Under the pieces are notes generated by a model. That model was not told the DNA's origin. It made no database searches and worked only from the letters and a program-made list of their open reading frames with translations. Of a DNA stretch of 64,000 nucleotides, positions 1-64,000 are shown one piece after another; the stretch's first letter is position 1; each line of letters begins with the position of its first letter. The DNA lies in contig NZ_BBXI01000009.1 in NCBI RefSeq assembly GCF_001078375.1, forward strand, positions 62,001 to 126,000, given 5' to 3'. Both the position numbers and the translations under genes were made by a program. The DNA comes from Veillonella tobetsuensis (GTDB lineage: Bacteria > Bacillota > Negativicutes > Veillonellales > Veillonellaceae).

Positions 1-857
1 TTAAGGTTATAGAATTAGATATTGCAAATCCTAAAATCATTAATGTCTTAAGAGATAATAATATAAAAGGTATTATGCATTTTGCTGCACATTCTCAAGT
101 TGGAGAATCTATGATAAATCCATCGATTTATTATGAGAATAATGTTGTAGGATCTTATCGACTTATAGAGTCAGCTCGGCAGGCAGGTGTACAACACTTT
201 GTATTTTCAAGTACAGCAGCGGTTTATGGTGAACCTGAAGTAGTGCCAATTGTAGAGACATCTAAATTACAACCAACTAATGTATATGGTAGAACCAAAT
301 TGATGATTGAAGATATGCTACATGATTATAGTTCTATCTATGGCTCAACATATGTAGCACTACGTTATTTTAATGCTGCAGGTGCTGATGAAAGTGGTGA
401 GATTGGTGAAGATCACTCTCCTGAAACACATCTGATTCCCTTGGTGTTAGAGACGGCTTTGGGAAAAAGACCTCACATTACAGTTTTTGGAACTGATTAT
501 GATACGATTGATGGCACTTGTATTCGTGATTATATTCATGTCACTGATTTAGCATCAGCTCACGTTTTAGCTATGAATTATCTTGTTGGCGGAGGAGAAT
601 CTAGAGTTTTTAACTTAGGAAGTGGCAATGGCTTTTCTGTAAAAGATATTATAGATACAGCTAAAAATGTGACTGGTATTAATATTCCTGTTGAATATGG
701 TGAGCGTCGGAAAGGAGATCCAAGCACATTAATTGCTTCCTCAGACTGTATAAAAGATATTTTAGGATGGAATCCAAAACATAGTGAGTTATCACAAATT
801 ATTAGTGATGCATGGCGTTGGCATCGTTTGCATCCATCTGGTTACGATGACATATAA
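1..857 (+). CDS. galE: UDP-glucose 4-epimerase, 5' end missing
   Basis: Extended SDR epimerase that interconverts UDP-glucose and UDP-galactose in the cytoplasm, feeding surface polysaccharide synthesis. The reading frame is open from base 3, upstream of the first ATG at 75, so the window cuts the gene and the N-terminal NAD-binding glycine motif is lost. Visible GalE features are MHFAAHSQVGES, the STAAVYG strand, the YGRTK catalytic YxxxK, LRYFNAAGA and the late RDYIHVTDLA motif. The C-terminus is complete. A strong terminator follows, so it ends its own transcript. It lies 9 kb before the capsule locus and could supply it with UDP-galactose. Confidence 0.93.
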   Translation, partial: KVIELDIANPKIINVLRDNNIKGIMHFAAHSQVGESMINPSIYYENNVVGSYRLIESARQAGVQHFVFSSTAAVYGEPEVVPIVETSKLQPTNVYGRTKLMIEDMLHDYSSIYGSTYVALRYFNAAGADESGEIGEDHSPETHLIPLVLETALGKRPHITVFGTDYDTIDGTCIRDYIHVTDLASAHVLAMNYLVGGGESRVFNLGSGNGFSVKDIIDTAKNVTGINIPVEYGERRKGDPSTLIASSDCIKDILGWNPKHSELSQIISDAWRWHRLHPSGYDDI

Positions 858-885
858 AGTTAAAAGCATATAGTTTATGATTTGT

Positions 886-930
886 AAAGGACACTAATAG
901 TCACGGGGGTGACTATTAGTGTCCTTTTTT
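886..930 (+). terminator. Intrinsic terminator after galE
   Basis: A perfect 19-bp stem (886-904 with 909-927) with a GGGG loop runs straight into a T tract. It separates galE from the secretin pair downstream. Confidence 0.95.
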
Positions 931-997
931 TATAGGTATAAGTGTTGCATACTGATGTTAGGTATTAATCTAAGACATATGAAAGGAGTTTTTATGA

Positions 998-1663
998 ATG
1001 CATATTAATCAGCTTTTACAAGATAAATTTATTCAGTATGTAACTCAATATAAACGATATAAAAAAGGGATACTCATATTAATTTTATTAGGTTTAATTA
1101 TTTTTGCCTGGAGTGTATTTCACATACCAGAGGAGAACCATATCCCGATGGAGTCCCAGTCAAATGTAGTGTCTAAATCAGCTGAAGATAAAAATGAAGC
1201 AAAATTACTATATAATACGGGAGATACATTAAGAGGGTTTCCCTGGCGTGAAGTGTTAGGTGATTCAAAGGCTATGAATGGTTTAGCTCCTTTACAAATG
1301 CTTGATAATGAGACTATAGATGATGGTATGAGTGAAATGGTTAACAAAGGAGAGTTATCAGATTCTAAATCTAAGTTACATTCAAATAGTAAGAAGAAAG
1401 AAAAGCAAGAACGGAAAGCAAATACGGCGGATAAAGTAGGTACTAAGAGTATCGAATCAAAATACAATAAACAAAAATCAGTTCATGTTAATGGTATTGT
1501 CCGTGGTCCTAAATCATCTGTCATTGTAAGTGTTGGTTCGAACTCAAGCGTTGTCATGGAGGGGGAGTCCTGGCAGGGCATCAAGATAGTTAGTGTGGAT
1601 GAAAATTGTATAACCCTTGATGAAGGAGGAAATGTACGATGTGTAGTTATTGGCGAATTATGA
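998..1663 (+). CDS. PilP/GspC-like membrane-anchored protein
   Basis: A 221-aa bitopic protein with a short basic N-terminus, one transmembrane helix (about residues 23-42), a long charged, Lys/Ser-rich linker, and a C-terminal beta-rich domain (about 165-221) with alternating V/S/G strands. This is the layout of PilP, GspC and similar inner-membrane proteins that contact the secretin. It overlaps the secretin gene by 25 bases, which supports the same role. The start is set by AAAGGAG at 983-989; an ATG at 994 opens only a four-codon reading frame. The assignment rests on architecture and neighbour, since sequence identity to named families is weak. Confidence 0.6.
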   Translation: MHINQLLQDKFIQYVTQYKRYKKGILILILLGLIIFAWSVFHIPEENHIPMESQSNVVSKSAEDKNEAKLLYNTGDTLRGFPWREVLGDSKAMNGLAPLQMLDNETIDDGMSEMVNKGELSDSKSKLHSNSKKKEKQERKANTADKVGTKSIESKYNKQKSVHVNGIVRGPKSSVIVSVGSNSSVVMEGESWQGIKIVSVDENCITLDEGGNVRCVVIGEL

Positions 1664-2838
1664 TAGTACTGTTGATTTGGTGGGTAGTAGGAAATCCGTA
1701 TATGAAGGCAGAGGAACCAGTCCAATTACAAGCGTCTAATGCTACTGAACACGCATATAGTATGACCGTGAGTAAAGCGTCATTGGCTAATGTTGTGGAG
1801 GCAATTAGTCGTAGTTATAAAATTGATATACTTGGTATCAATACATTGGAAGGTACTGTGACAGGAAATATATATGGTAAATCACCGTTGGAGATGTTAC
1901 AGCGCTTAGGCGATATGTATCATTTTGATATACAAAATGAACAGGGCATAATTACTGTTATTGGGCATTCTGGTGTAAAGGAACATCGTCATGTTATGGT
2001 AGTGGAGCCAAATGTAGCATCAGCAAGCTCCTTGGAATCGGTAATAAAAACAGTAGTGCCTAATGGAAAATTTGCAATTCATAAAGAAACCAATCAGTTA
2101 GTATTCAATATTACTGGCGATGAGGAAAAAGGAGTAAAATCAGTTATTCAGGCTATTGATCGTGATGTAAAACAGGTCCGGTTAGAGGCTACAATTATGG
2201 CTATGGAACATTCTTATACAAAGGAAACCGGATTTCGGTGGTCTTGGTTGAGTCTAACTGGACATGGCAGTGATAAGACTCATTCTTATGGGGCCATTAC
2301 ATTTGGTAAGGCGCCAGATGGTGAAGCATACAAGTTCTTTGTAAAACCTGAGTTGAGTTTATTAGAAACAACAGGGAAAGCGGTTGTGATTGCAACACCA
2401 TCCATTATGGCTCTAAATGGAGAAGAAGCACATATACTAATTGGTGAAAGAATTCCCGTAGTGGAGGAAACTATATCTAATGGGGAAAGAAAGCAATCCA
2501 TTCATTATGAAGAAGTAGGTATAAAATTAGATTACACGCCTATTGTTACAAAAAATGGCAGTATTGATACATCAATACGAGCAGAGGTGAGTTCACCTAT
2601 TATGGTATCTGAATTGAAATCTTATAAAATTACAACTAGACAGGCACAGACAAGAGTGCGATTACAACCGGGCGAAGTATTAGTCATTGGTGGACTAATG
2701 GATAATCGAGATCAAAGACAGATGGAGAAAATCCCATTACTTGGAGATATTCCTTTATTAGGAAAATTATTTAAACACAGTCGAAAGACGAAGGATAGTG
2801 TGGAAATGGTCATTTTTGTAAAGGCGACTGTGGTATAA
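1639..2838 (+). CDS. Secretin (GspD/PilQ family)
   Basis: Outer-membrane multimeric gate of type II secretion or type IV pilus systems. The 399-aa protein starts with a signal-like hydrophobic segment (residues 7-18), followed by an N0/STN-like domain around residues 40-110, a second small N domain, and the secretin core (about 180-399). The core contains the typical VRLEATIMAM strand, the VGIKLDYTPIV region and the C-terminal VLVIGGLMDN plus IPLLGDIPLLGKLF signature. It is short for a secretin. AAGGAGG at 1623-1629 fixes the start, inside the preceding gene. No pilin, ATPase or other platform gene is nearby. A secretin confirms an outer membrane. Confidence 0.88.
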   Translation: MCSYWRIMIVLLIWWVVGNPYMKAEEPVQLQASNATEHAYSMTVSKASLANVVEAISRSYKIDILGINTLEGTVTGNIYGKSPLEMLQRLGDMYHFDIQNEQGIITVIGHSGVKEHRHVMVVEPNVASASSLESVIKTVVPNGKFAIHKETNQLVFNITGDEEKGVKSVIQAIDRDVKQVRLEATIMAMEHSYTKETGFRWSWLSLTGHGSDKTHSYGAITFGKAPDGEAYKFFVKPELSLLETTGKAVVIATPSIMALNGEEAHILIGERIPVVEETISNGERKQSIHYEEVGIKLDYTPIVTKNGSIDTSIRAEVSSPIMVSELKSYKITTRQAQTRVRLQPGEVLVIGGLMDNRDQRQMEKIPLLGDIPLLGKLFKHSRKTKDSVEMVIFVKATVV

Positions 2839-2870
2839 TAATATTTACTGAATGATAAAGGAGGTATTGA

Positions 2871-4784
2871 ATGGAACGCATTCGAATGATCGGCCTGGGA
2901 AAATCATTTGGGGTGCGCCAAGTGTTTTCCAATGTGTCCTTTGAGATAAAAGAAGGCGATAGAATTGCCTTAGTTGGTCCTAATGGGGCCGGAAAATCAA
3001 CATTATTAAAATGTATCCTCGGCATTGAGGAATTAGATGAAGGTCAAGTTGTAACATCGCCCGTGGCAAGTATTGGCTATCTACAACAAGATGTCAACTT
3101 GGGTGATGCCAGTTTGGCCGAAGAAATAGAAACTGCCTGGGAAGATGTTCATGCTTTAGAAGATAAATTACACGAGCTCACAACATATCTTGAAACTCAT
3201 GAGGCTAGTGAAAGTGACTTACAACGTCTTGATTATTTACAAAATCGGTTAGAATGGCTAGGTGGCTACGATTATGAGCAAAAGACTAAGCGTATAGTTT
3301 ATGGACTTGGCTTTACAGATGAAGATTTAGATAAACCAGCCAATGCCTTTTCTGGTGGACAAAAGACGCGCATTAATTTGGCAAAGGCCTTAGTTCGTAG
3401 TCCAGATTTTTTATTTTTAGATGAACCTACGAACCATTTAGATATGGAAATGTTAGAGTGGTTGGAGGGTTATTTATCCTCCTATCGAGGGGGGATTCTC
3501 ATCGTTAGTCATGACCGATATTTTATGGATCGGATTGTGACTGGCGTAGTAGAATTAGATCATCATAAGGCTACAACCTATCGCGGTAATTATAGTCGCT
3601 ATGTGGCACAACGGGATGAACGTTTAAAAGCAGATACAATTGCTTATGAAAAGCAGCAAGAATATATCAAGAAAACTGAAGAATATATTGATAAGTATCG
3701 TGCAGGTATTAAGTCTAAGATGGCTAGAGGGCGTCAATCACAGTTGAATCGGTTGGAACGATTAGAAGCTCCTGTAACCTCGCACTCATTAGAGTTTAAA
3801 TTTCCTCCTGCTGCAATGAGTGCCGATAAGGTACTCGTATTAGACCATGTGTCTATTGGTTATGGATCAGGGGAACCAATTATTGATGATGTATCCGTAG
3901 TGGTTCGTCGTGGTGAATCTGTCGCTTTAATCGGTCCTAATGGGGCTGGTAAATCTACAATGGTAAAAGCTATCATTGGTGAATTACTCCCTACTGACGG
4001 TTATATAGATATTGGAAATCGTGTACAAGTAGGCTACTTTTCCCAAGAGCATGAAGAACTACATAATCAATGGCAAGTGGTTGATGAGATCATAAATAAC
4101 TATAATTTCACAGAAGAAAAAGCACGAAATGTGTTAGATTCATTCCTCTTTAAAGGTGATGATGTGTTTAAGCTTGTGGGGGACTTATCTGGTGGTGAAC
4201 GAGCACGATTAGCATTGCTAAAATTATTCTTGCAAGGAGATAATTTCCTAGTCCTCGATGAACCGACTAACCATTTAGATGTACCTACACGTGAAATTGT
4301 TGAAAGTGCATTAAAACAGTTTGGTGGTACTTGCTTTATTATTTCTCATGACAGGTACTTTTTAGATCAAGTATCCACGCGAACTTTGGTGTTAGAAGAT
4401 AAGGGAATTACTGAATATTTAGGTAATTATTCATACTATAAAGAAAAACTTAAAGAGCAAAATGATATAGCTGCACTGACTGCTCCAGTACAAGAATCCT
4501 CTCAAACTGTGGCAAGGGGTGAAAATGAGATTATTCTTTCAAAAGATGAATCTAAGAAAAAAACAAATACTTATATGGTTGAAAAGCAATTAGCTGAGGT
4601 GGAAGAAGAAATTGCTCGCTTAGAGGCGACAATGAAGATGTATGAGGTACAGTTAGCAAATCCTGTAGTGCAACAAGATTTAGATGAAATGTCTAAGCTT
4701 TCTAAACAGATTGAAGATACTCAACATGATTTAGATTCATTGTATGAGAAGTGGGAACATTTTTCTGAACTACTAGGTGAATAA
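2871..4784 (+). CDS. ABC-F family ATPase (Uup/YdiF type)
   Basis: Cytoplasmic, ribosome-associated double ATPase without membrane domains. Two Walker A motifs (GPNGAGKST at about residues 36 and 358), two signature motifs (SGGQKTR and LSGGERARL) and two DEPTNHLD Walker B motifs are present. Between the halves sits the arm/linker helix typical of ABC-F. The C-terminus (about 555-637) is a charged coiled coil, as in Uup and YdiF, which in that family binds RNA or the ribosome. It starts 8 bases after an AAGGAGG-type site and 32 bases after the secretin, so read-through from that operon is possible. Substrate or antibiotic specificity cannot be read from sequence. Confidence 0.9.
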   Translation: MERIRMIGLGKSFGVRQVFSNVSFEIKEGDRIALVGPNGAGKSTLLKCILGIEELDEGQVVTSPVASIGYLQQDVNLGDASLAEEIETAWEDVHALEDKLHELTTYLETHEASESDLQRLDYLQNRLEWLGGYDYEQKTKRIVYGLGFTDEDLDKPANAFSGGQKTRINLAKALVRSPDFLFLDEPTNHLDMEMLEWLEGYLSSYRGGILIVSHDRYFMDRIVTGVVELDHHKATTYRGNYSRYVAQRDERLKADTIAYEKQQEYIKKTEEYIDKYRAGIKSKMARGRQSQLNRLERLEAPVTSHSLEFKFPPAAMSADKVLVLDHVSIGYGSGEPIIDDVSVVVRRGESVALIGPNGAGKSTMVKAIIGELLPTDGYIDIGNRVQVGYFSQEHEELHNQWQVVDEIINNYNFTEEKARNVLDSFLFKGDDVFKLVGDLSGGERARLALLKLFLQGDNFLVLDEPTNHLDVPTREIVESALKQFGGTCFIISHDRYFLDQVSTRTLVLEDKGITEYLGNYSYYKEKLKEQNDIAALTAPVQESSQTVARGENEIILSKDESKKKTNTYMVEKQLAEVEEEIARLEATMKMYEVQLANPVVQQDLDEMSKLSKQIEDTQHDLDSLYEKWEHFSELLGE

Positions 4785-4836
4785 AAATATTTTATATTAC
4801 TTTCAACAAAATTCTATAGAAAATGTATCAAATTCA

Positions 4837-4866
4837 TTGACAAACATAATAAATACCTCATAATAT
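4837..4866 (+). promoter_or_regulatory. Predicted sigma-A promoter of the liv operon
   Basis: TTGACA at 4837-4842, 18-base spacer, TAATAT at 4861-4866, 64 bases before the livK start. The perfect -35 fits high expression of a binding protein. Confidence 0.65.
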
Positions 4867-4929
4867 AAATGTATATATAATTTATACTAAATAATTTGCT
4901 ATTAAGACGTGTTAAAGGAAGGATGTAGC

Positions 4930-6078
4930 ATGAATAAATCTATGTTAAAAAAAGTTGCCGTTTTTGGCCTTGCTGGCGTAATGGCTGTTGCTGCTGGTTG
5001 TGGTAGTAATAAAGATGCAGGTAATGCAAATAGTAATGAAGCTAAAATTGCATTGTTAACAACAACAACCGGTGGTGCCGCAGCATATGGTGAATCCATT
5101 AAAGCTGGTGCAGAATTGGCTGTAAGCGAAATCAATGCTGATGCAAACGCTGTGAAAATCAATTTGTTAGTAGAAGATACTAAAGGTGATAAAAACGAAG
5201 CTATCAATGCGATGAACAAAGTAATTGCAAAAGATAAAGTTGTAGCAGTTATCGGTCCTATGCTATCTGGTGAAATGATGGCAGCTGGTCCTGTAGCAAA
5301 TAAAAGCAAAGTAGTAGCGCTTGGTACATCTACAACTGCTGAAGGTATTACAGATATTGGGGATTATATCTTCCGTAATGCTGTTCCTGAATCCTTAGCG
5401 GTAGATACAGCTATCAAAGAAGCTCATAAAACATTGGGCTTTAAAACAGCAGCTATTATGTATTCTAACAACAATGACCAAATGGTATCTGTAAACAATA
5501 CAGCTCGTAAAGCATTGGAATCTGTAGGCGTACAAATCGTTGATACTGAAACATTTGCAGATAAAGATACTGACTTCTCTGCTCAATTGACTAAGATTCA
5601 ACAAGCTAAACCAGATGTAATCATCGTTGCATCCCTTTACCAAGAAGGTGCCCTTATCATGAAAAAAATGCGTGAAATGGGTATGAATCAACCTGTAGTT
5701 GGATCCAACGGCTTCAACAGCCCACAATTTATTAAAATTGCTGGCGATGCGGCTAACGGCGTCATCGTAGGTACACCTTGGTTCCCAAATAAAGAAGACC
5801 AAAAGGTTAAAGACTTCCGTAAAGCGTATGTGGCTAAATATGGCAAAGAACCTGACCAATTCGCTGCACAAGCATATGATGCCGTATATCTTTATGAAGC
5901 AGCGTTGAAAAAAGCAGGATCCACAACTGATCGTGAAAAATTCCGTGAAGCATTGAAAAATATTGCTGACTTCGTTGGTGTAACTGGTCAGTTCAAGTTC
6001 AACGAAAAACGCGACCCTTCCATGGAAGTTCAAGTATTACAAATTAAAAACGGTCAATTTGACGCATTAACAAAATAA
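4930..6078 (+). CDS. livK: Branched-chain amino-acid ABC transporter, binding lipoprotein
   Basis: Periplasmic-side receptor of the Leu/Ile/Val importer encoded downstream. The lipoprotein signal peptide has basic residues, a hydrophobic core and a VAAGC lipobox with the lipidated Cys at residue 24. The mature part is a periplasmic-binding-protein type I fold of normal length (382 aa) with family motifs such as VVAVIGPM and FAAQAYDAVYLYEAA. The start chosen is ATG 4930, 7 bases after AAAGGAAGG; an upstream in-frame GTG at 4909 lies before that site and is rejected. First gene of livKHMGF. It could bind another aliphatic amino acid or amide. Confidence 0.93.
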   Translation: MNKSMLKKVAVFGLAGVMAVAAGCGSNKDAGNANSNEAKIALLTTTTGGAAAYGESIKAGAELAVSEINADANAVKINLLVEDTKGDKNEAINAMNKVIAKDKVVAVIGPMLSGEMMAAGPVANKSKVVALGTSTTAEGITDIGDYIFRNAVPESLAVDTAIKEAHKTLGFKTAAIMYSNNNDQMVSVNNTARKALESVGVQIVDTETFADKDTDFSAQLTKIQQAKPDVIIVASLYQEGALIMKKMREMGMNQPVVGSNGFNSPQFIKIAGDAANGVIVGTPWFPNKEDQKVKDFRKAYVAKYGKEPDQFAAQAYDAVYLYEAALKKAGSTTDREKFREALKNIADFVGVTGQFKFNEKRDPSMEVQVLQIKNGQFDALTK

Positions 6079-6092
6079 GTTGAGGTAGTATA

Positions 6093-6974
6093 GTGTTTTT
6101 ACAACAATTAGTTAACGGGTTAACCCTCGGTAGCTTATATGCTGTACTCGCTATTGGCTTAACACTAGTGTTTGGTGTTTTGAATATTATCAACATGGCT
6201 CACGGAGGCATCTTTATGATAGGTGCCTTCGTTGGTCTTTTTATGGTAACAATTTTTAACGTTAACATTTTTGTAGCCCTTATCGTAGCTATGGCAGTAG
6301 GTGCTATCCTTGGTTATCTTCTAGAATTCGTGGCTCTTCGTCCACTGCGAAAGAAAAAGGTGTCTCACTTGGCACCACTTATCAGTACCATCGGCGTTTC
6401 TATTTTTATTGAAAGCTTGGCATTATTGCTTTGGGGTCCTCAAACGAGATCTTTCCCACCAGATTATATTGGCGGTTTAATTGATTTTGGGGCTTTTAAA
6501 ATTTCCATGGTACAAATCATCGGCTTAGGTGTATCCATCTTATTAATGGTTATTTTAAATGTAGTGATTAAAAAGACCAAAATTGGTAAAGCAATTCGTG
6601 CCGTATCCATGAGTACTGAAACAGCGGCTCTTTTAGGTATTAATCCTACGATGATTATTTCTGTAACTGTTATGATTGCTTCTGCACTAGGTGCAGCTGC
6701 AGGTGTACTCGTAGGCCTATCCTTTAATGCGATTGAACCTACTATGGGCGTTATCATCGGATTTAAAGGTCTTGCGGTTCTTATTTTAGGTGGTCTTGGC
6801 AATATTACTGGTGCCATGGTTGGTGGCTTCATTCTTGGTGTAGCAGAGGTATTCTCTGTTGCTTATGGTGCATCCACATTCCGTGATGCTGTAGCCTTTG
6901 GCCTCATTATCCTATTATTGTTCTGGCGCCCACAAGGCTTGTTTGGTTCTAAAGATAAAGGGGGGAGACCGTAA
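6093..6974 (+). CDS. livH: Branched-chain amino-acid ABC transporter permease LivH
   Basis: Inner-membrane permease of 293 aa with about eight transmembrane helices. Family hallmarks are the opening LVNGLTLGSLYAVLAIGLTL, the following VLNIINMAHGG, and the late GLGNITGAMVGG loop that contacts the ATPases. The start is GTG, 14 bases after livK. Its stop overlaps the livM start by one base (TAATG), indicating coupled translation. Confidence 0.94.
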   Translation: MFLQQLVNGLTLGSLYAVLAIGLTLVFGVLNIINMAHGGIFMIGAFVGLFMVTIFNVNIFVALIVAMAVGAILGYLLEFVALRPLRKKKVSHLAPLISTIGVSIFIESLALLLWGPQTRSFPPDYIGGLIDFGAFKISMVQIIGLGVSILLMVILNVVIKKTKIGKAIRAVSMSTETAALLGINPTMIISVTVMIASALGAAAGVLVGLSFNAIEPTMGVIIGFKGLAVLILGGLGNITGAMVGGFILGVAEVFSVAYGASTFRDAVAFGLIILLLFWRPQGLFGSKDKGGRP

Positions 6975-7984
6975 TGGATTTATTAAACCCGTATTATCTA
7001 CAGATCGTGATGTTCTTCATCATCAATGCCATCATGGGTATTTCTATTTACTTCACCCTTGCAAGTGGTCAGCTCTCTCTTGGGGCCGCTGGTTTTATGA
7101 GTGTTGGTGCTTATGTAGGTGCTATGCTTTCTTTGAAAGCTGATTTGCCTATCATCGTAGGTATCATTATTGGTGGTTTGGTTGCTAGTCTAGTAGCCGT
7201 TATTATTGGATTACCAACAACACGTCTTCGTGGTTTATATCTTGCCATTGCTACCCTTGGCTTTGGTGAAGTTGTACGCGTTATTTTCTTGAATTTAGAT
7301 GTTACTAATGGTGCATTAGGTTTATCTGGTATACCATCTATTCCTCAAGAATTGACAAATTATGCCTATGAATTTGATATTGATGGTCTAATGGGCCTTG
7401 ATGCAGTAACATGGGGAAATTTAATGGCTATCATTATTTTATTGGTAGTATTGGCTTTAATTATTGCTTTCTGTGTACGCATTAATAATAGCCGTGTTGG
7501 TCGTGCTTTTGCAGCTATTAAAGCTGATGATCATGCAGCAGAATTAATGGGGATTAACGTTGTATACTACAAAATGATGGCTTTCATCATTGGTGCCTTC
7601 ATCGCTGGTATCGGTGGTGGTTTGTATGCTCATATTACAAACTTTATTAATCCAACCGATTTTAGTTATCACAAAGTAGTACAAATTTTATTATTCCCAG
7701 TATTTGGTGGTTCTAATGTAGTATGGGGCTCTGTACTAGGTTCTTTTATTCTTACATTATTGCCAGAAGTTTTGCGTTTCTTATCCGATTATCGAGATAT
7801 CATTTATGGTGCATTGCTCGTAATCTTAATGGCTGTTCGCCCAGACGGTATTTTGACAGAATCTATGGTAGATAAAATCAGCCGTAAATTAGGTTTTAAA
7901 AAGGCTCCATATATCCCAGAATCACAAGTGTTAACAGAGCGATTTGAAGCGTATAAACGCAAACAAGAAGAGAAACAAGGATAG
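6974..7984 (+). CDS. livM: Branched-chain amino-acid ABC transporter permease LivM
   Basis: Second permease of the heterodimer, 336 aa, with multiple transmembrane helices. It carries the LivM motifs ASGQLSLGAAGFMSVGAY near the N-terminus, TLGFGEVVR in the middle, and the NNSRVGRAFAAIKADDHAAE region before the last helices. A hydrophilic C-terminal tail of about 35 residues ends the protein. Start overlaps the livH stop; livG follows after 11 bases. Confidence 0.94.
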   Translation: MDLLNPYYLQIVMFFIINAIMGISIYFTLASGQLSLGAAGFMSVGAYVGAMLSLKADLPIIVGIIIGGLVASLVAVIIGLPTTRLRGLYLAIATLGFGEVVRVIFLNLDVTNGALGLSGIPSIPQELTNYAYEFDIDGLMGLDAVTWGNLMAIIILLVVLALIIAFCVRINNSRVGRAFAAIKADDHAAELMGINVVYYKMMAFIIGAFIAGIGGGLYAHITNFINPTDFSYHKVVQILLFPVFGGSNVVWGSVLGSFILTLLPEVLRFLSDYRDIIYGALLVILMAVRPDGILTESMVDKISRKLGFKKAPYIPESQVLTERFEAYKRKQEEKQG

Positions 7985-7995
7985 GAGGGAACTGA

Positions 7996-8757
7996 ATGCT
8001 ATTAGAATTAAATGAAGTAAGTAAAAGCTTTGGTGGCGTTGCAGCTCTCACAGGTGTTTCCTTTGGTGTTAAACAGGGTGAAGTATTTGGTGTTATCGGT
8101 CCGAATGGTGCTGGTAAGACTACACTATTCAATTTGATTACTGGTGTATTCCCTGTTAGCTCTGGTGAAATCGTATTCGACGGTATGTCTGTTGTAGGGA
8201 TTAAGCCGCATAGAACGGTAGAGATGGGCATTGCTCGTACATTCCAAAATATTCGTCTCTTTGGTAATATGACGGCTCTTGAAACTGTATTAACAGGTAT
8301 GCATTGTCGTACCGGTTCTGGTTTTTTATCAAGTTTCTTGAGAACAAAACGTCAACGTATTGAAGAAGAACGTTGTCGCGGTATTGCGTATGAGTTCTTA
8401 AAGCTAGTCGATCTTGAAGAAGATGCGGAAGAGGTTGCTACATCATTGCCATATGGTAAGCAACGTCGGCTTGAAATCGCTCGTGCGTTAGCCACACATC
8501 CACAATTGATTTTGCTTGATGAACCAGCTGCCGGTATGAATGATAGTGAAACAGAGGTTCTTCGCCAATTAATTGGTAAAATTCGTGACTTAGGCATTAC
8601 TGTTGTAGTTATTGAACATGCTATGGAATTGATGATGAATATTTGTGATCGCTTAGTCGTTCTTAACTTTGGTAAGAAAATTGCGGAAGGTACACCTCAA
8701 GAAATTCAAAATAATGAGGCTGTAATTGAAGCGTACTTAGGTAAAGAAGAGGTGTAA
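7996..8757 (+). CDS. livG: Branched-chain amino-acid ABC transporter ATPase LivG
   Basis: ATP-hydrolysing subunit, 253 aa. Walker A GPNGAGKTT, LivG-typical GIARTFQNIRLF Q-loop, a signature region reading LPYGKQRRLEIARAL (YGKQR replaces LSGGQ, normal for LivG), Walker B LILLDEPAAGMN and the H-loop VVIEHAM. Preceded by AGGAGGGA and one base from livF, so it belongs to the same transcript. Confidence 0.95.
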   Translation: MLLELNEVSKSFGGVAALTGVSFGVKQGEVFGVIGPNGAGKTTLFNLITGVFPVSSGEIVFDGMSVVGIKPHRTVEMGIARTFQNIRLFGNMTALETVLTGMHCRTGSGFLSSFLRTKRQRIEEERCRGIAYEFLKLVDLEEDAEEVATSLPYGKQRRLEIARALATHPQLILLDEPAAGMNDSETEVLRQLIGKIRDLGITVVVIEHAMELMMNICDRLVVLNFGKKIAEGTPQEIQNNEAVIEAYLGKEEV

Positions 8758-8758
8758 T

Positions 8759-9469
8759 ATGTTAAAACTAGAAAATATCATGGCTGGTTATGGACATATT
8801 ACAGCCTTAAAAGATATTAGTTTAGAGGTTCCACAAGGTTCTATCGTTTCTTTAATCGGTGCCAATGGTGCAGGTAAGACTACAACTATGAAGACCATTA
8901 TGGGGCTCGTAAAACCGACTTCTGGTCGAGTTCTATTTGAAGGTCAAGATATTACTGGTCATAAGACTCACAATATCGTACATGGTGGGATTTCTCTAGT
9001 TCCAGAAGGTCGTCAAATTTTACAAGATATGAGCGTATATGAAAACCTTGAAATGGGTGCTTATACACGTAAAGATAAGGAAATTGATGCAGATATTAAA
9101 AAGGTATTTAAACGATTTCCAATTCTTGATGAACGGAGCTATCAATTAGGTGGTACATTGTCTGGTGGGCAACAACAAATGCTTGCCATAGGTCGTGCTC
9201 TTATGGCGCGCCCGAAATTATTGTTACTAGATGAACCATCTATGGGGCTTGCACCACTTGTAGTTAATGAAATTTTTGAGACTATTAAAGAGATTAGTGC
9301 AGATGGTACAACCGTTTTATTGGTGGAGCAAAATGTGCGCCAAGCCTTAAAAATAGCAGACTATGCGTATGTATTAGAAACCGGTAAGATGGTTTTATCT
9401 GGAACTGCTGATGAAGTACGTCATAACCCTAGAGTTATGGAGGCTTATTTAGGTGGCCGTGTAGAATAA
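8759..9469 (+). CDS. livF: Branched-chain amino-acid ABC transporter ATPase LivF
   Basis: Second ATPase of the importer, 236 aa. Walker A GANGAGKTT, the LivF-typical GISLVPEGRQIL, signature LSGGQQQM, Walker B LLLLDEPSMGLAP and VLLVEQNV. Last gene of the operon: a terminator begins 18 bases after its stop. Confidence 0.95.
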   Translation: MLKLENIMAGYGHITALKDISLEVPQGSIVSLIGANGAGKTTTMKTIMGLVKPTSGRVLFEGQDITGHKTHNIVHGGISLVPEGRQILQDMSVYENLEMGAYTRKDKEIDADIKKVFKRFPILDERSYQLGGTLSGGQQQMLAIGRALMARPKLLLLDEPSMGLAPLVVNEIFETIKEISADGTTVLLVEQNVRQALKIADYAYVLETGKMVLSGTADEVRHNPRVMEAYLGGRVE

Positions 9470-9487
9470 TATAAAAATCAAATTTTT

Positions 9488-9532
9488 AGATGTATATATC
9501 TATCATTGTATGGATATATACATCTTTTTTTA
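9488..9532 (+). terminator. Intrinsic terminator of the liv operon
   Basis: 13-bp perfect stem (9488-9500 with 9513-9525), 12-base loop and a run of Ts. Confidence 0.9.
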
Positions 9533-9823
9533 TTCCAAATTATTTATCGTAAATTGGCTTTAGAATGGATTATACTATTGAACATATTTATTATGTGTAG
9601 AAAAATACACATAATAAATAATGGTAAGGGATAGAGAGTTTCAAGGTTTATAAAGTTTCATAAAGTTTCATGAAGTTTATAACATTGAGGTTCATCTTGC
9701 TTATATAGTAGTTGCAAGCAAACAATGATAAACTATATATACGATATTTAATAAAATATTAAATTAATTTAAATAGTATGATTATAAAATTTTCTTATAC
9801 ATATAAATAATATGAGGTGTATT
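9533..9823 (+). promoter_or_regulatory. Long structured leader ahead of the capsule locus
   Basis: About 290 bases with no coding potential between the liv terminator and the Wza-like gene. Visible elements are a 15-bp perfect inverted repeat (9585-9599 with 9606-9620), an exact 10-base tandem repeat TAAAGTTTCA (9651-9660, 9661-9670) flanked by diverged copies, and a second inverted repeat TATATAGT/ACTATATA (9702-9709 with 9732-9739). No convincing -35/-10 pair with standard spacing was found. It probably holds the capsule promoter and control sites. Confidence 0.5.
9585..9620. repeat. 15-bp inverted repeat with GAAAAA loop
   Basis: TATTTATTATGTGTA at 9585-9599 and its exact complement at 9606-9620, separated by GAAAAA. 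No T tract follows, so it is not a standard terminator. It could be an operator or an RNA hairpin in the capsule leader. Confidence 0.8.
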
Positions 9824-10522
9824 ATGAATCGGAAATTGATAGCTCTATCTCTTGTAATAGGAACGATGGCCACTACAGGCTTTGCAAAAGATATTTCAAC
9901 CGAAGCAGTTACCGCTACATCTATGGAAACGTCTGCTTCCACAATAGGTTCTGATCAAATCTATCGGTTGAGACAAGGTGATGAATTAACTATTGATGTA
10001 GTACAACAAATGGACCTAGGTGCCAATAAAACTTTTACCATTCGCCCTGATGGCTATGTATCATTTCCTATGGTAGGCAATATTAAAGCCGATGGCATGA
10101 CTGTAGAGGAATTCACTCAAAGTTTAATCAATTCCTTGTCTACATACATCATTAATCCAGATGTATCCGTGAATGTTGCCAAATTAGGTGGCGTTCGTGT
10201 CTATGTATTTGGTGAAATTAATAAACCAGGTGCATACACATTAACTAAATCGAGTACAGTTATTGATGCTATTGGTGCTGCTGGTAGTTTCAATTGGGAT
10301 ACAGCTAAGAAGAAAATATTCTTGATTCATCAGAATGATCCAACAAAACCTATTGAGATTAATTTAAATAATATATTGAAAACTGGTGATATGTCCCAAA
10401 ACTATGTTATGCGCGAAGGCGATATCTTGTACTTAACTAAAAATAGCAAGATTAGTTTCTCCAGAGATATTGTGCCTATTTTAACTGGTGCTTATATGGT
10501 ATCTCGTATCGGAAAAGACTAA
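9824..10522 (+). CDS. Wza-type polysaccharide export protein
   Basis: Outer-membrane polysaccharide exporter family, periplasmic. A signal peptide (about residues 1-20, ending TTGFAKD) is followed by the poly_export domain, starting YRLRQGDELTIDVV with IRPDGYVSFPMVGNI, then a SLBB domain around GGVRVYVFGEINKPGAY. At 232 aa it is shorter than E. coli Wza and lacks the long C-terminal helix region, ending in a short hydrophobic stretch. The start is ATG 9824, six bases after GAGG; an in-frame ATG at 9812 precedes that site. First gene of the capsule locus, partner of the Wzz-like protein at 12456. Confidence 0.88.
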   Translation: MNRKLIALSLVIGTMATTGFAKDISTEAVTATSMETSASTIGSDQIYRLRQGDELTIDVVQQMDLGANKTFTIRPDGYVSFPMVGNIKADGMTVEEFTQSLINSLSTYIINPDVSVNVAKLGGVRVYVFGEINKPGAYTLTKSSTVIDAIGAAGSFNWDTAKKKIFLIHQNDPTKPIEINLNNILKTGDMSQNYVMREGDILYLTKNSKISFSRDIVPILTGAYMVSRIGKD

Positions 10523-10578
10523 TTAGCAGATAGTATATATCTTAATATCATATGTAAGTCATATAAGGAGGGCTTTCA

Positions 10579-12405
10579 TTGCGTTCATATTTATTACCGG
10601 TCCTATTACTTATTGTAGATGTTATTACTATCATTGGTGTAGCACTAATTAGTTTGCTCATACGTTTTGATGGTTATATAACACCTCAGTATATGGAACA
10701 GATGATAGCTGCGTTGCCGATAATGGTAATATCCTACATTATTATGCTCTTATCGATGCATCTATATACGCGCATATGGCGTTATGCGGGGATGCGCGAA
10801 GTTGTTGCCGTACTGATTGCTACCACATTAGGGGCAGGATTGTTCTATACCGGAATGCATGTGTTTGATAAATCCTTACCTAGGTCTATTTACTTAATCA
10901 GTTGGCTACTTAGTACCGGTGTCATCGGTATCGGTAGAATGGTATTACATTATATTGCGATACGCTATGGTGGAAAACCTAGTGCAGATGCGGAAATGGT
11001 GAATACATTAATCATTGGTGCCGGAGATGCAGGTGCAACGATTGCTCGTGAAATTGAAAGATATCATAAGCGCTCACGCAAAGTAATTGGTTTTATAGAT
11101 GATGATGAGTCAAAGTTCAATCGCTTGATGGGTGGTATTCGTATACTTGGTAATCGTAATGATATTCCTACTATTGTAAAAGAATATAGAGTGAAAGAAA
11201 TTATTATTGCCATGCCATCTGTTAAACGAGATGAAATTAGAGGTATTATGGAAATCTGTTCACCTCTAAAATGTAAAGTTAATACTTTACCTGGTATGTA
11301 CCAATTATTAGATGATGAAGTACTGGTATCTCATTTACATCCTGTATCCATAGAAGATTTATTAGAACGAGATGAAGTTCGACTCGATATGGACATAGTG
11401 GAGCATTATATTCATGATAAGGTGGTTCTTGTAACAGGTGCTGGTGGATCTATTGGTTCTGAAATTTGTCGTCAGATTATGCGTATTGGGCCTAAAAAAC
11501 TTTTGCTACTAGGACATGGAGAAAATAGTATATATCTCATTAATCAGGAGTTAAAAGGTTTATATAAGGATGGTCCAATCATTCCTATTATTGCAGATAT
11601 ACGAGATCGACAACAATTAGATCAAATATTTACTCAATATAATCCTCAGGTAGTATTTCATGCAGCGGCACATAAACATGTCCCTTTAATGGAAATACAA
11701 CCAATGGCTGCCGTTTTAAATAATATTTATGGTACTAGAAATGTAGCAGAAGTAGCAGGACGTCATGGTACAGAGCGATTTGTCATGATTTCTACGGATA
11801 AGGCCGTAAATCCAACAAGTGTTATGGGTGCTACTAAGCGTGTAGCAGAAAAGGTCATTATATCGATGAATGACACCTATGATACAAAATATATTACCGT
11901 TCGTTTTGGCAATGTATTAGGTAGCCGTGGTTCTGTTATTCCTCTATTTAAAAAGCAAATTGAAGCTGGGGGTCCTGTAACTGTGACAGACCCTGAAATG
12001 ACGCGCTATTTTATGACAATACCAGAAGCTAGTCAGCTTGTATTACAAGCTGGTGCTATGGGCAAAGGTGGCGAAGTATTTTTGCTTGATATGGGTGAAC
12101 CAGTTAAAATCATTGATTTAGCAAGAAACATGATTCGCTTATCAGGTCTTGAACCAGATAAGGATATTCATATTAAAATTACTGGTTTGAGACCAGGTGA
12201 AAAGAAATATGAAGAATTGCTTACCTCTGAAGAAGGGACAAATCGGACGAATCATACTAAGATTTTCGAAGCTGCATTAGATACTGTTGATAGTGAATGG
12301 TTGATGGGAAAAATTAGTACATTTGAGTCCTGTCAAACAGATATGGATGTAATAGGTGTATTACAAGATATTATTCCAACATATACGCCTAATCACAATG
12401 TATAA
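10579..12405 (+). CDS. Membrane nucleotide-sugar 4,6-dehydratase (WbpM/PglF/CapD family)
   Basis: Makes UDP-4-keto-6-deoxy sugars, the usual first step toward UDP-bacillosamine- or FucNAc-type residues. Four N-terminal transmembrane helices (about residues 5-125), a first Rossmann domain (LIIGAGDAGATIARE, about 146) and a second SDR domain (VTGAGGSIGSEICRQ, about 280). The active site shows the family-specific MxxxK (MGATK) in place of YxxxK, preceded by STDKAVNP. 608 aa is normal. TTG start with AAGGAGG at 10565-10571. The aminotransferase at 14540 is the natural next enzyme. Confidence 0.9.
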   Translation: MRSYLLPVLLLIVDVITIIGVALISLLIRFDGYITPQYMEQMIAALPIMVISYIIMLLSMHLYTRIWRYAGMREVVAVLIATTLGAGLFYTGMHVFDKSLPRSIYLISWLLSTGVIGIGRMVLHYIAIRYGGKPSADAEMVNTLIIGAGDAGATIAREIERYHKRSRKVIGFIDDDESKFNRLMGGIRILGNRNDIPTIVKEYRVKEIIIAMPSVKRDEIRGIMEICSPLKCKVNTLPGMYQLLDDEVLVSHLHPVSIEDLLERDEVRLDMDIVEHYIHDKVVLVTGAGGSIGSEICRQIMRIGPKKLLLLGHGENSIYLINQELKGLYKDGPIIPIIADIRDRQQLDQIFTQYNPQVVFHAAAHKHVPLMEIQPMAAVLNNIYGTRNVAEVAGRHGTERFVMISTDKAVNPTSVMGATKRVAEKVIISMNDTYDTKYITVRFGNVLGSRGSVIPLFKKQIEAGGPVTVTDPEMTRYFMTIPEASQLVLQAGAMGKGGEVFLLDMGEPVKIIDLARNMIRLSGLEPDKDIHIKITGLRPGEKKYEELLTSEEGTNRTNHTKIFEAALDTVDSEWLMGKISTFESCQTDMDVIGVLQDIIPTYTPNHNV

Positions 12406-12455
12406 GCGGAAAGAGAGACCGTTGTGTTGTATGCCTACTTGAAAGGGGTATTGGG

Positions 12456-13895
12456 ATGGAACAAATTATAGATTTAAAAGACATAGCTAAGATTCTTATT
12501 CGGAAACGGAAAACTATCATAAATGTTACGGGTATTTGTATTCTCCTTGGGGGTGCTTATTTAGTAGTTACACCATCCACATATCAATCGACAGCGATGT
12601 TGCGAATTAAACAGACTCAAGGTTTAGGTAATTCTGTATTGTCAACAGAAACCGGCTATTCAGATGCGATGGCACGTCAGCTGATGAATACAAATGCTGA
12701 GATTTTAAAAAGTCGTAATGTTGTGGAACCTGTTATCACCGCCATAGAGGGTGAGGGTAGTACTGCACCGACTTATGAAGAGTTTGTTAAAAACCGCATT
12801 GAAACAAAACCATATAAAGAAACTCAGCTTCTACAAGTTAGCGTAACTGGTAAGAGTCCAGAAAAGGCACAAGAAGCCAATCAATTATTAATCGATTCCT
12901 TTTTGAATCGCTTAGCAGATTTATCTCATGTGGAACAAAAAACGACACGTGAATTCTTACAAAAGCGTGTGGTAACAGCGAAGGCTGAGTTATCTGAAGC
13001 GGAGCAAAAATTACAACAATTTCAAGTAGATAATAAGATCTATTCGACTAATGATCAAATGAAGGGTCTTACCGATAAGATTACTTTAATTGATCGAGAA
13101 AAAGCTCAAAATAAACTTGATTTAGAAACTGCACAAGCTGCATTAGGGAGTATTAATGCGGACTTAGGATCTGCTGGTGCGAGTATTGCCGATAGCTCAA
13201 CGGTTCAAGCTTATAAAGCACAGTTGGCAAATCTAGAGGCGCGCAAGGCTAGTTATGCAGGCAAATATACAGACTCTCATCCTGATATGAAAGAAGTTAA
13301 TGATCAAATTGATAAGGCTAGAGCTGGGTTACAACAAGAAATCAATGCTATTATTTCCCAACAAGCACCATCTAGTAATGCGGCTCAACAAGGCTTATTA
13401 GCAGATAAGTTTAGAAATGAAGCAGCATTAGCTGTTGCTCAAAGTAAAGAGGTGGCTTTAGCTGATTTGGATAAGGCTAACGAAGATGCTATGAAGGCTC
13501 TTCCTGAAAAGGAACGTGGCTATATTCAGGCTAAACGTGATGTAGATGTAGCACAAGACATTTATCAAATGCTTTCAAAGCGATTGGAAGAAGCCAAGGT
13601 AGCGGAAGTCATGGTACCAAATGAAGTGCAAATTGTAGATGCCCCTACGTTACCGGAAAAATCTATTGCACCACGGAGAGTACTTATTATGCTTGCTAGT
13701 GCTGTTATAGGCCTGCTATTGGGTTGTTTCTATACATTAGTACAGTCCTTTGGAAATCGTAAAGTACAAACATCCAAAGATGTTGAGGATATGTTACAAG
13801 TGCCAATGTTAGGTATTATTCCTAATCACAGTAAAACAGTAAGAGAAGAGCCTAATAATAAAGTGTTGCGTTGGTTGTATAAGGTGAGAGGTTAA
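12456..13895 (+). CDS. Polysaccharide chain-length/co-polymerase protein (Wzz/GumC-like)
   Basis: Inner-membrane PCP protein that controls polymer length and activates the partner BY-kinase. Transmembrane helices lie near both ends (about residues 22-38 and 408-430), with a long periplasmic coiled-coil region between them (about 160-390) rich in Ala, Gln, Lys and Glu. The N-terminal Wzz domain has the IDLKDIAKILIRKRKTI start. A cytoplasmic tail of about 45 residues follows the second helix, but the kinase is encoded separately just 1 base downstream. Confidence 0.88.
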   Translation: MEQIIDLKDIAKILIRKRKTIINVTGICILLGGAYLVVTPSTYQSTAMLRIKQTQGLGNSVLSTETGYSDAMARQLMNTNAEILKSRNVVEPVITAIEGEGSTAPTYEEFVKNRIETKPYKETQLLQVSVTGKSPEKAQEANQLLIDSFLNRLADLSHVEQKTTREFLQKRVVTAKAELSEAEQKLQQFQVDNKIYSTNDQMKGLTDKITLIDREKAQNKLDLETAQAALGSINADLGSAGASIADSSTVQAYKAQLANLEARKASYAGKYTDSHPDMKEVNDQIDKARAGLQQEINAIISQQAPSSNAAQQGLLADKFRNEAALAVAQSKEVALADLDKANEDAMKALPEKERGYIQAKRDVDVAQDIYQMLSKRLEEAKVAEVMVPNEVQIVDAPTLPEKSIAPRRVLIMLASAVIGLLLGCFYTLVQSFGNRKVQTSKDVEDMLQVPMLGIIPNHSKTVREEPNNKVLRWLYKVRG

Positions 13896-13896
13896 G

Positions 13897-14517
13897 ATGG
13901 ATACAATACGATTAATTTCAAAAGAATATGGTGATACTCCTCTTGTGGAATCCTATCGAACATTACGCAGCAATCTACAATATCGCTGTAATGCAGAAAA
14001 TAGAAAGTTACTATGTGTTACATCTGCCACAACCGGTGAAGGCGTATCCGAGGTTGCCGCTAATTTAGCAATTTCTTTGTCTAAAAATAATGAAAAGGTA
14101 TTATTAATCGATTGTAATTTGCGTAATCCTGTACAACACATATTGTTTGATGTGAAAAATCAAGGGCTTACCAATCATGTTGTTATGGATGAAGATTTGA
14201 CAATTCATCGTAATGTGATGCCTCATCTAGATTTAATTAGCAGTGGAACTGCGGTGGAATCTCCGTCCGAGGTGGTTGATTCCCATCGATTATCAACAGT
14301 ATTTGAATATATTCGCGATGAATATGATGTCATCGTTGTAGATACCCCATCCGTGTTAAGTGTTACAGATGCATTGGTTATAGCTGAAAAGGGCGATGGT
14401 GTCCTCTTTGTTGTTAAAGGTCATTATGTACAGCCTGATGATATGGCATTAGCTAAACAACGATTAGATCAAATTGGAGTACCTATTATCGGATCAGTAT
14501 TTATTGATATGGAATAA
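13897..14517 (+). CDS. CpsD/Wze-like BY-kinase homologue with a degenerate ATP site
   Basis: Belongs to the cytoplasmic tyrosine-autokinase (CpsD/CapB) P-loop family: N-terminal ESYRTLRSNLQY motif, then a Walker A-like TGEGVSEVAANLA, a Walker A'-like LLIDCNLRNP and a Walker B VIVVDTPSV. Key residues are changed: the invariant Walker A lysine of GEGKST is Val50, the following Thr is Glu52, and the second Asp of Walker A' is Asn74. The C-terminal Tyr-rich cluster is absent; the protein ends GSVFIDME at 206 aa. The reading frame is intact and tightly coupled to its PCP partner, so it is probably expressed as a pseudokinase. The direct reading of codons 45-52 confirms the substitution. Confidence 0.85.
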   Translation: MDTIRLISKEYGDTPLVESYRTLRSNLQYRCNAENRKLLCVTSATTGEGVSEVAANLAISLSKNNEKVLLIDCNLRNPVQHILFDVKNQGLTNHVVMDEDLTIHRNVMPHLDLISSGTAVESPSEVVDSHRLSTVFEYIRDEYDVIVVDTPSVLSVTDALVIAEKGDGVLFVVKGHYVQPDDMALAKQRLDQIGVPIIGSVFIDME

Positions 14518-14539
14518 ATGGAAAGTATAGGTGAAAGCT

Positions 14540-15739
14540 ATGAAAATTAATTTCTCTCCTCCAGATATTACTGAATTAGAAATCAATGAGGTGGTAGAAT
14601 CGTTAAAAAGTGGTTGGATTACAACTGGACCACGGACTAAGGAATTAGAACGACGTATTGCAACCTATTTAGGGACACCGAAGGCTGTATGTTTAAATTC
14701 AGCAACAGCTGCTTTAGAAATGATTCTTCGAGTTTTAGGTGTTGGACCTGGTGATGAGGTTATAACTAGTGCTTACTCCTATACGGCTAGTGCAAGTCCC
14801 GTAGTTCATGTGGGGGCCAAGTTAGTATTAATTGATACTGCACCTAACTCTTATGAAATGGACTATGATCAGGTTGCTGCAGCTATTACGGACAAGACAA
14901 AAGCAATTATTCCTGTAGATGTAGGTGGTGTTCCTTGTGATTATGATCGCCTATTCTCAATCGTAAATGATGCAAAATATCTTTTTAAACCAAGTAATGA
15001 TATACAACGTGCATTAGGACGAATTCCAATTGTTGCAGACTGTGCACACTCCTTTGGTGCTACGTATAAGAATCTTCACACAGGCAATGTAGCTGATTTT
15101 AGTAGTTTCTCTTTTCACGCTGTAAAAAACTTTACTACTGCGGAAGGCGGTGCTGCTACATGGAAACATATAGAGGGTATCGATGATGAAGCAATCTATA
15201 AGGAATTCCAATTGTTATCCTTACATGGTCAAGATAAGGATGCATTAGCGAAAACTAAGATTGGTGCTTGGGAATATGATATTAAAGGCACCTATTACAA
15301 ATGTAATATGACAGATATTATGGCAGCTATTGGATTAGCTCAGTTAGAACGATATCCTAAACTATTAAAACGACGTCAAGAAATCATTAAACGCTATGAT
15401 GAGGCCTTAAAGGATTGTCCTGTATCTATTGTCGAACATTATACGGATGAGCATATGAGTAGTGGTCATTTATATCTAGTACGTCTCAATGATGCAACCA
15501 TGGAACAACGCAATGAATTAATTGAAAGAATGGCTGAAAAAGATGTTGCTACGAACGTACACTATAAGCCGATTCCAATGCATACAGCTTATAAGAACTT
15601 GGGTTTCTCCATAGATGATTATCCAAATGCATATAATCAGTTCAAAAATGAAATTACATTGCCTCTTCATACTAATTTAACTGATGAAGAGGTAAGCTAT
15701 GTGATTCATACATTTAAAAAATGTTTAGGTGTATTATGA
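14540..15739 (+). CDS. DegT/DnrJ/EryC1 sugar aminotransferase
   Basis: PLP-dependent transfer of an amino group to a keto sugar nucleotide, likely the product of the 4,6-dehydratase at 10579. The PLP lysine is Lys196 in SFHAVKNFTTAEGG; Asp167 and His170 sit in VADCAHSFGA. The N-terminal KSGWITTGPRTKELE and LNSATAALEM motifs are classical. An insertion at about residues 137-160, before VADCAH, is longer than in many relatives. ATG 14540 after AGGTGAAAG is preferred to GTG 14531. Its stop overlaps the next start (ATGA). Confidence 0.9.
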   Translation: MKINFSPPDITELEINEVVESLKSGWITTGPRTKELERRIATYLGTPKAVCLNSATAALEMILRVLGVGPGDEVITSAYSYTASASPVVHVGAKLVLIDTAPNSYEMDYDQVAAAITDKTKAIIPVDVGGVPCDYDRLFSIVNDAKYLFKPSNDIQRALGRIPIVADCAHSFGATYKNLHTGNVADFSSFSFHAVKNFTTAEGGAATWKHIEGIDDEAIYKEFQLLSLHGQDKDALAKTKIGAWEYDIKGTYYKCNMTDIMAAIGLAQLERYPKLLKRRQEIIKRYDEALKDCPVSIVEHYTDEHMSSGHLYLVRLNDATMEQRNELIERMAEKDVATNVHYKPIPMHTAYKNLGFSIDDYPNAYNQFKNEITLPLHTNLTDEEVSYVIHTFKKCLGVL

Positions 15740-16422
15740 TCTGGAAATCATGGCAGGAATTACCCGATGATATGCGTTGTGAAGCAGTTCGTCCTTATTA
15801 TGAAATTTTAGCATCTAAGCGTTGTGATTTGATGCTTAAGGCTATATTTGATCGATTAATGGCGGCTATTCTATTAATTTTTTTGAGTCCTATATTTCTA
15901 GTATTAGCTATATGGATAAAACTAGATAGTGAGGGACCTGTATTCTTTAGACAGGAACGGGTTACTCAGTATGGCCAAACCTTTAGGATTTATAAATTTA
16001 GAACCATGGTACAAAATGCGGAGCAACTTGGTGCACAAGTAACGTCTAAAGGCGATATGCGTGTTACATCGGTAGGACAGGCTTTGCGAAAATGTAGACT
16101 CGATGAATTGCCTCAATTAATCAATATATTGGAAGGGGCCATGAGTTTTGTAGGTACCCGTCCAGAGGTTCCGAGGTATGTAGCGGCTTATACAGATGAA
16201 ATGAAAGCGACATTGTTGCTTCCTGCAGGTGTAACAAGTATAGCCAGCATTCGGTATAAGGATGAAGATACTTTATTAGACGCCGCAGATGATGTGGATG
16301 AATGCTATATTCACAATGTACTACCAGCAAAGATGGAATGGAATTTACGAAGTATTGTAGAATTCTCATTTTTTAGAGAATTGAAAGTTATGGTGGAAAC
16401 GGTATTGGCCGTTATACGTTAG
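15736..16422 (+). CDS. Initiating sugar-phosphate transferase (WbaP/PglC family)
   Basis: Transfers a sugar-1-phosphate to undecaprenyl phosphate, the first membrane step of repeat-unit assembly. One hydrophobic re-entrant helix (about residues 31-56) precedes the catalytic domain with FFRQERVTQYGQTFRIYKFRTM, LRKCRLDELPQLINIL and MSFVGTRPEVP, which contain the expected Arg/Glu/Asp-Glu residues. 228 aa means the short PglC-like form without the WbaP N-terminal four-helix part. ATG 15736 overlaps the previous stop; upstream in-frame ATG 15721 is inside the previous gene and lacks a ribosome site. Confidence 0.9.
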   Translation: MIWKSWQELPDDMRCEAVRPYYEILASKRCDLMLKAIFDRLMAAILLIFLSPIFLVLAIWIKLDSEGPVFFRQERVTQYGQTFRIYKFRTMVQNAEQLGAQVTSKGDMRVTSVGQALRKCRLDELPQLINILEGAMSFVGTRPEVPRYVAAYTDEMKATLLLPAGVTSIASIRYKDEDTLLDAADDVDECYIHNVLPAKMEWNLRSIVEFSFFRELKVMVETVLAVIR

Positions 16423-16431
16423 AAAGGTAGT

Positions 16432-17292
16432 ATGGCAGAAACAACAGCTCATGATATACAAGCTAAAGAACTGAATATGCTTTTAGTATTTAAAGAATTT
16501 TGTGATGCCCATAATCTACGATTCTATTTGTGCGGTGGCGGTCTTATAGGTGCCATTCGTCATAAGGGATTCATACCTTGGGATGACGATTTAGATATCT
16601 TTATGCCTCGTCCAGACTATGAAAAATTGGCTGAACTTTGGCCTATACACGGTGATAAACGATATACCTATTGTAGGACAACGAGAGATAAAATCTATCA
16701 TGATGCGGGTGCATCAATTCGCGATGAAGAAACTACTTTCATTAATCGTCATAGTGTAAATGAAGACATATGTCATGGTTTGGCCCTTGAAATTATGCCT
16801 ATTGATGGATGCCCTAAGGGTCCTGTAAAACGATTCTTTCAGCTCATGTGGGCCATGACCTTTGCTCTATTTAACGCACAACGGTTGCCTGACAATAAGG
16901 GGAAGCTATATCGTATGTTGGCAGGTTGTATATATAAGGTGATTTCTAAACCTTCGTGGCGTTATCACATATGGCGCTTTGCAGAAAAACAAATGAGTCA
17001 ATATGATTTTGAAACATCTGATGAAGTGACAGAATTGATTGGTAGTTTGAAGGGTATGAAGTTACGCCATCCACGCCAAGATTTTGATCATGTTATATAT
17101 AAGGAGTTTGAAGGTTATCAAATCCCAGTTATGGCTGGCTATGAGCGTTATCTACGTTTAATTTGGGGCGACTATATGCAATTGCCTCCTGTAGAGCAAC
17201 GTGTGGCGAAGCACGATGCCGTATATATTGATATGAATAATAGTTATACAAATTATAAGGGCATTCATTATTTAGTAAACGAACATCGTTAA
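16432..17292 (+). CDS. licD: LicD family phosphotransferase
   Basis: LicD proteins move phosphocholine or other polyol phosphates from a CDP-activated donor onto glycans. The hallmark block near residues 40-70 is present: FYLCGGGLIGAIRHKGFIPW followed by DDDLDIFMPR, whose Asp residues bind the metal. A second conserved stretch is VFKEFCDAHNL before it. No choline kinase or licC gene is near. The cytidylyltransferase/SDR pair directly downstream suggests a CDP-polyol such as CDP-ribitol as donor, which is inference. Confidence 0.85.
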   Translation: MAETTAHDIQAKELNMLLVFKEFCDAHNLRFYLCGGGLIGAIRHKGFIPWDDDLDIFMPRPDYEKLAELWPIHGDKRYTYCRTTRDKIYHDAGASIRDEETTFINRHSVNEDICHGLALEIMPIDGCPKGPVKRFFQLMWAMTFALFNAQRLPDNKGKLYRMLAGCIYKVISKPSWRYHIWRFAEKQMSQYDFETSDEVTELIGSLKGMKLRHPRQDFDHVIYKEFEGYQIPVMAGYERYLRLIWGDYMQLPPVEQRVAKHDAVYIDMNNSYTNYKGIHYLVNEHR

Positions 17293-17309
17293 TAGTTAAG
17301 GGAGGTTCT

Positions 17310-18029
17310 ATGAAAAGAATAGCAGTTATATTTGCTGGTGGCGTAGGATCCCGAATGAAAAATGATAAGATGCCAAAGCAGTTCCTTGAATGGAATGGCA
17401 AGCCTATACTTATACAAACCTTAGCCATTTTTGAAGCAGAACCATATATCGATGGCATTGTTTTAGTCTGTAAGGCGGACTGGATGGATTATGCAAAAGC
17501 ATTAATTGAAAAAGAGGGACTTCAAAAGGTTGTATCTGTCGTACCTGGTGGTGAAACCGCATTAGACTCTCAATATAATGGTTTACTTGAGACTAAGCGA
17601 TTGTATGGTGTTGATAATGTAACCGTATTAATTCATGATGGCGTACGACCTTTAGTTGATAGTTCCACCATTGTTAGAAATATTCGTTCAGTAGAGTCTA
17701 AAGGGAGTGCTATTACGGTAACTCCCGCTATTGAAACTGTTATGGTTACAGATGATGGTGAAATCAAGACGATTTTAAATCGTCAACAATGTTTAATGGC
17801 AAAAGCTCCTCAAAGTTTTAGGCTCGGTGATATTCTTTCTGTTCACGATACATCTATAGCAGAGGGTATTCATGATTTTATCGATTCTGCATCTATGATG
17901 ATGCATTATGGGTATCCATTATACCCTGTATGGGGGGAGCCAGAAAATATTAAGATTACAACTCCGTCAGACTACTATATGTTTACGGGGATATTAAAAA
18001 ATAGAGAAAGTGGAGGTGAGGGCAATTAA
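17310..18029 (+). CDS. IspD/TarI-family cytidylyltransferase
   Basis: Activates a sugar or polyol phosphate with CTP. N-terminal IFAGGVGSRMKNDKMPKQFL matches the nucleotide-binding loop (GG.GSRM....PKQF); HDGVRPLVD carries the metal-binding Asp; TPAIETVMV and APQSFRL are conserved in TarI. 239 aa is full length. It sits between licD and an SDR gene inside the capsule locus, so ribitol-5-phosphate (TarI-like) or another polyol phosphate is more likely than methylerythritol phosphate. Overlaps the next gene by about 20 bases. Confidence 0.83.
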   Translation: MKRIAVIFAGGVGSRMKNDKMPKQFLEWNGKPILIQTLAIFEAEPYIDGIVLVCKADWMDYAKALIEKEGLQKVVSVVPGGETALDSQYNGLLETKRLYGVDNVTVLIHDGVRPLVDSSTIVRNIRSVESKGSAITVTPAIETVMVTDDGEIKTILNRQQCLMAKAPQSFRLGDILSVHDTSIAEGIHDFIDSASMMMHYGYPLYPVWGEPENIKITTPSDYYMFTGILKNRESGGEGN

Positions 18030-19077
18030 TACGGTTGTTGAACGAGACATACAAGAAATTATAAGTGATTCCCAGATATTCGATGCCTTTCGTGGCAAAT
18101 TAATCCTTGTTACTGGAGCGACTGGTTTAATTGGCTCTATGGTGGCTCGTTCATTAATAGCCGCGAATGATGCTTATCATCTTTCACTACGTGTCATCTG
18201 TCATGTTAGAAATATAGAAAAAGCTCACCATATGTTTAGTGATATTGTTGACTCAGATATATTAACCTTTGTTGATACCCCATTAGAATCTCTTGATATA
18301 GCTTGTGACTATATTATGCATGGTGCAAGCCCTACAAAATCAAAATATTTTGTAGAACATCCGGTTGATACGATTCGTACGTCAATTCATGGTACGGAGC
18401 GTATGTTAGAACTTGGAAAAGAGCAGAAAATTAAAGGTATGGTTTATTTATCTAGCATGGAACAATATGGAGTTCCTTATGAGTCAGGTCAAGTGATGAC
18501 CGAAGATCGTATCGGATATTTAGATCATCTTAATGTGCGTAGCTCTTATTCTGAAAGTAAACGCTTATGTGAGTGTTACTGTAAATCCTATGCTGTTGAA
18601 TTTGGTGTTCCTGTTAAAATCGCTCGCCTTGCGCAGACATTCGGCGCTGGTGTGCCGTTAGATGATAATCGGGTGTTTATGCAGTTCACCCAACATGCCT
18701 TGGATGGTCGTGATATCATCCTTCATACGAAGGGGGATTCAATGTCTAATTTCTGTTATATTACTGATGCGGTAAGAGCTATCCTTATTTTGCTGAGTCA
18801 AGGTGAAGTAGGCGAAGCTTATAATGTGTGTCATGATGAGGAAACTCGTAGCATTGCTAGTATTGCTAATTTAGTGGCATGTCATGTGGGTGAAGATAAG
18901 ATTTCTGTTATTTTTGATATTCCAGAAAATCTATCTTCCTTTGGTTATGCTCCTACAGTCCATATGTTTTTGAATTCAAAGAAGATGCGAAGTCTATCCT
19001 GGGAACCACAGGTTTCGATGAAAGAAGCATATATGCGACTTGCCGAATATATCAAAGAGGAGCGTCATCATGAGTAA
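18010..19077 (+). CDS. NAD-dependent epimerase/dehydratase (SDR)
   Basis: Extended SDR, about 355 aa. The NAD site is LVTGATGLIGSMVARSL near residue 35; the catalytic Ser is in YLSSMEQYG and the YxxxK is YSESK. FCYITDAVRAILILL is the usual C-terminal substrate-domain motif. It follows a TarI-like gene, a pairing known from capsule loci that make CDP-activated sugars or polyols. The start is uncertain: GTG 18010 overlaps the cytidylyltransferase and has no good ribosome site, but GGAGGTGAGGG at 18012-18022 could serve a later non-ATG codon. Confidence 0.8.
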   Translation: MEVRAINTVVERDIQEIISDSQIFDAFRGKLILVTGATGLIGSMVARSLIAANDAYHLSLRVICHVRNIEKAHHMFSDIVDSDILTFVDTPLESLDIACDYIMHGASPTKSKYFVEHPVDTIRTSIHGTERMLELGKEQKIKGMVYLSSMEQYGVPYESGQVMTEDRIGYLDHLNVRSSYSESKRLCECYCKSYAVEFGVPVKIARLAQTFGAGVPLDDNRVFMQFTQHALDGRDIILHTKGDSMSNFCYITDAVRAILILLSQGEVGEAYNVCHDEETRSIASIANLVACHVGEDKISVIFDIPENLSSFGYAPTVHMFLNSKKMRSLSWEPQVSMKEAYMRLAEYIKEERHHE

Positions 19078-20137
19078 AGAAATCATTATAGTTACCATAT
19101 CTCTTGGGAATGATGGGGCAGAACGTATTTTAACGGAACTTGCACGACAATGGCATCAAGATGGTCATAAAATCACGGTAATTCAAACGAGTCCTAATCG
19201 ATATGGAACAGAGTATGCATTGCCAGAGGGGATAGAGCAAATTCAAATTCATACGACTAGCTCAAATAAAATCATTCGCTTCTTACAAGAGATAAAAGTC
19301 CTTATTGGAATATTGAAAAAACGCCCCCGTGCGACATGTTTGTCTTTTCTAAGTGCGTCTAGTTTCATTTTGGCCATCAGCTCTTGGTTTGTGAAAAATC
19401 GTATAGTTTTTTCTGAACGAAATAATCCGCGCAAGGTACCTGTGGGTAAACATCAACAAATGCTGCGAGATTTCGCGTTTCATTTTGCAGATGCTATCGT
19501 ATTTCAAACGGAAGATGCAAAATCATATTTTTCTAACACCATACAAAGTCGTGGTCATATCATTCCAAATCCTATTAATGGTAATCTACCGGAACCTTAT
19601 GAAGGTGAACGGGATAAAACTATTGTAACGGCTTGTCGATTACATCCACAAAAGAATTTACCTATGATGATCAATGCCTTTAGCATGTTAGCTGATGAAT
19701 TTAAAGAGTATAAGCTCGTAATTTATGGGCAAGGTGTGTTAGAAGATGAACTTCGTCAACAAATAGCCAGCCTAGGCTTAACTGATAGAATTATATTACC
19801 AGGCTTTGCATCAAATATCTTAGAAAAGGAACGGCCTTGTACGATGTTTGTTTCATCGTCTGACTTTGAAGGTATATCAAACTCCATGTTGGAGGCCATG
19901 GGAATGGGCTTACCGGTTGTCGTTACAGATTGCCCTGTAGGCGGTGCGCGTATGGTCATTCAGGACGGTGTCAATGGATTACTTGTTCCCGTAGGTGATA
20001 CGAAAACAATGTATGAGAAAATGAAATCCCTATTAGCAAATCCTGAGCTAGCGAAGAAAATATCTCATGAAGCACTTAAGGTACGAGACACATTTCCACT
20101 CAGTAAAATTGCTAAACGTTGGATTGATATTTTATAA
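19070..20137 (+). CDS. GT4-family glycosyltransferase
   Basis: Retaining glycosyltransferase of the GT-B fold, about 355 aa, cytoplasmic face of the membrane. Near the start IVTISLGNDGAERILTELA forms the N-terminal Rossmann loop; the C-terminal donor site shows GRL-type ACRLHPQKNL and the EX7E motif in FEGISNSMLEAMGMGLPVV. ATG 19070, 7 bases after AGAGGAG, overlaps the previous stop; the in-frame TTG at 19040 is not supported. Probably adds one sugar of the capsule repeat. Confidence 0.88.
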   Translation: MSKEIIIVTISLGNDGAERILTELARQWHQDGHKITVIQTSPNRYGTEYALPEGIEQIQIHTTSSNKIIRFLQEIKVLIGILKKRPRATCLSFLSASSFILAISSWFVKNRIVFSERNNPRKVPVGKHQQMLRDFAFHFADAIVFQTEDAKSYFSNTIQSRGHIIPNPINGNLPEPYEGERDKTIVTACRLHPQKNLPMMINAFSMLADEFKEYKLVIYGQGVLEDELRQQIASLGLTDRIILPGFASNILEKERPCTMFVSSSDFEGISNSMLEAMGMGLPVVVTDCPVGGARMVIQDGVNGLLVPVGDTKTMYEKMKSLLANPELAKKISHEALKVRDTFPLSKIAKRWIDIL

Positions 20138-20185
20138 ATTAGCTTTGTGTTGTGATGTACATATATAGAGAGAAGAGGGACAGTA

Positions 20186-21457
20186 TTGAAATTAAATATT
20201 ACGGCCATATCTAATCGTCTTATATGGTTTATAACATTAATATTTCTTGTACTTTCATTAACCATATCATTTGCCCTCGGTGAAGCTAACTATGGTGCCT
20301 ATGTATTATTCGTATGTTTATTTGGCCTAATTTTATGCTACCTCATTAGAGAACAGGGACGTATTACACTGTCTTTTAATTGGATGCATATGTATATGCT
20401 ACTATTCATAGGCGTTTGTTATGTTAGCTCAATTGATGCACTTGATTCATCGGTAGCACTGAGTAGAAGCTTTGATATTGTAAAAATATTTTGTATGCTC
20501 ATTGTTTTGTATATGTGCTTTCAGCGAGAAAAATCAGTGGATTCACTGTTAAAAATTGGTATGTGGGCAGGGTATATCGTCTGTTTTTATACGGTATATT
20601 ATTACGGGCTAGATTATTTTATCAATGTATTATCTTCGTCTACACGAATTGCAAATGAAGCTTTGAATGCAAATACTGTTGGCTTATTAGGGGCAAATGC
20701 CATCGTTATGACTGTGTACTACATGATGTATGACAAGCCACGGTGGTGGAACATTATAGCATTACCAACATTAGGAATATTAGCAGCTACTGGCAGTCGA
20801 AAAGCATTGGTGTTTGTTGTAGTTGGGGTAGCTTTACTTTTTGTATTTAAAAGCTTTCGCAGTACAAATATTGTTAATTCCTTAGCTAAATTGGTGACTT
20901 ACTTAACCGTATTAATTGTAGGTTTTATAGGGATTTTACAATTACCTATGTTTAGTGAAATACTTGAGCGGATGAGCTCTATGGTTGAAGCTTTCACTGG
21001 GACTGGAGGCGATTCATCAACTATTGTCCGTTTGATGTTAGTAGATATTGGATGGGATTTATTTCATCAGTCTCCTCTCATAGGTGTAGGGATTCATAAT
21101 CCTTCCGTTTATACATATTCTATATTTGGAATAGAAAACTATTATCTCCATAATAACTACATTGAGTTATTGGCTGGTACCGGCATTATCGGAGTTGTAA
21201 CGTATTATTCGATGTATGTGTATCTCGTATATAACATGTTGCGCTATCATGATTTACACAGCAATGAATATGTAATGGTATTTATTCTGCTTATGTCTCA
21301 ATTAGTTATGGATATGGGTTTGGTTTCTTATGAAAGCAAAAGTACCTACTTTTACATGATGCTATTTTATATGGAAGTACAAATTTTACGTGCTAAAAGG
21401 GGGGCATTAGATGAATATACAAACAATATTGAGCAAAGGAAAGAAGTTCGTTCGTGA
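20186..21457 (+). CDS. O-antigen polymerase/ligase family protein (Wzy)
   Basis: Polytopic inner-membrane protein with about ten to twelve hydrophobic segments across 423 aa. The large periplasmic loop and the following GIHNPSVYTYSIFG...NYYLHNNYIELLAGTGIIG stretch match the Wzy_C/O-antigen ligase signature (HNNYIELLAGTGIIG). As the only such protein in the locus it is the likely repeat-unit polymerase. TTG start preceded by AGAGGGA; overlaps the next gene by 47 bases in another frame. Confidence 0.82.
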   Translation: MKLNITAISNRLIWFITLIFLVLSLTISFALGEANYGAYVLFVCLFGLILCYLIREQGRITLSFNWMHMYMLLFIGVCYVSSIDALDSSVALSRSFDIVKIFCMLIVLYMCFQREKSVDSLLKIGMWAGYIVCFYTVYYYGLDYFINVLSSSTRIANEALNANTVGLLGANAIVMTVYYMMYDKPRWWNIIALPTLGILAATGSRKALVFVVVGVALLFVFKSFRSTNIVNSLAKLVTYLTVLIVGFIGILQLPMFSEILERMSSMVEAFTGTGGDSSTIVRLMLVDIGWDLFHQSPLIGVGIHNPSVYTYSIFGIENYYLHNNYIELLAGTGIIGVVTYYSMYVYLVYNMLRYHDLHSNEYVMVFILLMSQLVMDMGLVSYESKSTYFYMMLFYMEVQILRAKRGALDEYTNNIEQRKEVRS

Positions 21458-22343
21458 TCCGTATTATCGGCTTAAGACGATGATAAAGCTGGGTTTTTAT
21501 GATTCTTTAAATGATGAGGAGTTTTTGCGTAAAATATTTCAGAAATATCAAGGCTATCCATTAGATTTGGACAACCCTAAGACATTTAATGAAAAAATGC
21601 AATGGATGAAACTACATGATCGTCAACCAGAATATATTACTATGGTGGATAAGCATGCGGCGAAACACTATTTAGCAGATAGGATAGACTCAAAATATAT
21701 CATTCCCACCTTGGGAGTGTGGAATTCTTTTAATGATATTGATTTTGATGCATTGCCAAATCAGTTTGTATTGAAATGTACCCATGATAGTGGAGGCATT
21801 GTAATCTGTAAGGACAAATCTACATTTAATAAAGAAGAAGCACGAAACATTATAAATAAGTCTTTAAAGCGTGATTTTTATCTGATAGCTCGAGAATGGC
21901 CTTATAAGGATGTGCCTCGACGTATTATTGCTGAAGAATACATAGATGAATTAGGCAGTGACGACCTATTAGACTATAAAATCTACTGTTTTCATGGTGA
22001 ACCCAAAATAACTGTTGTTTGTTCTGAACGTTTTTCTGAAACCGGGACGCGGATGGATTACTATGATGAAAACTGGGAATTTATGAATATTTCTGTTCCT
22101 CATTATGAACCTTCTAATAAGGACTTTAAAAAGCCGCCTCATTATGAGGAGATGATTGCTTTAAGTAAACAGTTATCTAAAGAATTTCCTTTTTTACGGG
22201 TGGATTTTTATGATGTGAATGATCGCCTATACATCGGAGAACTAACACTATACCCTGGCGCAGGATTTATAAAGATGGAACCAATTGAGTATGATTACAA
22301 AATGGGAGAGTGGTTACATCTTGAAAATATACATCGGAGCTGA
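21411..22343 (+). CDS. TupA-like ATP-grasp glycan-modifying protein
   Basis: 310-aa protein of the ATPgrasp_TupA family, known from teichuronopeptide biosynthesis and from many capsule loci. Recognisable parts are NPKTFNEKMQWMKLHD near residue 55, YIIPTLGVWNSFNDIDFDAL, VLKCTHDSGG, and IIAEEYIDELGSDDLLDYK, which hold the ATP-grasp basic and acidic residues. Family members are thought to link an amino acid or similar acid to the glycan. It lies inside the locus between wzy and a capA-like gene and overlaps both, so it is part of the same transcript. Confidence 0.8.
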   Translation: MNIQTILSKGKKFVRDPYYRLKTMIKLGFYDSLNDEEFLRKIFQKYQGYPLDLDNPKTFNEKMQWMKLHDRQPEYITMVDKHAAKHYLADRIDSKYIIPTLGVWNSFNDIDFDALPNQFVLKCTHDSGGIVICKDKSTFNKEEARNIINKSLKRDFYLIAREWPYKDVPRRIIAEEYIDELGSDDLLDYKIYCFHGEPKITVVCSERFSETGTRMDYYDENWEFMNISVPHYEPSNKDFKKPPHYEEMIALSKQLSKEFPFLRVDFYDVNDRLYIGELTLYPGAGFIKMEPIEYDYKMGEWLHLENIHRS

Positions 22344-23460
22344 TTTTGTCCCTACAGATATAAATCGCATATTATTTGAAAACGGTGATATGCACTCTAT
22401 AATTGGAACGCAATTATATAGCATGTTATGTGAGGCTGATTTAAATGTATTTAATTTGGAGGCCCCTCTTACAGACAACGATACATCAATTGACAAATTT
22501 GGACATAATTTAAAGTCTCCTACAAAAACAATTAATGGATTTAAAGCTATACCATCCTTATTATTAGGATTGGCAAATAATCATTCCTACGATCAAGGCT
22601 ATGAAGGTCTGCAATCTACAATGCAGGTGTTAACTCAATCTAATATTGCATATAGTGGTGCTGGTGGCAATGTAAATGAGGCGAAACAGCCTTACATATT
22701 TACAAAAGATGGGATACGGCTGGGCATCTATATGTGCACAGAAAATGAGTTTTCTAGTGCTAGTGTACATCGTGCAGGGGCTAATCCTTTCGATGTATTA
22801 GAAAGTTTTGACCATGTACAAACCCTTAAAGAACAATGCGATTATGTGATTGTTATTTACCATGGTGGGAAGGAGTTTTACCGCTATCCTTCACCAATGT
22901 TGCAACGCTATTGTCGCAAGTTTATTGAAAAAGGAGCTTCCCTAGTTCTTTGTCAACATAGTCACTGCATTGGTGCTCGAGAAGACTACGAGGCTGGTAC
23001 GATTATCTATGGGCAAGGTAGTTTCGTATTCCAAACAGAATATTTTAATAATTTACATGATATAGTTGCTGATTCATTGGTCGTAGAAATTAATATTGAT
23101 CAAGATGGTGTCCATATCAATGAAATTCCTATTACTCGTACAGAGGTAGGGATTACTTTAGCAACTAAGGAACATGCTCAGCTTGTTATAAAAATGTACA
23201 ATCAATTAAGCGAGGATATTAAGAATCCTCATTTTGTATATGAAAGCTATAAGTATTTTGCTGATGAGCACATTAATCGCTATTTGCGAGAATTCTTAGG
23301 TCGCTCTTGGGTTGTGAAAGCACTTAATCTTTTATGTAATCGCAAGTTAGCTCGCTTATTATTAGGTAAAACAAGTTATTTAGCCATACAAAATTATCTG
23401 ACCTGTGAAGCTCATTATGAATTATTTTTACAAGGCTTAAAGAATATAAATCATAAGTAA
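22321..23460 (+). CDS. CapA-like metallophosphatase-fold protein
   Basis: PGA_cap/CapA family, calcineurin-like fold. It has IGADFVPT (normally GD), FNLEAPLTDND, GLANNHSYDQGYEGL (the NNH motif), VIVIYHGGKEF and LCQHSHCIGA in the expected order, so the metal-binding His and Asn are largely kept. No signal peptide or N-terminal anchor is seen in the form starting TTG 22321 (MKIYIG), which would place it in the cytoplasm, unlike Bacillus CapA. An alternative TTG at 22285 adds 12 residues. Function here is probably glycan modification together with the TupA-like protein. Confidence 0.75.
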   Translation: MKIYIGADFVPTDINRILFENGDMHSIIGTQLYSMLCEADLNVFNLEAPLTDNDTSIDKFGHNLKSPTKTINGFKAIPSLLLGLANNHSYDQGYEGLQSTMQVLTQSNIAYSGAGGNVNEAKQPYIFTKDGIRLGIYMCTENEFSSASVHRAGANPFDVLESFDHVQTLKEQCDYVIVIYHGGKEFYRYPSPMLQRYCRKFIEKGASLVLCQHSHCIGAREDYEAGTIIYGQGSFVFQTEYFNNLHDIVADSLVVEINIDQDGVHINEIPITRTEVGITLATKEHAQLVIKMYNQLSEDIKNPHFVYESYKYFADEHINRYLREFLGRSWVVKALNLLCNRKLARLLLGKTSYLAIQNYLTCEAHYELFLQGLKNINHK

Positions 23461-23476
23461 AGGGATTTGAATCTCT

Positions 23477-24928
23477 ATGGATACTAAAGTTGTAGCTGCT
23501 GCTAAGTGGTCACTCATAACAGAGGTCTTAGCAAAGCTTATTACACCGGTTACAAATATCATATTGGCACATATATTGGCACCTACAGCATTTGGTATTT
23601 TAGCGACCATTATGATGGTCATCTCCTTTGCAGAGATGCTAGCCGATGCAGGTTTTCAAAAATTTCTTGTGCAATATGAATTTGAAAGTGAAGATGAAAA
23701 GCAGAAGAATGTAAGTGTCGCTTTTATCTCGAATATAGTTTTGGCGATTGTATTGTGGCTTATCATTATTATTTGGCGTGATGAACTAGCAATATTAGTT
23801 GGAAATGAAGGATTAGGATTTCCATTGGCTGTAATGGGGGCCATGTTGCCGTTAGGTGCATTTAGCAGTATACAAATGGCCATGTATAGAAGGAGCTTTA
23901 ATTTTAAATTCCTCTTAAGTATCCGTATGATTACAATCATTACACCTTTGTTCATATCTATACCAATGGCTTTAGCCGGGTTTGATTACTGGTCCTTAAT
24001 TGCCGGATTATTGGCAGCGCATTTATTTACAGCTATTGCACTATGTGTTCGACAAGAAAAGTTGATATCTATCTATTTTTCGAGTACTGTGTTTCGAAAA
24101 ATGTTCAGCTTTAGTGCTTGGTCCTTAGCAGAAGCTTTTTCTATCTGGCTTACTGCTTGGGTAGATACCTTTATTATTAGTCATTTTTTAGATGCATATT
24201 ATCTTGGCCTGTACAAGATGCCGACAGCTATAGTAACAACTGTAATGGCTATTGCCACATCTTCAATGGCACCTGTATTATTTTCTGCCTTATCACGACA
24301 TCAACATAATCAGGTAGAATTTGAAAAAACATTTTTAACCTTTCAAAGATACATGGCTTTATTCCTCGTACCTTTGGGTGTGGGGATGTTTGTATACCAA
24401 GATTTTATTGTAGAAATTTTGTTAGGGCCACAATGGAAACTAGCTGGCATCGTGTTAGGATCTTGGGCTTTAAGTTCGTCCCTAGTAACGGCAATATCCT
24501 ATTTAATATCCGAAGCATTCCGTGCGAAGGGGATGCCTAATATTTCATTTCTCGCACAAATGGCACATCTATTCGTATTAATACCTGTTATATATGTATG
24601 CGTGCAATATGACTTTACAACCTTTGTATATGCTCGTTCTATTGTGCGTGTACAGATGATTGCTGTACTTCTTTATCTATTAGCCATATATGTTGGTATG
24701 AATGCATGGCTTGTCATTCGAAATATTAAATCCTATATCATTGCTTCCGCTGTAATGGGCACTGGCTCATATGTTTTATTACATTTACATAATAGTATGA
24801 TTTGGACGATTTTCTGTATATGTATCAGTCTTATTTTGTATCTTGTTGTGTTGTATCTATTTCCAACGGAGAGAATTATACTTACTAAAATATGGGAGAG
24901 CGTCTTATTACGATTAAAACGCTCTTAA
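23477..24928 (+). CDS. Polysaccharide flippase (Wzx/PST family)
   Basis: 483-aa MOP-superfamily membrane protein with about 14 predicted transmembrane segments, opening with AAKWSLITEVLAKLITPVTN, the typical RfbX-like start. It moves undecaprenyl-linked repeat units to the outer face of the inner membrane for the Wzy polymerase at 20186. Sixteen bases separate it from the CapA-like gene. Confidence 0.87.
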   Translation: MDTKVVAAAKWSLITEVLAKLITPVTNIILAHILAPTAFGILATIMMVISFAEMLADAGFQKFLVQYEFESEDEKQKNVSVAFISNIVLAIVLWLIIIIWRDELAILVGNEGLGFPLAVMGAMLPLGAFSSIQMAMYRRSFNFKFLLSIRMITIITPLFISIPMALAGFDYWSLIAGLLAAHLFTAIALCVRQEKLISIYFSSTVFRKMFSFSAWSLAEAFSIWLTAWVDTFIISHFLDAYYLGLYKMPTAIVTTVMAIATSSMAPVLFSALSRHQHNQVEFEKTFLTFQRYMALFLVPLGVGMFVYQDFIVEILLGPQWKLAGIVLGSWALSSSLVTAISYLISEAFRAKGMPNISFLAQMAHLFVLIPVIYVCVQYDFTTFVYARSIVRVQMIAVLLYLLAIYVGMNAWLVIRNIKSYIIASAVMGTGSYVLLHLHNSMIWTIFCICISLILYLVVLYLFPTERIILTKIWESVLLRLKRS

Positions 24929-24943
24929 AGGAAAGGACAGATT

Positions 24944-26038
24944 ATGCTTTCACAAAATGTATCATTACATAATAAAGTCATTCTCGTTACAGGTGCGGCC
25001 GGATTTGTCGGTGCCAATCTTGTTATGTGGTTGTTTAAAACAGCTCAAGCAAGTCATATCATAGGTGTTGACTCTGTCAATGACTATTATGATGTAAGTT
25101 TAAAAGATTATCGCTTACAACAGATTGAGTCAGATGATAAACATGATAATCAATGGACCTTTAAAAAGGGCAATATCGCAGATAAAGCATTTTTAGAATC
25201 TATTTTTGAGGAATATAAACCGGAAATAGTTGTAAACTTAGCGGCACAGGCTGGTGTACGATATTCTATTACTAATCCTGATGCCTATATAGAGTCCAAT
25301 ATTATAGGATTTTATAATATATTGGAATGTTGTCGTCATTCTTATGATAACGGTACAAAAGGGGTAGAGCATCTCGTGTATGCATCATCATCTTCCGTAT
25401 ATGGGGCTAATAAAAAAATCCCCTATTCCACTGAAGATCAAGTAGATAATCCTGTATCCCTATATGCGGCTACAAAGAAATCTAACGAGTTATTAGCCTA
25501 TTCCTATGCTAAGTTGTATAACATACCGAGTACAGGTTTGCGCTTCTTTACTGTCTATGGTCCAGCAGGGCGTCCAGATATGGCGTACTTTGGTTTTACT
25601 AATACCTTGCGCAAGGGAGACGTTATTAAGATTTTCAACTATGGGAATTGTAAGCGTGATTTCACTTATATAGATGATATTGTTGAAGGTATTTATAAGG
25701 TTATGCAAGTGGCTCCAGAGCGAAGAAATGGCGCTGATGGATTACCAGTGCCACCATATGCAATTTATAATATTGGCAATAATAGCCCTGAAAATTTATT
25801 AGACTTTGTAACAATTTTAGGAGAAGAATTAGTATCAGCCGGTGTTCTGCCACCAGACTTTAATATGGAACGCCATAAGGAGCTTGTAGCGATGCAACCG
25901 GGCGATGTACCGATTACCTATGCAGATACATCGGCATTAGAAGCCGATTTTGGATTTAAACCAAGTACAACACTTCGTGAAGGTTTAAGACGCTTTGCGA
26001 TATGGTATAAAGATTTTTACATGAAGGGTGGTAAATAA
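24944..26038 (+). CDS. UDP-glucuronate 4-epimerase-like SDR
   Basis: Extended SDR of 364 aa with VTGAAGFVGANLVMWLF at residues 15-31, the GlcA-epimerase-type GVDSVNDYYDVSLKDYRL, catalytic Ser in YASSSSVYG, and YAATK. GLRFFTVYGPAGRPDMAYF is diagnostic for the UDP-glucuronate epimerase subgroup. It would turn UDP-GlcA from the dehydrogenase just downstream into UDP-GalA. Stop and next start abut (TAAATG). Confidence 0.87.
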   Translation: MLSQNVSLHNKVILVTGAAGFVGANLVMWLFKTAQASHIIGVDSVNDYYDVSLKDYRLQQIESDDKHDNQWTFKKGNIADKAFLESIFEEYKPEIVVNLAAQAGVRYSITNPDAYIESNIIGFYNILECCRHSYDNGTKGVEHLVYASSSSVYGANKKIPYSTEDQVDNPVSLYAATKKSNELLAYSYAKLYNIPSTGLRFFTVYGPAGRPDMAYFGFTNTLRKGDVIKIFNYGNCKRDFTYIDDIVEGIYKVMQVAPERRNGADGLPVPPYAIYNIGNNSPENLLDFVTILGEELVSAGVLPPDFNMERHKELVAMQPGDVPITYADTSALEADFGFKPSTTLREGLRRFAIWYKDFYMKGGK

Positions 26039-27205
26039 ATGAAAATAGCAATAGCTGGTACAGGCTATGTGGGCCTTTCGAATGGTGTATTACTAGCACA
26101 ACACAATGAGGTAGTAGCTCTAGATATCATTCCTGAAAAGGTTGAAATGATTAATCACAAGGAATCACCTATTGTAGATGCGGAATTAGCAGATTATTTA
26201 AAGAATAAATCTTTAAATTTCCGTGCCACTTTAGATCCAAAAGATGCTTTTCTGGGGGCCGATTATATAATTATTTCTACCCCCACAAACTATGATCCGC
26301 AAAAGAATTTTTTTGATACATCATCAGTTGAATCAGTCATTAAAACCGTATTGGATATTAATCCTGATGCGGTTATGATTGTTAAATCAACGGTTCCTGT
26401 AGGTTATACAGAGCAAATGAGAGAACGTTTTAATACTAATAATATTATTTTCTCCCCAGAATTTTTGCGTGAAGGTAAAGCTTTATATGATAATTTATAT
26501 CCTTCTCGTATTGTGGTTGGGGAAGATTCTGAACGAGCTCGTACCTTTGCAAGATTATTAGCAGAAGGGGCCCTTAAAGAAGATGTACCTCAGTGTTTTA
26601 CCGGCTCTACAGAGGCTGAGGCGATTAAGCTCTTTGCTAACACATATTTAGCATTGCGTGTAGCCTACTTTAATGAACTAGATTCTTATGCAGAAGTACG
26701 GGGGTTAAATACAAGTGAGATTATTCATGGCGTATGTTTAGATCCACGTATTGGTGATTTTTATAATAATCCGTCTTTTGGTTATGGTGGGTATTGTTTA
26801 CCAAAGGATACAAAACAGTTATTAGCAAATTACAATGATGTACCACAAAATCTCATTTCTGCTATTGTTGATGCTAATCGGACTAGAAAAGATCATATTG
26901 CGGATGCTATTATTGCGAAACAACCAAAGATTGTAGGTATTTATCGATTGACAATGAAGACTAATTCTGACAATTTTAGAGCTTCTGCAGTACAAGGTAT
27001 CATGAAGCGCATCAAGGCAAAGGGTATTGCCGTTGTTGTTTATGAGCCAACCCTAGAAGCTGAAGACTTCTTCCATTCGCCTGTGATTAGAAATTTTGAA
27101 GATTTCAAACGAGTTAGTGATGTAATTGTGGCTAATCGATGGGATGAAGCATTGGCAGATGTAAAGGATAAAGTATACACTAGAGATATCTTTGATCGAG
27201 ATTAG
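26039..27205 (+). CDS. ugd: UDP-glucose 6-dehydrogenase
   Basis: Oxidises UDP-glucose to UDP-glucuronate with two NAD+. N-terminal Rossmann [13 protein letters not shown] at residues 7-19, IIISTPTN, the [15 protein letters not shown] block and the catalytic Cys253 in [15 protein letters not shown]. 388 aa is the short bacterial form. With the epimerase upstream it supplies UDP-GlcA/UDP-GalA to an acidic capsule. Confidence 0.93.
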
Positions 27206-27220
27206 TGGTGAGGAGAATAG

Positions 27221-27670
27221 ATGTTAAAAAAACATTGGATAAGCTTTGCTTTAGTTATTCTCGTTATTCTTTTTATATGGGATAATTCATTACAAAATGA
27301 TGTTTCCTCAGATGGTTTTAGTCTTAGAATAACTCAATGGTTAAGTCCATTACTTTATAAATTTGGATTCACAGGTGATGTGTGGTCCCTAAATCGCATT
27401 GTGCGCAAGATGGCCCATGTCTTTGAATTTTCCGTACTCGGAGGCTGTTTGTATATTGCGCTTCATCAATTTAATCGAGAATATGCTGGTCTTAAGGTAA
27501 TTGCTATTGGTCTTGCTATAGCAGGGCTCGATGAATGCTTACAGTTGACTAGTGTAGGTAGAAATGCATCAATTCGCGATGTAGCAATTGATACTGCTGG
27601 TGTTATTATTGGTGTAGTAATTGTTCAGCTAATACTATCTATCTATCGCTCTTTCAGTCATAAATCTTAG
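27221..27670 (+). CDS. VanZ family membrane protein
   Basis: 149 aa with four hydrophobic segments and the family's conserved features: a polar loop RKMAHVFEFSVLGGCLY (K-x2-H-x3-E/F), GLDECLQL and SIRDVAIDTAGVIIG (RD...D..N/A..G). VanZ-like proteins in polysaccharide loci have no settled function. It closes the main capsule operon; a terminator follows 50 bases later. Confidence 0.8.
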   Translation: MLKKHWISFALVILVILFIWDNSLQNDVSSDGFSLRITQWLSPLLYKFGFTGDVWSLNRIVRKMAHVFEFSVLGGCLYIALHQFNREYAGLKVIAIGLAIAGLDECLQLTSVGRNASIRDVAIDTAGVIIGVVIVQLILSIYRSFSHKS

Positions 27671-27720
27671 AACTATAAGATTTCTATATTTATATTTTTA
27701 GATATTTAAATATGATAAAA

Positions 27721-27756
27721 AAGACTTTTATGATTTTTCATAGAAGTCTTTTTTTT
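27721..27756 (+). terminator. Intrinsic terminator of the main capsule operon
   Basis: 13-bp stem (27721-27733 with 27738-27750, one G-T wobble), TTTT loop, T tract. Confidence 0.9.
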
Positions 27757-27833
27757 GTGAAATTTAAATGAAAATATAAATTAACCTTTAATTTGAAACA
27801 ATCAAATATTATCAAAAGTTTAGGTATAGGTAC

Positions 27834-27862
27834 TTTTCAAGACATAGAAAGATTGATATAAT
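27834..27862 (+). promoter_or_regulatory. Predicted extended -10 promoter of the PHP-type gene
   Basis: TGATATAAT with TATAAT at 27857-27862 (extended -10), and a weak -35 TTTTCA at 27834-27839 with 17-base spacing, 58 bases before the start codon at 27921. Confidence 0.55.
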
Positions 27863-27920
27863 ATGAATACAAAATGAATTTAATGGTTGAGAGAATTATA
27901 TCGAGGTAAGGGGCGATATA

Positions 27921-28739
27921 ATGATTAAAATGGGGAAGAACATGAAACGCATATTAGATTTACAAACACATATTTTGCCAGGCATAGAGGAGGGGAAAGG
28001 TCCTCAAACTATGGCTGAATCTGTACAAATGATTAAGGGGTTAGTTGCGTCTGGTATTACTGATATTTTCTGTACGCCAAAGGTAAATACTCACAATTTA
28101 TATAGTATCCTTGAAACACTATCAACTGATGTGGAAAAAATGGTACATATCGTGAATGAACAAAATATTAATGTTACTCTACATAAAGGTGCTGTTGTCG
28201 AGCTAAGTGACAATATGCTTGCATATATTAGCAATCATAGAGAATCTCTTGCACTAGGAAACAGTCATTTTATGTTGGTTACTGTTCCTGAGAACTGTAA
28301 AGTTTATCATGTAGATGCGTGGTTACAAGAATTATGTGACCTAGGGATTACGCCGATTATTAGTGAAGTTGAATGTAACAGTTTATTCTTTAATCAACCA
28401 GAACGCCTATTGCAATGGGTTGATAAAGGAATTTTATTCGAATGTAATATTACATCCTTCCAACACCACTCTGAGCACTATAAACGTGCATTAGATTTGT
28501 ATACAAATGGTTTAATACATTTCTTTGGCACTGGTTATGATGCGATACCTAATCATTATGAAAGTTATGTAGAAGCCATTTCTAAGCTTGATACAGAGTA
28601 TAAAAAAGATTTGCTTAGCGATGTACGATTAAATGAGCGTGATTTACTAGCAGACCGAGTTTTTTATCCTGCCGTACCAGAACATTGGATTGGACAAAGA
28701 CCTAATTTTTGGACTCGTCTTTTATCATTTGCTTTATAA
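27921..28739 (+). CDS. CpsB/YwqE-like PHP phosphatase homologue lacking metal ligands
   Basis: Aligns by eye with the PHP tyrosine phosphatases (CpsB, Wzb functional analogues) that dephosphorylate BY-kinases: DLQTHILPGIEEG, TMAESVQMIKGLVASGITDIFCTP, and the later HKGAVVEL. The catalytic residues are gone. The first His of DxHxH is Gln15, the DDG acidic pair is EEG, TPH is TPK (Lys54), the GxE glutamate is Val92, the AHxER His is replaced in ISEVEC (148-152), and the SDAH block reads GTGYDA. Length (272 aa) and fold pattern are otherwise normal and the frame is intact. It stands alone between two terminators with its own promoter. Confidence 0.75.
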   Translation: MIKMGKNMKRILDLQTHILPGIEEGKGPQTMAESVQMIKGLVASGITDIFCTPKVNTHNLYSILETLSTDVEKMVHIVNEQNINVTLHKGAVVELSDNMLAYISNHRESLALGNSHFMLVTVPENCKVYHVDAWLQELCDLGITPIISEVECNSLFFNQPERLLQWVDKGILFECNITSFQHHSEHYKRALDLYTNGLIHFFGTGYDAIPNHYESYVEAISKLDTEYKKDLLSDVRLNERDLLADRVFYPAVPEHWIGQRPNFWTRLLSFAL

Positions 28740-28746
28740 AATAAAG

Positions 28747-28791
28747 AGTTTTTTGTTATGCTATTTTAGTATAACGAAAAACTTTTTTTTT
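28747..28791 (+). terminator. Intrinsic terminator after the PHP-type gene
   Basis: 17-bp stem with wobbles (28747-28763 with 28767-28783), TTT loop and a nine-T tract starting at 28783. Confidence 0.88.
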
Positions 28792-28811
28792 ACATGATAT
28801 TGTATTTTTTA

Positions 28812-28840
28812 TTGCAAATGAACACTATATATAGTATACT
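28812..28840 (+). promoter_or_regulatory. nrdD promoter overlapped by a NrdR-like box
   Basis: TTGCAA (28812-28817), 17-base spacer, TATACT (28835-28840). The spacer and -10 carry ACACTATATATAGTAT (28822-28837), close to the NrdR box consensus (ACACnATATnTnGTgt). NrdR would block RNA polymerase when dATP is high. Only one box is evident; most NrdR sites come in pairs. Confidence 0.6.
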
Positions 28841-28906
28841 GTGAAAGCAGAAAGAAATATGAAATTCTATGTTAATTTCTAGATTTCTCGTATTAATAAT
28901 ATAGAT

Positions 28907-28931
28907 AAGTATGGTTTTTCCATACTTTTTT
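28907..28931 (+). terminator. Terminator-like hairpin in the nrdD leader
   Basis: Perfect 8-bp stem AAGTATGG/CCATACTT (28907-28914 with 28920-28927), five-base loop and a T tract, between the predicted promoter and the nrdD start 53 bases downstream. Its position suggests attenuation. Confidence 0.65.
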
Positions 28932-28983
28932 GTATGTAATGACATTAATTAATTCGGAGTATGGTAAACGGGGAGGTTCCGAG

Positions 28984-31134
28984 ATGTTGCAGGTCATTAA
29001 ACGAGATGGTACAAAGGTACCTTTTGATAAACATAAAATTGCAATAGCTATTGAAAAGGCAGAACATAGTAGTACGGGGTTATATGAATCTGGCTTAGCT
29101 GAGCGCATTGCTGATGAAATTGAAGCATATGCTATAAAACTTCAAAAGGATATGACAATCTATGCGATTGAAGATCAAGTATATTATAAGTTAATTGAAT
29201 ATAATAATCCTGCAACAGCTCGTGCATATGAAGGTTATAAAGCGGTACAAGCTTTCAAACGCCGTCAAAATACAACTGATGAAGATGTAATTGGTTTATT
29301 AGATCGTAGCAATGTAAATGTTCTTGATGAAAACTCTAATAAGGATGCTGCTATTGTATCTACACAACGCGATTTAATTGCTGGTGAAGTGTCCAAGGAT
29401 ATTGCTCGTCGTAAATTGATTCCTACAGATATCCTTGAGGCTCATGATAGTGGTGCTATTCATTTCCATGATATGGACTACATCATTCAACCAATGTTTA
29501 ACTGCTGTCTAATCAATTTAGAAGACATGTTAACTAATGGCACTGTTATCAATGGTAAACGAATCGATACACCAAAATCATTCCAGGTAGCATGTACGGT
29601 AACGACTCAAATTATTGCACAAGTAGCATCTGGTCAATATGGCGGTCAAAGTATTAATGGTATCGATCGTATTTTGGCACCATTTGTACGTAAATCATAT
29701 GAAAAGATTCTCAATAACGTTATTGAAGAACAAGTTGAAATTTACGGTATGGAGCCTAATATGGAAAAGGCTCGTGAAATCGCATGGAAACGTACTCGTA
29801 AAGAGGTAAAAGACGGTATTCAAACCATTCAATATCAAATTAATACATTGATGACTACGAATGGACAATCTCCATTTGTTACACTATTCATGTATTTCCA
29901 ACCAGATTATGAGTACGCAAAAGAAGCGGCTTTAATTACAGAGGAAATTTTACGTCAACGCATTAAAGGTGTTAAAAATGAGGCTGATGTGTATATTACA
30001 CCAGCATTCCCAAAACTTATTTATGTGCTTGATGAACATAATGTAACACCTAATAGCCCTTATTACTATTTAACAGAGCTAGCTGCTCAATGTACAGCTA
30101 AACGCATGTACCCTGATTATATTTCCGCTAAAAAAATGAAGGAAAATTATGAAGGTAATGTATTCAGTCCTATGGGCTGTCGTTCGTTCCTATCTCCATG
30201 GCAAGATGAACAAGGTAATTATAAATTTGATGGCCGATTCAATATGGGCGTAGTAAGTTTAAATTTACCACAAATCGGTATCTTAGCTCGTGGTAGTGAA
30301 GAAAAGTATTTTGAAATTTTAGACAAACGTCTCGAATTAGCTGAAAAGGCATTAATGCTTCGTTACAATTTATTAAAAGATGTAGTGAGTGATGTGTCTC
30401 CAATCCATTGGCAACATGGTGCTATTGCACGTCTTAAAAAGGGTGAAAAAATCGCTCCATTCTTGACTGGTGGTTATGCTACAATTTCACTTGGTTACAT
30501 TGGTATTTACGAAGCGTGTCGTTTGATTACGGGTGAATCTAATACAGGCGAGCATGGTCGCGTATTTGCCATGAAAATCATGGATCGTTTAAACCAAGCT
30601 ATCTATGAATGGCGTGAAAAACATAATTTAGGCTTTGGTCTTTATGGTACGCCGGCTGAAAGCTTGACAAATCGTTTCTCATCGTTGGATCGTGCACGTT
30701 TTGGTATCATCGAAGATGTAACAGATAAAGGTTACTATACAAATAGTTATCATGTTAGCGTTCGTGAAGAAATCAATGTGTTTGATAAATTTGCCTTTGA
30801 ATCTGAGTTCCAAAAGAAATCAACTGGTGGCTGTATTTCTTATGCAGAAATTCCTAATATGTCAAACAATATTCCAGCTGTATTGACGATGATTCAATAT
30901 ATTTATAATAATATTTCTTATGCTGAGTTCAATACGAAATCTGACTATTGTCACGAATGTGGCTTTAATGGTGAAATCAAGGTTAACGCAGACAATCAAT
31001 GGGAATGCCCACGTTGTCATAATACAAATCGAGATAAACTAACAGTTATTCGCCGTACTTGTGGTTACCTTGGTGAAAACTTCTGGAATGAAGGTCGTAC
31101 AAAAGAAATTAAAGATCGGGTAATGCACATTTAA
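28984..31134 (+). CDS. nrdD: Anaerobic ribonucleoside-triphosphate reductase
   Basis: Class III, oxygen-sensitive reductase that makes dNTPs with a glycyl radical. N-terminal ATP-cone (about residues 1-95, VIKRDGTKVPFDKHKIAIAI); central catalytic barrel with HFHDMDYI, FNCCLINL and SPMGCRSFLSPW; a C-terminal zinc site of two CxxC pairs (CHECG...CPRCH); and the radical loop RRTCGYLGENFWNEGR at the C-terminus. ATG 28984 with GGGAGG at 28971-28976 gives 716 aa; an in-frame TTG at 28930 is upstream of the ribosome site and rejected. The activase is the next gene, as usual. Confidence 0.95.
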   Translation: MLQVIKRDGTKVPFDKHKIAIAIEKAEHSSTGLYESGLAERIADEIEAYAIKLQKDMTIYAIEDQVYYKLIEYNNPATARAYEGYKAVQAFKRRQNTTDEDVIGLLDRSNVNVLDENSNKDAAIVSTQRDLIAGEVSKDIARRKLIPTDILEAHDSGAIHFHDMDYIIQPMFNCCLINLEDMLTNGTVINGKRIDTPKSFQVACTVTTQIIAQVASGQYGGQSINGIDRILAPFVRKSYEKILNNVIEEQVEIYGMEPNMEKAREIAWKRTRKEVKDGIQTIQYQINTLMTTNGQSPFVTLFMYFQPDYEYAKEAALITEEILRQRIKGVKNEADVYITPAFPKLIYVLDEHNVTPNSPYYYLTELAAQCTAKRMYPDYISAKKMKENYEGNVFSPMGCRSFLSPWQDEQGNYKFDGRFNMGVVSLNLPQIGILARGSEEKYFEILDKRLELAEKALMLRYNLLKDVVSDVSPIHWQHGAIARLKKGEKIAPFLTGGYATISLGYIGIYEACRLITGESNTGEHGRVFAMKIMDRLNQAIYEWREKHNLGFGLYGTPAESLTNRFSSLDRARFGIIEDVTDKGYYTNSYHVSVREEINVFDKFAFESEFQKKSTGGCISYAEIPNMSNNIPAVLTMIQYIYNNISYAEFNTKSDYCHECGFNGEIKVNADNQWECPRCHNTNRDKLTVIRRTCGYLGENFWNEGRTKEIKDRVMHI

Positions 31135-31153
31135 TTGCATTAAAATAGTAATG

Positions 31154-31184
31154 GTAAAAGCTGTGCCAATGGCACAGCTTTTAC
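31154..31184 (+). other. Perfect 14-bp hairpin between nrdD and nrdG
   Basis: GTAAAAGCTGTGCC (31154-31167) pairs with 31171-31184 around an AAT loop. No T tract follows, although the 3' arm contains TTTT. It could slow transcription or protect the nrdD transcript end. Confidence 0.7.
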
Positions 31185-31262
31185 TATGTAAATGATAAAT
31201 TGAAATATATCTATATGTTTGATTCAGTCAAAATTAATCATAGCTAAGATATGGGGGTCATT

Positions 31263-31760
31263 ATGAGATATGGACAGATTCGACAATATGATATTGCCAA
31301 TGGGGAAGGGATACGGACATCAATCTTTGTAACTGGTTGTACCCATTGTTGTTATAATTGTTTTAATGAAGAATATCAGGATTTTAATGCTGGTCAAGAA
31401 TGGACTGATAAAGAAACACAGCTAGTTGTGTCTTATGTAAAAGATCCTAATTGTGCTGGCCTTACCTTGTTAGGCGGTGAACCATTTCAAAATGTAGATG
31501 GTATGCTAGCCATAGTGAAAGCAGTGCGTGAAGCAGCGCCTGAGAAACCTATCTGGGCTTACTCTGGCTATGTTTGGGATGACCTTATATTAAATCCTTC
31601 TCGTCGAAACCTAGTTGAACAAATTGATATTCTTGTTGATGGTCGATTTGTAGATGAGTTAAAAGATCCATCCTTACGATTTAGAGGCTCTTCTAATCAA
31701 CGAATTATTGATGTACAATCTTCGTTGAAACAGGGTGAAGTAGTACTGGCTATGGAGTGA
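31263..31760 (+). CDS. nrdG: Anaerobic ribonucleotide reductase activase (radical SAM)
   Basis: Generates the glycyl radical on NrdD with SAM and a [4Fe-4S] cluster. The cluster cysteines are in GCTHCCYNCF (CxxxCxxC), followed by LLGGEPF (SAM-binding GGE) and the WAYSGYVWDDL strand. 165 aa from ATG 31263 (MRYGQIRQYDI), the usual NrdG start; an ATG at 31251 adds four residues. Confidence 0.93.
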   Translation: MRYGQIRQYDIANGEGIRTSIFVTGCTHCCYNCFNEEYQDFNAGQEWTDKETQLVVSYVKDPNCAGLTLLGGEPFQNVDGMLAIVKAVREAAPEKPIWAYSGYVWDDLILNPSRRNLVEQIDILVDGRFVDELKDPSLRFRGSSNQRIIDVQSSLKQGEVVLAME

Positions 31761-31770
31761 TACAGAGAGT

Positions 31771-31965
31771 ATGTTAGATAAACGTTTACTTGGTTTAATA
31801 ATAATCGTTGGCCTGGTGGCGGGCTTAATCGGTTCTTTTTATACCCATTTGTTACATTATATCCAGCATTTTATGTATGCCTATTCCACGTCAGATGGTT
31901 TGTCCTTGGCTATGGGGGCTGCTTTGATAACTCAGCAGATTGTAAAAGCAAGATTCCAATTATAA
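31771..31965 (+). pseudogene. N-terminal remnant of a ClC-type chloride channel
   Basis: 64 residues with two hydrophobic helices and the stretch LLHYIQHFMYAYS, which resembles the first helices of ClC-family channels (LLHxIQHxxxGYS). The other 350 or so residues expected are absent and a terminator follows shortly. A remnant of a deleted channel gene or an independent small membrane protein are both possible. Confidence 0.55.
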
Positions 31966-32008
31966 AACAAAACTGTATACTATATCGGACGATATTCTGA
32001 TAATAAAG

Positions 32009-32053
32009 AAATAGCGACTAGTTGATATCCTATAATCAACTAGTCGCTATTTT
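32009..32053. terminator. Bidirectional terminator between convergent genes
   Basis: Perfect 18-bp stem (32009-32026 with 32035-32052) with an 8-base loop and A/T runs on both sides, placed between rightward nrdG/ClC remnant and the leftward gene ending at 32101. Confidence 0.85.
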
Positions 32054-32100
32054 GCGTGTGAAGGCTCTATTTATAGAAAACCTTATTTTTTACATTGTAG

Positions 32101-32649
32101 CTATACAATTTTCGCGTTTTTATCGTATTCTTCGCCACCGCAATCTGGCAACATGCCATATTCAACAGTCCATAAGTGTTTATATTTCAATGCTTGGTTA
32201 TGAATTCTTTCAACTTGAGATTCATCAGTACGTACTATGCGAGCTGGAATACCAACGACCAAAGAGTATGGAGGTATTGTTGTATTTTCTTTTAGCACAG
32301 CGCCCGCTGCAATGATGGAACCAGTACCAATATGACAACCGCTTAACACGATAGCACCCATACCAACTAGAACATTATCTTCTAATGTAGAAGCATGAAC
32401 AATAGCACCATGACCAATTGTTACATAGTCGCCAAGAACACAGGCTTTATCATCGTCAACGTGAAGCACGGAGTTATCTTGTACATTAGAATAACGACCT
32501 ACAATGATTTTATTAACATCGCCACGAAGAGCACAGTTTTGCCAAATAGATGCAAACTCTTTAAGCTCTACATCGCCTGCAAGTTCAGCCCCAGGCATGA
32601 CACAAGATTTTGGATCTAATTTTGGATATTTTCCATGAAATGGTAACAT
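32101..32649 (-). CDS. Gamma-carbonic anhydrase-like hexapeptide protein (YrdA/PaaY family)
   Basis: Left-handed beta-helix protein of 182 aa. Hexapeptide repeats run from about residue 15 to 140; the metal-binding His residues sit in NSVLHVDDD, TIGHGAIVHAS, as in gamma-carbonic anhydrases, and LRGDVNKIIVG carries the conserved Arg/Asp. The C-terminal VVGIPARIVR is standard. Catalytic activity varies in the family. Eleven bases after the FabK-like gene, so co-transcribed leftward. Confidence 0.87.
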   Translation of the reverse strand: MLPFHGKYPKLDPKSCVMPGAELAGDVELKEFASIWQNCALRGDVNKIIVGRYSNVQDNSVLHVDDDKACVLGDYVTIGHGAIVHASTLEDNVLVGMGAIVLSGCHIGTGSIIAAGAVLKENTTIPPYSLVVGIPARIVRTDESQVERIHNQALKYKHLWTVEYGMLPDCGGEEYDKNAKIV

Positions 32650-32660
32650 AGAACCTCCTA

Positions 32661-33614
32661 TTAAATTACTTCAATAAAACGTTGTGCTTTACGAATAGCC
32701 ATGATAGCTTCATTGATAACAGAGTGTACAATTGCTTGAGCTGGTTCAATGGCATTAAGTCTATTGAGTGCTTGACCTACTTGTACAGCACCATTAACTA
32801 CATCGCCATCGATAGCAGCTAATTTATTTGTACCTTGAGACATTTTACTACGTTCTTCTTTTGTTGTAACACCATCTGTTTCAGCTGCAATATACCGATC
32901 TGTAAAGTCACTGCGCAAGCTACGAACGCCACCATGACCAGAGAGGAGGCCTGTTACAACGGAGTCGGTATCAGTAGCTTTGATAATAGCTTCTTTCATA
33001 TTTTGATGGGCTTTACACTCTTCAGCGAGTAAGAAACGGGAACCCATTTGAACGCCTTCCGCACCCATGAGTAAAGCTGCTGCTAAGCCTCGACCATCAA
33101 CGATGGAACCAGCTACTACAACAGGAATATCAATTTCTGGTAAAATATTTTCCATCAAGGACATTGTTGTTTGCGATCCGATATGTCCACCAGCCTCCAT
33201 GCCTTCTACGACGATTGCATCGGCACCAGCATCTTGGATACGTTTTGCCAATTTCAAGGAAGGAACAACAGGAATAACTTTGATGCCTGCTTCTTGGAAT
33301 GGTTTGATATATGGAGTAGGGTTACCAGCACCTAATGTAACAAAAGCAGGTTTTTCTTCGATGATAACATCTACTAACTCATCCTTGTTTGGCGCCATAA
33401 GCATTAAATTAACACCGAATGGCTTATCTGTTAATTCTTTGCAAGCTCGGATTTCATTACGAGTCCAATCTGCATCGCGACCGCCTAATGCGATAACACC
33501 TGTTGCACCAGCATTTGCAACAGCAGCTACTAGTGTAGCTTCAGAAACCCAAGCCATTGCACCTTGAATGATAGGGTATTCAATATTTAGTAATTCAGTT
33601 AATTTCGTTTTCAT
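32661..33614 (-). CDS. FabK-like enoyl-ACP reductase / nitronate monooxygenase
   Basis: FMN-binding TIM-barrel protein of 317 aa. IEYPIIQGAMAWVSEATLVAAVANAG at the N-terminus, VVEGMEAGGHIG (catalytic His region), VVAGSIVDGRGLAAALLMGA and GVQMGSRFL are family signatures. The C-terminal KLAAIDGDVVNGAVQVGQ resembles true FabK. One of three paralogues in the window and the only one outside the fab operon. Could reduce enoyl-ACP or detoxify nitronates. Confidence 0.82.
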   Translation of the reverse strand: MKTKLTELLNIEYPIIQGAMAWVSEATLVAAVANAGATGVIALGGRDADWTRNEIRACKELTDKPFGVNLMLMAPNKDELVDVIIEEKPAFVTLGAGNPTPYIKPFQEAGIKVIPVVPSLKLAKRIQDAGADAIVVEGMEAGGHIGSQTTMSLMENILPEIDIPVVVAGSIVDGRGLAAALLMGAEGVQMGSRFLLAEECKAHQNMKEAIIKATDTDSVVTGLLSGHGGVRSLRSDFTDRYIAAETDGVTTKEERSKMSQGTNKLAAIDGDVVNGAVQVGQALNRLNAIEPAQAIVHSVINEAIMAIRKAQRFIEVI

Positions 33615-33700
33615 GTAACCTCCTATAAATAATTATATATCATTATATACAAATTAAAATCTAAATTATGGTATATAAATTAAACTATACTACCATGAAA

Positions 33701-33722
33701 TTATGATACTAGTATATCATAA
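33701..33722. promoter_or_regulatory. Palindrome in a divergent intergenic region
   Basis: TTATGATA and its exact complement TATCATAA separated by CTAGTA, in the 309-base gap between the leftward FabK-like gene and rubredoxin. Candidate operator; the rest of the gap is A/T-rich with only the promoter listed at 33827. Confidence 0.5.
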
Positions 33723-33826
33723 AAGTTTAATTGATAATAGATTTCATTAATAGAAGTAATTGTAAAACTAGTAAATATCGACATAAATGTCATTATAATT
33801 AAAAATAAAAAATAGAAAAATGAGTA

Positions 33827-33855
33827 TTGAAAACTTTCGATATCTTTGTTATACT
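33827..33855 (+). promoter_or_regulatory. Predicted rubredoxin promoter
   Basis: TTGAAA (33827-33832), 17-base spacer, TATACT (33850-33855), 68 bases upstream of the start codon. Confidence 0.7.
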
Positions 33856-33923
33856 ATGTACAGACGAAGTATCTCAAAGATATGAACACATTTATATAAT
33901 CTCAAGTGAAGGAGGAAATAGAC

Positions 33924-34058
33924 ATGGAAAAATACGTATGCGTAGTATGTGGTTGGGTTTATGACGAAGCTGTAGAAGGCGTTAAATTCGAAGATCAACC
34001 AGCTGATTATGTTTGCCCAATTTGCGGTGTTGGCAAAGATCAATTCGAAAAAATGTAA
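33924..34058 (+). CDS. Short rubredoxin
   Basis: Iron-sulfur electron carrier of only 44 aa. Two CxxC pairs (Cys6/Cys9 and Cys31/Cys34) form the Fe site; the flanking [11 protein letters not shown] and [15 protein letters not shown] are classical. The loop between them is several residues shorter than in normal 52-54 aa rubredoxins (the PEKGIAPGT segment is missing). GGAGG at 33911-33915 fixes the start. A monocistronic gene with its own promoter and terminator, probably serving oxygen or peroxide defence. Confidence 0.92.
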
Positions 34059-34070
34059 TTAATACATTAG

Positions 34071-34107
34071 AAAGGCTATCTTAAGCATTATTGAGATAGC
34101 CTTTTTT
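34071..34107 (+). terminator. Intrinsic terminator after rubredoxin
   Basis: 14-bp stem with one wobble (34071-34084 with 34091-34104), GCATTA loop, T tract. Confidence 0.92.
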
Positions 34108-34159
34108 ATTTGACAAAGCACCCTGTCATGTTTATAATATTATAAGTCGAGGTAAGATT

Positions 34160-34675
34160 ATGAAACTGCAAGTAGAGCAAGCAAAAGAACATATAGGAAA
34201 GAAATTTCCTTATAGCTATACGATGCCGAGTGTAGAACTTGGTAGTGACGTAGTTGCTTTTCCTTGGAGCCGTCATGATATAACCATCAGTGGTGAGTTT
34301 TGGTTTGATGGTCAAAATTACATCGTTCAAGGTTCAATTGAATCTAAAGGTGATTACGATTGTTCTCGTTGTTTGAAAACAACGGAACATGAGCGAAATG
34401 ATTCCTTCGAGGAAATCTATAGTGAGCGTAGAGATGCCGAGGATGATGCGACTCCTTTCAACGGAGAGGAGATTGACTTAACAGAACTAATTAGGGATAC
34501 ATTAATCATCAATGAGCCCTCTCAAGTGTTATGTCAGGATGATTGCAAAGGATTGTGCGTTCATTGCGGAGCAAATTTGAATGTTTCACCGTGTTCTTGT
34601 GAATCCTTTGTGGTGGATCCTCGATTTGCAGAGTTACGTGCTTTGCTTGATGAGAAAGATGATAGATTATCCTAA
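34160..34675 (+). CDS. DUF177/YceD family protein
   Basis: 171-aa protein of the YceD family, found next to rpmF in most bacteria and implicated in 23S rRNA maturation. The family CxRC pair (YDCSRCLK), the acidic middle and the C-terminal cysteine-rich [13 protein letters not shown], ending with [11 protein letters not shown], are all present. rpmF starts 25 bases downstream. Confidence 0.9.
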
Positions 34676-34700
34676 TGATTGTACTAAGGAGGTGCAGATA

Positions 34701-34877
34701 ATGGCAGTACCTAAACGTAGATTATCTAAATGCCGTCGCGATCGTCGTCGTGCGAATTGGAAATTAGAAGCTCCTGGTTATGTAGCATGTCCACAATGCC
34801 ACGAACCTAAGATGCCTCATCGTGTTTGCCCTACATGTGGTCACTACAAAGGTGAACAAGTAGTAGCAAAAGCTTAA
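34701..34877 (+). CDS. rpmF: 50S ribosomal protein L32
   Basis: 58-aa L32: [20 protein letters not shown] start and a complete zinc finger of four cysteines (CPQCHEP...CPTCGHY). AAGGAGGTG ends 7 bases before ATG 34701. A terminator follows at once, separating it from fapR, unlike genera where rpmF runs into plsX. Confidence 0.97.
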
Positions 34878-34888
34878 TGTAAGCATGT

Positions 34889-34920
34889 AAAACACCTACA
34901 CATATGTGTAGGTGTTTTTT
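34889..34920 (+). terminator. Intrinsic terminator after rpmF
   Basis: Perfect 13-bp stem (34889-34901 with 34906-34918), ATAT loop, T tract. Confidence 0.93.
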
Positions 34921-34930
34921 CTATGTAAAA

Positions 34931-34998
34931 AACAGTGTTTTTACAATTGTGTAGTCTTTCAATAGGCAGATCGGCTACATAATTGTAAGAGTGTTGTT
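34931..34998 (+). other. Long 24-bp hairpin rich in G-U pairs
   Basis: 34931-34954 pairs along its full length with 34975-34998; all positions are Watson-Crick or G-U (six wobbles), loop 20 bases, followed by TT. Because it pairs as RNA but not as perfect DNA palindrome it looks RNA-level: a second terminator or a small RNA between rpmF and fapR. Confidence 0.65.
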
Positions 34999-35114
34999 TT
35001 AGAAGCTGAATATATGTAATGTATTAATATCTAATTTAAAGATTAACGAAATTTAAAATAAGAACAATATTTAGTATATTACAATAAAGTATAACACTAT
35101 ATATACGAAAAACC

Positions 35115-35172
35115 TTGCCAATATGGGAAATATTATATATACTTAGGATGTAATATTAATACTAGGTCATAA
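35115..35172 (+). promoter_or_regulatory. fapR promoter with FapR-like operator
   Basis: TTGCCA (35115-35120), 17-base spacer, TATACT (35138-35143). Just downstream, TTAATACTAGGTCATAA (35156-35172) matches 13 of 17 positions of a Bacillus-type FapR operator (TTAGTACCAGGTACTAA). The site lies across the first transcribed bases, 11 bases before the fapR start, as expected for malonyl-CoA-responsive autorepression. Confidence 0.7.
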
Positions 35173-35183
35173 AAGGTGGTCCC

Positions 35184-35747
35184 ATGAGTAGGTTGAAGAA
35201 GCAAGAAAGACAGAAACAGTTAACTGAAAAACTGAATATTACGCCTTTTCTTACTGATGAAGAGTTGGCATCGCACTTTGGTGTCAGTGTGCCTACAATT
35301 CGACTTGATCGATTAGAATTGGGAATTCCTGAATTGCGTGAACGTATTAAGGCTATGGCTACCGGTCATGCTCAGGAAGATCAACCTGAACCAATACAAC
35401 ATGAAATCGTTGGCGAATTGATAGATGTTACAGAGGGAAAACAAGCTCTTTCTATGTTGCATACGACGCCAGATATGGAAGATCGTTTTGGTTATATAGA
35501 TCCACAGTATTTGTATGCTCAAGCAAACTCCTTGGCGAAGCTTGTAATGGGGACAACTGTTTGCTCCGCAGAGGTAGGGAATATTAAATATAAAAATCCA
35601 GTAGAGTCAGGCACCAATTTGGTTGCGAAAGCAGAAATCGTTCGACGTCGTGGTGATAAGTACTTTATTTGGGTTATAATTAGAGATAAAATAAAAGAAG
35701 TGTTTAGAGCTAAATTTATCATGGAGTCTGTGGAGAATCGGGTGTAG
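35184..35747 (+). CDS. fapR: Fatty-acid biosynthesis repressor FapR
   Basis: Transcription factor that releases DNA when malonyl-CoA binds. N-terminal DeoR-type helix-turn-helix (TDEELASHFGVSVPTIRLDR, about residues 24-43) and a C-terminal hot-dog domain (about 75-187) with the conserved TTVCSAEVGNIKYKNPVESG and LVAKAEIVRRR. 187 aa is full length. Four bases before plsX; controls the whole fab operon, and its own promoter has a matching operator. Confidence 0.93.
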   Translation: MSRLKKQERQKQLTEKLNITPFLTDEELASHFGVSVPTIRLDRLELGIPELRERIKAMATGHAQEDQPEPIQHEIVGELIDVTEGKQALSMLHTTPDMEDRFGYIDPQYLYAQANSLAKLVMGTTVCSAEVGNIKYKNPVESGTNLVAKAEIVRRRGDKYFIWVIIRDKIKEVFRAKFIMESVENRV

Positions 35748-35750
35748 TAT

Positions 35751-36779
35751 ATGAAAATTGCAATTGACGCCATGGGTGGTGATTTTGCTCCCTTGGAAAC
35801 CGTCTTAGGCGCCTTGGAAGCAGTGCGAGAAACAAAACATATCGATGTAGTTCTCGTAGGCGATGAAACTCAAATTAATAAAATTTTAGAAGATAATAAT
35901 GAAATAAATAATCCGCGCGTTACTGTGCATCATGCTAGCGAAGTGATTGGCATGGATGAGCATCCAGGACAAGCATTGCGTAAAAAGAAGGATGCTTCTG
36001 TCGTAGTTGCTACAGCATTGGTTCGAAGCAAAGTTTGTGATGCTGTTATCGCACCAGGGAGCACTGGAGCAGCGGTTGCTGCTGCATTATTTGGATTAGG
36101 TCGTATTAAAGGTATCGACAGACCGGTTATTGCGACGCCTATGCCTACTGTAAACGGTATTACTGTTATGTTGGACTCTGGTGCCAACTCTAACAGTAAA
36201 CCTAAACATCTTGTGCAAGGTGCCTTAATGGGTTCTGAATATGCAAAACTATTATTGGGTAAAGAAAATCCTACAGTAGGCCTTTTAAATATTGGTGAAG
36301 AGGCCACTAAGGGTAATGAAGTTGTATTGGCTACGTATCCAATTTTAGAAAAAATGAAAACTATTAACTTCAAAGGCAATGTTGAAGGCCGTGATATTCC
36401 AAAAGGTGCGGTGGACGTTGTCGTATGTGATGGGTTCGTTGGTAATGTAGTTCTTAAATTTGCAGAAGGTCTTGTAACTAGCTTGACACAGCTTATTAAG
36501 GATAGCATTATGGGTGGCAGTATTTTTGCAAAGATCGGTGCTATGCTTATTAAACCAGCATTAAAACCTATAGCTAAAAAATTAGACCACACTGAAAGTG
36601 GTGGTGCACCTCTTTTAGGTGTTAATGGTGTATTTATGATTTCTCATGGCAGTTCTAAGGCAAAAGAAATAAAGACTGCTATTAAAATAGCTACCGATTT
36701 AGTAGAACGTAAAATTATTGAGCAGATTCGACAAACAGTGGAAATTGAAGGAGCCGTAAAATATGAATATGATGAGTAA
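35751..36779 (+). CDS. plsX: Phosphate acyltransferase PlsX
   Basis: Makes acyl-phosphate from acyl-ACP for phospholipid synthesis. IAIDAMGGDFAPLETVLGA start, PGSTGAAVAAALFGLGRIKG, GATVGLLNIGEEATKGNE-type NIGEE block and the VDVVVCDGFVGNVVLK motif. 342 aa is normal. Overlaps fabH by 17 bases. Confidence 0.96.
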   Translation: MKIAIDAMGGDFAPLETVLGALEAVRETKHIDVVLVGDETQINKILEDNNEINNPRVTVHHASEVIGMDEHPGQALRKKKDASVVVATALVRSKVCDAVIAPGSTGAAVAAALFGLGRIKGIDRPVIATPMPTVNGITVMLDSGANSNSKPKHLVQGALMGSEYAKLLLGKENPTVGLLNIGEEATKGNEVVLATYPILEKMKTINFKGNVEGRDIPKGAVDVVVCDGFVGNVVLKFAEGLVTSLTQLIKDSIMGGSIFAKIGAMLIKPALKPIAKKLDHTESGGAPLLGVNGVFMISHGSSKAKEIKTAIKIATDLVERKIIEQIRQTVEIEGAVKYEYDE

Positions 36780-37758
36780 ACATGTCGGTATTATTGGTAC
36801 AGGCAGCTTCCTTCCTGATAATGTAGTAACGAACTTTGATTTAGAAAAAATTGTTGATACTAGTGATCAATGGATTAGAGAGCGTACTGGCATTGAAGAA
36901 AGACGTATTGCACCAGAAGGTATGAACACATCCTATATGGCTACTGAAGCAGCAAAAAAAGCACTTCAAATGGCTAACTTAAATGCAGAAGATATCGACA
37001 TGATTATCTTTGCAACACTGACACCAGATATGATAATTCCATCTGCTGCTTGTGTATTACAAGCAAATTTAGGTGCTAAAAATGCGGCTGCTTATGATCT
37101 ACAAGCGGCATGTTCTGGCTTTGTATATGGCTTAATTACCGCTCATAGCTATATTAGTTCAGGATTATTTAAAAATGTACTAGTGGTAGGTGCAGAAGTA
37201 CTATCACGCCGTATTAACTGGAAAGATCGTAGTACATGCATCCTATTTGGTGATGGCGCTGGTGCAGCTGTTGTATCAGAAGTTCCTGAAGGATATGGCA
37301 TCAAAGGTGTTGACTTAGGTGCTGATGGTACTGGTGGGCCAGCACTATGCATTCCAGCTGGTGGTACTGCTGTTGTAGCTAATGACCAACGTATCGAAGA
37401 GGGGTTGACCTTCGTTCATATGGATGGCCCAGAAGTATATAAATTTGCAGTTAAAACAATGGGGAGAACAGCATTAAAATCATTAGAGCGTGCTAATATG
37501 AATTTAGAGGAACTGGATTTCTTTATTCCTCATCAAGCTAATATTCGTATTATCGATTCAGCTGCTAAACGTTTACACATGCCAAAAGAAAAGGTATTTG
37601 TAAATTTACATAAGTATGGGAATACATCTGCTGCATCAGTAGCGATTGCGTTAGATGAGGCTAATCGTCAAGGTTGCTTAAAACGTGGTGATAATGTAGC
37701 ACTTGCAGGATTTGGTGCTGGTCTTACCTGGGCTAGCCTCGTCTTGAAATGGTATTAA
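36763..37758 (+). CDS. fabH: Beta-ketoacyl-ACP synthase III
   Basis: Starts fatty-acid chains by condensing acyl-CoA with malonyl-ACP. Catalytic triad: Cys117 in DLQAACSGF, His in FIPHQANIRI and Asn in YGNTSAAS. IDTSDQWIRERTGIEERRI-type N-terminus. 331 aa. ATG 36763 lies 9 bases after AAGGAG, within the end of plsX. Confidence 0.95.
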   Translation: MNMMSKHVGIIGTGSFLPDNVVTNFDLEKIVDTSDQWIRERTGIEERRIAPEGMNTSYMATEAAKKALQMANLNAEDIDMIIFATLTPDMIIPSAACVLQANLGAKNAAAYDLQAACSGFVYGLITAHSYISSGLFKNVLVVGAEVLSRRINWKDRSTCILFGDGAGAAVVSEVPEGYGIKGVDLGADGTGGPALCIPAGGTAVVANDQRIEEGLTFVHMDGPEVYKFAVKTMGRTALKSLERANMNLEELDFFIPHQANIRIIDSAAKRLHMPKEKVFVNLHKYGNTSAASVAIALDEANRQGCLKRGDNVALAGFGAGLTWASLVLKWY

Positions 37759-37773
37759 GGAGGAAACATCAAG

Positions 37774-38718
37774 ATGATTAAGACAGATATTTGTGATTTG
37801 TTGCAGATTGAATATCCAATCTTTCAAGGTGGTATGGCTTGGTTAGGAACTGCAGAACTTGCATCAGCTGTATCTGAAGCTGGCGGCCTTGGCATCATTG
37901 GTGCAGGTCATATGCCACCAGATGTTTTCCGCAATGAAATCCACAAAGTAAAAGAACGTACTAGTAAACCGTTTGGTTGTAACATTATGCTTATGTCTCC
38001 ATTTGTAAAAGAAGTTATGGAAGTAGTCGTTGAAGAACGCGTTCCTGTTATTACAACTGGTGCAGGTAATCCAGGTGTTTATATTCCAGCATTGAAAGAG
38101 ATTGGTACAAAGGTTATTCCTGTAGTGGCATCTGTATTATTAGCTAAACGTTTGCTTCGTGGTGGCATTGATGCGCTTATTGCAGAAGGTACTGAGTCAG
38201 GTGGCCATGTTGGTGATATTACAACAATGGCATTGTTACCACAAGTTGTAGATGCTGTCGATGTTCCAGTTATTGCTGCTGGTGGTATTGCAGATGGTCG
38301 TGGCGTAGCAGCTGCGTTTGCACTAGGTGCTCATGCAGTTCAAATGGGTACACGTTTTGTCCTATCTGAAGAATGTATCGCTCATGAAAACTATAAAAAC
38401 GCTGTATTGAAAGCAAAAGATCGTTCTACTGTTATGACTGGTCTTACAACAGGTCATCCAGTTCGAATTATCGACAATCAATTAGCACATAAATATAAAA
38501 ATCTTGAATTTAATGGTGGTTCCAAGGAAGAATTAGAAAATCTTGGCGCAGGCACACTTCGTAAAGCTGCTATTGAAGGTGATGTAAAAGAAGGTTCTGT
38601 TATGATTGGTCAAATTGCAGGTATGTTGCAAGATGTTAAACCATGTAAAGATATCATTGTTGATATTATGACAGAAGCTGAAGCTGTTATTAATAACTTA
38701 CAAAGATTTGGTAAATAA
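37774..38718 (+). CDS. fabK: FabK-type enoyl-ACP reductase
   Basis: FMN-dependent enoyl-ACP reductase, the final step of each elongation cycle. Motifs: LQIEYPIFQGGMAWLGTAEL, EGTESGGHVG, VIAAGGIADGRGVAAAFALG, VQMGTRF and the C-terminal EGDVKEGSVMIGQIAG, as in pneumococcal FabK. Its place between fabH and fabD supports FabK over nitronate monooxygenase. No fabI is seen in the window. Confidence 0.9.
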   Translation: MIKTDICDLLQIEYPIFQGGMAWLGTAELASAVSEAGGLGIIGAGHMPPDVFRNEIHKVKERTSKPFGCNIMLMSPFVKEVMEVVVEERVPVITTGAGNPGVYIPALKEIGTKVIPVVASVLLAKRLLRGGIDALIAEGTESGGHVGDITTMALLPQVVDAVDVPVIAAGGIADGRGVAAAFALGAHAVQMGTRFVLSEECIAHENYKNAVLKAKDRSTVMTGLTTGHPVRIIDNQLAHKYKNLEFNGGSKEELENLGAGTLRKAAIEGDVKEGSVMIGQIAGMLQDVKPCKDIIVDIMTEAEAVINNLQRFGK

Positions 38719-38730
38719 GGAGGATATCCT

Positions 38731-39672
38731 ATGAAAACAGCATTTGTTTTTCCTGGTCAAGGTTCACAAAAAGTAGGTATGCTGCAAGATTTATATAATG
38801 CATATCCTATTGTAAAACAACGTTTTGAAGAAGCTGACGAAGCATTAGGTTATTCTATTACTAAATTATGCTTTGAAGGTCCTGATACTGAATTGGTTAA
38901 GACAGCTAATACGCAACCTGCCATTTTAACTGCTTCTGTAGCTTGCTACGAAGTATTAAAAGAACAAGGCTTTACACCTGATATTGTAGGTGGTCATAGC
39001 TTAGGTGAGTACAGTGCGTTAGTAGCTGCAGGTGTTTTAGATTTTAAAGATGCCGTATATGTAGTTCATAAACGTGGTGAATATATGCAAGAAGCAGTGC
39101 CATTAGGTAAAGGTGCTATGGCGGCTATCCTTGCATTGCCAAGAGAACAAGTTGTTGAAATTTGCCAACAAGTAAATGATACTGTAGGCTCTGTACAAGC
39201 AGTTAACTTTAACTGCCCAGGTCAAATCGTTATTGCTGGTGAAACAGCAGCTGTGGAGACAGCAGCAGAAAAAATGAAAGAAGCTGGTGCAAAACGTGCC
39301 GTTATGCTTCCTGTAAGTGCTCCATTCCATAGCCGTCTTATGGAACCAGCAGCTGTTCGCTTAAAAGAAGAATTAGATAAAATTCAAGTTAACGATGCTC
39401 AAATTCCAGTGGTAGCTAATGTAACAGGTAAGATTTTGACAAATGCTAGCGATATTAAAGAGTCTTTAGTAACTCAAGCTGCTAATCCTGTATTGTGGGA
39501 AGACTGCGTAGCAGAAATGGTTAACTTTGGTGTAACTCGATTTGTAGAGGTTGGTCCTGGTAAAGTATTAACGGGATTCACTAAAAAAATAAATAAAGAA
39601 ATGGAATTAGCTAATGTAGAAGACATTCCATCCTTAGAGAAAACGCTTGAATTTTTAAAGGGGGTTCGATAA
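38731..39672 (+). CDS. fabD: Malonyl-CoA:ACP transacylase
   Basis: Loads malonate on ACP. FVFPGQGSQKVGM start, nucleophile Ser90 in GGHSLGEYSAL, His in SAPFHSRLM and the C-terminal FVEVGPGKVLTG. 313 aa, normal. Twelve bases after fabK. Confidence 0.96.
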   Translation: MKTAFVFPGQGSQKVGMLQDLYNAYPIVKQRFEEADEALGYSITKLCFEGPDTELVKTANTQPAILTASVACYEVLKEQGFTPDIVGGHSLGEYSALVAAGVLDFKDAVYVVHKRGEYMQEAVPLGKGAMAAILALPREQVVEICQQVNDTVGSVQAVNFNCPGQIVIAGETAAVETAAEKMKEAGAKRAVMLPVSAPFHSRLMEPAAVRLKEELDKIQVNDAQIPVVANVTGKILTNASDIKESLVTQAANPVLWEDCVAEMVNFGVTRFVEVGPGKVLTGFTKKINKEMELANVEDIPSLEKTLEFLKGVR

Positions 39673-39673
39673 A

Positions 39674-40417
39674 ATGCACTTAGAGGGTAAAGTAGCTCTC
39701 GTAACTGGCGCATCTCGTGGTATCGGTCGCGCTGTTGCTATTCAGCTTGCACAATCTGGTGCTGATGTAGCTGTTAACTATAGTGGTAGTGAAGCTGCCG
39801 CTCAAGAAACAGTTGATGCTATCTTAGCATTAGGTCGCAAAGCGATTAAAATTAAAACCAATGTTGCAAACGCAGAAGAAGTGGCAGCAATGGTAGAAGA
39901 AACGCATAAAACATTTGGTCATATCGATATCTTAGTAAACAATGCTGGTATCACTCGTGATGGCTTGCTTATGCGTATGAAAGATGAAGACTTTGATGCA
40001 GTTATCGATATCAACCTTAAAGGTGTATATTTGGTAACTAAGGCAGTATCCAAAATCATGATGAAACAACGCTCTGGTCGCATTATTAATATGACTTCCG
40101 TTGTAGGTGTAATGGGTAATGCGGGCCAAGCAAATTATGCAGCTTCTAAAGCAGGTGTAATTGGTTTTACTAAATCTTGTGCTAAAGAATTAGCTAGCCG
40201 TGGCATCACAGTTAATGCTATTGCGCCTGGTTTTATCAATACTGATATGACCGACGTATTGCCTGAAAAGGTTAAAGAAGCTATGGTAACACAAATTCCG
40301 TTGGGCCGTATGGCTAACCCAGAAGAAGTGGCTGCCGTAACAACATTCCTTGCTAGTGATTTTGCTAGCTATGTTACTGGTCAAGTTATCAATGTAGATG
40401 GTGGCATGGTAATGTAG
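39674..40417 (+). CDS. fabG: 3-oxoacyl-ACP reductase
   Basis: NADPH-dependent SDR. TGASRGIGRAVA cofactor loop, NNAGITRDGLLMRM, Ser in MTSVVG and YAASK. C-terminal YVTGQVINVDGGM is diagnostic. 247 aa. One base after fabD. Confidence 0.96.
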   Translation: MHLEGKVALVTGASRGIGRAVAIQLAQSGADVAVNYSGSEAAAQETVDAILALGRKAIKIKTNVANAEEVAAMVEETHKTFGHIDILVNNAGITRDGLLMRMKDEDFDAVIDINLKGVYLVTKAVSKIMMKQRSGRIINMTSVVGVMGNAGQANYAASKAGVIGFTKSCAKELASRGITVNAIAPGFINTDMTDVLPEKVKEAMVTQIPLGRMANPEEVAAVTTFLASDFASYVTGQVINVDGGMVM

Positions 40418-40468
40418 ATACAAAATTAGACTATATATAAATCTCATTTGAAAGGAGGTGAACCACTA

Positions 40469-40699
40469 ATGAGCACTTTCGATAAAGTTAAAGCAATCGT
40501 TGTGGAACAATTAGGCGTTGATGAAGCTGAAGTTACCATTGATTCTACATTCATCGACGACTTAGGCGCTGACTCCTTGGATATCGTTGAATTAATCATG
40601 GCATTTGAAGAAGAATTCAATGTTGAAATCCCTGACGACGTTGCAGAAAAAATCAAAACCGTTAAGGATACAGTAGAATATATTGATTCTGCTAAATAA
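40469..40699 (+). CDS. acpP: Acyl carrier protein
   Basis: 76-aa acidic four-helix protein; phosphopantetheine is attached to Ser36 in [13 protein letters not shown] very strong AAAGGAGGTGA lies 7 bases before ATG 40469, which fits high expression; the in-frame TTG at 40448 lies before it and is rejected. Confidence 0.96.
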
Positions 40700-40720
40700 G
40701 CTGTATAGCTGACAATTCAG

Positions 40721-40753
40721 CCGTGCGGGGGGCCGAGTGGCTCCCCAAATCGG
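40721..40753 (+). other. GC-rich hairpin after acpP
   Basis: 8-bp stem GGGGGGCC/GGCTCCCC (40727-40734 with 40739-40746, one G-U), GAGT loop, plus outer CCG/CGG pairing, followed by a weak TTTTG. In an otherwise AT-rich region it stands out; likely a partial terminator or processing barrier that lets acpP exceed the downstream genes. Confidence 0.6.
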
Positions 40754-40777
40754 TTTTGTTTACAGGAGGAATTGATA

Positions 40778-41734
40778 GTGAAGCTCCCTGAACTTCGCAT
40801 TGGGAATCTAGTGGCCAAAGTACCTATTATTCAAGGTGGTATGGCGATTAGATTGTCTACAGCTCGGTTGGCAGCAGCCGTTGCAAATGAAGGTGGTATT
40901 GGCCTAATTGCAGCATCTGGCTTGCCTTTTGATGAATTACGATATGAAATACAATTAGCTAGAAAATTATCACCTACGGGTATTATTGGTATAAATGCGA
41001 TGGTAGCGGCCACTCAATTTGCTGGCCTTGTTAAAACTGCCATCGAAGAGGGCATTGATCTTGTAGTAGCAGGTGCTGGTTTTTCAAGAGATATGTTCGC
41101 AATGGGCAAAGAATCTGGTACTCCAATCGTACCAATTGTTTCGTCCGCAAAATTAGCTCGCATTTCTGAAGGTTTAGGTGCTGCAGCAGTAATCGTAGAA
41201 GGCTGCGAAGCTGGCGGCCACTTGGGTACGGATCGTTCCGCTCGAGAAATCGTTCCAGAAGTTGTAGCTGCCGTTAAAAACATTCCAGTTATTGCTGCTG
41301 GTGGTGTTCTCGATGGTCGCGATATTGTAGAAATGTTGAAATTAGGTGCTAATGGCGTTCAAATGGGCAGTCGTTTTGCTGCATCTGATGAATGTAATGC
41401 ATCTGATGAATTGAAAAAAATGTATGTGCGTGCTACAAATCCTGAAGATATTGTACTTATTCAAAGTCCAGTAGGGTTACCAGGACAGGCTATCAAAAAT
41501 AAATTTGCTGAATCTGTTCTTGATGGTACAGTAGCGCCACCAACAGTGTGTGACAATTGTTTAAAACATTGTTCCCATAAATTCTGTATTATCCGTGCTT
41601 TATCTAGAGCACAACAAGGTGATGTGGAAACGGGGTTAGTATTCTCTGGCAATAATATGAGAAAAGTCGACAAGATTATGCCAGTTAAAGATATTTTTGC
41701 TCAGTTGAAACAACAAGTAGCAGAAATCGATTAA
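40778..41734 (+). CDS. Nitronate monooxygenase/FabK-like protein with Cys cluster
   Basis: 318-aa FMN TIM-barrel relative of FabK: VPIIQGGMAIRLSTARLAAAVANEG, VIVEGCEAGGHLG, VIAAGGVLDGRDIVEMLKLGA and GVQMGSRFA. It differs from FabK in its C-terminus, which carries CDNCLKHCSHKFCIIRA (four closely spaced Cys), possibly a metal or Fe-S site. GTG 40778 is 8 bases after AGGAGG; TTG 40772 would be too close. Inside the fab operon, so a lipid role is likely, but the reaction is uncertain. Confidence 0.8.
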   Translation: MKLPELRIGNLVAKVPIIQGGMAIRLSTARLAAAVANEGGIGLIAASGLPFDELRYEIQLARKLSPTGIIGINAMVAATQFAGLVKTAIEEGIDLVVAGAGFSRDMFAMGKESGTPIVPIVSSAKLARISEGLGAAAVIVEGCEAGGHLGTDRSAREIVPEVVAAVKNIPVIAAGGVLDGRDIVEMLKLGANGVQMGSRFAASDECNASDELKKMYVRATNPEDIVLIQSPVGLPGQAIKNKFAESVLDGTVAPPTVCDNCLKHCSHKFCIIRALSRAQQGDVETGLVFSGNNMRKVDKIMPVKDIFAQLKQQVAEID

Positions 41735-41769
41735 TTAAAGGGGCTATATAGCTATAAGAGGTGGAATAA

Positions 41770-43014
41770 TTGGAAAAACGTGTAGTAATTACTGGCTTAG
41801 GAGCAGTTACTCCGGTAGGTATCGGTAAAGAAAATTTCTACAATGCGTTATTAGAGGGTAAATCTGGTATTGGCCCGATTACACGCTTTGATGCATCTGA
41901 CTATGCAACACGCATTGCAGGCGAAGTTAAAGATTTTGATATTACTCAATATGGTGTAGACAAAAAAGAAGCTCGCCGTATGGACCGTTCCGTTGAATTC
42001 GCTATTGGTGCAGCCGTTCTTGCCGCTGATGATGCAAAATTGGCACTTGATGAAGAAGATTTGGACCGTTGTGGTACAGTTGTTGGTACTGGTATTGGCG
42101 GTATTGATTCTATTCATGAAGTATATACAACATTGTTTGATAAAGGTCCTGGTCGCGTAAGCCCATTTGCAGTTCCTATGATGATTGCAAATATGTCTTC
42201 TGCACGTGTATCCATTCGCCTTGGCTTGAAAGGTCCTGTTATTACAGACGTAACAGCTTGTACTTCTGGTACTAATGCAATTGGTGATGCATTCCGCATT
42301 ATCCAACGTGGCGATGCAGATATCATGTTTGCTGGTGGTACTGAAGCGGCTGTTTCCCCTGCTGCTGTAGCAGGTTTTGCAGCTATGAAAGCTATGTCTA
42401 CTCGTAACGATGAACCTACAAAAGCTTCTCGTCCATTTGATAAAGACCGCGATGGTTTCGTAATGGGTGAAGGTGCAGGTATCGTTGTACTTGAAGAATT
42501 AGAACATGCTAAAGCTCGTGGTGCTCATATCTATGCTGAAGTTGTAGGTTATGGTACAAATGGTGATGCATACCACATTACTGCTCCAGCTCCAGGTGGT
42601 GTACAAGCTCGTAAATGTATGGAATTAGCAATTAAAGATGCTGGTATCGATCTTAAAGATATTAACTACATCAATGCTCACGGTACATCTACAGGCCTTA
42701 ATGACCAAAATGAAACATTGGCTATTAAAGAATTGTTCGGCGACCATGCAAAAAATATCGCTGTTAACTCTACAAAATCCATGACAGGTCACTTGTTGGG
42801 CGCTGCTGGTGCGATTGAAACTATTGTAATGGCAATGGCAATCGAAACAGGTAAGGTTCATCCAACAATTAACTGTGATAATCCAGATGAAGGTTTAGAT
42901 CTTGATTATGTACGTGAAGGTGCTCGTGATTTACATATTACAGCAGCTCTTTCGAACTCCTTCGGTTTTGGTGGTCATAACGGTACACTTTGTGTTCGCC
43001 GTTATGAAGATTAA
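41770..43014 (+). CDS. fabF: Beta-ketoacyl-ACP synthase II
   Basis: Elongating condensing enzyme. Cys164 in VTACTSGTNAIG, His residues in INAHGTSTGLND and KSMTGHLLGAAGA, and the FGGHNGTL C-terminus. 414 aa, full length. TTG start after AGAGGTGGAA. Its stop overlaps the rnc start (TAATG). Confidence 0.96.
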   Translation: MEKRVVITGLGAVTPVGIGKENFYNALLEGKSGIGPITRFDASDYATRIAGEVKDFDITQYGVDKKEARRMDRSVEFAIGAAVLAADDAKLALDEEDLDRCGTVVGTGIGGIDSIHEVYTTLFDKGPGRVSPFAVPMMIANMSSARVSIRLGLKGPVITDVTACTSGTNAIGDAFRIIQRGDADIMFAGGTEAAVSPAAVAGFAAMKAMSTRNDEPTKASRPFDKDRDGFVMGEGAGIVVLEELEHAKARGAHIYAEVVGYGTNGDAYHITAPAPGGVQARKCMELAIKDAGIDLKDINYINAHGTSTGLNDQNETLAIKELFGDHAKNIAVNSTKSMTGHLLGAAGAIETIVMAMAIETGKVHPTINCDNPDEGLDLDYVREGARDLHITAALSNSFGFGGHNGTLCVRRYED

Positions 43015-43757
43015 TGGGGCGTCACGTATCGCATAAGAATATTATAATGACACAAGCTCGTGAGGATTCTCTTCATGAGCTTGTTAGTCGTTTAGATATA
43101 CCGACGATTGATATTTCAGTTTTAGATTGTGCTTTAACTCATACATCTTATGCGAATGAACATAAAACTAAGTATATTCATCACAATCAGCGATTAGAGT
43201 TTCTTGGTGATGCCGTACTAGATCTTATCATTGGGGAATATCTATTTAAAACACATCCAGATATGTCGGAAGGTAATTTAACGAAAATTAAGGCTGCTAC
43301 AGTTTGTGAAGATTCATTAGCTTCTGTGAGCCGCTCTTTGCGGTTAGGTGATTACTTATTGTTAGGTCATGGAGAGAAATCCTCTGGTGGTAATAATCGA
43401 AAATCTATTCTGGCAGATACCTTCGAATCCTTAATTGGGGCATTATATATTACTACTGACTATCAAACTGTAATGAAGTTTGCTCTTCATCACTTGGCTC
43501 CTAATTTAAAGCAAGCCTTAGAAGGGAAACGTGGTAAAGATTATAAAACATTGTTGCAAGAATTTGTACAACGAGATGGTGATAAACACATCGTGTATAA
43601 TCTTATTGGTGAAGCAGGTCCAGACCATGCAAAAACCTTTACAATGGAGGTATCTATTGATGGCGTAAATTATGAGGCCGGCTCTGGTAAAAGTAAAAAA
43701 ATTGCAGAACAACATGCAGCACAATTGACCCTCGAAAAGTTAATGGCTGCTATATAA
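43014..43757 (+). CDS. rnc: Ribonuclease III
   Basis: Double-strand RNA endonuclease for rRNA and mRNA processing. The signature NQRLEFLGDAVLDLIIGEYL and the ADTFESLIGALY metal site lie in the first 150 residues, followed by a C-terminal dsRNA-binding domain (about 172-247, ending SGKSKKIAEQHAAQLTLEKL). An internal ATG at 43047 is a possible alternative start. Directly after fabF, a common Firmicutes order. Confidence 0.95.
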   Translation: MGRHVSHKNIIMTQAREDSLHELVSRLDIPTIDISVLDCALTHTSYANEHKTKYIHHNQRLEFLGDAVLDLIIGEYLFKTHPDMSEGNLTKIKAATVCEDSLASVSRSLRLGDYLLLGHGEKSSGGNNRKSILADTFESLIGALYITTDYQTVMKFALHHLAPNLKQALEGKRGKDYKTLLQEFVQRDGDKHIVYNLIGEAGPDHAKTFTMEVSIDGVNYEAGSGKSKKIAEQHAAQLTLEKLMAAI

Positions 43758-43758
43758 G

Positions 43759-43779
43759 AAGCGCCGAAAGGCGCTTTTT
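43759..43779 (+). terminator. Intrinsic terminator of the fab-rnc operon
   Basis: GCGCC/GGCGC stem extended by A-T pairs, GAAA tetraloop, T tract. Confidence 0.92.
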
Positions 43780-43952
43780 ATATAGGAACTATTAATAGAA
43801 TAGAAATAAATAGCTATAGACAGTCTTAATATGATGAATGCATTGATATGTTGAAAGCTCTAATGGGTTAGTATACATATAGGTTAAACAAATATAGGTT
43901 AAAATATATAGATTAAAACACATAAATAATTAATAGAAAGGAGGTAAAAGTA

Positions 43953-44996
43953 ATGAGATATGGTATGATTCCTTTTTTTATACCCCATGTAGGATGCCCA
44001 CATGTTTGTACATTTTGTAATCAGTCTCGTATTACAGAAACGGTGGGGATAGGACATTTAACACCCGAATATATTGCATCTACTATTAAGGACTATGTAG
44101 GGGACTCAAAAAATGATAAGTTTTGGGAGGTCTGTTTTTACGGAGGATCCTTTTCTGCTATCGATCAAAAATTGCAGATACAGTTATTAAAACCTGCTTA
44201 TGAAGCATTACAATCAGGATTAATAGACAGCATTCGATGCTCTACAAGGCCAGATGCAGTCAGTGACAGACAATTAGAATTATTATGTTCATTAGGCATG
44301 AAGACAATTGAGTTAGGCGTACAATCGATGGATGATACCGTTCTATCCCTCGCTAAACGCGGTCATACCTCTGATGATGTAAAAGTGGCTGTTAAACAAT
44401 TACGAAAGTTTGAATTTACTGTAGGACTACAACTATTGCCAGGGCTTTTAGGCGATTCATGGGAAACGATAATACAAACAGCTGTCGAAATAACTGCATT
44501 GCAGCCTGATTTTGTACGTATTTATCCCGTTCTCGTCATAGATCATACGGAATTGGCGGAACAATACAAGTCAGGTATATATGAGCCATTATCATTGGAA
44601 TTAGCATTACAGTATTGTGCATTTTTAAAGACTTGGTTTGAATCGCATTATATTACTGTTATTCGGACTGGATTGCAAAGCACTGAAGAACTCGATACAG
44701 GTACTAGTCTATTGGCAGGTCCTTATGAGCCTGCTATGGGGGAATTGGTGTCAAATGAACAATGGCGCCAGAGGATAGAGTATTGTATGAATGAACATAC
44801 AGAATATTTTGAAGAAACTATTAAGGCTGTTGTTGTTAAATACCCAAGAAGTCTTACCTCTAAGGTTCGAGGATTAAAAAAACGAAATGTTGAATATTTT
44901 GAAAATATGTATAAGGATATAACTTTCACATGGCGAGAAAATAATGATATTGATACAGTACAATGCAGTATAGATGGCATGGTATATGTGGTATAA
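43953..44996 (+). CDS. Elp3-like radical SAM protein
   Basis: 347-aa radical SAM enzyme of the bacterial Elp3-like group that sits between rnc and smc in many Firmicutes. The cluster cysteines are in VGCPHVCTFCNQ (CxxxCxxC); FYGGSFSAI is the SAM-binding GG motif; STRPDAVS and IELGVQSMDD follow. The C-terminal acetyltransferase domain of true Elp3 is absent. Substrate unknown; related proteins act on tRNA. AAGGAGGT precedes the ATG. The 195-base gap before it holds only A/T-rich, TAGGTTAAA-like repeats. Confidence 0.85.
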   Translation: MRYGMIPFFIPHVGCPHVCTFCNQSRITETVGIGHLTPEYIASTIKDYVGDSKNDKFWEVCFYGGSFSAIDQKLQIQLLKPAYEALQSGLIDSIRCSTRPDAVSDRQLELLCSLGMKTIELGVQSMDDTVLSLAKRGHTSDDVKVAVKQLRKFEFTVGLQLLPGLLGDSWETIIQTAVEITALQPDFVRIYPVLVIDHTELAEQYKSGIYEPLSLELALQYCAFLKTWFESHYITVIRTGLQSTEELDTGTSLLAGPYEPAMGELVSNEQWRQRIEYCMNEHTEYFEETIKAVVVKYPRSLTSKVRGLKKRNVEYFENMYKDITFTWRENNDIDTVQCSIDGMVYVV

Positions 44997-45011
44997 TTAA
45001 AGATATTAACA

Positions 45012-45050
45012 AAAACCCTAACAATCATTGATATTGCTAGGGTTTTGTTT
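45012..45050. terminator. Terminator at the chromosome-prophage edge
   Basis: 14-bp stem with one mismatch (45012-45025 with 45033-45046), A run before and T run after, between the Elp3-like gene and the convergent integrase. The left attachment site is expected in or near this stretch, but the other end is outside the window. Confidence 0.75.
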
Positions 45051-45077
45051 TATTTATCAAAAAATCGTCAAAAATTA

Positions 45078-46130
45078 TTAGCCAAAAATATTAGCTACGC
45101 TTTCCGCAGCCTTTAACCTCATCTCATCCGTGTAGTGTATGTAATTGTGAATAACTGTATCTACTGTATCACCAAGTAGGCTTGCTACTGTTTTAACATC
45201 TACATTATTTGCTAATAAAGTAGTAGCGTATGTATGACGGAATGCATGCATTGATTTTTCTGGAATATATTTTTGTAATATTCTGTTAGGGGTAGTAGTA
45301 TTACTCCGCCTAAAGTTAAACAACCTATCTGTTGTACATACATTTTTATATTTTTTCAGTATCTCAAGTAATGCAGGCGGTATTGGTATAGTCCTTATTC
45401 CATTAGTGGATTTAGTAAATGAGTAGTCGAATTGATTATTTCCTAGTGCTACCCATTGTTTGTTTATGGCGATTGTTTTATTTGTGAAGTCTATATCGTT
45501 CCATGTTATAGCTATTATTTCGCCATACCTAGCACCTGTATATCTTGCCACCATGAACAATACGTAGTATAAATAGTTGCCATCCTCTAATTCGTCTAAT
45601 CGTTGTAACTCATCAGCGGTAATAACAGAAACCTTTTTTACATCACGTTGTTTTAACGGCTTAATAGGTTTACAAGGATTTTCACGAACTACTTTGTATG
45701 GAGAGATAGCATAGTTAAATAACATATTTAGCACTCTATATGCTAGGTTTATTGTAGCAACTGCATATACGGAATGATTGAATTGATGTAGTATATCTTG
45801 CGTTGTAATCGTGGATAGTTTTTTATCCTTTAATGCATCAACTACATTGAGTGCGTTCTTGTAAGTGATCAATGTATTCTTTGTAGCGTTGATATGTTCA
45901 CTAATAAATATATTAAAAAACTCAATAAGCGTTATATCTTTTAGACTATCATCAAGTGGACTGGTGATAGTCTTTTTTAGATTGTCTACTATTTCTTGGC
46001 CATAAAGTTTTGCATCTCTTTGTGTAGCGAAACCCTGTTTAGATTTCTGTTTCCACTTATAGCCATCCTTATAGCTAACTATAATCTGAAACCCTTTGTC
46101 TTTTTTTCTGATAGTGAAATTGTATTGCAT
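45078..46130 (-). CDS. int: Tyrosine-recombinase integrase
   Basis: 350-aa phage integrase. N-terminal arm-binding domain (about 1-60, KDKGFQIIVSYKDG), SAM-like core-binding region (60-160) and catalytic domain with Arg in TGARYGEI, HAFRHTYATTLL (HxxR) and the nucleophile Tyr in VIHNYIHYTDEM. Placed at the left end, transcribed toward the chromosome. Confidence 0.94.
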   Translation of the reverse strand: MQYNFTIRKKDKGFQIIVSYKDGYKWKQKSKQGFATQRDAKLYGQEIVDNLKKTITSPLDDSLKDITLIEFFNIFISEHINATKNTLITYKNALNVVDALKDKKLSTITTQDILHQFNHSVYAVATINLAYRVLNMLFNYAISPYKVVRENPCKPIKPLKQRDVKKVSVITADELQRLDELEDGNYLYYVLFMVARYTGARYGEIIAITWNDIDFTNKTIAINKQWVALGNNQFDYSFTKSTNGIRTIPIPPALLEILKKYKNVCTTDRLFNFRRSNTTTPNRILQKYIPEKSMHAFRHTYATTLLANNVDVKTVASLLGDTVDTVIHNYIHYTDEMRLKAAESVANIFG

Positions 46131-46138
46131 AATTCACC

Positions 46139-46399
46139 TCATATGATGTGAGTGTAAAAGTTAATACCCTCTACATCGTCAAATTGCCTTGCATGAGCCA
46201 TACGCTCGATTAAATCAACATTAGCGTTATTGTACATATCGTCATGTATGATATGGCCTAATTCGTGTAGTATTCCTTGCCTTTGTATATCTCGTGGCTT
46301 ATTGCTATTAACTAGGATTGTATATGTTCCGTCATCATTTAGTTTTAATACCGCAGTTTGTGTTTTCCGTAATTTTATGTAAATCAAATTGATGTTCAT
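46139..46399 (-). CDS. Short ImmA/IrrE-like metalloprotease
   Basis: 86-aa protein with a zinc-protease HELGHIIHDD motif. ImmA-type proteases cleave phage repressors in mobile elements. It is only about half the usual length and has only the catalytic core. It is adjacent to the integrase and in the repressor transcript, which supports a role in induction. Confidence 0.75.
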   Translation of the reverse strand: MNINLIYIKLRKTQTAVLKLNDDGTYTILVNSNKPRDIQRQGILHELGHIIHDDMYNNANVDLIERMAHARQFDDVEGINFYTHII

Positions 46400-46486
46400 A
46401 CTATCATCCCCTTATAGGGTTATTGTACAAAGTAGTATGTGCATAAAATTTCCCATGTGTTAGTTAATAAATGAAATATAGAGCTA

Positions 46487-46876
46487 TTATTCTGAAAGTG
46501 TATTTGATGGATTATGCTTTTTAAGTAATAAAGCAATTAGGACTATAAGATTTAAAATAGGGAAAATAGAAAGTATGGAAAGTATTGTTGCTTTAAGATT
46601 ATATTTGCTTTGATATATGTCTACTGCCATATGATACGTTAAAGACGCAAATATAAAGCTAGCAATATAAGAAATATTCATAAGAAATAGTGATGACGAG
46701 TACGAATGTTTGCCAGTAACCGAAACAAAAACAAATATAATCGCCCAGATTATAAAAACAACCATAGACAAAGCACAATACGAATCTTTAGACATCATTA
46801 AATTCGGCGAGTTTTTTTGCCTTTTTTTATTTAGAAAATAATTTAAGATGATTAATACTATAATATCTAAAATCAT
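46487..46876 (-). CDS. Unknown four-helix membrane protein in the lysogeny operon
   Basis: 129 aa with about four transmembrane segments (roughly residues 2-15, 34-53, 64-83 and 95-117) and no recognised motif. It starts one base after the repressor stop, so it is expressed in the lysogen. Such genes often encode superinfection exclusion or other defence; that is inference from position. Confidence 0.7.
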   Translation of the reverse strand: MILDIIVLIILNYFLNKKRQKNSPNLMMSKDSYCALSMVVFIIWAIIFVFVSVTGKHSYSSSLFLMNISYIASFIFASLTYHMAVDIYQSKYNLKATILSILSIFPILNLIVLIALLLKKHNPSNTLSE

Positions 46877-46877
46877 A

Positions 46878-47264
46878 TTATTTACCCTCTCTTTTCTTTA
46901 ACATTTCGATAGTATTTATCACAAAATCTATATCGCTTTTAGACATATCTTTACTGGCATCAAATAGTATGCGTAAATCTGGATTATCTTTAATCGCTTG
47001 TGCGTATTCTGATACAGATGAATCATTGTAGTACTGTTCGTCAGTATCAGATTTATCCTCTATTAAATCTGATTTTTCTACCCCAAAATAGTTAGCTAAC
47101 TGTTCTATTTTATTCATTCTAGGCATTTTAGTGCCGTTAACCCATGTTGAAATAGTTGATTTGTTTAATCTTAAATCGGCTACTAAATCGGCTTGTGTCT
47201 TTTTGTTTCTTGCTAATAAATTACTTAAATTTTTAGCAAACACCTTTTTGTAATCAGAATTCAT
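46878..47264 (-). CDS. CI-like phage repressor
   Basis: 128-aa regulator with an N-terminal HTH_3 domain (about residues 8-64: KKTQADLVADLRLNKSTIST and WVNGTKMPRM) and a short C-terminal region without the S24 peptidase of LexA-like repressors. This means induction probably uses the ImmA-like protease rather than self-cleavage. Divergent from the Cro-like gene across the operator region. Confidence 0.88.
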   Translation of the reverse strand: MNSDYKKVFAKNLSNLLARNKKTQADLVADLRLNKSTISTWVNGTKMPRMNKIEQLANYFGVEKSDLIEDKSDTDEQYYNDSSVSEYAQAIKDNPDLRILFDASKDMSKSDIDFVINTIEMLKKREGK

Positions 47265-47298
47265 GATAAACTCCTATTCTTCTCACCTGTATATTTCT

Positions 47299-47387
47299 AT
47301 ATTAATACTTAAAGTAGTAAACTTCAATACTATTTTTTAAAAAAGTTTACTTTTAGTATTGACATTCTACTTTAAGTAAACTATACT
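47299..47387. promoter_or_regulatory. Divergent lysis-lysogeny promoters with built-in operators
   Basis: Leftward promoter: TTGAAG (complement of 47322-47327), 17-base spacer, TAATAT (complement of 47299-47304). Rightward promoter: TTGACA (47359-47364), 17-base spacer, TATACT (47382-47387). Each spacer contains one copy of the palindrome CTACTTTAAGTAn (47305-47317 reverse, 47367-47379 forward); a third, diverged copy is at 47346-47358. Repressor and Cro binding would block the two promoters. Confidence 0.82.
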
Positions 47388-47412
47388 AATAGCATAAGAA
47401 AGGGGTGATAAA

Positions 47413-47613
47413 TTGAAGCGATTAAAAATTTCATTGAAAGCAGCAAGAGTTAATGCAAATCTATCTCAAGAAAATGTGGCAAAGAAAATGAAGAAATCTA
47501 AAGTTACAATCAACAATTGGGAGAATGGTAAAACAGAAATCGACTATGGAAATTTAACTGAATTATGTAGATTGTATTCAGTAACTATGGATGATATTAT
47601 TTTGCCTTATTAG
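47413..47613 (+). CDS. Cro-like HTH regulator
   Basis: 66-aa protein that is one HTH_3 domain (LSQENVAKKMKKSKVTINNW ENGKTE). First gene of the rightward transcript, TTG start after AAAGGGGTGA. Likely competes with the repressor for the operators. Confidence 0.88.
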   Translation: MKRLKISLKAARVNANLSQENVAKKMKKSKVTINNWENGKTEIDYGNLTELCRLYSVTMDDIILPY

Positions 47614-47614
47614 T

Positions 47615-47627
47615 CTACTTTAAGTAG
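47615..47627. promoter_or_regulatory. Third exact operator copy after cro
   Basis: CTACTTTAAGTAG, a perfect palindrome of the operator motif, in the 34-base gap between the Cro-like gene and the antirepressor. Confidence 0.75.
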
Positions 47628-47647
47628 AAAAAAGAAAGGGTGAATGC

Positions 47648-48391
47648 ATGAGTGAATTACAAATTTTTAAAAGCAATCAATTTGGTAATGTACGCATTGT
47701 AATGCAAGGTCAAGAAGCTTGGTTTGTTGCTAAAGATGTATGTAACTGTCTTGAAATTAACAATTCAAGACAAGCGTTAATCCGATTGGACGATGATGAA
47801 AAGAGTAGTGTCATTTTAAATGACGGTACTCCGGGAAATCCAGAAAAATCTGTTGTCAATGAATATGGCTTATATAGTTTGGTGCTTTCAAGTAGAAAGC
47901 CAGAAGCTAAAGAATTTAAGCGCTGGATCACACATGATGTTATCCCTCAAATACGTAAAACAGGACAATACGTTGCAGATATACCTCGCACATTGCCAGA
48001 TGCATTAAGAGCATATGCTAATGAGGTTGAAGAACATAATAAAGCAAAAGCTTTGATTGAAGAGCAAAAGCCAAAAGTTTTGTTCGCTGATAGTGTAGCA
48101 GCCAGTCATACATCTATCTTGGTAGGTGATTTAGCAAAATTACTTCACCAAAATGGAGTAAAAGACATGGGGCAAAAACGATTGTTTAATTGGTTACGTG
48201 AAAACTCATATTTAATAAAACGTAAAGGTTCTGATTATAACAGTCCTACACAAAAAGCAATGGAAATGGGACTATTCCAAATTAAAGAAACTGTTGTAAG
48301 CCATGCTGATGGTCATACATCGGTTAATAAAACTACAAAAGTAACAGGAAAAGGACAACAGTATTTTATTAATAAATTTTTAGGTGAATAA
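47648..48391 (+). CDS. Phage antirepressor (Bro-N plus KilAC)
   Basis: 247 aa in two domains. Bro-N at about 1-105 (EAWFVAKDVCNCLEINNSRQ, then HDVIPQIRKTGQY) and the ANT/KilAC DNA-binding domain at about 140-247 (TSILVGDLAKLLHQNG, RLFNWLRENSYL, KGQQYFINKF). Such proteins inactivate the repressor or a related regulator during induction. Confidence 0.92.
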   Translation: MSELQIFKSNQFGNVRIVMQGQEAWFVAKDVCNCLEINNSRQALIRLDDDEKSSVILNDGTPGNPEKSVVNEYGLYSLVLSSRKPEAKEFKRWITHDVIPQIRKTGQYVADIPRTLPDALRAYANEVEEHNKAKALIEEQKPKVLFADSVAASHTSILVGDLAKLLHQNGVKDMGQKRLFNWLRENSYLIKRKGSDYNSPTQKAMEMGLFQIKETVVSHADGHTSVNKTTKVTGKGQQYFINKFLGE

Positions 48392-48392
48392 A

Positions 48393-48689
48393 ATGGAAAG
48401 CCTTGTATACACGGCTAACCAAGTAGCGGAACTATTTCAAATTTCACTAACTGCAGTATATGACCTAAGAAATAAAGGCAAGCTAAAACAACTACCGAAT
48501 GTAAGCGGTGTAAGGTTTAGTAAAAAAGAGGTCGAAGCACTAGCAGGAGTTGAAAGCGAATACTCGGCTATTGGTTACAGAAAATTAAAAAACGAAGTGG
48601 AAACACTAAGAGAAGAAAACAATCGTTTAAAAAGTGAAATAAAAAAAATCACTAGCCAAATGCTAGTGATTGTAGGAGAAGAATTATGA
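48393..48689 (+). CDS. Excisionase/MerR-like DNA-binding protein
   Basis: 98 aa. The N-terminal winged HTH (YTANQVAELFQISLTAVYDL RNKGKL) resembles HTH_17/excisionase domains; a coiled coil (about 60-90, LKNEVETLREENNRLKSEI) follows. ATG 48393 after TTAGGTGA overlaps the antirepressor end region. Could be the excisionase or an early regulator. Confidence 0.72.
   Translation: MESLVYTANQVAELFQISLTAVYDLRNKGKLKQLPNVSGVRFSKKEVEALAGVESEYSAIGYRKLKNEVETLREENNRLKSEIKKITSQMLVIVGEEL
48647..48671 (-). terminator. Minus-strand terminator inside an early gene
   Basis: 10-bp stem (48647-48656 with 48662-48671), five-base loop; read leftward it is followed by six to eight Ts. It lies within the 3' part of the HTH gene. 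Confidence 0.6.
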
Positions 48690-48886
48690 GATTTGAGTGG
48701 AAAGTAAAACAGCTAAAAAATGAGTTGGTAATGCTAAAAGAAAGATTAAACAATGCATTTCACAAAAGACATGCATTCAGAACAGACCACCCTTGCTATA
48801 AAGTAATAGCAAAAAGAAGAGTGGCTGTTGCAATTAGAGAGATTAGGACTTGCAATCATGAAATAGCACATTGGAGCGTACAATGA
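48686..48886 (+). CDS. Small basic phage protein, unknown
   Basis: 66 aa, rich in Lys/Arg and His, predicted mostly helical. Overlaps the previous stop (ATGAG junction) and the next start (ATGA), typical of a tightly packed early operon. No recognisable domain. Confidence 0.6.
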   Translation: MRFEWKVKQLKNELVMLKERLNNAFHKRHAFRTDHPCYKVIAKRRVAVAIREIRTCNHEIAHWSVQ

Positions 48887-49056
48887 AATTTATTTATCTT
48901 ACAAGAGCAATTGCCCTGTTCTTTATGGTTGGCTCTATCAACTCAATAGAGTATGACCTAATAGACGCATGGACAGGGTTTTTGCAAATCTCATTAGGTA
49001 TAACATTACTCATCCTTTCAAATTTCTGGATGAGGGAAATAAAAAAAGCACGCTAG
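48883..49056 (+). CDS. Small membrane protein, unknown
   Basis: 57 aa with two hydrophobic helices (about 3-22 and 33-51) and a basic end. ATG 48883 has GGAG six bases upstream and overlaps the previous TGA. No known family seen. Confidence 0.6.
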   Translation: MKFIYLTRAIALFFMVGSINSIEYDLIDAWTGFLQISLGITLLILSNFWMREIKKAR

Positions 49057-49079
49057 ACCGACCAAAGCCATAAGCGTGC
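49048..49079 (-). terminator. Second minus-strand terminator
   Basis: GCACGCT (49048-49054) with AGCGTGC (49073-49079), 18-base loop; leftward it ends in seven Ts. Confidence 0.55.
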
Positions 49080-49139
49080 GTGTAGAGTGATTTTGAAAAT
49101 ACTCTACTTGTATTTTAACACAAATATAAGGAGAAAAAC

Positions 49140-50003
49140 ATGGAAATTAATTTAACACCAGTTGTTAGCCGAAACGAACAAGTATTCAAATGGAATAAAG
49201 ATGAAATTAAATCTTACTTTGAGGCGCAGTTAGAGAAATACAAAGGCCTTGTAGTAACGGAAGAAAACTATAAGGAAATGGTAAGTGCTAAGAATGAAAT
49301 TGTTAAGTATCGGACAACGCTTGATAAATTCTGTAAAGAGAAAAAAAGAGAACTCAAAAGACCTATTGAACTGTTTGAGGAAGAAGTAAATGAAGTATTG
49401 AAAGTCGTTTACGATGCAGAAAAGCCATTGGCGGAACAAATTAAATACTTTGACGAAAAAGAAGTACAAGAAAAAACAGAAACCATCAACAAGTTTATTG
49501 AAAAGATGGTTGAAAAGTATTACGTTCGTGCAGAATATGCGGAACAACTACAACGTGATAAACGATGGTTAAATAAAACTGCAAAGATGAAAGACATTGA
49601 AACCTCTATTGAGGGAATGATGATTGAAATTGCAAAGCGACAACAATCGGATGACGATTATAAACAAATTCTAGCAGAGAAAGAAGGAATGATTGAGTTT
49701 GTGGTTGATACTTGCAACCAGCAATACGAATTAGCCACACCGATTACTTTTAATGAGTGCTGGCCTGTAGTAAAAGATATGCCACTAGATCAAGCTAGAG
49801 AATTTATCAATTCAAAATTTGCTAAACGCAATGAAATGGAAGAGGCTGCACGAGCAAGTATCACAAATGAAACAGTTGAAATAGTAGAAACATCAGAAGC
49901 AAAAACAAGTTTAACAGTAACTGTATATAACTTAACAGAAGAAGATGCAAAAGATTTAACTGATTTCTTGGAAATGCGTGGTTACAAATATAAAGAGGTA
50001 TAG
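49140..50003 (+). CDS. DUF1351 family phage protein
   Basis: 287 aa, strongly charged and helical, with the DUF1351 pattern: NEIVKYRTTLDKFCKEKKRE after the N-terminal strand and long coiled-coil segments. These proteins are found beside phage recombination and SSB-annealing genes; function unknown. Next gene abuts directly. Confidence 0.8.
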   Translation: MEINLTPVVSRNEQVFKWNKDEIKSYFEAQLEKYKGLVVTEENYKEMVSAKNEIVKYRTTLDKFCKEKKRELKRPIELFEEEVNEVLKVVYDAEKPLAEQIKYFDEKEVQEKTETINKFIEKMVEKYYVRAEYAEQLQRDKRWLNKTAKMKDIETSIEGMMIEIAKRQQSDDDYKQILAEKEGMIEFVVDTCNQQYELATPITFNECWPVVKDMPLDQAREFINSKFAKRNEMEEAARASITNETVEIVETSEAKTSLTVTVYNLTEEDAKDLTDFLEMRGYKYKEV

Positions 50004-50645
50004 ATGGATAGTAGATATATAGCGGTTAAAACTGTACCGCAATCAGCGTTGAAAGTAATTGACTTTGGGAAACTTAAAGGAAAATATGACATTTCTCCTC
50101 AATGGCGATGGGAAATCTTAACCGAAACATATGGTATGTGTGGAATTGGTTGGAAATTTGAAGTTGTTAGTACTCAACAAGTACCAGTCGAAGAAACCAA
50201 AGAAACTATGTTGTATGTATTGGTAAATCTATACATCAAAGATGGTGATGAATGGAGTGAACCAATTCCTGGATATGGTGGAGATTTCCTAATCTACAAA
50301 GATAAAAATGGTTTTCACGGCAACGATGAAGCCTTTAAGATGGCCGTTACTGATGCATTAGGTACTGCAGCAAAAATGATTGGTGTAGGTGCTGATGTAT
50401 ATCGAGGCTTGCAAGATACAAAAATCAATGCAGCGGCAGAAAAAGAAAAGAAAGAAAAAGAGTTTAACCCTCAAAATGCGTATGCAATTGTATTACAAAC
50501 GGCTGGCGAACATGGGATTAGTAGTGAGCAACTAAACCAACAACTTACAAAAATGTTTGGTGTTGGTGTGATTGATAACATTACAAGAAATCAAATGTCA
50601 AAACTTTATGACTGGGTAAAAGGTTATGAAGTGGACAACAAATAA
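50004..50645 (+). CDS. Rad52-like single-strand annealing protein (candidate)
   Basis: 213 aa. The segment GFHGNDEAFKMAVTDALGTA followed by AKMIGVGADVYRG resembles the Rad52/Sak helix, and the N-terminal WRWEILTETYGMCGIGWKFE with beta strands fits that fold. The C-terminal part (about 155-213) is a small helical domain. Position between DUF1351 and NinB/HNH-like genes supports recombination. Assignment is by pattern only. Confidence 0.6.
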   Translation: MDSRYIAVKTVPQSALKVIDFGKLKGKYDISPQWRWEILTETYGMCGIGWKFEVVSTQQVPVEETKETMLYVLVNLYIKDGDEWSEPIPGYGGDFLIYKDKNGFHGNDEAFKMAVTDALGTAAKMIGVGADVYRGLQDTKINAAAEKEKKEKEFNPQNAYAIVLQTAGEHGISSEQLNQQLTKMFGVGVIDNITRNQMSKLYDWVKGYEVDNK

Positions 50646-51180
50646 CATCGAAACATTAAGAAGTCCGCTGGGTGTAATGGTAGTAATACCTGCACCACAT
50701 GACAATGATTTGTCAAATATCTCTACCGATAAAGAATACACAGTAGAGATTAAAAGGAAATCTAAAAGCCGTAGTCTTAACTCAAATAGTTATGCTTGGA
50801 TATTGTGCCAACGCATAGCTGATGAGTTAAGCAAGAATGGTTATACATCAAAAGAAGATGTATACCGAAAAGCTATAAAAGATTGTGGACATTTCTCATA
50901 TGTGCCAGTAAGAGCGGATGCAGTCGAACGCTATATACAAATATGGCAAGGGCACGGATTAGGGTGGCTTGCAGAAGATATCGGCGAATGTAAAACCTTA
51001 GAGGGTTATCACAATATCATGTGTTACCACGGCAGCAGTGTATATACAGTATCAGAAATGCAACGATTGATAGATTGCCTAGTCGATGAATGTCATCAAC
51101 TAGGGATACAACTTGATGATAGCGATTACATACAATCGCTAGTTAAGGAGTGGGGGAATGAACAAAAGAAAAAGACTTGA
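50626..51180 (+). CDS. NinB-like recombination protein (candidate)
   Basis: 184 aa; SRSLNSNSYAWILCQRIADE and the VYRKAIKDCGHFSYV block recur in phage proteins of recombination clusters, sometimes called NinB-like. Several conserved Trp, Cys and His residues are visible. Overlaps the neighbours on both sides by 20-23 bases. Function not established. Confidence 0.55.
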   Translation: MKWTTNNIETLRSPLGVMVVIPAPHDNDLSNISTDKEYTVEIKRKSKSRSLNSNSYAWILCQRIADELSKNGYTSKEDVYRKAIKDCGHFSYVPVRADAVERYIQIWQGHGLGWLAEDIGECKTLEGYHNIMCYHGSSVYTVSEMQRLIDCLVDECHQLGIQLDDSDYIQSLVKEWGNEQKKKT

Positions 51181-51448
51181 TGATAAACTCTACAAAATCA
51201 CAAGACCGAAAGCTATCGAACGAGATAGTATTGACGGCTATCCATGTTGTGTAATATGTGGTTCACCTGCAACGGAAGTACACCACATATTGCCTAGAGG
51301 TAGAGGTGGAACAAGTGAATTAAATAATCTAGCGTGTTTGTGCAGATATTGCCATGAGAATTTAGCACATGGAGTATTTGCCAAAGAAACAAAAAGGAAG
51401 CTAGAAGCGATCATTGAAGAAAGGACGAAACGATATGAAGAAAATTGA
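51158..51448 (+). CDS. HNH endonuclease
   Basis: 96 aa with the HNH zinc fold: CCVICG, EVHHILPRGRGGTSELNNL (His-His, Asn) and CRYCHENLAHG. Small free-standing phage HNH proteins assist recombination or packaging. Overlaps the NinB-like gene. Confidence 0.85.
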   Translation: MNKRKRLDDKLYKITRPKAIERDSIDGYPCCVICGSPATEVHHILPRGRGGTSELNNLACLCRYCHENLAHGVFAKETKRKLEAIIEERTKRYEEN

Positions 51449-51656
51449 TGTAGTCGAACTATATATAACAAAACGAATTGAATTGTTAGAACGTGAAAAT
51501 GGTGAATATAAAATTCATAAAAAAGAAATCAGTGAATTAAAAGACGTGCTAGATGTAATCAATAAAACAAGAACTGTTAGATGTGCTAAAACATTAACAA
51601 AAATCAATGGCTTTGATGTAGATAAACTCATCAAACAAACTACTAGCTATCTATAA
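51435..51656 (+). CDS. Small phage protein, unknown
   Basis: 73 aa, Lys/Glu-rich and helical. ATG 51435 follows AAAGGACG and overlaps the HNH gene end; the in-frame TTG 51414 is upstream of the ribosome site. No domain recognised. Confidence 0.6.
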   Translation: MKKIDVVELYITKRIELLERENGEYKIHKKEISELKDVLDVINKTRTVRCAKTLTKINGFDVDKLIKQTTSYL

Positions 51657-51666
51657 GAGGTAGCCT

Positions 51667-52734
51667 ATGAGCGATAACAAAAAATATTACTATCTACGGC
51701 TGAAAGATAATTTCTTTGATAGTGATGAGTTGAAGATACTAGAAAGCATGAAAGATGGCTATTTGTACAGTAATATTCTTTTAAAACTCTATCTCCGTAG
51801 CTTAAAGAATGATGGCAAGTTAGTTTTTAATGATCGCATTCCGTATAGTGCTGAAATGTTAGCTAGTGTAACAGGCCATAAAGTTGGAACTATAAAACAA
51901 GCGTTATCTATATTTAAAAATTTAGGCTTAATCGACATATTTGACAATGGTGCAATATATATGCTTGATATTCAAAACTTCATAGGAAGAGGCAGTAGTG
52001 AAGCCGATAGAAAGCGTGAATATAGACAACGAATAGAAGTAGATAGGACAAATGTCCAGACAAATCTCCGACAAATTTCCGACAAAAATCCACCAGAGAT
52101 AGAGATAGAGTTAGAGAAAGATATAGAGATAGAGAAAGAGATAAATAAAGAGTTATATATAGAGAAAGATATAGATATAGATACTCTATCTTTATGTGAA
52201 CAAAAATCTCTAATTCACGATATATGGGAAGGTGCTTTTGATTTGATAACTGCAAATGTAAAGAAATCACTAGATAATCTTGTAGATGAATATGGAGCAG
52301 TAATTACGAAACAAGCTATTCTCGATGCCAAAAAGCAAGGTAAATCTCATATCAAGTATGTTGAGGATGTTTTAAAAAATAAGATGCTTGAAGAAAATAT
52401 TCCTGCAAACAATCCAAAAAGAAAGCGATTTGTAAAACCAACAGTAGAAGAAGTAAGGCAATATTGTATTGAACGAAACAATTGTGTAAATGCTGAACAA
52501 TTCTATGACTACTACGAAAGCAATGGCTGGAAAGTAGGAAAGAACTCTATGAAAGATTGGAAAGCAGCGGTTAGGACTTGGGAGCGTAGCGAATACAGAA
52601 AACCTAATTATAAAAAGAATAGCAAGGAAGATGCAATCAACGTAGTAAAGGAGTTGATGAACGAATATGCAGATGAACAGTCAACAAAAGACAACTGCTG
52701 CACTATCGATGTTACAGATAGCATGGTCTACTGA
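51667..52734 (+). CDS. Phage replisome organiser
   Basis: 355 aa. N-terminal winged-helix of the Phage_rep_org_N type (YYYLRLKDNFFDSDELKILE, residues 6-120, including LASVTGHKVGTIKQALSIFKN). Then a low-complexity Glu/Ile/Lys linker (about 143-172) and a C-terminal DnaD-like helical part with ESNGWKVGKNSMKDWKAAVR. It binds the phage origin and recruits helicase loader and helicase; the next gene fits that loader. Confidence 0.85.
   Translation: MSDNKKYYYLRLKDNFFDSDELKILESMKDGYLYSNILLKLYLRSLKNDGKLVFNDRIPYSAEMLASVTGHKVGTIKQALSIFKNLGLIDIFDNGAIYMLDIQNFIGRGSSEADRKREYRQRIEVDRTNVQTNLRQISDKNPPEIEIELEKDIEIEKEINKELYIEKDIDIDTLSLCEQKSLIHDIWEGAFDLITANVKKSLDNLVDEYGAVITKQAILDAKKQGKSHIKYVEDVLKNKMLEENIPANNPKRKRFVKPTVEEVRQYCIERNNCVNAEQFYDYYESNGWKVGKNSMKDWKAAVRTWERSEYRKPNYKKNSKEDAINVVKELMNEYADEQSTKDNCCTIDVTDSMVY
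52095..52185 (+). repeat. GAGATA-type purine-rich repeat inside the replisome gene
   Basis: About 90 bases made of imperfect GAGATA/GAAAGATATA units encoding the Glu/Ile/Lys linker. Strand-biased purines and iteron-like spacing make it a candidate replication origin. Confidence 0.6.
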
Positions 52735-53353
52735 TATGACAAAGGAACGCATGAAACTATATGTATCGATGCTTGCTGATGTAAATTCTGTTACCTTGGA
52801 ACAAGCGGTAGCAAATTTAATAAAGCGTAGTAAGTTTTTACCGAGCATTGCTGAAATCCGTGAAGAATGTTCCGCACTAAGTGCTTATGTAAATGCACAT
52901 GATGAAATGCCAATCGCACAAAGTGAATGGGAAAAAGTCATTAAAGCGGTAGGCACTTATAGCTTTGAATATGGAAAAGAGCATTTAGAGGGAATAACTT
53001 TAACGGCTGCAAGGGCGATATGGTCGTCCTTTGACCCTAGAATGGGTCATGAATACAACGAGGCAAGTTGCAGATCACAATTCATCCGTTGCTATGAGCA
53101 ATTGGTAGACCGTGAGAAACACCGCCAAAGAATGGCAAATTCAATCAAGGATAATCATGTGTTGTTGAAAGCTAGAGAAAAGGCACAACATGATAAGGCT
53201 TTGATAAGTGCAGGTCAAAAGCAAATTGAAATGACTGCTACAGGTAACTTGGTAGAAGTTGCCAAAGAACCTGTAGACGTCATGAAAGTATTAGAAAAAA
53301 GCACCATATCGGATAGTGCGAAAAAACTTATACGAGGTGCATTAGGGGGATAA
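52667..53353 (+). CDS. Replicative helicase loader/inhibitor-like protein
   Basis: 228 aa. The N-terminal part (TKERMKLYVSMLADVNSVTL and the following helices, LPSIAEIREECSAL) matches the G39P/DnaI-type loader family of short helical repeats; the rest is a hydrophilic region. Overlaps the replisome organiser by 68 bases. Start between ATG 52667 and 52673 is not settled by a ribosome site. Confidence 0.7.
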   Translation: MQMNSQQKTTAALSMLQIAWSTDMTKERMKLYVSMLADVNSVTLEQAVANLIKRSKFLPSIAEIREECSALSAYVNAHDEMPIAQSEWEKVIKAVGTYSFEYGKEHLEGITLTAARAIWSSFDPRMGHEYNEASCRSQFIRCYEQLVDREKHRQRMANSIKDNHVLLKAREKAQHDKALISAGQKQIEMTATGNLVEVAKEPVDVMKVLEKSTISDSAKKLIRGALGG

Positions 53354-53356
53354 CAC

Positions 53357-53560
53357 ATGGAATATATGGGAAGTATAAAAGTAGAGTTTAGTATTAGCAC
53401 CAATATCAATGCAGAAACAGAGGGTCAAGCGTGGCACAAACTGCATCAAATCATCGATTACTTGAATGACAATGTAACAATCGATTGCAAGTTGGGTAGT
53501 GAATATGATGTGAGTGTTGATGAGTGCAACGTAGAACCGAATTACATCAGCGAGTATTGA
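53357..53560 (+). CDS. Small acidic phage protein, unknown
   Basis: 67 aa, alternating beta strands (IKVEFSISTNINAETEGQA), acidic. AGGGGGA precedes ATG. The next protein has a similar strand-helix pattern (HIEIPLNVETEQEANEQ), suggesting the two are diverged duplicates. Confidence 0.6.
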   Translation: MEYMGSIKVEFSISTNINAETEGQAWHKLHQIIDYLNDNVTIDCKLGSEYDVSVDECNVEPNYISEY

Positions 53561-53562
53561 GC

Positions 53563-53739
53563 ATGAAAAAACACAAGATGGTAATCCACATTGAAATACC
53601 GCTCAATGTGGAAACAGAACAAGAGGCAAACGAACAAATGGTTATGATTATGAAAGCTAATACAAGGGAGTTTGATTCTATAGGCGATATGGTGCGTGTA
53701 TTCAAAGGGAGAACATTGATTGAAAGAAAATTGATTTAA
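53563..53739 (+). CDS. Small phage protein, unknown, relative of its neighbour
   Basis: 58 aa from ATG 53563, two bases after the previous stop. The VIHIEIPLNVETEQEANEQ segment parallels the preceding protein. The 112-base gap after it has no gene. Confidence 0.55.
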   Translation: MKKHKMVIHIEIPLNVETEQEANEQMVMIMKANTREFDSIGDMVRVFKGRTLIERKLI

Positions 53740-53851
53740 ACGCTCCATAAAGCGAGTTTGATTTCTCTAGGATAAAACATAAGCAAGAAATGGTACACAC
53801 ACCAAAATAAGGCGATGCGGTACGTAGAATTAGAAAATAGGAGTTGAATAT

Positions 53852-54238
53852 ATGAACCAAGTACAACTGTTAGGGAATTTAGCACGAGATGCGGAATTGA
53901 GATTTACACAAAGCGGAAAAGCGGTGGCAACTTTCACAGTCGCTGCTACGAATACATACGTTGACAGTACAACAAACGAAACAAAAGAACAGACTGCTTT
54001 CATTAATTGCGTAGCATGGGGCAAGACTGGGGAAGCGGTTGGCAGTCGCAAAAAAGGGGAAAGGCTACTCGTAAATGGCCGTATTCAAACTCGGTCATAC
54101 GATACGCAAGATGGGCAGAAACGATATGTAACCGAAGTAGTAGCCGATTTTGTTGGCAAAAAGCTTGATGGTGAATTTGATAGCGGCAGCAACTTTGATA
54201 GTTTTGAGCAACCGCAAAATGAAAGTATTCCGTTTTAG
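53852..54238 (+). CDS. ssb: Single-stranded DNA-binding protein
   Basis: 128 aa. OB-fold with MNQVQLLGNLARDAELRFTQ, VATFTVAATN, FINCVAWGKTGEA and GRIQTRSYD; acidic tail ends ESIPF, close to the DDDIPF protein-docking tip. Coats single strands for phage replication and recombination. Confidence 0.94.
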   Translation: MNQVQLLGNLARDAELRFTQSGKAVATFTVAATNTYVDSTTNETKEQTAFINCVAWGKTGEAVGSRKKGERLLVNGRIQTRSYDTQDGQKRYVTEVVADFVGKKLDGEFDSGSNFDSFEQPQNESIPF

Positions 54239-54246
54239 GTGATCAA

Positions 54247-54534
54247 ATGGCTTATAAACATAAAGATTGTGTTAATAACTGGATAGTTAGTAAAAAGAAA
54301 CATCCACGATATGTGCAACTAATGAAGTCATTACAATTATTGTTTGGACTGTTTCAAGAGGCAAAATATGTAGACTTTATAAATGTTGTGCATGGAGAGG
54401 ATGCAGATGCCTATGAGGCTGCATTTCATAGGATAAAAGCATATTACAAGAAATATCCAAAGTTAAAGAAACGAAAGATGCCAAGGATAAATGGTGATGG
54501 CGATATGTATGATATACCACCAAGCCAGTTATAA
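54247..54534 (+). CDS. Small basic phage protein, unknown
   Basis: 95 aa, rich in Lys, Tyr and Asp, with a YYKKYPKLKKRKMPR basic stretch that could bind nucleic acid. Eight bases after ssb. Confidence 0.6.
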   Translation: MAYKHKDCVNNWIVSKKKHPRYVQLMKSLQLLFGLFQEAKYVDFINVVHGEDADAYEAAFHRIKAYYKKYPKLKKRKMPRINGDGDMYDIPPSQL

Positions 54535-54548
54535 AGGAGTGAGTAACA

Positions 54549-54962
54549 ATGCTAGTTGAAGATAAAACAAAATATTGCTGGGTTGATAATGGAAAAGCTG
54601 GCGAACCGCAAGATAGTATTAAAGATGCAATAGCGGATTATTTAAAATACATCAGTTATTTTGGTAATGTTGATTGCGATTGTGATATTGAATGGGTACG
54701 TGTTGGACACCCTTGTTATTACGTTCCAAAGATTGATAGTGAACGAGTACTTTGGAATTTAATTGAATATGATATGGATGATGAAATTAAAGAATGGTCG
54801 GACGATTACTTAAACGATGTAAAGAAAGAGCATATTGACGAACTCAGCGAGGAGCTAACAAAAGTATTCCGAGCATGGGAGAAGAAATATGGGTTCGAAA
54901 ATAATGCATTGGTGGTTTTTGAAACAAAGAAATACCGAATTAGTGATTATATCGACAAATAA
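54549..54962 (+). CDS. Acidic phage protein, unknown
   Basis: 137 aa, Asp/Glu-rich. The central part (YYVPKIDSERVLWNLIEYDM) and the C-terminal helices resemble small phage proteins without assigned role. ATG preceded by AAGGAGTGAG. Confidence 0.6.
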   Translation: MLVEDKTKYCWVDNGKAGEPQDSIKDAIADYLKYISYFGNVDCDCDIEWVRVGHPCYYVPKIDSERVLWNLIEYDMDDEIKEWSDDYLNDVKKEHIDELSEELTKVFRAWEKKYGFENNALVVFETKKYRISDYIDK

Positions 54963-55002
54963 GGATATTGATTATGAAAGTATCGTGTAAAGGAGATTAA
55001 AA

Positions 55003-55170
55003 ATGACAGTACATGAATTAATTGAAAAATTGGAAAAATGTTATCCTGACCAAGAATGCTTTGTTGAAGCTGAATACAAGCAGTATGAGATTGATTATAT
55101 CAATGATTCAAATGACGGTTTAGAAGTAGTGTTAATTGCTGGCTGGGAAAAAGATGAGGACGAAGAGTAA
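55003..55170 (+). CDS. Very small acidic phage protein
   Basis: 55 aa (MTVHELIEKLEKCYPDQ...GWEKDEDEE), starting eight bases after AAAGGAGA. Charge and length resemble small phage inhibitor-type proteins, but nothing specific is recognised. Confidence 0.6.
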   Translation: MTVHELIEKLEKCYPDQECFVEAEYKQYEIDYINDSNDGLEVVLIAGWEKDEDEE

Positions 55171-55217
55171 AAGATATTTTAAAACGATGTGAACGATATA
55201 TAGAGAGGTGATACATA

Positions 55218-55592
55218 TTGCCAATGGAAAAGAAGAAAAAGAAAGTAAATAGCAAGCAAAAGGGAGTAAGAGGTGAACGACTATGGCGTGATGTATGCCG
55301 TGCCAATGGGTTCAACAAGGTAAGGCGAACAGTCCAATATTGCGGTAATACAGGCGATGCATCAGACTGCATTGGACTACCTAACATACATCAAGAAGTA
55401 AAGTTTGTGGAGAACCTAAATGTACGAAAGGCTTATGAACAGGCAGAACATGATGCAATCCAAGCAGGTAATGGCGATATACCAATCGTTGCATGGAAGA
55501 AAAGCAATCAAAAGTGGCTTGTAATCATGAGTGCAGATGATTTTTTTCAAATCTATAAAGATAGTAAATGGAGTGAGGAACTTGGCAGTTAA
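55218..55592 (+). CDS. PDDEXK-family nuclease
   Basis: 124 aa. RGERLWRDVCRANGFNKVRR then QYCGNTGDASDCIGLPNIHQ and EVKFVE are the expected E...D...ExK pattern of Holliday-junction-type PDDEXK nucleases. TTG 55218 is seven bases after GAGGTG. Probable branch resolution or end processing in recombination. Confidence 0.8.
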   Translation: MPMEKKKKKVNSKQKGVRGERLWRDVCRANGFNKVRRTVQYCGNTGDASDCIGLPNIHQEVKFVENLNVRKAYEQAEHDAIQAGNGDIPIVAWKKSNQKWLVIMSADDFFQIYKDSKWSEELGS

Positions 55593-55887
55593 TACATCGG
55601 TATATGGCATTCCGTATAATTGCAAAAATTGGTTAGCATTAGCATCGGTAGTATGGGGCAACCTTGATACGAGCGAAGCCATTAAAATTGTAGGCGGTAA
55701 AGGTTGCGGATTACCTAAGAAAGTAAGTATCCAAGATGAATTTGATTTGGTTGACAAGGTAATTGAACTTTGTAGAAAAGGCCTAACAAACAGACAAATC
55801 ATGGCCGAATTAAATATATCGAGCAATCGAGTTGTTAGAGCGAAGAACTGGGGTGAATGGAATAGTGTTAGTAAAACGAATGAATGA
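55582..55887 (+). CDS. Small HTH phage protein
   Basis: 101 aa; the C-terminal GLTNRQIMAELNISSNRVVR is a helix-turn-helix of the resolvase-like type. TTG 55582 overlaps the nuclease end. It may act as a regulator or DNA architectural protein. Confidence 0.6.
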   Translation: MAVNTSVYGIPYNCKNWLALASVVWGNLDTSEAIKIVGGKGCGLPKKVSIQDEFDLVDKVIELCRKGLTNRQIMAELNISSNRVVRAKNWGEWNSVSKTNE

Positions 55888-56284
55888 ATATGTTGAGTTG
55901 CCTACACGAGGTAGTGCATGGAGTGCTGGTTTAGATTTGTATTGCCCTTTCGATGTTACAGTACCAGCGGATACGCAGAAAAAAATACCATTAGGAATAG
56001 CGGTACAAATACCAGATTTTCATGTTGGTTTGTTGGTTCCTAGAAGTAGCATGCATAAGACACCGCTACGAATGGCAAATAGTATGGGTGTAATCGATAG
56101 CGACTATACAGGTGAAATATGTGCAGTGTATGACAATGTATCGTGCAAGGATTACACGATTAAACGTGGTGAGCGTATAGCACAGTTGTTAATTGTTCCA
56201 ATATTATTGCCTGATATTGAAGAAACAGACCGATTATACGAAACGGAAAGAGGTAGTAATAGGTTCGGTAGTACAGGCAAATAG
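55865..56284 (+). CDS. dut: dUTP diphosphatase
   Basis: 139 aa trimeric dUTPase. Motif 1 GSAWSAGLDLY, motif 2 VPRSSMH, motif 3 SMGVIDSDYTGEI with catalytic Asp, motif 4 RGERIAQLLI, motif 5 RGSNRFGSTGK (normally RGxGGFGSTG, so slightly altered). GTG start. Keeps uracil out of phage DNA; phage dUTPases can also act as regulators. Confidence 0.9.
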   Translation: MLVKRMNEYVELPTRGSAWSAGLDLYCPFDVTVPADTQKKIPLGIAVQIPDFHVGLLVPRSSMHKTPLRMANSMGVIDSDYTGEICAVYDNVSCKDYTIKRGERIAQLLIVPILLPDIEETDRLYETERGSNRFGSTGK

Positions 56285-56338
56285 ACAGAAAAGACAGTAA
56301 AAAAGACAGAAGATAGACAGTAAAAGGAGAAAACAAAC

Positions 56339-57616
56339 ATGAATAAATTAGTATTAGCAACAATGATTATGGGTACAATTGGCGGTAATGTATTAGCAAG
56401 TGATGTTGTAACAGGGCCAGTAGAGCCTAACACACAAGCGCCAGTAGTAAGCGGTTACAATTCTGTAGCCGTAGGGGTGAATACAGTAGTTACTGGAACA
56501 AATACAATCGTTCTAGGCCGTGATAATAAAGCAACAGGAAATGATAGCGTTGTAATCGGTGGTGGCAACGGAACAATCGAAGCAGACCAAGCAAGCGTAA
56601 TTGGGTATAACAACTATGTAGGCAACAATAAAGAACAAACTGTATTAGGTGCTAACAATACAGTAGATAATCAAGGTGCGGTAGTAGTAGGCACGCATAG
56701 TGTAGTGCGTGGAATTGATGCAGTAGTCATTGGTAATAATGCATCAGCACCTATTCAAAATTCAGTAGCGATTGGCACAAACAGTCAAACGGATAACCCT
56801 GTAGGTGTTCGACAAGTTGTATTAAATGGGGTAACTCACGTGTTCGCAGGTGAAAATCCTAATAGCGTAGTGTCATTTGGTAGCAAGAAAAGCGACACAT
56901 ACAGTGGGATTAGTAACTACAACAGACAGTTACATAATGTAAGTGCTGGCCGTGTAGACCCTAGCAGTTTAGACGCGGTAAACGGCAGTCAACTGTTCGC
57001 AGCGTATGACGAAATTGAAACAAGCGGAACACACATTGCCAAACTTCAAAAAGATGTGAATTGTTTAGACAAACGAGTTACACGAAATACTACGAATATC
57101 TCTAATTTAACCTCTAAGGTGGATAATGGATTTACAACGATTAATAACACTCTAACCGCTACAAACAAGCGTGTGGGGCAAAATAGCCAAGCCATTTTGA
57201 ACAATACGGATAGAATTAATAGCCATGAAACACGTATTACGGATTTAGAACGTAATACAGTAGGTCAAATCTCAAATGTGATGCATGAAGTGGCAAAAGC
57301 TGGTGCATCTAATGCAGCATTAAGTGCATTGCACTATTTAGGCTACAATTCTGATGATAAATTAACATTTGCGGTAGGCTACGGACACTACAAAAACGCA
57401 AATGATGTAGCCCTCGGTATGTTCTATGCACCAACTGAGCATGTAATGTTTAGCTTGGGTACTACATTAGCCAATAAGATGATTAATGCAGGTGTATCCT
57501 TTAGACTTGGTAAAGGTAGTGAATACGAAACTAACCATAAAGGTAAAATCAAAGAACTTGAAACCTTGGTTACTAAATTAGTAGCGGAAGTTGAAGCATT
57601 GAAAGCTGGTAAATAA
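56339..57616 (+). CDS. Trimeric autotransporter adhesin (YadA family)
   Basis: 425 aa, secreted across two membranes. Signal peptide 1-20 (ends NVLAS). Head 38-150: repeated SVAIG/NxVVIG-type left-handed beta-roll strands. Neck 196-228: RQLHNVSAGRVDPSSLDAVN GSQLFAA, highly conserved in YadA proteins. Coiled-coil stalk 229-320 with TTNI/TDRINSHETRI heptads. C-terminal anchor barrel about 322-392 (ALSALHYLGY, TFAVGYGHY, GVSFRLG). A 33-residue coiled-coil tail (KIKELETLVTKLVAEVEALK) follows the barrel, which normally ends the protein. AAAAGGAGA at 56322-56330 fixes the start. It lies among prophage middle genes and does not look structural; host adhesion is the likely role. Confidence 0.92.
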   Translation: MNKLVLATMIMGTIGGNVLASDVVTGPVEPNTQAPVVSGYNSVAVGVNTVVTGTNTIVLGRDNKATGNDSVVIGGGNGTIEADQASVIGYNNYVGNNKEQTVLGANNTVDNQGAVVVGTHSVVRGIDAVVIGNNASAPIQNSVAIGTNSQTDNPVGVRQVVLNGVTHVFAGENPNSVVSFGSKKSDTYSGISNYNRQLHNVSAGRVDPSSLDAVNGSQLFAAYDEIETSGTHIAKLQKDVNCLDKRVTRNTTNISNLTSKVDNGFTTINNTLTATNKRVGQNSQAILNNTDRINSHETRITDLERNTVGQISNVMHEVAKAGASNAALSALHYLGYNSDDKLTFAVGYGHYKNANDVALGMFYAPTEHVMFSLGTTLANKMINAGVSFRLGKGSEYETNHKGKIKELETLVTKLVAEVEALKAGK

Positions 57617-57617
57617 T

Positions 57618-57827
57618 ATGTGTACACCGATGGGAACATATACAGGTGATGTAGAACGCCTACAAACGAAAACAAATGATTTAAAAGCGATGGCTAACAT
57701 GAAAATTGAACGAAATAAACAAACAACTAAATTTGTACAAGAGTTATTCTTTAATGCGGTTATGGGTGTATCTTTAGTAGCTTTGATATTTGGATTTGTG
57801 ATTTTAATTAAAGTGTTGGTTGGATAG
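57618..57827 (+). CDS. Small membrane protein after the adhesin
   Basis: 69 aa with a charged N-terminal coiled coil (about 10-40) and one C-terminal transmembrane helix (about 45-67). One base after the adhesin, without a clear ribosome site, so translation is probably coupled. Role unknown; could modify adhesin assembly or lysis. Confidence 0.6.
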   Translation: MCTPMGTYTGDVERLQTKTNDLKAMANMKIERNKQTTKFVQELFFNAVMGVSLVALIFGFVILIKVLVG

Positions 57828-57868
57828 ATATAGGCGGTGAAATATCCGCCTTATCACAAGAGGTTAAT

Positions 57869-58210
57869 ATGAATATTTTTAGAGATTTTATGGAAAAACC
57901 AACAGACGAAATAATGGATGGTATATGTTGTGCTTTAACCATAATACATGGTGATGATGTGTATAAACCGATAATTAGAAGAGAATACAATTATCTAGTT
58001 GCTGAATATCATATAAATGGTGTTGTTGTTGGTATCATGATGAGTATTCTGGAACTAAAAGAAAGAAAAATATCATTAGAGGAGTATGCGAGAACCATAC
58101 GAAAAAAAGCGCTTATTGAATATGTTGATCGCGTTGAAAGTGAGCGTAAAAAAGAATGGAATGATGCGTTAAATCGATGGAAAGAAACACAAGGTGATAA
58201 CAAATGTTAG
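57869..58210 (+). CDS. Phage protein, unknown
   Basis: 113 aa, mixed alpha/beta N-terminal half and a charged helical C-terminal half. Overlaps the next gene by seven bases. Preceded by a 6-bp GC hairpin (57832-57851) without T tract. No recognised family. Confidence 0.55.
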   Translation: MNIFRDFMEKPTDEIMDGICCALTIIHGDDVYKPIIRREYNYLVAEYHINGVVVGIMMSILELKERKISLEEYARTIRKKALIEYVDRVESERKKEWNDALNRWKETQGDNKC

Positions 58211-58422
58211 GTTATAGCGGATATACAGAACATTCTGATTATTACATAGCACCACATGATACATGGGAAAGTGCATTTGAATTTCTAAAGCAACTGGCTT
58301 GTGAAAGTGGCGATAATGAATTTTGTATCGGTGAGGTGCATCAAACAAGCGTGTTAGAGTTTGGAAATATAAAATGGTACAAATGGAATGAAGATAAAGG
58401 AGAATGGATACAGTATGATTAA
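58204..58422 (+). CDS. Small acidic phage protein, unknown
   Basis: 72 aa, acidic and aromatic (FGNIKWYKWNEDKGEWIQYD end). Overlaps both neighbours. Confidence 0.55.
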   Translation: MLGYSGYTEHSDYYIAPHDTWESAFEFLKQLACESGDNEFCIGEVHQTSVLEFGNIKWYKWNEDKGEWIQYD

Positions 58423-58669
58423 GCGTTATAAAAAGAAACCAGTTGTGATTGAAGCAATACAGTATACGGGAAAAAATTGGGAAGAGTGTGTGAAATTTTG
58501 TGGAAAAGACTTTATATGCTTTATTGAAAACAAACTTCTCATTAACACATTAGAGGGGCAATATAGAGCGTCGTTAGGTGATTACATCATCAAAGGTGTT
58601 AAAGGCGAGGTTTATCCATGTAAGCCTGAAATATTTGAAATGACATATGAAGAGGTGAAAAGTGTATGA
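58415..58669 (+). CDS. Conserved small phage protein (YPCKPEIF family)
   Basis: 84 aa beta-rich protein with the widespread phage pattern GDYIIKGVKGEVYPCKPEIF near the C-terminus and KPVVIEAIQYTG at the start. Family role is unknown. ATG 58415, after AAAGGAG. Confidence 0.75.
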   Translation: MIKRYKKKPVVIEAIQYTGKNWEECVKFCGKDFICFIENKLLINTLEGQYRASLGDYIIKGVKGEVYPCKPEIFEMTYEEVKSV

Positions 58670-59103
58670 TCACAGATAAACAAGGTATAGAATGGTTACT
58701 TCAAAAGTTATATGATGATGGCTGGCGGTATTATGTTAAGAATGCTGGTGGATGTGCATTCTTAACAACTAAAAAACCGATTATGCTTGAAAATATATTA
58801 GATATAACAACTGGTGGCGATGTTAAATATATAAGTATTATGACGAAAAGCATATTGCCAAAAATAGCTAAAAATGAAGTTTTAGACATTGCGGAAGAAT
58901 TAGGTTTTGTTGATTGGTCAAAAGTGGAAGTTGATACACCAATTTTTGTTAGAAATAGCAATGAAGAAGTATGGAAGTGTAGATATTTTGCGATGTATCT
59001 AGACGGGGAAGTATATGCATGGCAAAATGGAAGAACATCTTGGAGCAATCCAATAAAAAATCTTCCGATTGCGTGGAAAATTGCAAAACTAGCAGAGGTA
59101 TAA
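58666..59103 (+). CDS. Phage protein, unknown
   Basis: 145 aa; an N-terminal helix and beta strands with aromatic residues, and the central WSKVEVDTPIFVRNSNEEVW. Overlaps the previous gene end (GTGTATGA). Confidence 0.55.
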   Translation: MITDKQGIEWLLQKLYDDGWRYYVKNAGGCAFLTTKKPIMLENILDITTGGDVKYISIMTKSILPKIAKNEVLDIAEELGFVDWSKVEVDTPIFVRNSNEEVWKCRYFAMYLDGEVYAWQNGRTSWSNPIKNLPIAWKIAKLAEV

Positions 59104-59107
59104 ACAT

Positions 59108-59287
59108 ATGGCACAAAATTTAATTACAATTGGAATGATATTAGGTGTTTCTCCTTTTTTAGCAGCGATTTTAAGCGATGCATTTGATACGTTTGAAGAG
59201 GGATGTGTGCGAATGTTATACATACAGGCGATAATTGGTATTGTGTTAATTATCTTTGGCACTGGGTTTATGTTGGGTGGTGAGTAA
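59108..59287 (+). CDS. Small two-helix membrane protein
   Basis: 59 aa (MAQNLITIGMILG...GFMLGGE) with two transmembrane helices (about 4-22 and 37-56) and a short acidic loop. Starts four bases after the previous stop. Confidence 0.55.
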   Translation: MAQNLITIGMILGVSPFLAAILSDAFDTFEEGCVRMLYIQAIIGIVLIIFGTGFMLGGE

Positions 59288-59290
59288 TAT

Positions 59291-59749
59291 TTGAATGAAC
59301 CGACAAAAAGTGAAAAGAGATTAATTAGTAGTGCTAGAAAATACCTTGAGCCTGTAAAGACAGTTGATGAGCAAATAAAGTCGATTGCAAAAGAAATAGA
59401 GCAACTACGATGTAACATTACATCGATTAGTGCTATTGATTACTCAAAAGATAGAGTAAGTGGTGGCGGTGTGCCGTGTGGATTAGAAAACAGCGTGGCA
59501 AGGTTCATCGACACGGAGAAGGAACAACGCAGACGGATTGATGAATTGAGTGAGTACAAGTGCGATGTAATCAATACAATCAATAGTCTAAGTGAAGAAA
59601 TAGGCGGTACAATGTTACGTTATGAATACCTGCTTGGAATGTCAGCTAAACAAGCACATTCGGTTTTTGAGAACCAATTCAACGAAAGACAAGCTATGAG
59701 GTATAAAGAGAAAGCATTAATTGAAATAGGCAGGTTGAAATGTCAGTAA
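59291..59749 (+). CDS. ArpU/DUF1492-type late transcription regulator
   Basis: 152 aa; coiled-coil N-terminus, then a sigma-region-4-like HTH in the C-terminal 60 residues (EIGGTMLRYEYLLGMSAKQA, VFENQFNERQAMRYKEKAL). This family usually sits just before terminase genes and turns on late transcription. TTG start. Its last codons overlap a decamer repeat array. Confidence 0.75.
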   Translation: MNEPTKSEKRLISSARKYLEPVKTVDEQIKSIAKEIEQLRCNITSISAIDYSKDRVSGGGVPCGLENSVARFIDTEKEQRRRIDELSEYKCDVINTINSLSEEIGGTMLRYEYLLGMSAKQAHSVFENQFNERQAMRYKEKALIEIGRLKCQ

Positions 59750-59777
59750 ATGTCATGAAATGTCAGTAAATGTCAGT
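59738..59777 (+). repeat. Four-copy AAATGTCAGT decamer array
   Basis: AAATGTCAGT at 59738, 59758 and 59768 and a variant AAATGTCATG at 59748: four abutting 10-base units, one helical turn each, across the stop codon of the regulator gene and ahead of the structured gap. Confidence 0.85.
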
Positions 59778-60393
59778 ATATATGTATAAAAACATATAGT
59801 AGAATATAAGGTGTAAGAGTTGCCAATGAGCAATTCTAAAAAACTAAATAGCAATTGAGGTGCGGTTTTATATTTTGTATTTGAAAATCAACGAGTATTG
59901 TTTCTAAGTCATTACAATCTATATTATTTTCTAACTGCACCGCACCTCTTATATTGCATTTTGTAAACTAATACCGCACATATAGTTCTTTCCAATATTG
60001 CAAATAATACCTATACGTTTCATGAGATAAAACCTTAAGCGAAAAAATGTTACATACTACAAACAACTGGCGGTATTAGTTTAGAGAGTGCAATTGCATA
60101 CTGAAAACTAAAGCTATATATGTTCCATTAAGAACCGAGTATTATTCGGGAGTTAGACAGAGGGAGCTAACCACGATTACAATTCATATGCTCGTGTTGG
60201 TGAATAGCCAACTATATAACTTTGGTTTTGAGTATGCAATAATTGCTGAAAAGTGAATATCGTATTTTGTTTTGGTTACGAACTAGAACATGTGCATATG
60301 TTTTGACTACGTGTCAGAACGTGTGTAAGCGTTGACTATGCGGTATTCAGTTTTGAATAATTATTACAATACAAATGAATAAAACTATCACAT
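59778..60393 (+). ncRNA. Candidate large structured noncoding RNA
   Basis: No credible gene occupies this stretch, yet it holds consecutive long-range helices: 59857-59866 with 59939-59948 (10 bp), 59964-59977 with 60070-60083 (14 bp, perfect), 60094-60120 with 60213-60239 (27 positions, two mismatches, one G-U), and 60249-60262 with 60341-60354 (13 bp with a G-G internal mismatch). The third domain encloses small hairpins 60135-60149, 60152-60171, 60172-60196 and 60196-60212. A terminator follows immediately. Length, architecture and prophage setting resemble ROOL/GOLLD RNAs. Identity is unproven; exact 5' end unknown. Confidence 0.7.
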
Positions 60394-60429
60394 AATGAGG
60401 TATATCCACGGCGATATATCTCATTTTTT
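60394..60429 (+). terminator. Intrinsic terminator closing the structured region
   Basis: 13-bp stem with one G-U (60394-60406 with 60413-60425), CACGGC loop, six Ts. It contains the first ATG (60395) of the following frame, so that ATG is not the start. Confidence 0.88.
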
Positions 60430-60457
60430 GCATAAAGTTATCAAAAAGGGAGAAATG

Positions 60458-60649
60458 ATGACTGATATTATGTGTTGTAAGCGTAAATGCTTGAACAACA
60501 AGAAAGGGAGATGTACGGCTAATGTCATTGAGTATGACGGATTATGCCAAACGTACATTACACAGGGGAACGCAAGCAAAAGTGCATGCGGTTTGTGTGT
60601 ACGATCTAATGGGAAATTAAAGCGGAAAGGTGGTGAAGTACTAAAATGA
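60458..60649 (+). CDS. Small Cys-rich protein (DUF1540-like)
   Basis: 63 aa with eight Cys arranged like a DUF1540 metal-binding protein (MCCKRKCLNNKKGRCTANVI then CQTYI...CGLC). ATG 60458 or 60455 after AAGGGAG. Unknown function. Confidence 0.65.
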   Translation: MTDIMCCKRKCLNNKKGRCTANVIEYDGLCQTYITQGNASKSACGLCVRSNGKLKRKGGEVLK

Positions 60650-60846
60650 TTAAAGCAATTAAACAATTCATTAAGGATAGAGCGTTATTCAAAAAAGCTG
60701 CACAAGATTTAGACAATAAAGACTTACAGGCAAAAGCAAAATATGCGTTTGAACATCGTGAAGATAATGTGTTGAGTATTATTGATTGCCTAGCCATTGT
60801 GTGCGGTGTATTGATTATAGTCGGTATTGTGTGGTGCTTAATGTGA
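60646..60846 (+). CDS. Small membrane protein, unknown
   Basis: 66 aa; basic amphipathic N-terminus (about 1-40) and a C-terminal transmembrane helix (about 45-65). Overlaps neighbours at both ends. Confidence 0.6.
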   Translation: MIKAIKQFIKDRALFKKAAQDLDNKDLQAKAKYAFEHREDNVLSIIDCLAIVCGVLIIVGIVWCLM

Positions 60847-61133
60847 ATTATCAACCAACGATAAAGAAACTACTCAAAGCATTACAGATGAACGGCAGGC
60901 GGTATGTAGTTGATGTAAGGCAATCATGGAGTAAATACGATAAGCCTTGCAAGGTATATATCGTCAACAGAATGTACACAGAGGAAGAATACAAATTGAT
61001 GTTTCCTCATAAGTACAAAAATGGCAAGACCTTTAAACAAGGACAACTTTATAAAAAAGAAAGTGAGTATAGCAGTACCAAGCAACATGAAGTACTGCTA
61101 TTTTTAGTTAAGACATATAAAGGTGGTGATTGA
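60843..61133 (+). CDS. Phage protein, unknown, with internal terminator
   Basis: 96 aa, basic, starting GTG 60843 (GTGA overlap with the previous stop). No domain recognised. A terminator-like hairpin is embedded in its 3' end. Confidence 0.6.
   Translation: MNYQPTIKKLLKALQMNGRRYVVDVRQSWSKYDKPCKVYIVNRMYTEEEYKLMFPHKYKNGKTFKQGQLYKKESEYSSTKQHEVLLFLVKTYKGGD
61070..61105 (+). terminator. Terminator-like hairpin before terminase
   Basis: Perfect 9-bp stem TAGCAGTAC/GTACTGCTA (61070-61078 with 61092-61100) and TTTTT, within the end of the preceding gene, 32 bases before the small terminase start. Confidence 0.7.
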
Positions 61134-61136
61134 TAT

Positions 61137-61577
61137 ATGGCAGATGCTAACACCTTAACAGAAAAAGAACGTATATTTGCAGATGAGTATATCAAGACTA
61201 CCAATGCGACACAGAGTGCAATTAAAGCTGGATATTCAGAGAAAAGTGCATCAAGCAAGGGAAGTCAATTATTAAGAAAAGTAAAGGTACGTCAATATAT
61301 AGACGATGTAATGGAAAAGCGTAGTAAAAACACAATCGCAACTGCTGATGAAGTGTTGGAGTACCTAACCAAAGTGATGAATGGTGAAGAGAAAGATGCA
61401 TTTGGTTTAGATATATCAATTGCAGATAGAACTAAAGCAGCCGAATTGTTAGGTAAACGGCACATGTTATTTACCGAAAAAGTAAAACTTGATGCAGAAA
61501 TAGAGATTGATATTTCAGACCGCATGAAGCAAGCAAGGGTAAAATCAGATGAAGTACAACAAGGCACAACTGATTGA
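61137..61577 (+). CDS. terS: Terminase small subunit
   Basis: 146 aa. The N-terminal HTH (LTEKERIFADEYIKTTNATQ then SAIKAGYSEKSASSKGSQLL) is the Terminase_2 signature; the C-terminal helices oligomerise. Recognises the packaging site. Overlaps the large subunit by 29 bases. Confidence 0.92.
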   Translation: MADANTLTEKERIFADEYIKTTNATQSAIKAGYSEKSASSKGSQLLRKVKVRQYIDDVMEKRSKNTIATADEVLEYLTKVMNGEEKDAFGLDISIADRTKAAELLGKRHMLFTEKVKLDAEIEIDISDRMKQARVKSDEVQQGTTD

Positions 61578-63003
61578 TGCGTTGGGTTCATTTACGCATG
61601 ATCCATTAGGCTTTACATACTTTTCTTTTCCTTGGGGTGAAAAAGGAACACCACTTGAAAACTTTGACGGCCCTGATGAGTGGCAAGTTGAAACCTTTAA
61701 GAAAATAGGTGAAGAACTACGTAAGGGCAAATCGTTGGCAAAAGCAATTCAAATTGCGGTAGCATCTGGACATGGTATTGGAAAGTCAGCGTTTTCATCA
61801 ATTTTAATTCTATTTGCAATTGCTACACATGAGAATACAAGGGGAGTAGTAACCGCTAATACTGATACACAGTTAAAGTCTAAGACTTGGGCGGAACTTA
61901 ACAAATGGTACAACCTGTTCATAGGTAAGGAACTATTTACTTATACGGCTACCGCATTGTTTAGTGCTGATAAACAGTATGAGAAAACATGGCGGATAGA
62001 TGCTATTCCGTGGAGTGAAAGCAACCCTGAAGCATTCGCAGGCCTACATAATCAAGGTAATCGAATACTTATCATCTTTGATGAAGCATCCGCTATTTCC
62101 GATAAGATTTGGGAAGTAACAGAGGGTGCGTTAACAGATAAGGAAACCGAGATTATATGGTGTGTGTTCGGAAACCCTACACGTAACAGTGGCAGGTTTA
62201 GAGAATGTTTCAGAAAGCATCGTGCATATTGGACTACCTATCAGATTGATAGCCGTACTGTAAAAATCTCAAACAAAGCGAAATTACAAGAATGGGTTGA
62301 TATTCATGGTGAGGATAGCGACTTTGTAAAGGTGCGTGTAAGAGGAATATTCCCTAGTGCATCTGATACTCAATTCATATCCGCATCAATTGTAGATGAA
62401 GCACAAAAGAGAGTGTATAAAGTAGGGCAATTCGATAATTTACCTACTATTATCGGTGTAGACCCTGCATGGACTGGTGGCGATACATTAGAAATCGTGA
62501 TGCGACAAGGCTATTCGATGAAGTGTTTGGCAACAATCGAAAAGAATGACGATGATATGCGCATGGCTAACCTCATTGCACAATTTGAGGATGAATACAA
62601 AGCGGATGCGGTATTCATTGACCAGGGGTACGGAACAGGTATTTATAGTATTGGTAAGTCGATGGGTAGAAAATGGCGGTTAGTTGCCTTTGGTGGTGCA
62701 TCGCCTAACAATATGTACCTCAATATGCGTGCGTACATGTGGGGCGAAATGAAAGAGTGGTTAAAAGAGGGCGGTGCAATTCCTAATGAGCAAGGATTGT
62801 ACGATGACCTCGTAGGGCCAGAAGCGATCATTGATAAAAACGGCCGTATCCAACTGGAAAGCAAAAAAGACATGAAAGAACGAGGGTTACCATCACCGAA
62901 TAAAGGCGATGCATTAGCCTTGACCTTTGCATTTAGGGTCACTAAAAAAATAAATGGCAATCATAGAAGAGTAGCGAATACAGAGTACAAACCATTTGGG
63001 TAA
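61549..63003 (+). CDS. terL: Terminase large subunit
   Basis: 484 aa packaging motor. Walker A GHGIGKS at 74-80, Walker B ILIIFDEASA, coupling motif in WCVFGNPTRNSGRF, and a nuclease domain with VGVDPAWTGGDTLEIV and AVFIDQGYGTG carrying acidic metal ligands. Typical of P22-/podovirus-like TerL groups. Confidence 0.94.
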   Translation: MKYNKAQLIDALGSFTHDPLGFTYFSFPWGEKGTPLENFDGPDEWQVETFKKIGEELRKGKSLAKAIQIAVASGHGIGKSAFSSILILFAIATHENTRGVVTANTDTQLKSKTWAELNKWYNLFIGKELFTYTATALFSADKQYEKTWRIDAIPWSESNPEAFAGLHNQGNRILIIFDEASAISDKIWEVTEGALTDKETEIIWCVFGNPTRNSGRFRECFRKHRAYWTTYQIDSRTVKISNKAKLQEWVDIHGEDSDFVKVRVRGIFPSASDTQFISASIVDEAQKRVYKVGQFDNLPTIIGVDPAWTGGDTLEIVMRQGYSMKCLATIEKNDDDMRMANLIAQFEDEYKADAVFIDQGYGTGIYSIGKSMGRKWRLVAFGGASPNNMYLNMRAYMWGEMKEWLKEGGAIPNEQGLYDDLVGPEAIIDKNGRIQLESKKDMKERGLPSPNKGDALALTFAFRVTKKINGNHRRVANTEYKPFG

Positions 63004-63016
63004 AGGGGGAATGTGA

Positions 63017-63214
63017 ATGTGTATGAAAGCTAAAACACCAGATATTAAGCAACCAGCACCATCGCCTACACCAGTTGCACAAACTGATGATATGGCACAA
63101 AAAAGAGATGAACAATGGTTCACTGATAAGAAGCGCAAGAAAACTGGTTATGATAGCACCATCTTGGCTAGTGCATTGAGCCAAGCTACAGGTAAAACAA
63201 CATTAGGCGGTTAA
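63017..63214 (+). CDS. Small protein between terminase and connector
   Basis: 65 aa, Pro/Lys-rich, with ILASALSQATGKTTLGG at the C-terminus. Similar small proteins sit here in podovirus-type modules; often unannotated. Confidence 0.65.
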   Translation: MCMKAKTPDIKQPAPSPTPVAQTDDMAQKRDEQWFTDKKRKKTGYDSTILASALSQATGKTTLGG

Positions 63215-63215
63215 T

Positions 63216-64000
63216 ATGAGTACTATCTTATCAAGTCTAGCAAGGCAACCTACAGAAAAGCCTGTAACTAAACCGAAAGACTATAAAAAAATAAAAGCTA
63301 AATTCAATCAGATGTTCACCAATCGTCAAAAGTACGTTGAGAAATGGAAGATGATTAGAGATTATCAGTTGCCATTCCTTGGTGTGTTCGATGGCGAACA
63401 AGACCAATCAAAGTTGTATACCGATAAAATACTAACTGGTATAGCATGGGAAAGCTGTCAAATATTCGCTAGTGGTGTAATGAGTGGAATGACACCGCCT
63501 AGCCGTAAATGGTTTAAGCTAACCATGGAAAATACGGATATGGCGGCGAATAGTGAAGTAGCGAAAGTATTAGATGAACGTGAAGAAATATTGTATGCAG
63601 TGTTTGCAAAATCCAATTTCTACAATGTGGTTCACCAAGTCTATATGGAGTTGCCGTTTGGACAAGCACCGATGTCAATCATGCCTGATGGTAAAGTTGG
63701 TGTACGTTTCACATCGTATCCAATCGGTACTTATGCATTAGAATGTAATGCTAATGGTGAGGTTAATACGTTTGGGCGGAAGTATAACATGACTTGCGAC
63801 CAACTCGTGGAAGAGTTTGGATATGATAACTGTACCGAAAAGATTAAAAACGCATACGATGATGGCAAGGGTAATGCAACTGTATATACTGTTTGTTGGC
63901 TAGTGTGCGAAAACAAAGACCGCAATGGAAAACTAGGTAACAAGAACATGCCTTATTCCTCTATTTACTGGGTTGAGGGTAGTAGAGATGATGAAATCTT
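63216..64000 (+). CDS. Podovirus-type head-tail connector (portal), 3' end missing
   Basis: Open from ATG 63216 to the window edge (261 codons seen). NRQKYVEKWKMIRDYQLPFL and ASGVMSGMTPPSRKWFKL match the Head-tail_con family of T7/epsilon15-like portal proteins. Defines the virion as podovirus-like and places structural genes to the right. Confidence 0.87.
   Translation, partial: MSTILSSLARQPTEKPVTKPKDYKKIKAKFNQMFTNRQKYVEKWKMIRDYQLPFLGVFDGEQDQSKLYTDKILTGIAWESCQIFASGVMSGMTPPSRKWFKLTMENTDMAANSEVAKVLDEREEILYAVFAKSNFYNVVHQVYMELPFGQAPMSIMPDGKVGVRFTSYPIGTYALECNANGEVNTFGRKYNMTCDQLVEEFGYDNCTEKIKNAYDDGKGNATVYTVCWLVCENKDRNGKLGNKNMPYSSIYWVEGSRDDEI

Follow-up and report, generated by a model that had tools for sequence, protein, structure and literature searches.

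The late leader of a Veillonella prophage

The window, i.e., the whole stretch of 64,000 nucleotides of Veillonella tobetsuensis that was analyzed, harbors a prophage in which the gene of a late transcription regulator (59291-59749, + strand; 152 aa; PHROG 36 transcriptional regulator, phrog_36, E=1.4e-10) is separated by 705 bases, from its stop to the next start, from the first late gene, which encodes a 64-aa cysteine-rich protein of PHROG 33034 (60455-60649, +). The late genes that follow are closely spaced (starts at 60455, 60646, 60786, 61137, and 61549), the last two being the terminase small subunit gene terS (61137-61577, +; Pfam: PF03592) and the large subunit gene terL (61549-63003, +), the product of which shares 55-56% identity with the TerL of epsilon15 and related phages. 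In the ORF list, no frame of at least 40 aa falls inside 59750-60394 on either strand, and the 84-aa ORF beginning at 60395 represents the gene for the 64-aa protein with a 5′ extension. Both the gene-free gap of about 600 bases and its late-gene neighborhood within a prophage, as originally predicted, were therefore borne out. Homologs of the regulator sit ahead of late genes in related prophages, and relatives of the gene for the 64-aa protein are present in Veillonella sp. VA139 and VA142; these two proteins served as baits for the collection of the related leaders described below. Elsewhere in the prophage, at 56339-57616, there is a trimeric autotransporter adhesin-like gene, whose YadA head and anchor score above the Pfam cut-off and whose stalk scores slightly under it.

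From 5′ to 3′, the region opens with four direct repeats of ATGTCAGTAA type and 10-bp period (59740-59779, +), recognized by eye as probable regulator sites upstream of a late promoter, for which the probable −10 element TAGAAT (59800-59805, +) was assigned by eye from sequence only. Repeats of the same period and other sequence occupy this place in L012, L010, L013, and L035, and a TATAAT-like sequence stands where the −10 element is expected in a few related loci, both also by eye; late transcription would start near 59812. A 5′ leader hairpin (59816-59837, +), found in the minimum free energy structure and identical in sequence in L005 and L004, precedes module A (59857-59948, +), in which a 10-bp helix GAGGTGCGGT/ACCGCACCTC (arms 59857-59866/59939-59948), kept in L005 and L004, closes a large loop and bears no G.G signature. 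Next come three maturation-type stems. Module B (59953-60094, +; arms 59953-59977/60070-60094) has 10 outer pairs, a G59963.G60084 mismatch, and 14 inner pairs around a 92-nt insert; module C (60093-60240, +; arms 60093-60120/60213-60240) has 10 bp, G60103.G60230, 10 bp, one more mismatch, and 6 bp enclosing a structured insert; and module D (60238-60365, +; arms 60238-60265/60338-60365) has G60248.G60355, two further mismatches, and a two-hairpin insert. An intrinsic terminator (60394-60429, +; z −5.2), with a core GTATATCCACGGCGATATA common to related phages, ends the leader. The module junctions at 60085-60102 (GTGCAATTGCAT) and 60231-60247 (ATGCAATAATTGC) are near-palindromic, so that adjacent modules could also pair mutually or between molecules.

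The + strand of 59778-60429 folds to −186 kcal/mol, against −131.7 ± 6.2 kcal/mol for 20 dinucleotide shuffles (z −8.8, with 0 of 20 as good), and the − strand is weaker (z −5.5). Folded singly, modules A, B, C, and D reached z scores of −4.2, −5.2, −5.6, and −7.0, with none of 200 shuffles as good; the four long-range helices and the intrinsic terminator were as originally predicted. Projections of the complete fold were mixed. On moving from L012 to L073, 162 of 223 pairs were unchanged, 21 were kept despite one-sided changes, 4 showed double changes, 3 were gapped, and 33 were broken, the last number being due partly to misalignment; from the window to L005, 153 of 234 pairs were unchanged, with 8 one-sided changes, no double changes, 7 broken pairs, and 66 gapped. 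Paired sites had substitution rates scarcely below those of unpaired sites (0.144 against 0.166 and 0.044 against 0.056). These mixed outcomes lend support to the modules and not to a single overall fold. Within module C, six one-sided changes between the window and L005 preserve pairing and one breaks it. An outer helix for the whole leader, AGCAAUU/AAUUGCU, was discarded, as its 3′ half is missing from L005. A second domain, AGGGYGRGY...RCYYRCCCT, forms nine of nine pairs in all four of L012, L073, L013, and L029, with three pairs changing on both sides and with two of five measures unremarkable against shuffles (26/500 and 434/500).

Module stems and their turnover among related leaders

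From the outside inward, the maturation-type stem consists of an outer helix of about 8-10 pairs, a U-A pair, a G.G mismatch, and an inner helix. It closes modules B-D, which span about 130-150 nt each, and is also present in five leaders of related loci (L005, L012, L073, L010, and L013). The G.G with its outer U-A was present in all 14 modules from the window, L005, L012, L073, L010, L013, and L029, of which nine are clearly distinct and the others orthologs, and it lay about 8-15 positions into the helix, counted from the outer end. Across six leaders, all 11 helices with a score of at least 17 and a loop of at least 40 carried it, some of them with one mismatch more. In 12 modules taken together, 96.2% of the cells pair and both partners vary in 17 of 22 pairs, compared with 10.3 ± 1.6 in shuffles (0 of 500 reach the observed value), figures that are biased upward since the arms were found by complementarity, and that come from modules which are not independent, being drawn from the leaders of related phages and including duplicates or orthologs. 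Sliding the partner arms by 1-3 columns lowered pairing to 33-45%. Covarying pairs among homologs, by which the original prediction was to be judged, are accordingly present for the module stems. G-U cells outnumber A-C cells by 20 to 3 in the nine distinct modules and module C, itself part of the training set, scored 107 bits on the + strand against 29 on the − strand, both of which point to RNA. The linear motif UGAAAAC is intact in four of the nine distinct modules; among the five with an altered motif, pairing is fully kept by changes in the other arm in B, L012 M1, and L010 M1, mostly in L013, and not in D.

Scans for the signature were informative at strict settings, and only these were used as support. 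With the strict signature, B and C were the matches of the window and none arose in 300 shuffled windows; the loose scan (at least 14 pairs) was not significant, with 2 in the window against a mean of 0.93 across 60 shuffles. A position-blind scan for helices with exactly one mismatch (score of at least 16) gave three on the + strand of the window, B and C among them. In 18 further phage loci it gave four, of which three are modules of L073; the two helices outside modules had A.A and T.C mismatches. Not recovered were D, the L029 module, and the two modules of L007; those of L029 and L007 contain a second mismatch or a smaller number of strong pairs. A leave-out covariance model, trained on B, C, L012 M1, and L073 M2 and M3 with L010, L013/L029, and D excluded, was run on 25 sources (221 kb) and recovered L007 M2 (E=6.6e-5), the modules of L029, L013, and L030 (0.02-0.06), and L007 M1 (0.1); its nine matches up to E=1 comprise five left-out modules, two training modules, and their antisense. 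Module D was missed by this model and reached 10.7 bits with filters off, and a first module model had missed D and L073 M2, both within its own training set. In 380 genomes of the class, searched with strict filters (8 candidates scored in the genomes shown), the module model matched in three (G000, G005, and G010), all of them leaders already found otherwise; in 28 genomes of the family, with 114 candidates each, it matched in four, the fourth (L214, E=0.25) being without the module fold.

Comparison of the related leaders revealed that modules come and go as units. L003 is identical across 721 bases and L004 is a partial copy of the window leader, and L005, which is 93% alike, lacks about 60243-60366, i.e., module D. 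A different leader occupies the same place in L012 (genome G010) and L073 (a viral contig), which are 88% alike in their main block and of which L073 has one module beyond the count of L012. Further distinct leaders were found in L013 and L029 and in L010, which is on the same contig as L007; L013 and L030 represent the same prophage type. Overall, the leaders hold one to three maturation-type stems, and the inserts between the module arms show little common sequence across phages, which leaves a common insert function unsupported. Some inserts contain CU-rich stretches that could pair with Shine-Dalgarno sequences. Other phages have in this slot a short leader only, or predicted small ORFs (L033-L035, L027, and L014). 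This replacement by predicted ORFs, together with the changing number of modules, fits a cargo slot. In L010, two oppositely oriented predicted ORFs (1750-2067 and 2128-2283) are inserted in the same slot.

Among 14 genomes of the genus, the leader DNA matched in two, the window's own and another only over the terminator end. Neither blastn with the leaders of the window and of L073 nor tblastn with the regulator and the 64-aa protein produced a match in 50,697 phage records. The slots downstream of the regulator were inspected at 55 loci, a number that includes near copies, and in 38 of them the first terminator-like hairpin is 40-170 nt downstream of the regulator stop and, in 37, precedes the first called ORF. 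Such hairpins possibly reflect a general arrangement of promoter, short leader, and terminator, or the end of the regulator transcript.

Precursor stems of the host and RNase III

The arms of the phage modules have counterparts in the stems that bracket stable RNAs of the host. The sequence TTGAAAACTRRA lies about 135-150 nt ahead of all nine complete 16S genes and has 27 copies across four genomes; in the genome of the window, where the full 16S gene is not assembled, two contig ends carry 16S starts near it. The pre-16S stalk of the genus pairs CAGATCTTTGAAAACTGAACAATG with CATTGTTYGGTTTTGAGAGATCTG around a G.G in all seven readable operons (8 of 12 loci, from G005, G009, and G010, less one with a masked trailer). 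Across the class, for which 30 of 56 places were fetched (2 partial, 2 without helix, and 26 with helices), the G.G is present in 21 of the 26 helices, and the five without the exact signature come from G028 and from two of the three of G033, all within genus g14. The 5′ arms of the modules also resemble the rrn leader sequence TTGAAAACTGAA.

Two host helices with the signature in the loose scan (L147 and L151) surround the SRP RNA, which prompted a survey of pre-4.5S stems. The U-A/G.G combination was found in the pre-4.5S SRP RNA stem of all six genomes of the genus, the window's own (L202) included, and in these genomes (L197, L199, L201, L202, L204, and L206) the conserved G.G stands on an extended stem. 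Over the 24 genomes of the class that were examined, 12 have U-A/G.G, in seven others a differently flanked G.G lies in the outer part, and five have none there, so that a G.G with various flanks occurs in 19. The 23S stalk of the genus, readable at two of four loci, has in both cases a G-C pair at this place and U.U elsewhere, without the signature.

The proposed processing enzyme is the host RNase III, encoded outside the prophage (43014-43757, +; 247 aa; PF00636, E=2.3e-27); a second, shorter PF00636 protein of the host is perhaps Mini-III. Some 1.3 kb separate the RNase III gene from the probable integrase gene of the prophage (45078-46130, by eye), which is probably coincidence. In Bacillus subtilis, excerpts of published reports describe a role for RNase III in rRNA metabolism and scRNA maturation (PMC3531473) and cuts inside long-range intramolecular duplexes (PMC11780869); the portions of the B. 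subtilis RNase III literature consulted do not mention a G.G as a determinant. Given the resemblance of the module stems to the precursor stems of host rRNA and SRP RNA, the phage may well use the RNA-processing enzymes of its host to produce small RNAs of its own.

A proposed modular late leader and its alternatives

We favor, with moderate confidence, the reading that the gap is a late-operon leader built of separate modules, in which tandem small RNAs are bracketed by mimics of host maturation stems and are probably cut by RNase III. Under this model, the regulator would bind the 10-bp repeats and switch on late transcription, and the polymerase would transcribe the 5′ hairpin, module A, and modules B-D before reaching the terminator, beyond which read-through or antitermination would be needed to supply the late genes. 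The modules would fold while emerging, and host RNase III would most likely cut each stem near the G.G, thereby, in the late phase, liberating products of about 105-130 nt and detaching the late mRNA from its leader. The released RNAs may be stable and may act in trans; alternatively, the stems may do no more than trim the leader or keep RNase III occupied.

That last possibility, in which the cutting step is shared with the preferred model and the inserts are filler, appears unlikely, if less so than the other alternatives considered here. The poor conservation of inserts between phages agrees with it, and phage RNase III sites are known, such as R1.1 of T7 (PMC8708148, consulted in part); nevertheless, a single stem would suffice to trim an mRNA, and the leaders keep up to three, and in module C all but one of the seven changes at paired positions between the window and L005 preserve pairing. 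Rather improbable is the single large ornate noncoding RNA in the style of ROOL or GOLLD, perhaps of a new class, which would act as a whole and might self-assemble, as ROOL does into a homo-oligomeric RNA cage. The length of about 620 nt, the strong overall fold, the prophage late region, and the intrinsic terminator would suit such an RNA, and the part of the original prediction that placed a large structured RNA near the late genes of a prophage was supported. Its membership in ROOL or GOLLD was not: Rfam produced no match at gathering score in the whole window; in the gap, a cut-off of E=10 admitted five matches at chance level, neither ROOL nor GOLLD among them, and five related loci gave none at a cut-off of E=1. 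ROOL and GOLLD are, moreover, often near tRNA islands according to excerpts of PMC12286853, and the window has no tRNA genes. Against one giant RNA speak also the gain and loss of whole modules between loci about 88-93% alike (L005 without D; L073 exceeding L012 by one) and the loss in L005 of the 3′ half of the helix enclosing modules A-C.

A comparably low probability is given to a cis-acting leader for processive antitermination, by which polymerase would pass the terminator as with the 6S leader of lambda and Q, HK022 put, or capture of the rRNA boxA complex. The order of probable promoter (by eye), leader, clear terminator, and late genes speaks for it, as do the terminator-like hairpins that follow the regulator in most slots and the likeness of the module 5′ arms to the rrn leader motif, which we take to be boxA. 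However, some of those hairpins may simply end the regulator transcript, promoters were recognized by eye in few loci, and L010 and L013 have a module after a terminator; since a short leader does the same in many relatives, modules are not needed for the arrangement. The boxA version was weakened, given that the 5′ arms do not conserve a linear box and that their pairing is mostly compensated by the other arm. Least probable by far is a DNA-level element, such as a packaging or recombination site with cruciforms: proximity to terS, the long inverted repeats, and the near-palindromic module junctions would agree with one, but the strand bias in G-U cells and in the score of module C, and the occurrence of the same signature in host precursor RNAs, argue against it.

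Returning to the modular leader with host-like stems, the pre-16S stalk and the pre-4.5S stem of the host genus share with the modules the same outer helix of about 9-10 bp, U-A pair, G.G, and long inner helix, and the 16S stalk has UGAAAAC/GUUUUGA in common with several of them; in contrast, the phage stems enclose 43-95 nt between their arms, whereas the host stems enclose 1.5 kb or the SRP hairpin, and they occur up to three in tandem, unlike the precursor stems of the host. Bacillus phage SP82 also has RNase III processing sites, and with these and R1.1 of T7 the leader shares RNase III-type duplexes in a phage transcript, cutting being predicted here; the repeated modules, the host precursor signature, the structured inserts, and the leader position set it apart. 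It resembles ROOL and GOLLD as a large noncoding RNA of prophages and differs from them in its variable number of modules, the lack of an Rfam match, and the lack of a nearby tRNA. As in the lambda PR′ 6S leader with Q and in HK022 put, leader RNAs of antitermination, a leader and a terminator lie between the late promoter, here a probable one, and the late genes, but the window leader is far longer, and the arrangement persists in many related phages whose leaders have no modules.

Among the papers listed in the literature searches (titles, abstract openings, and some passages), we found neither a phage array of this kind nor a phage copy of pre-rRNA stems. We propose tentatively that these leaders constitute a new class of phage RNA, with host-stem-mimicking modules gained and lost as units, in which enzymes that serve ribosome and SRP biogenesis would mature an array of small phage RNAs, or be diverted from host RNA, in the late phase, and that the G.G is a general RNase III maturation mark in the class. 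For ROOL and GOLLD, which among large phage RNAs are the best known, the functions are described as unknown (excerpts of PMC12286853); for the leader examined here, the shared precursor-stem signature offers a mechanism that can be tested for an otherwise unexplained RNA. If the proposal is true, phages use the maturation pathway of the most essential RNAs of their host, and a G.G mismatch may mark RNase III maturation sites across much of a bacterial class.
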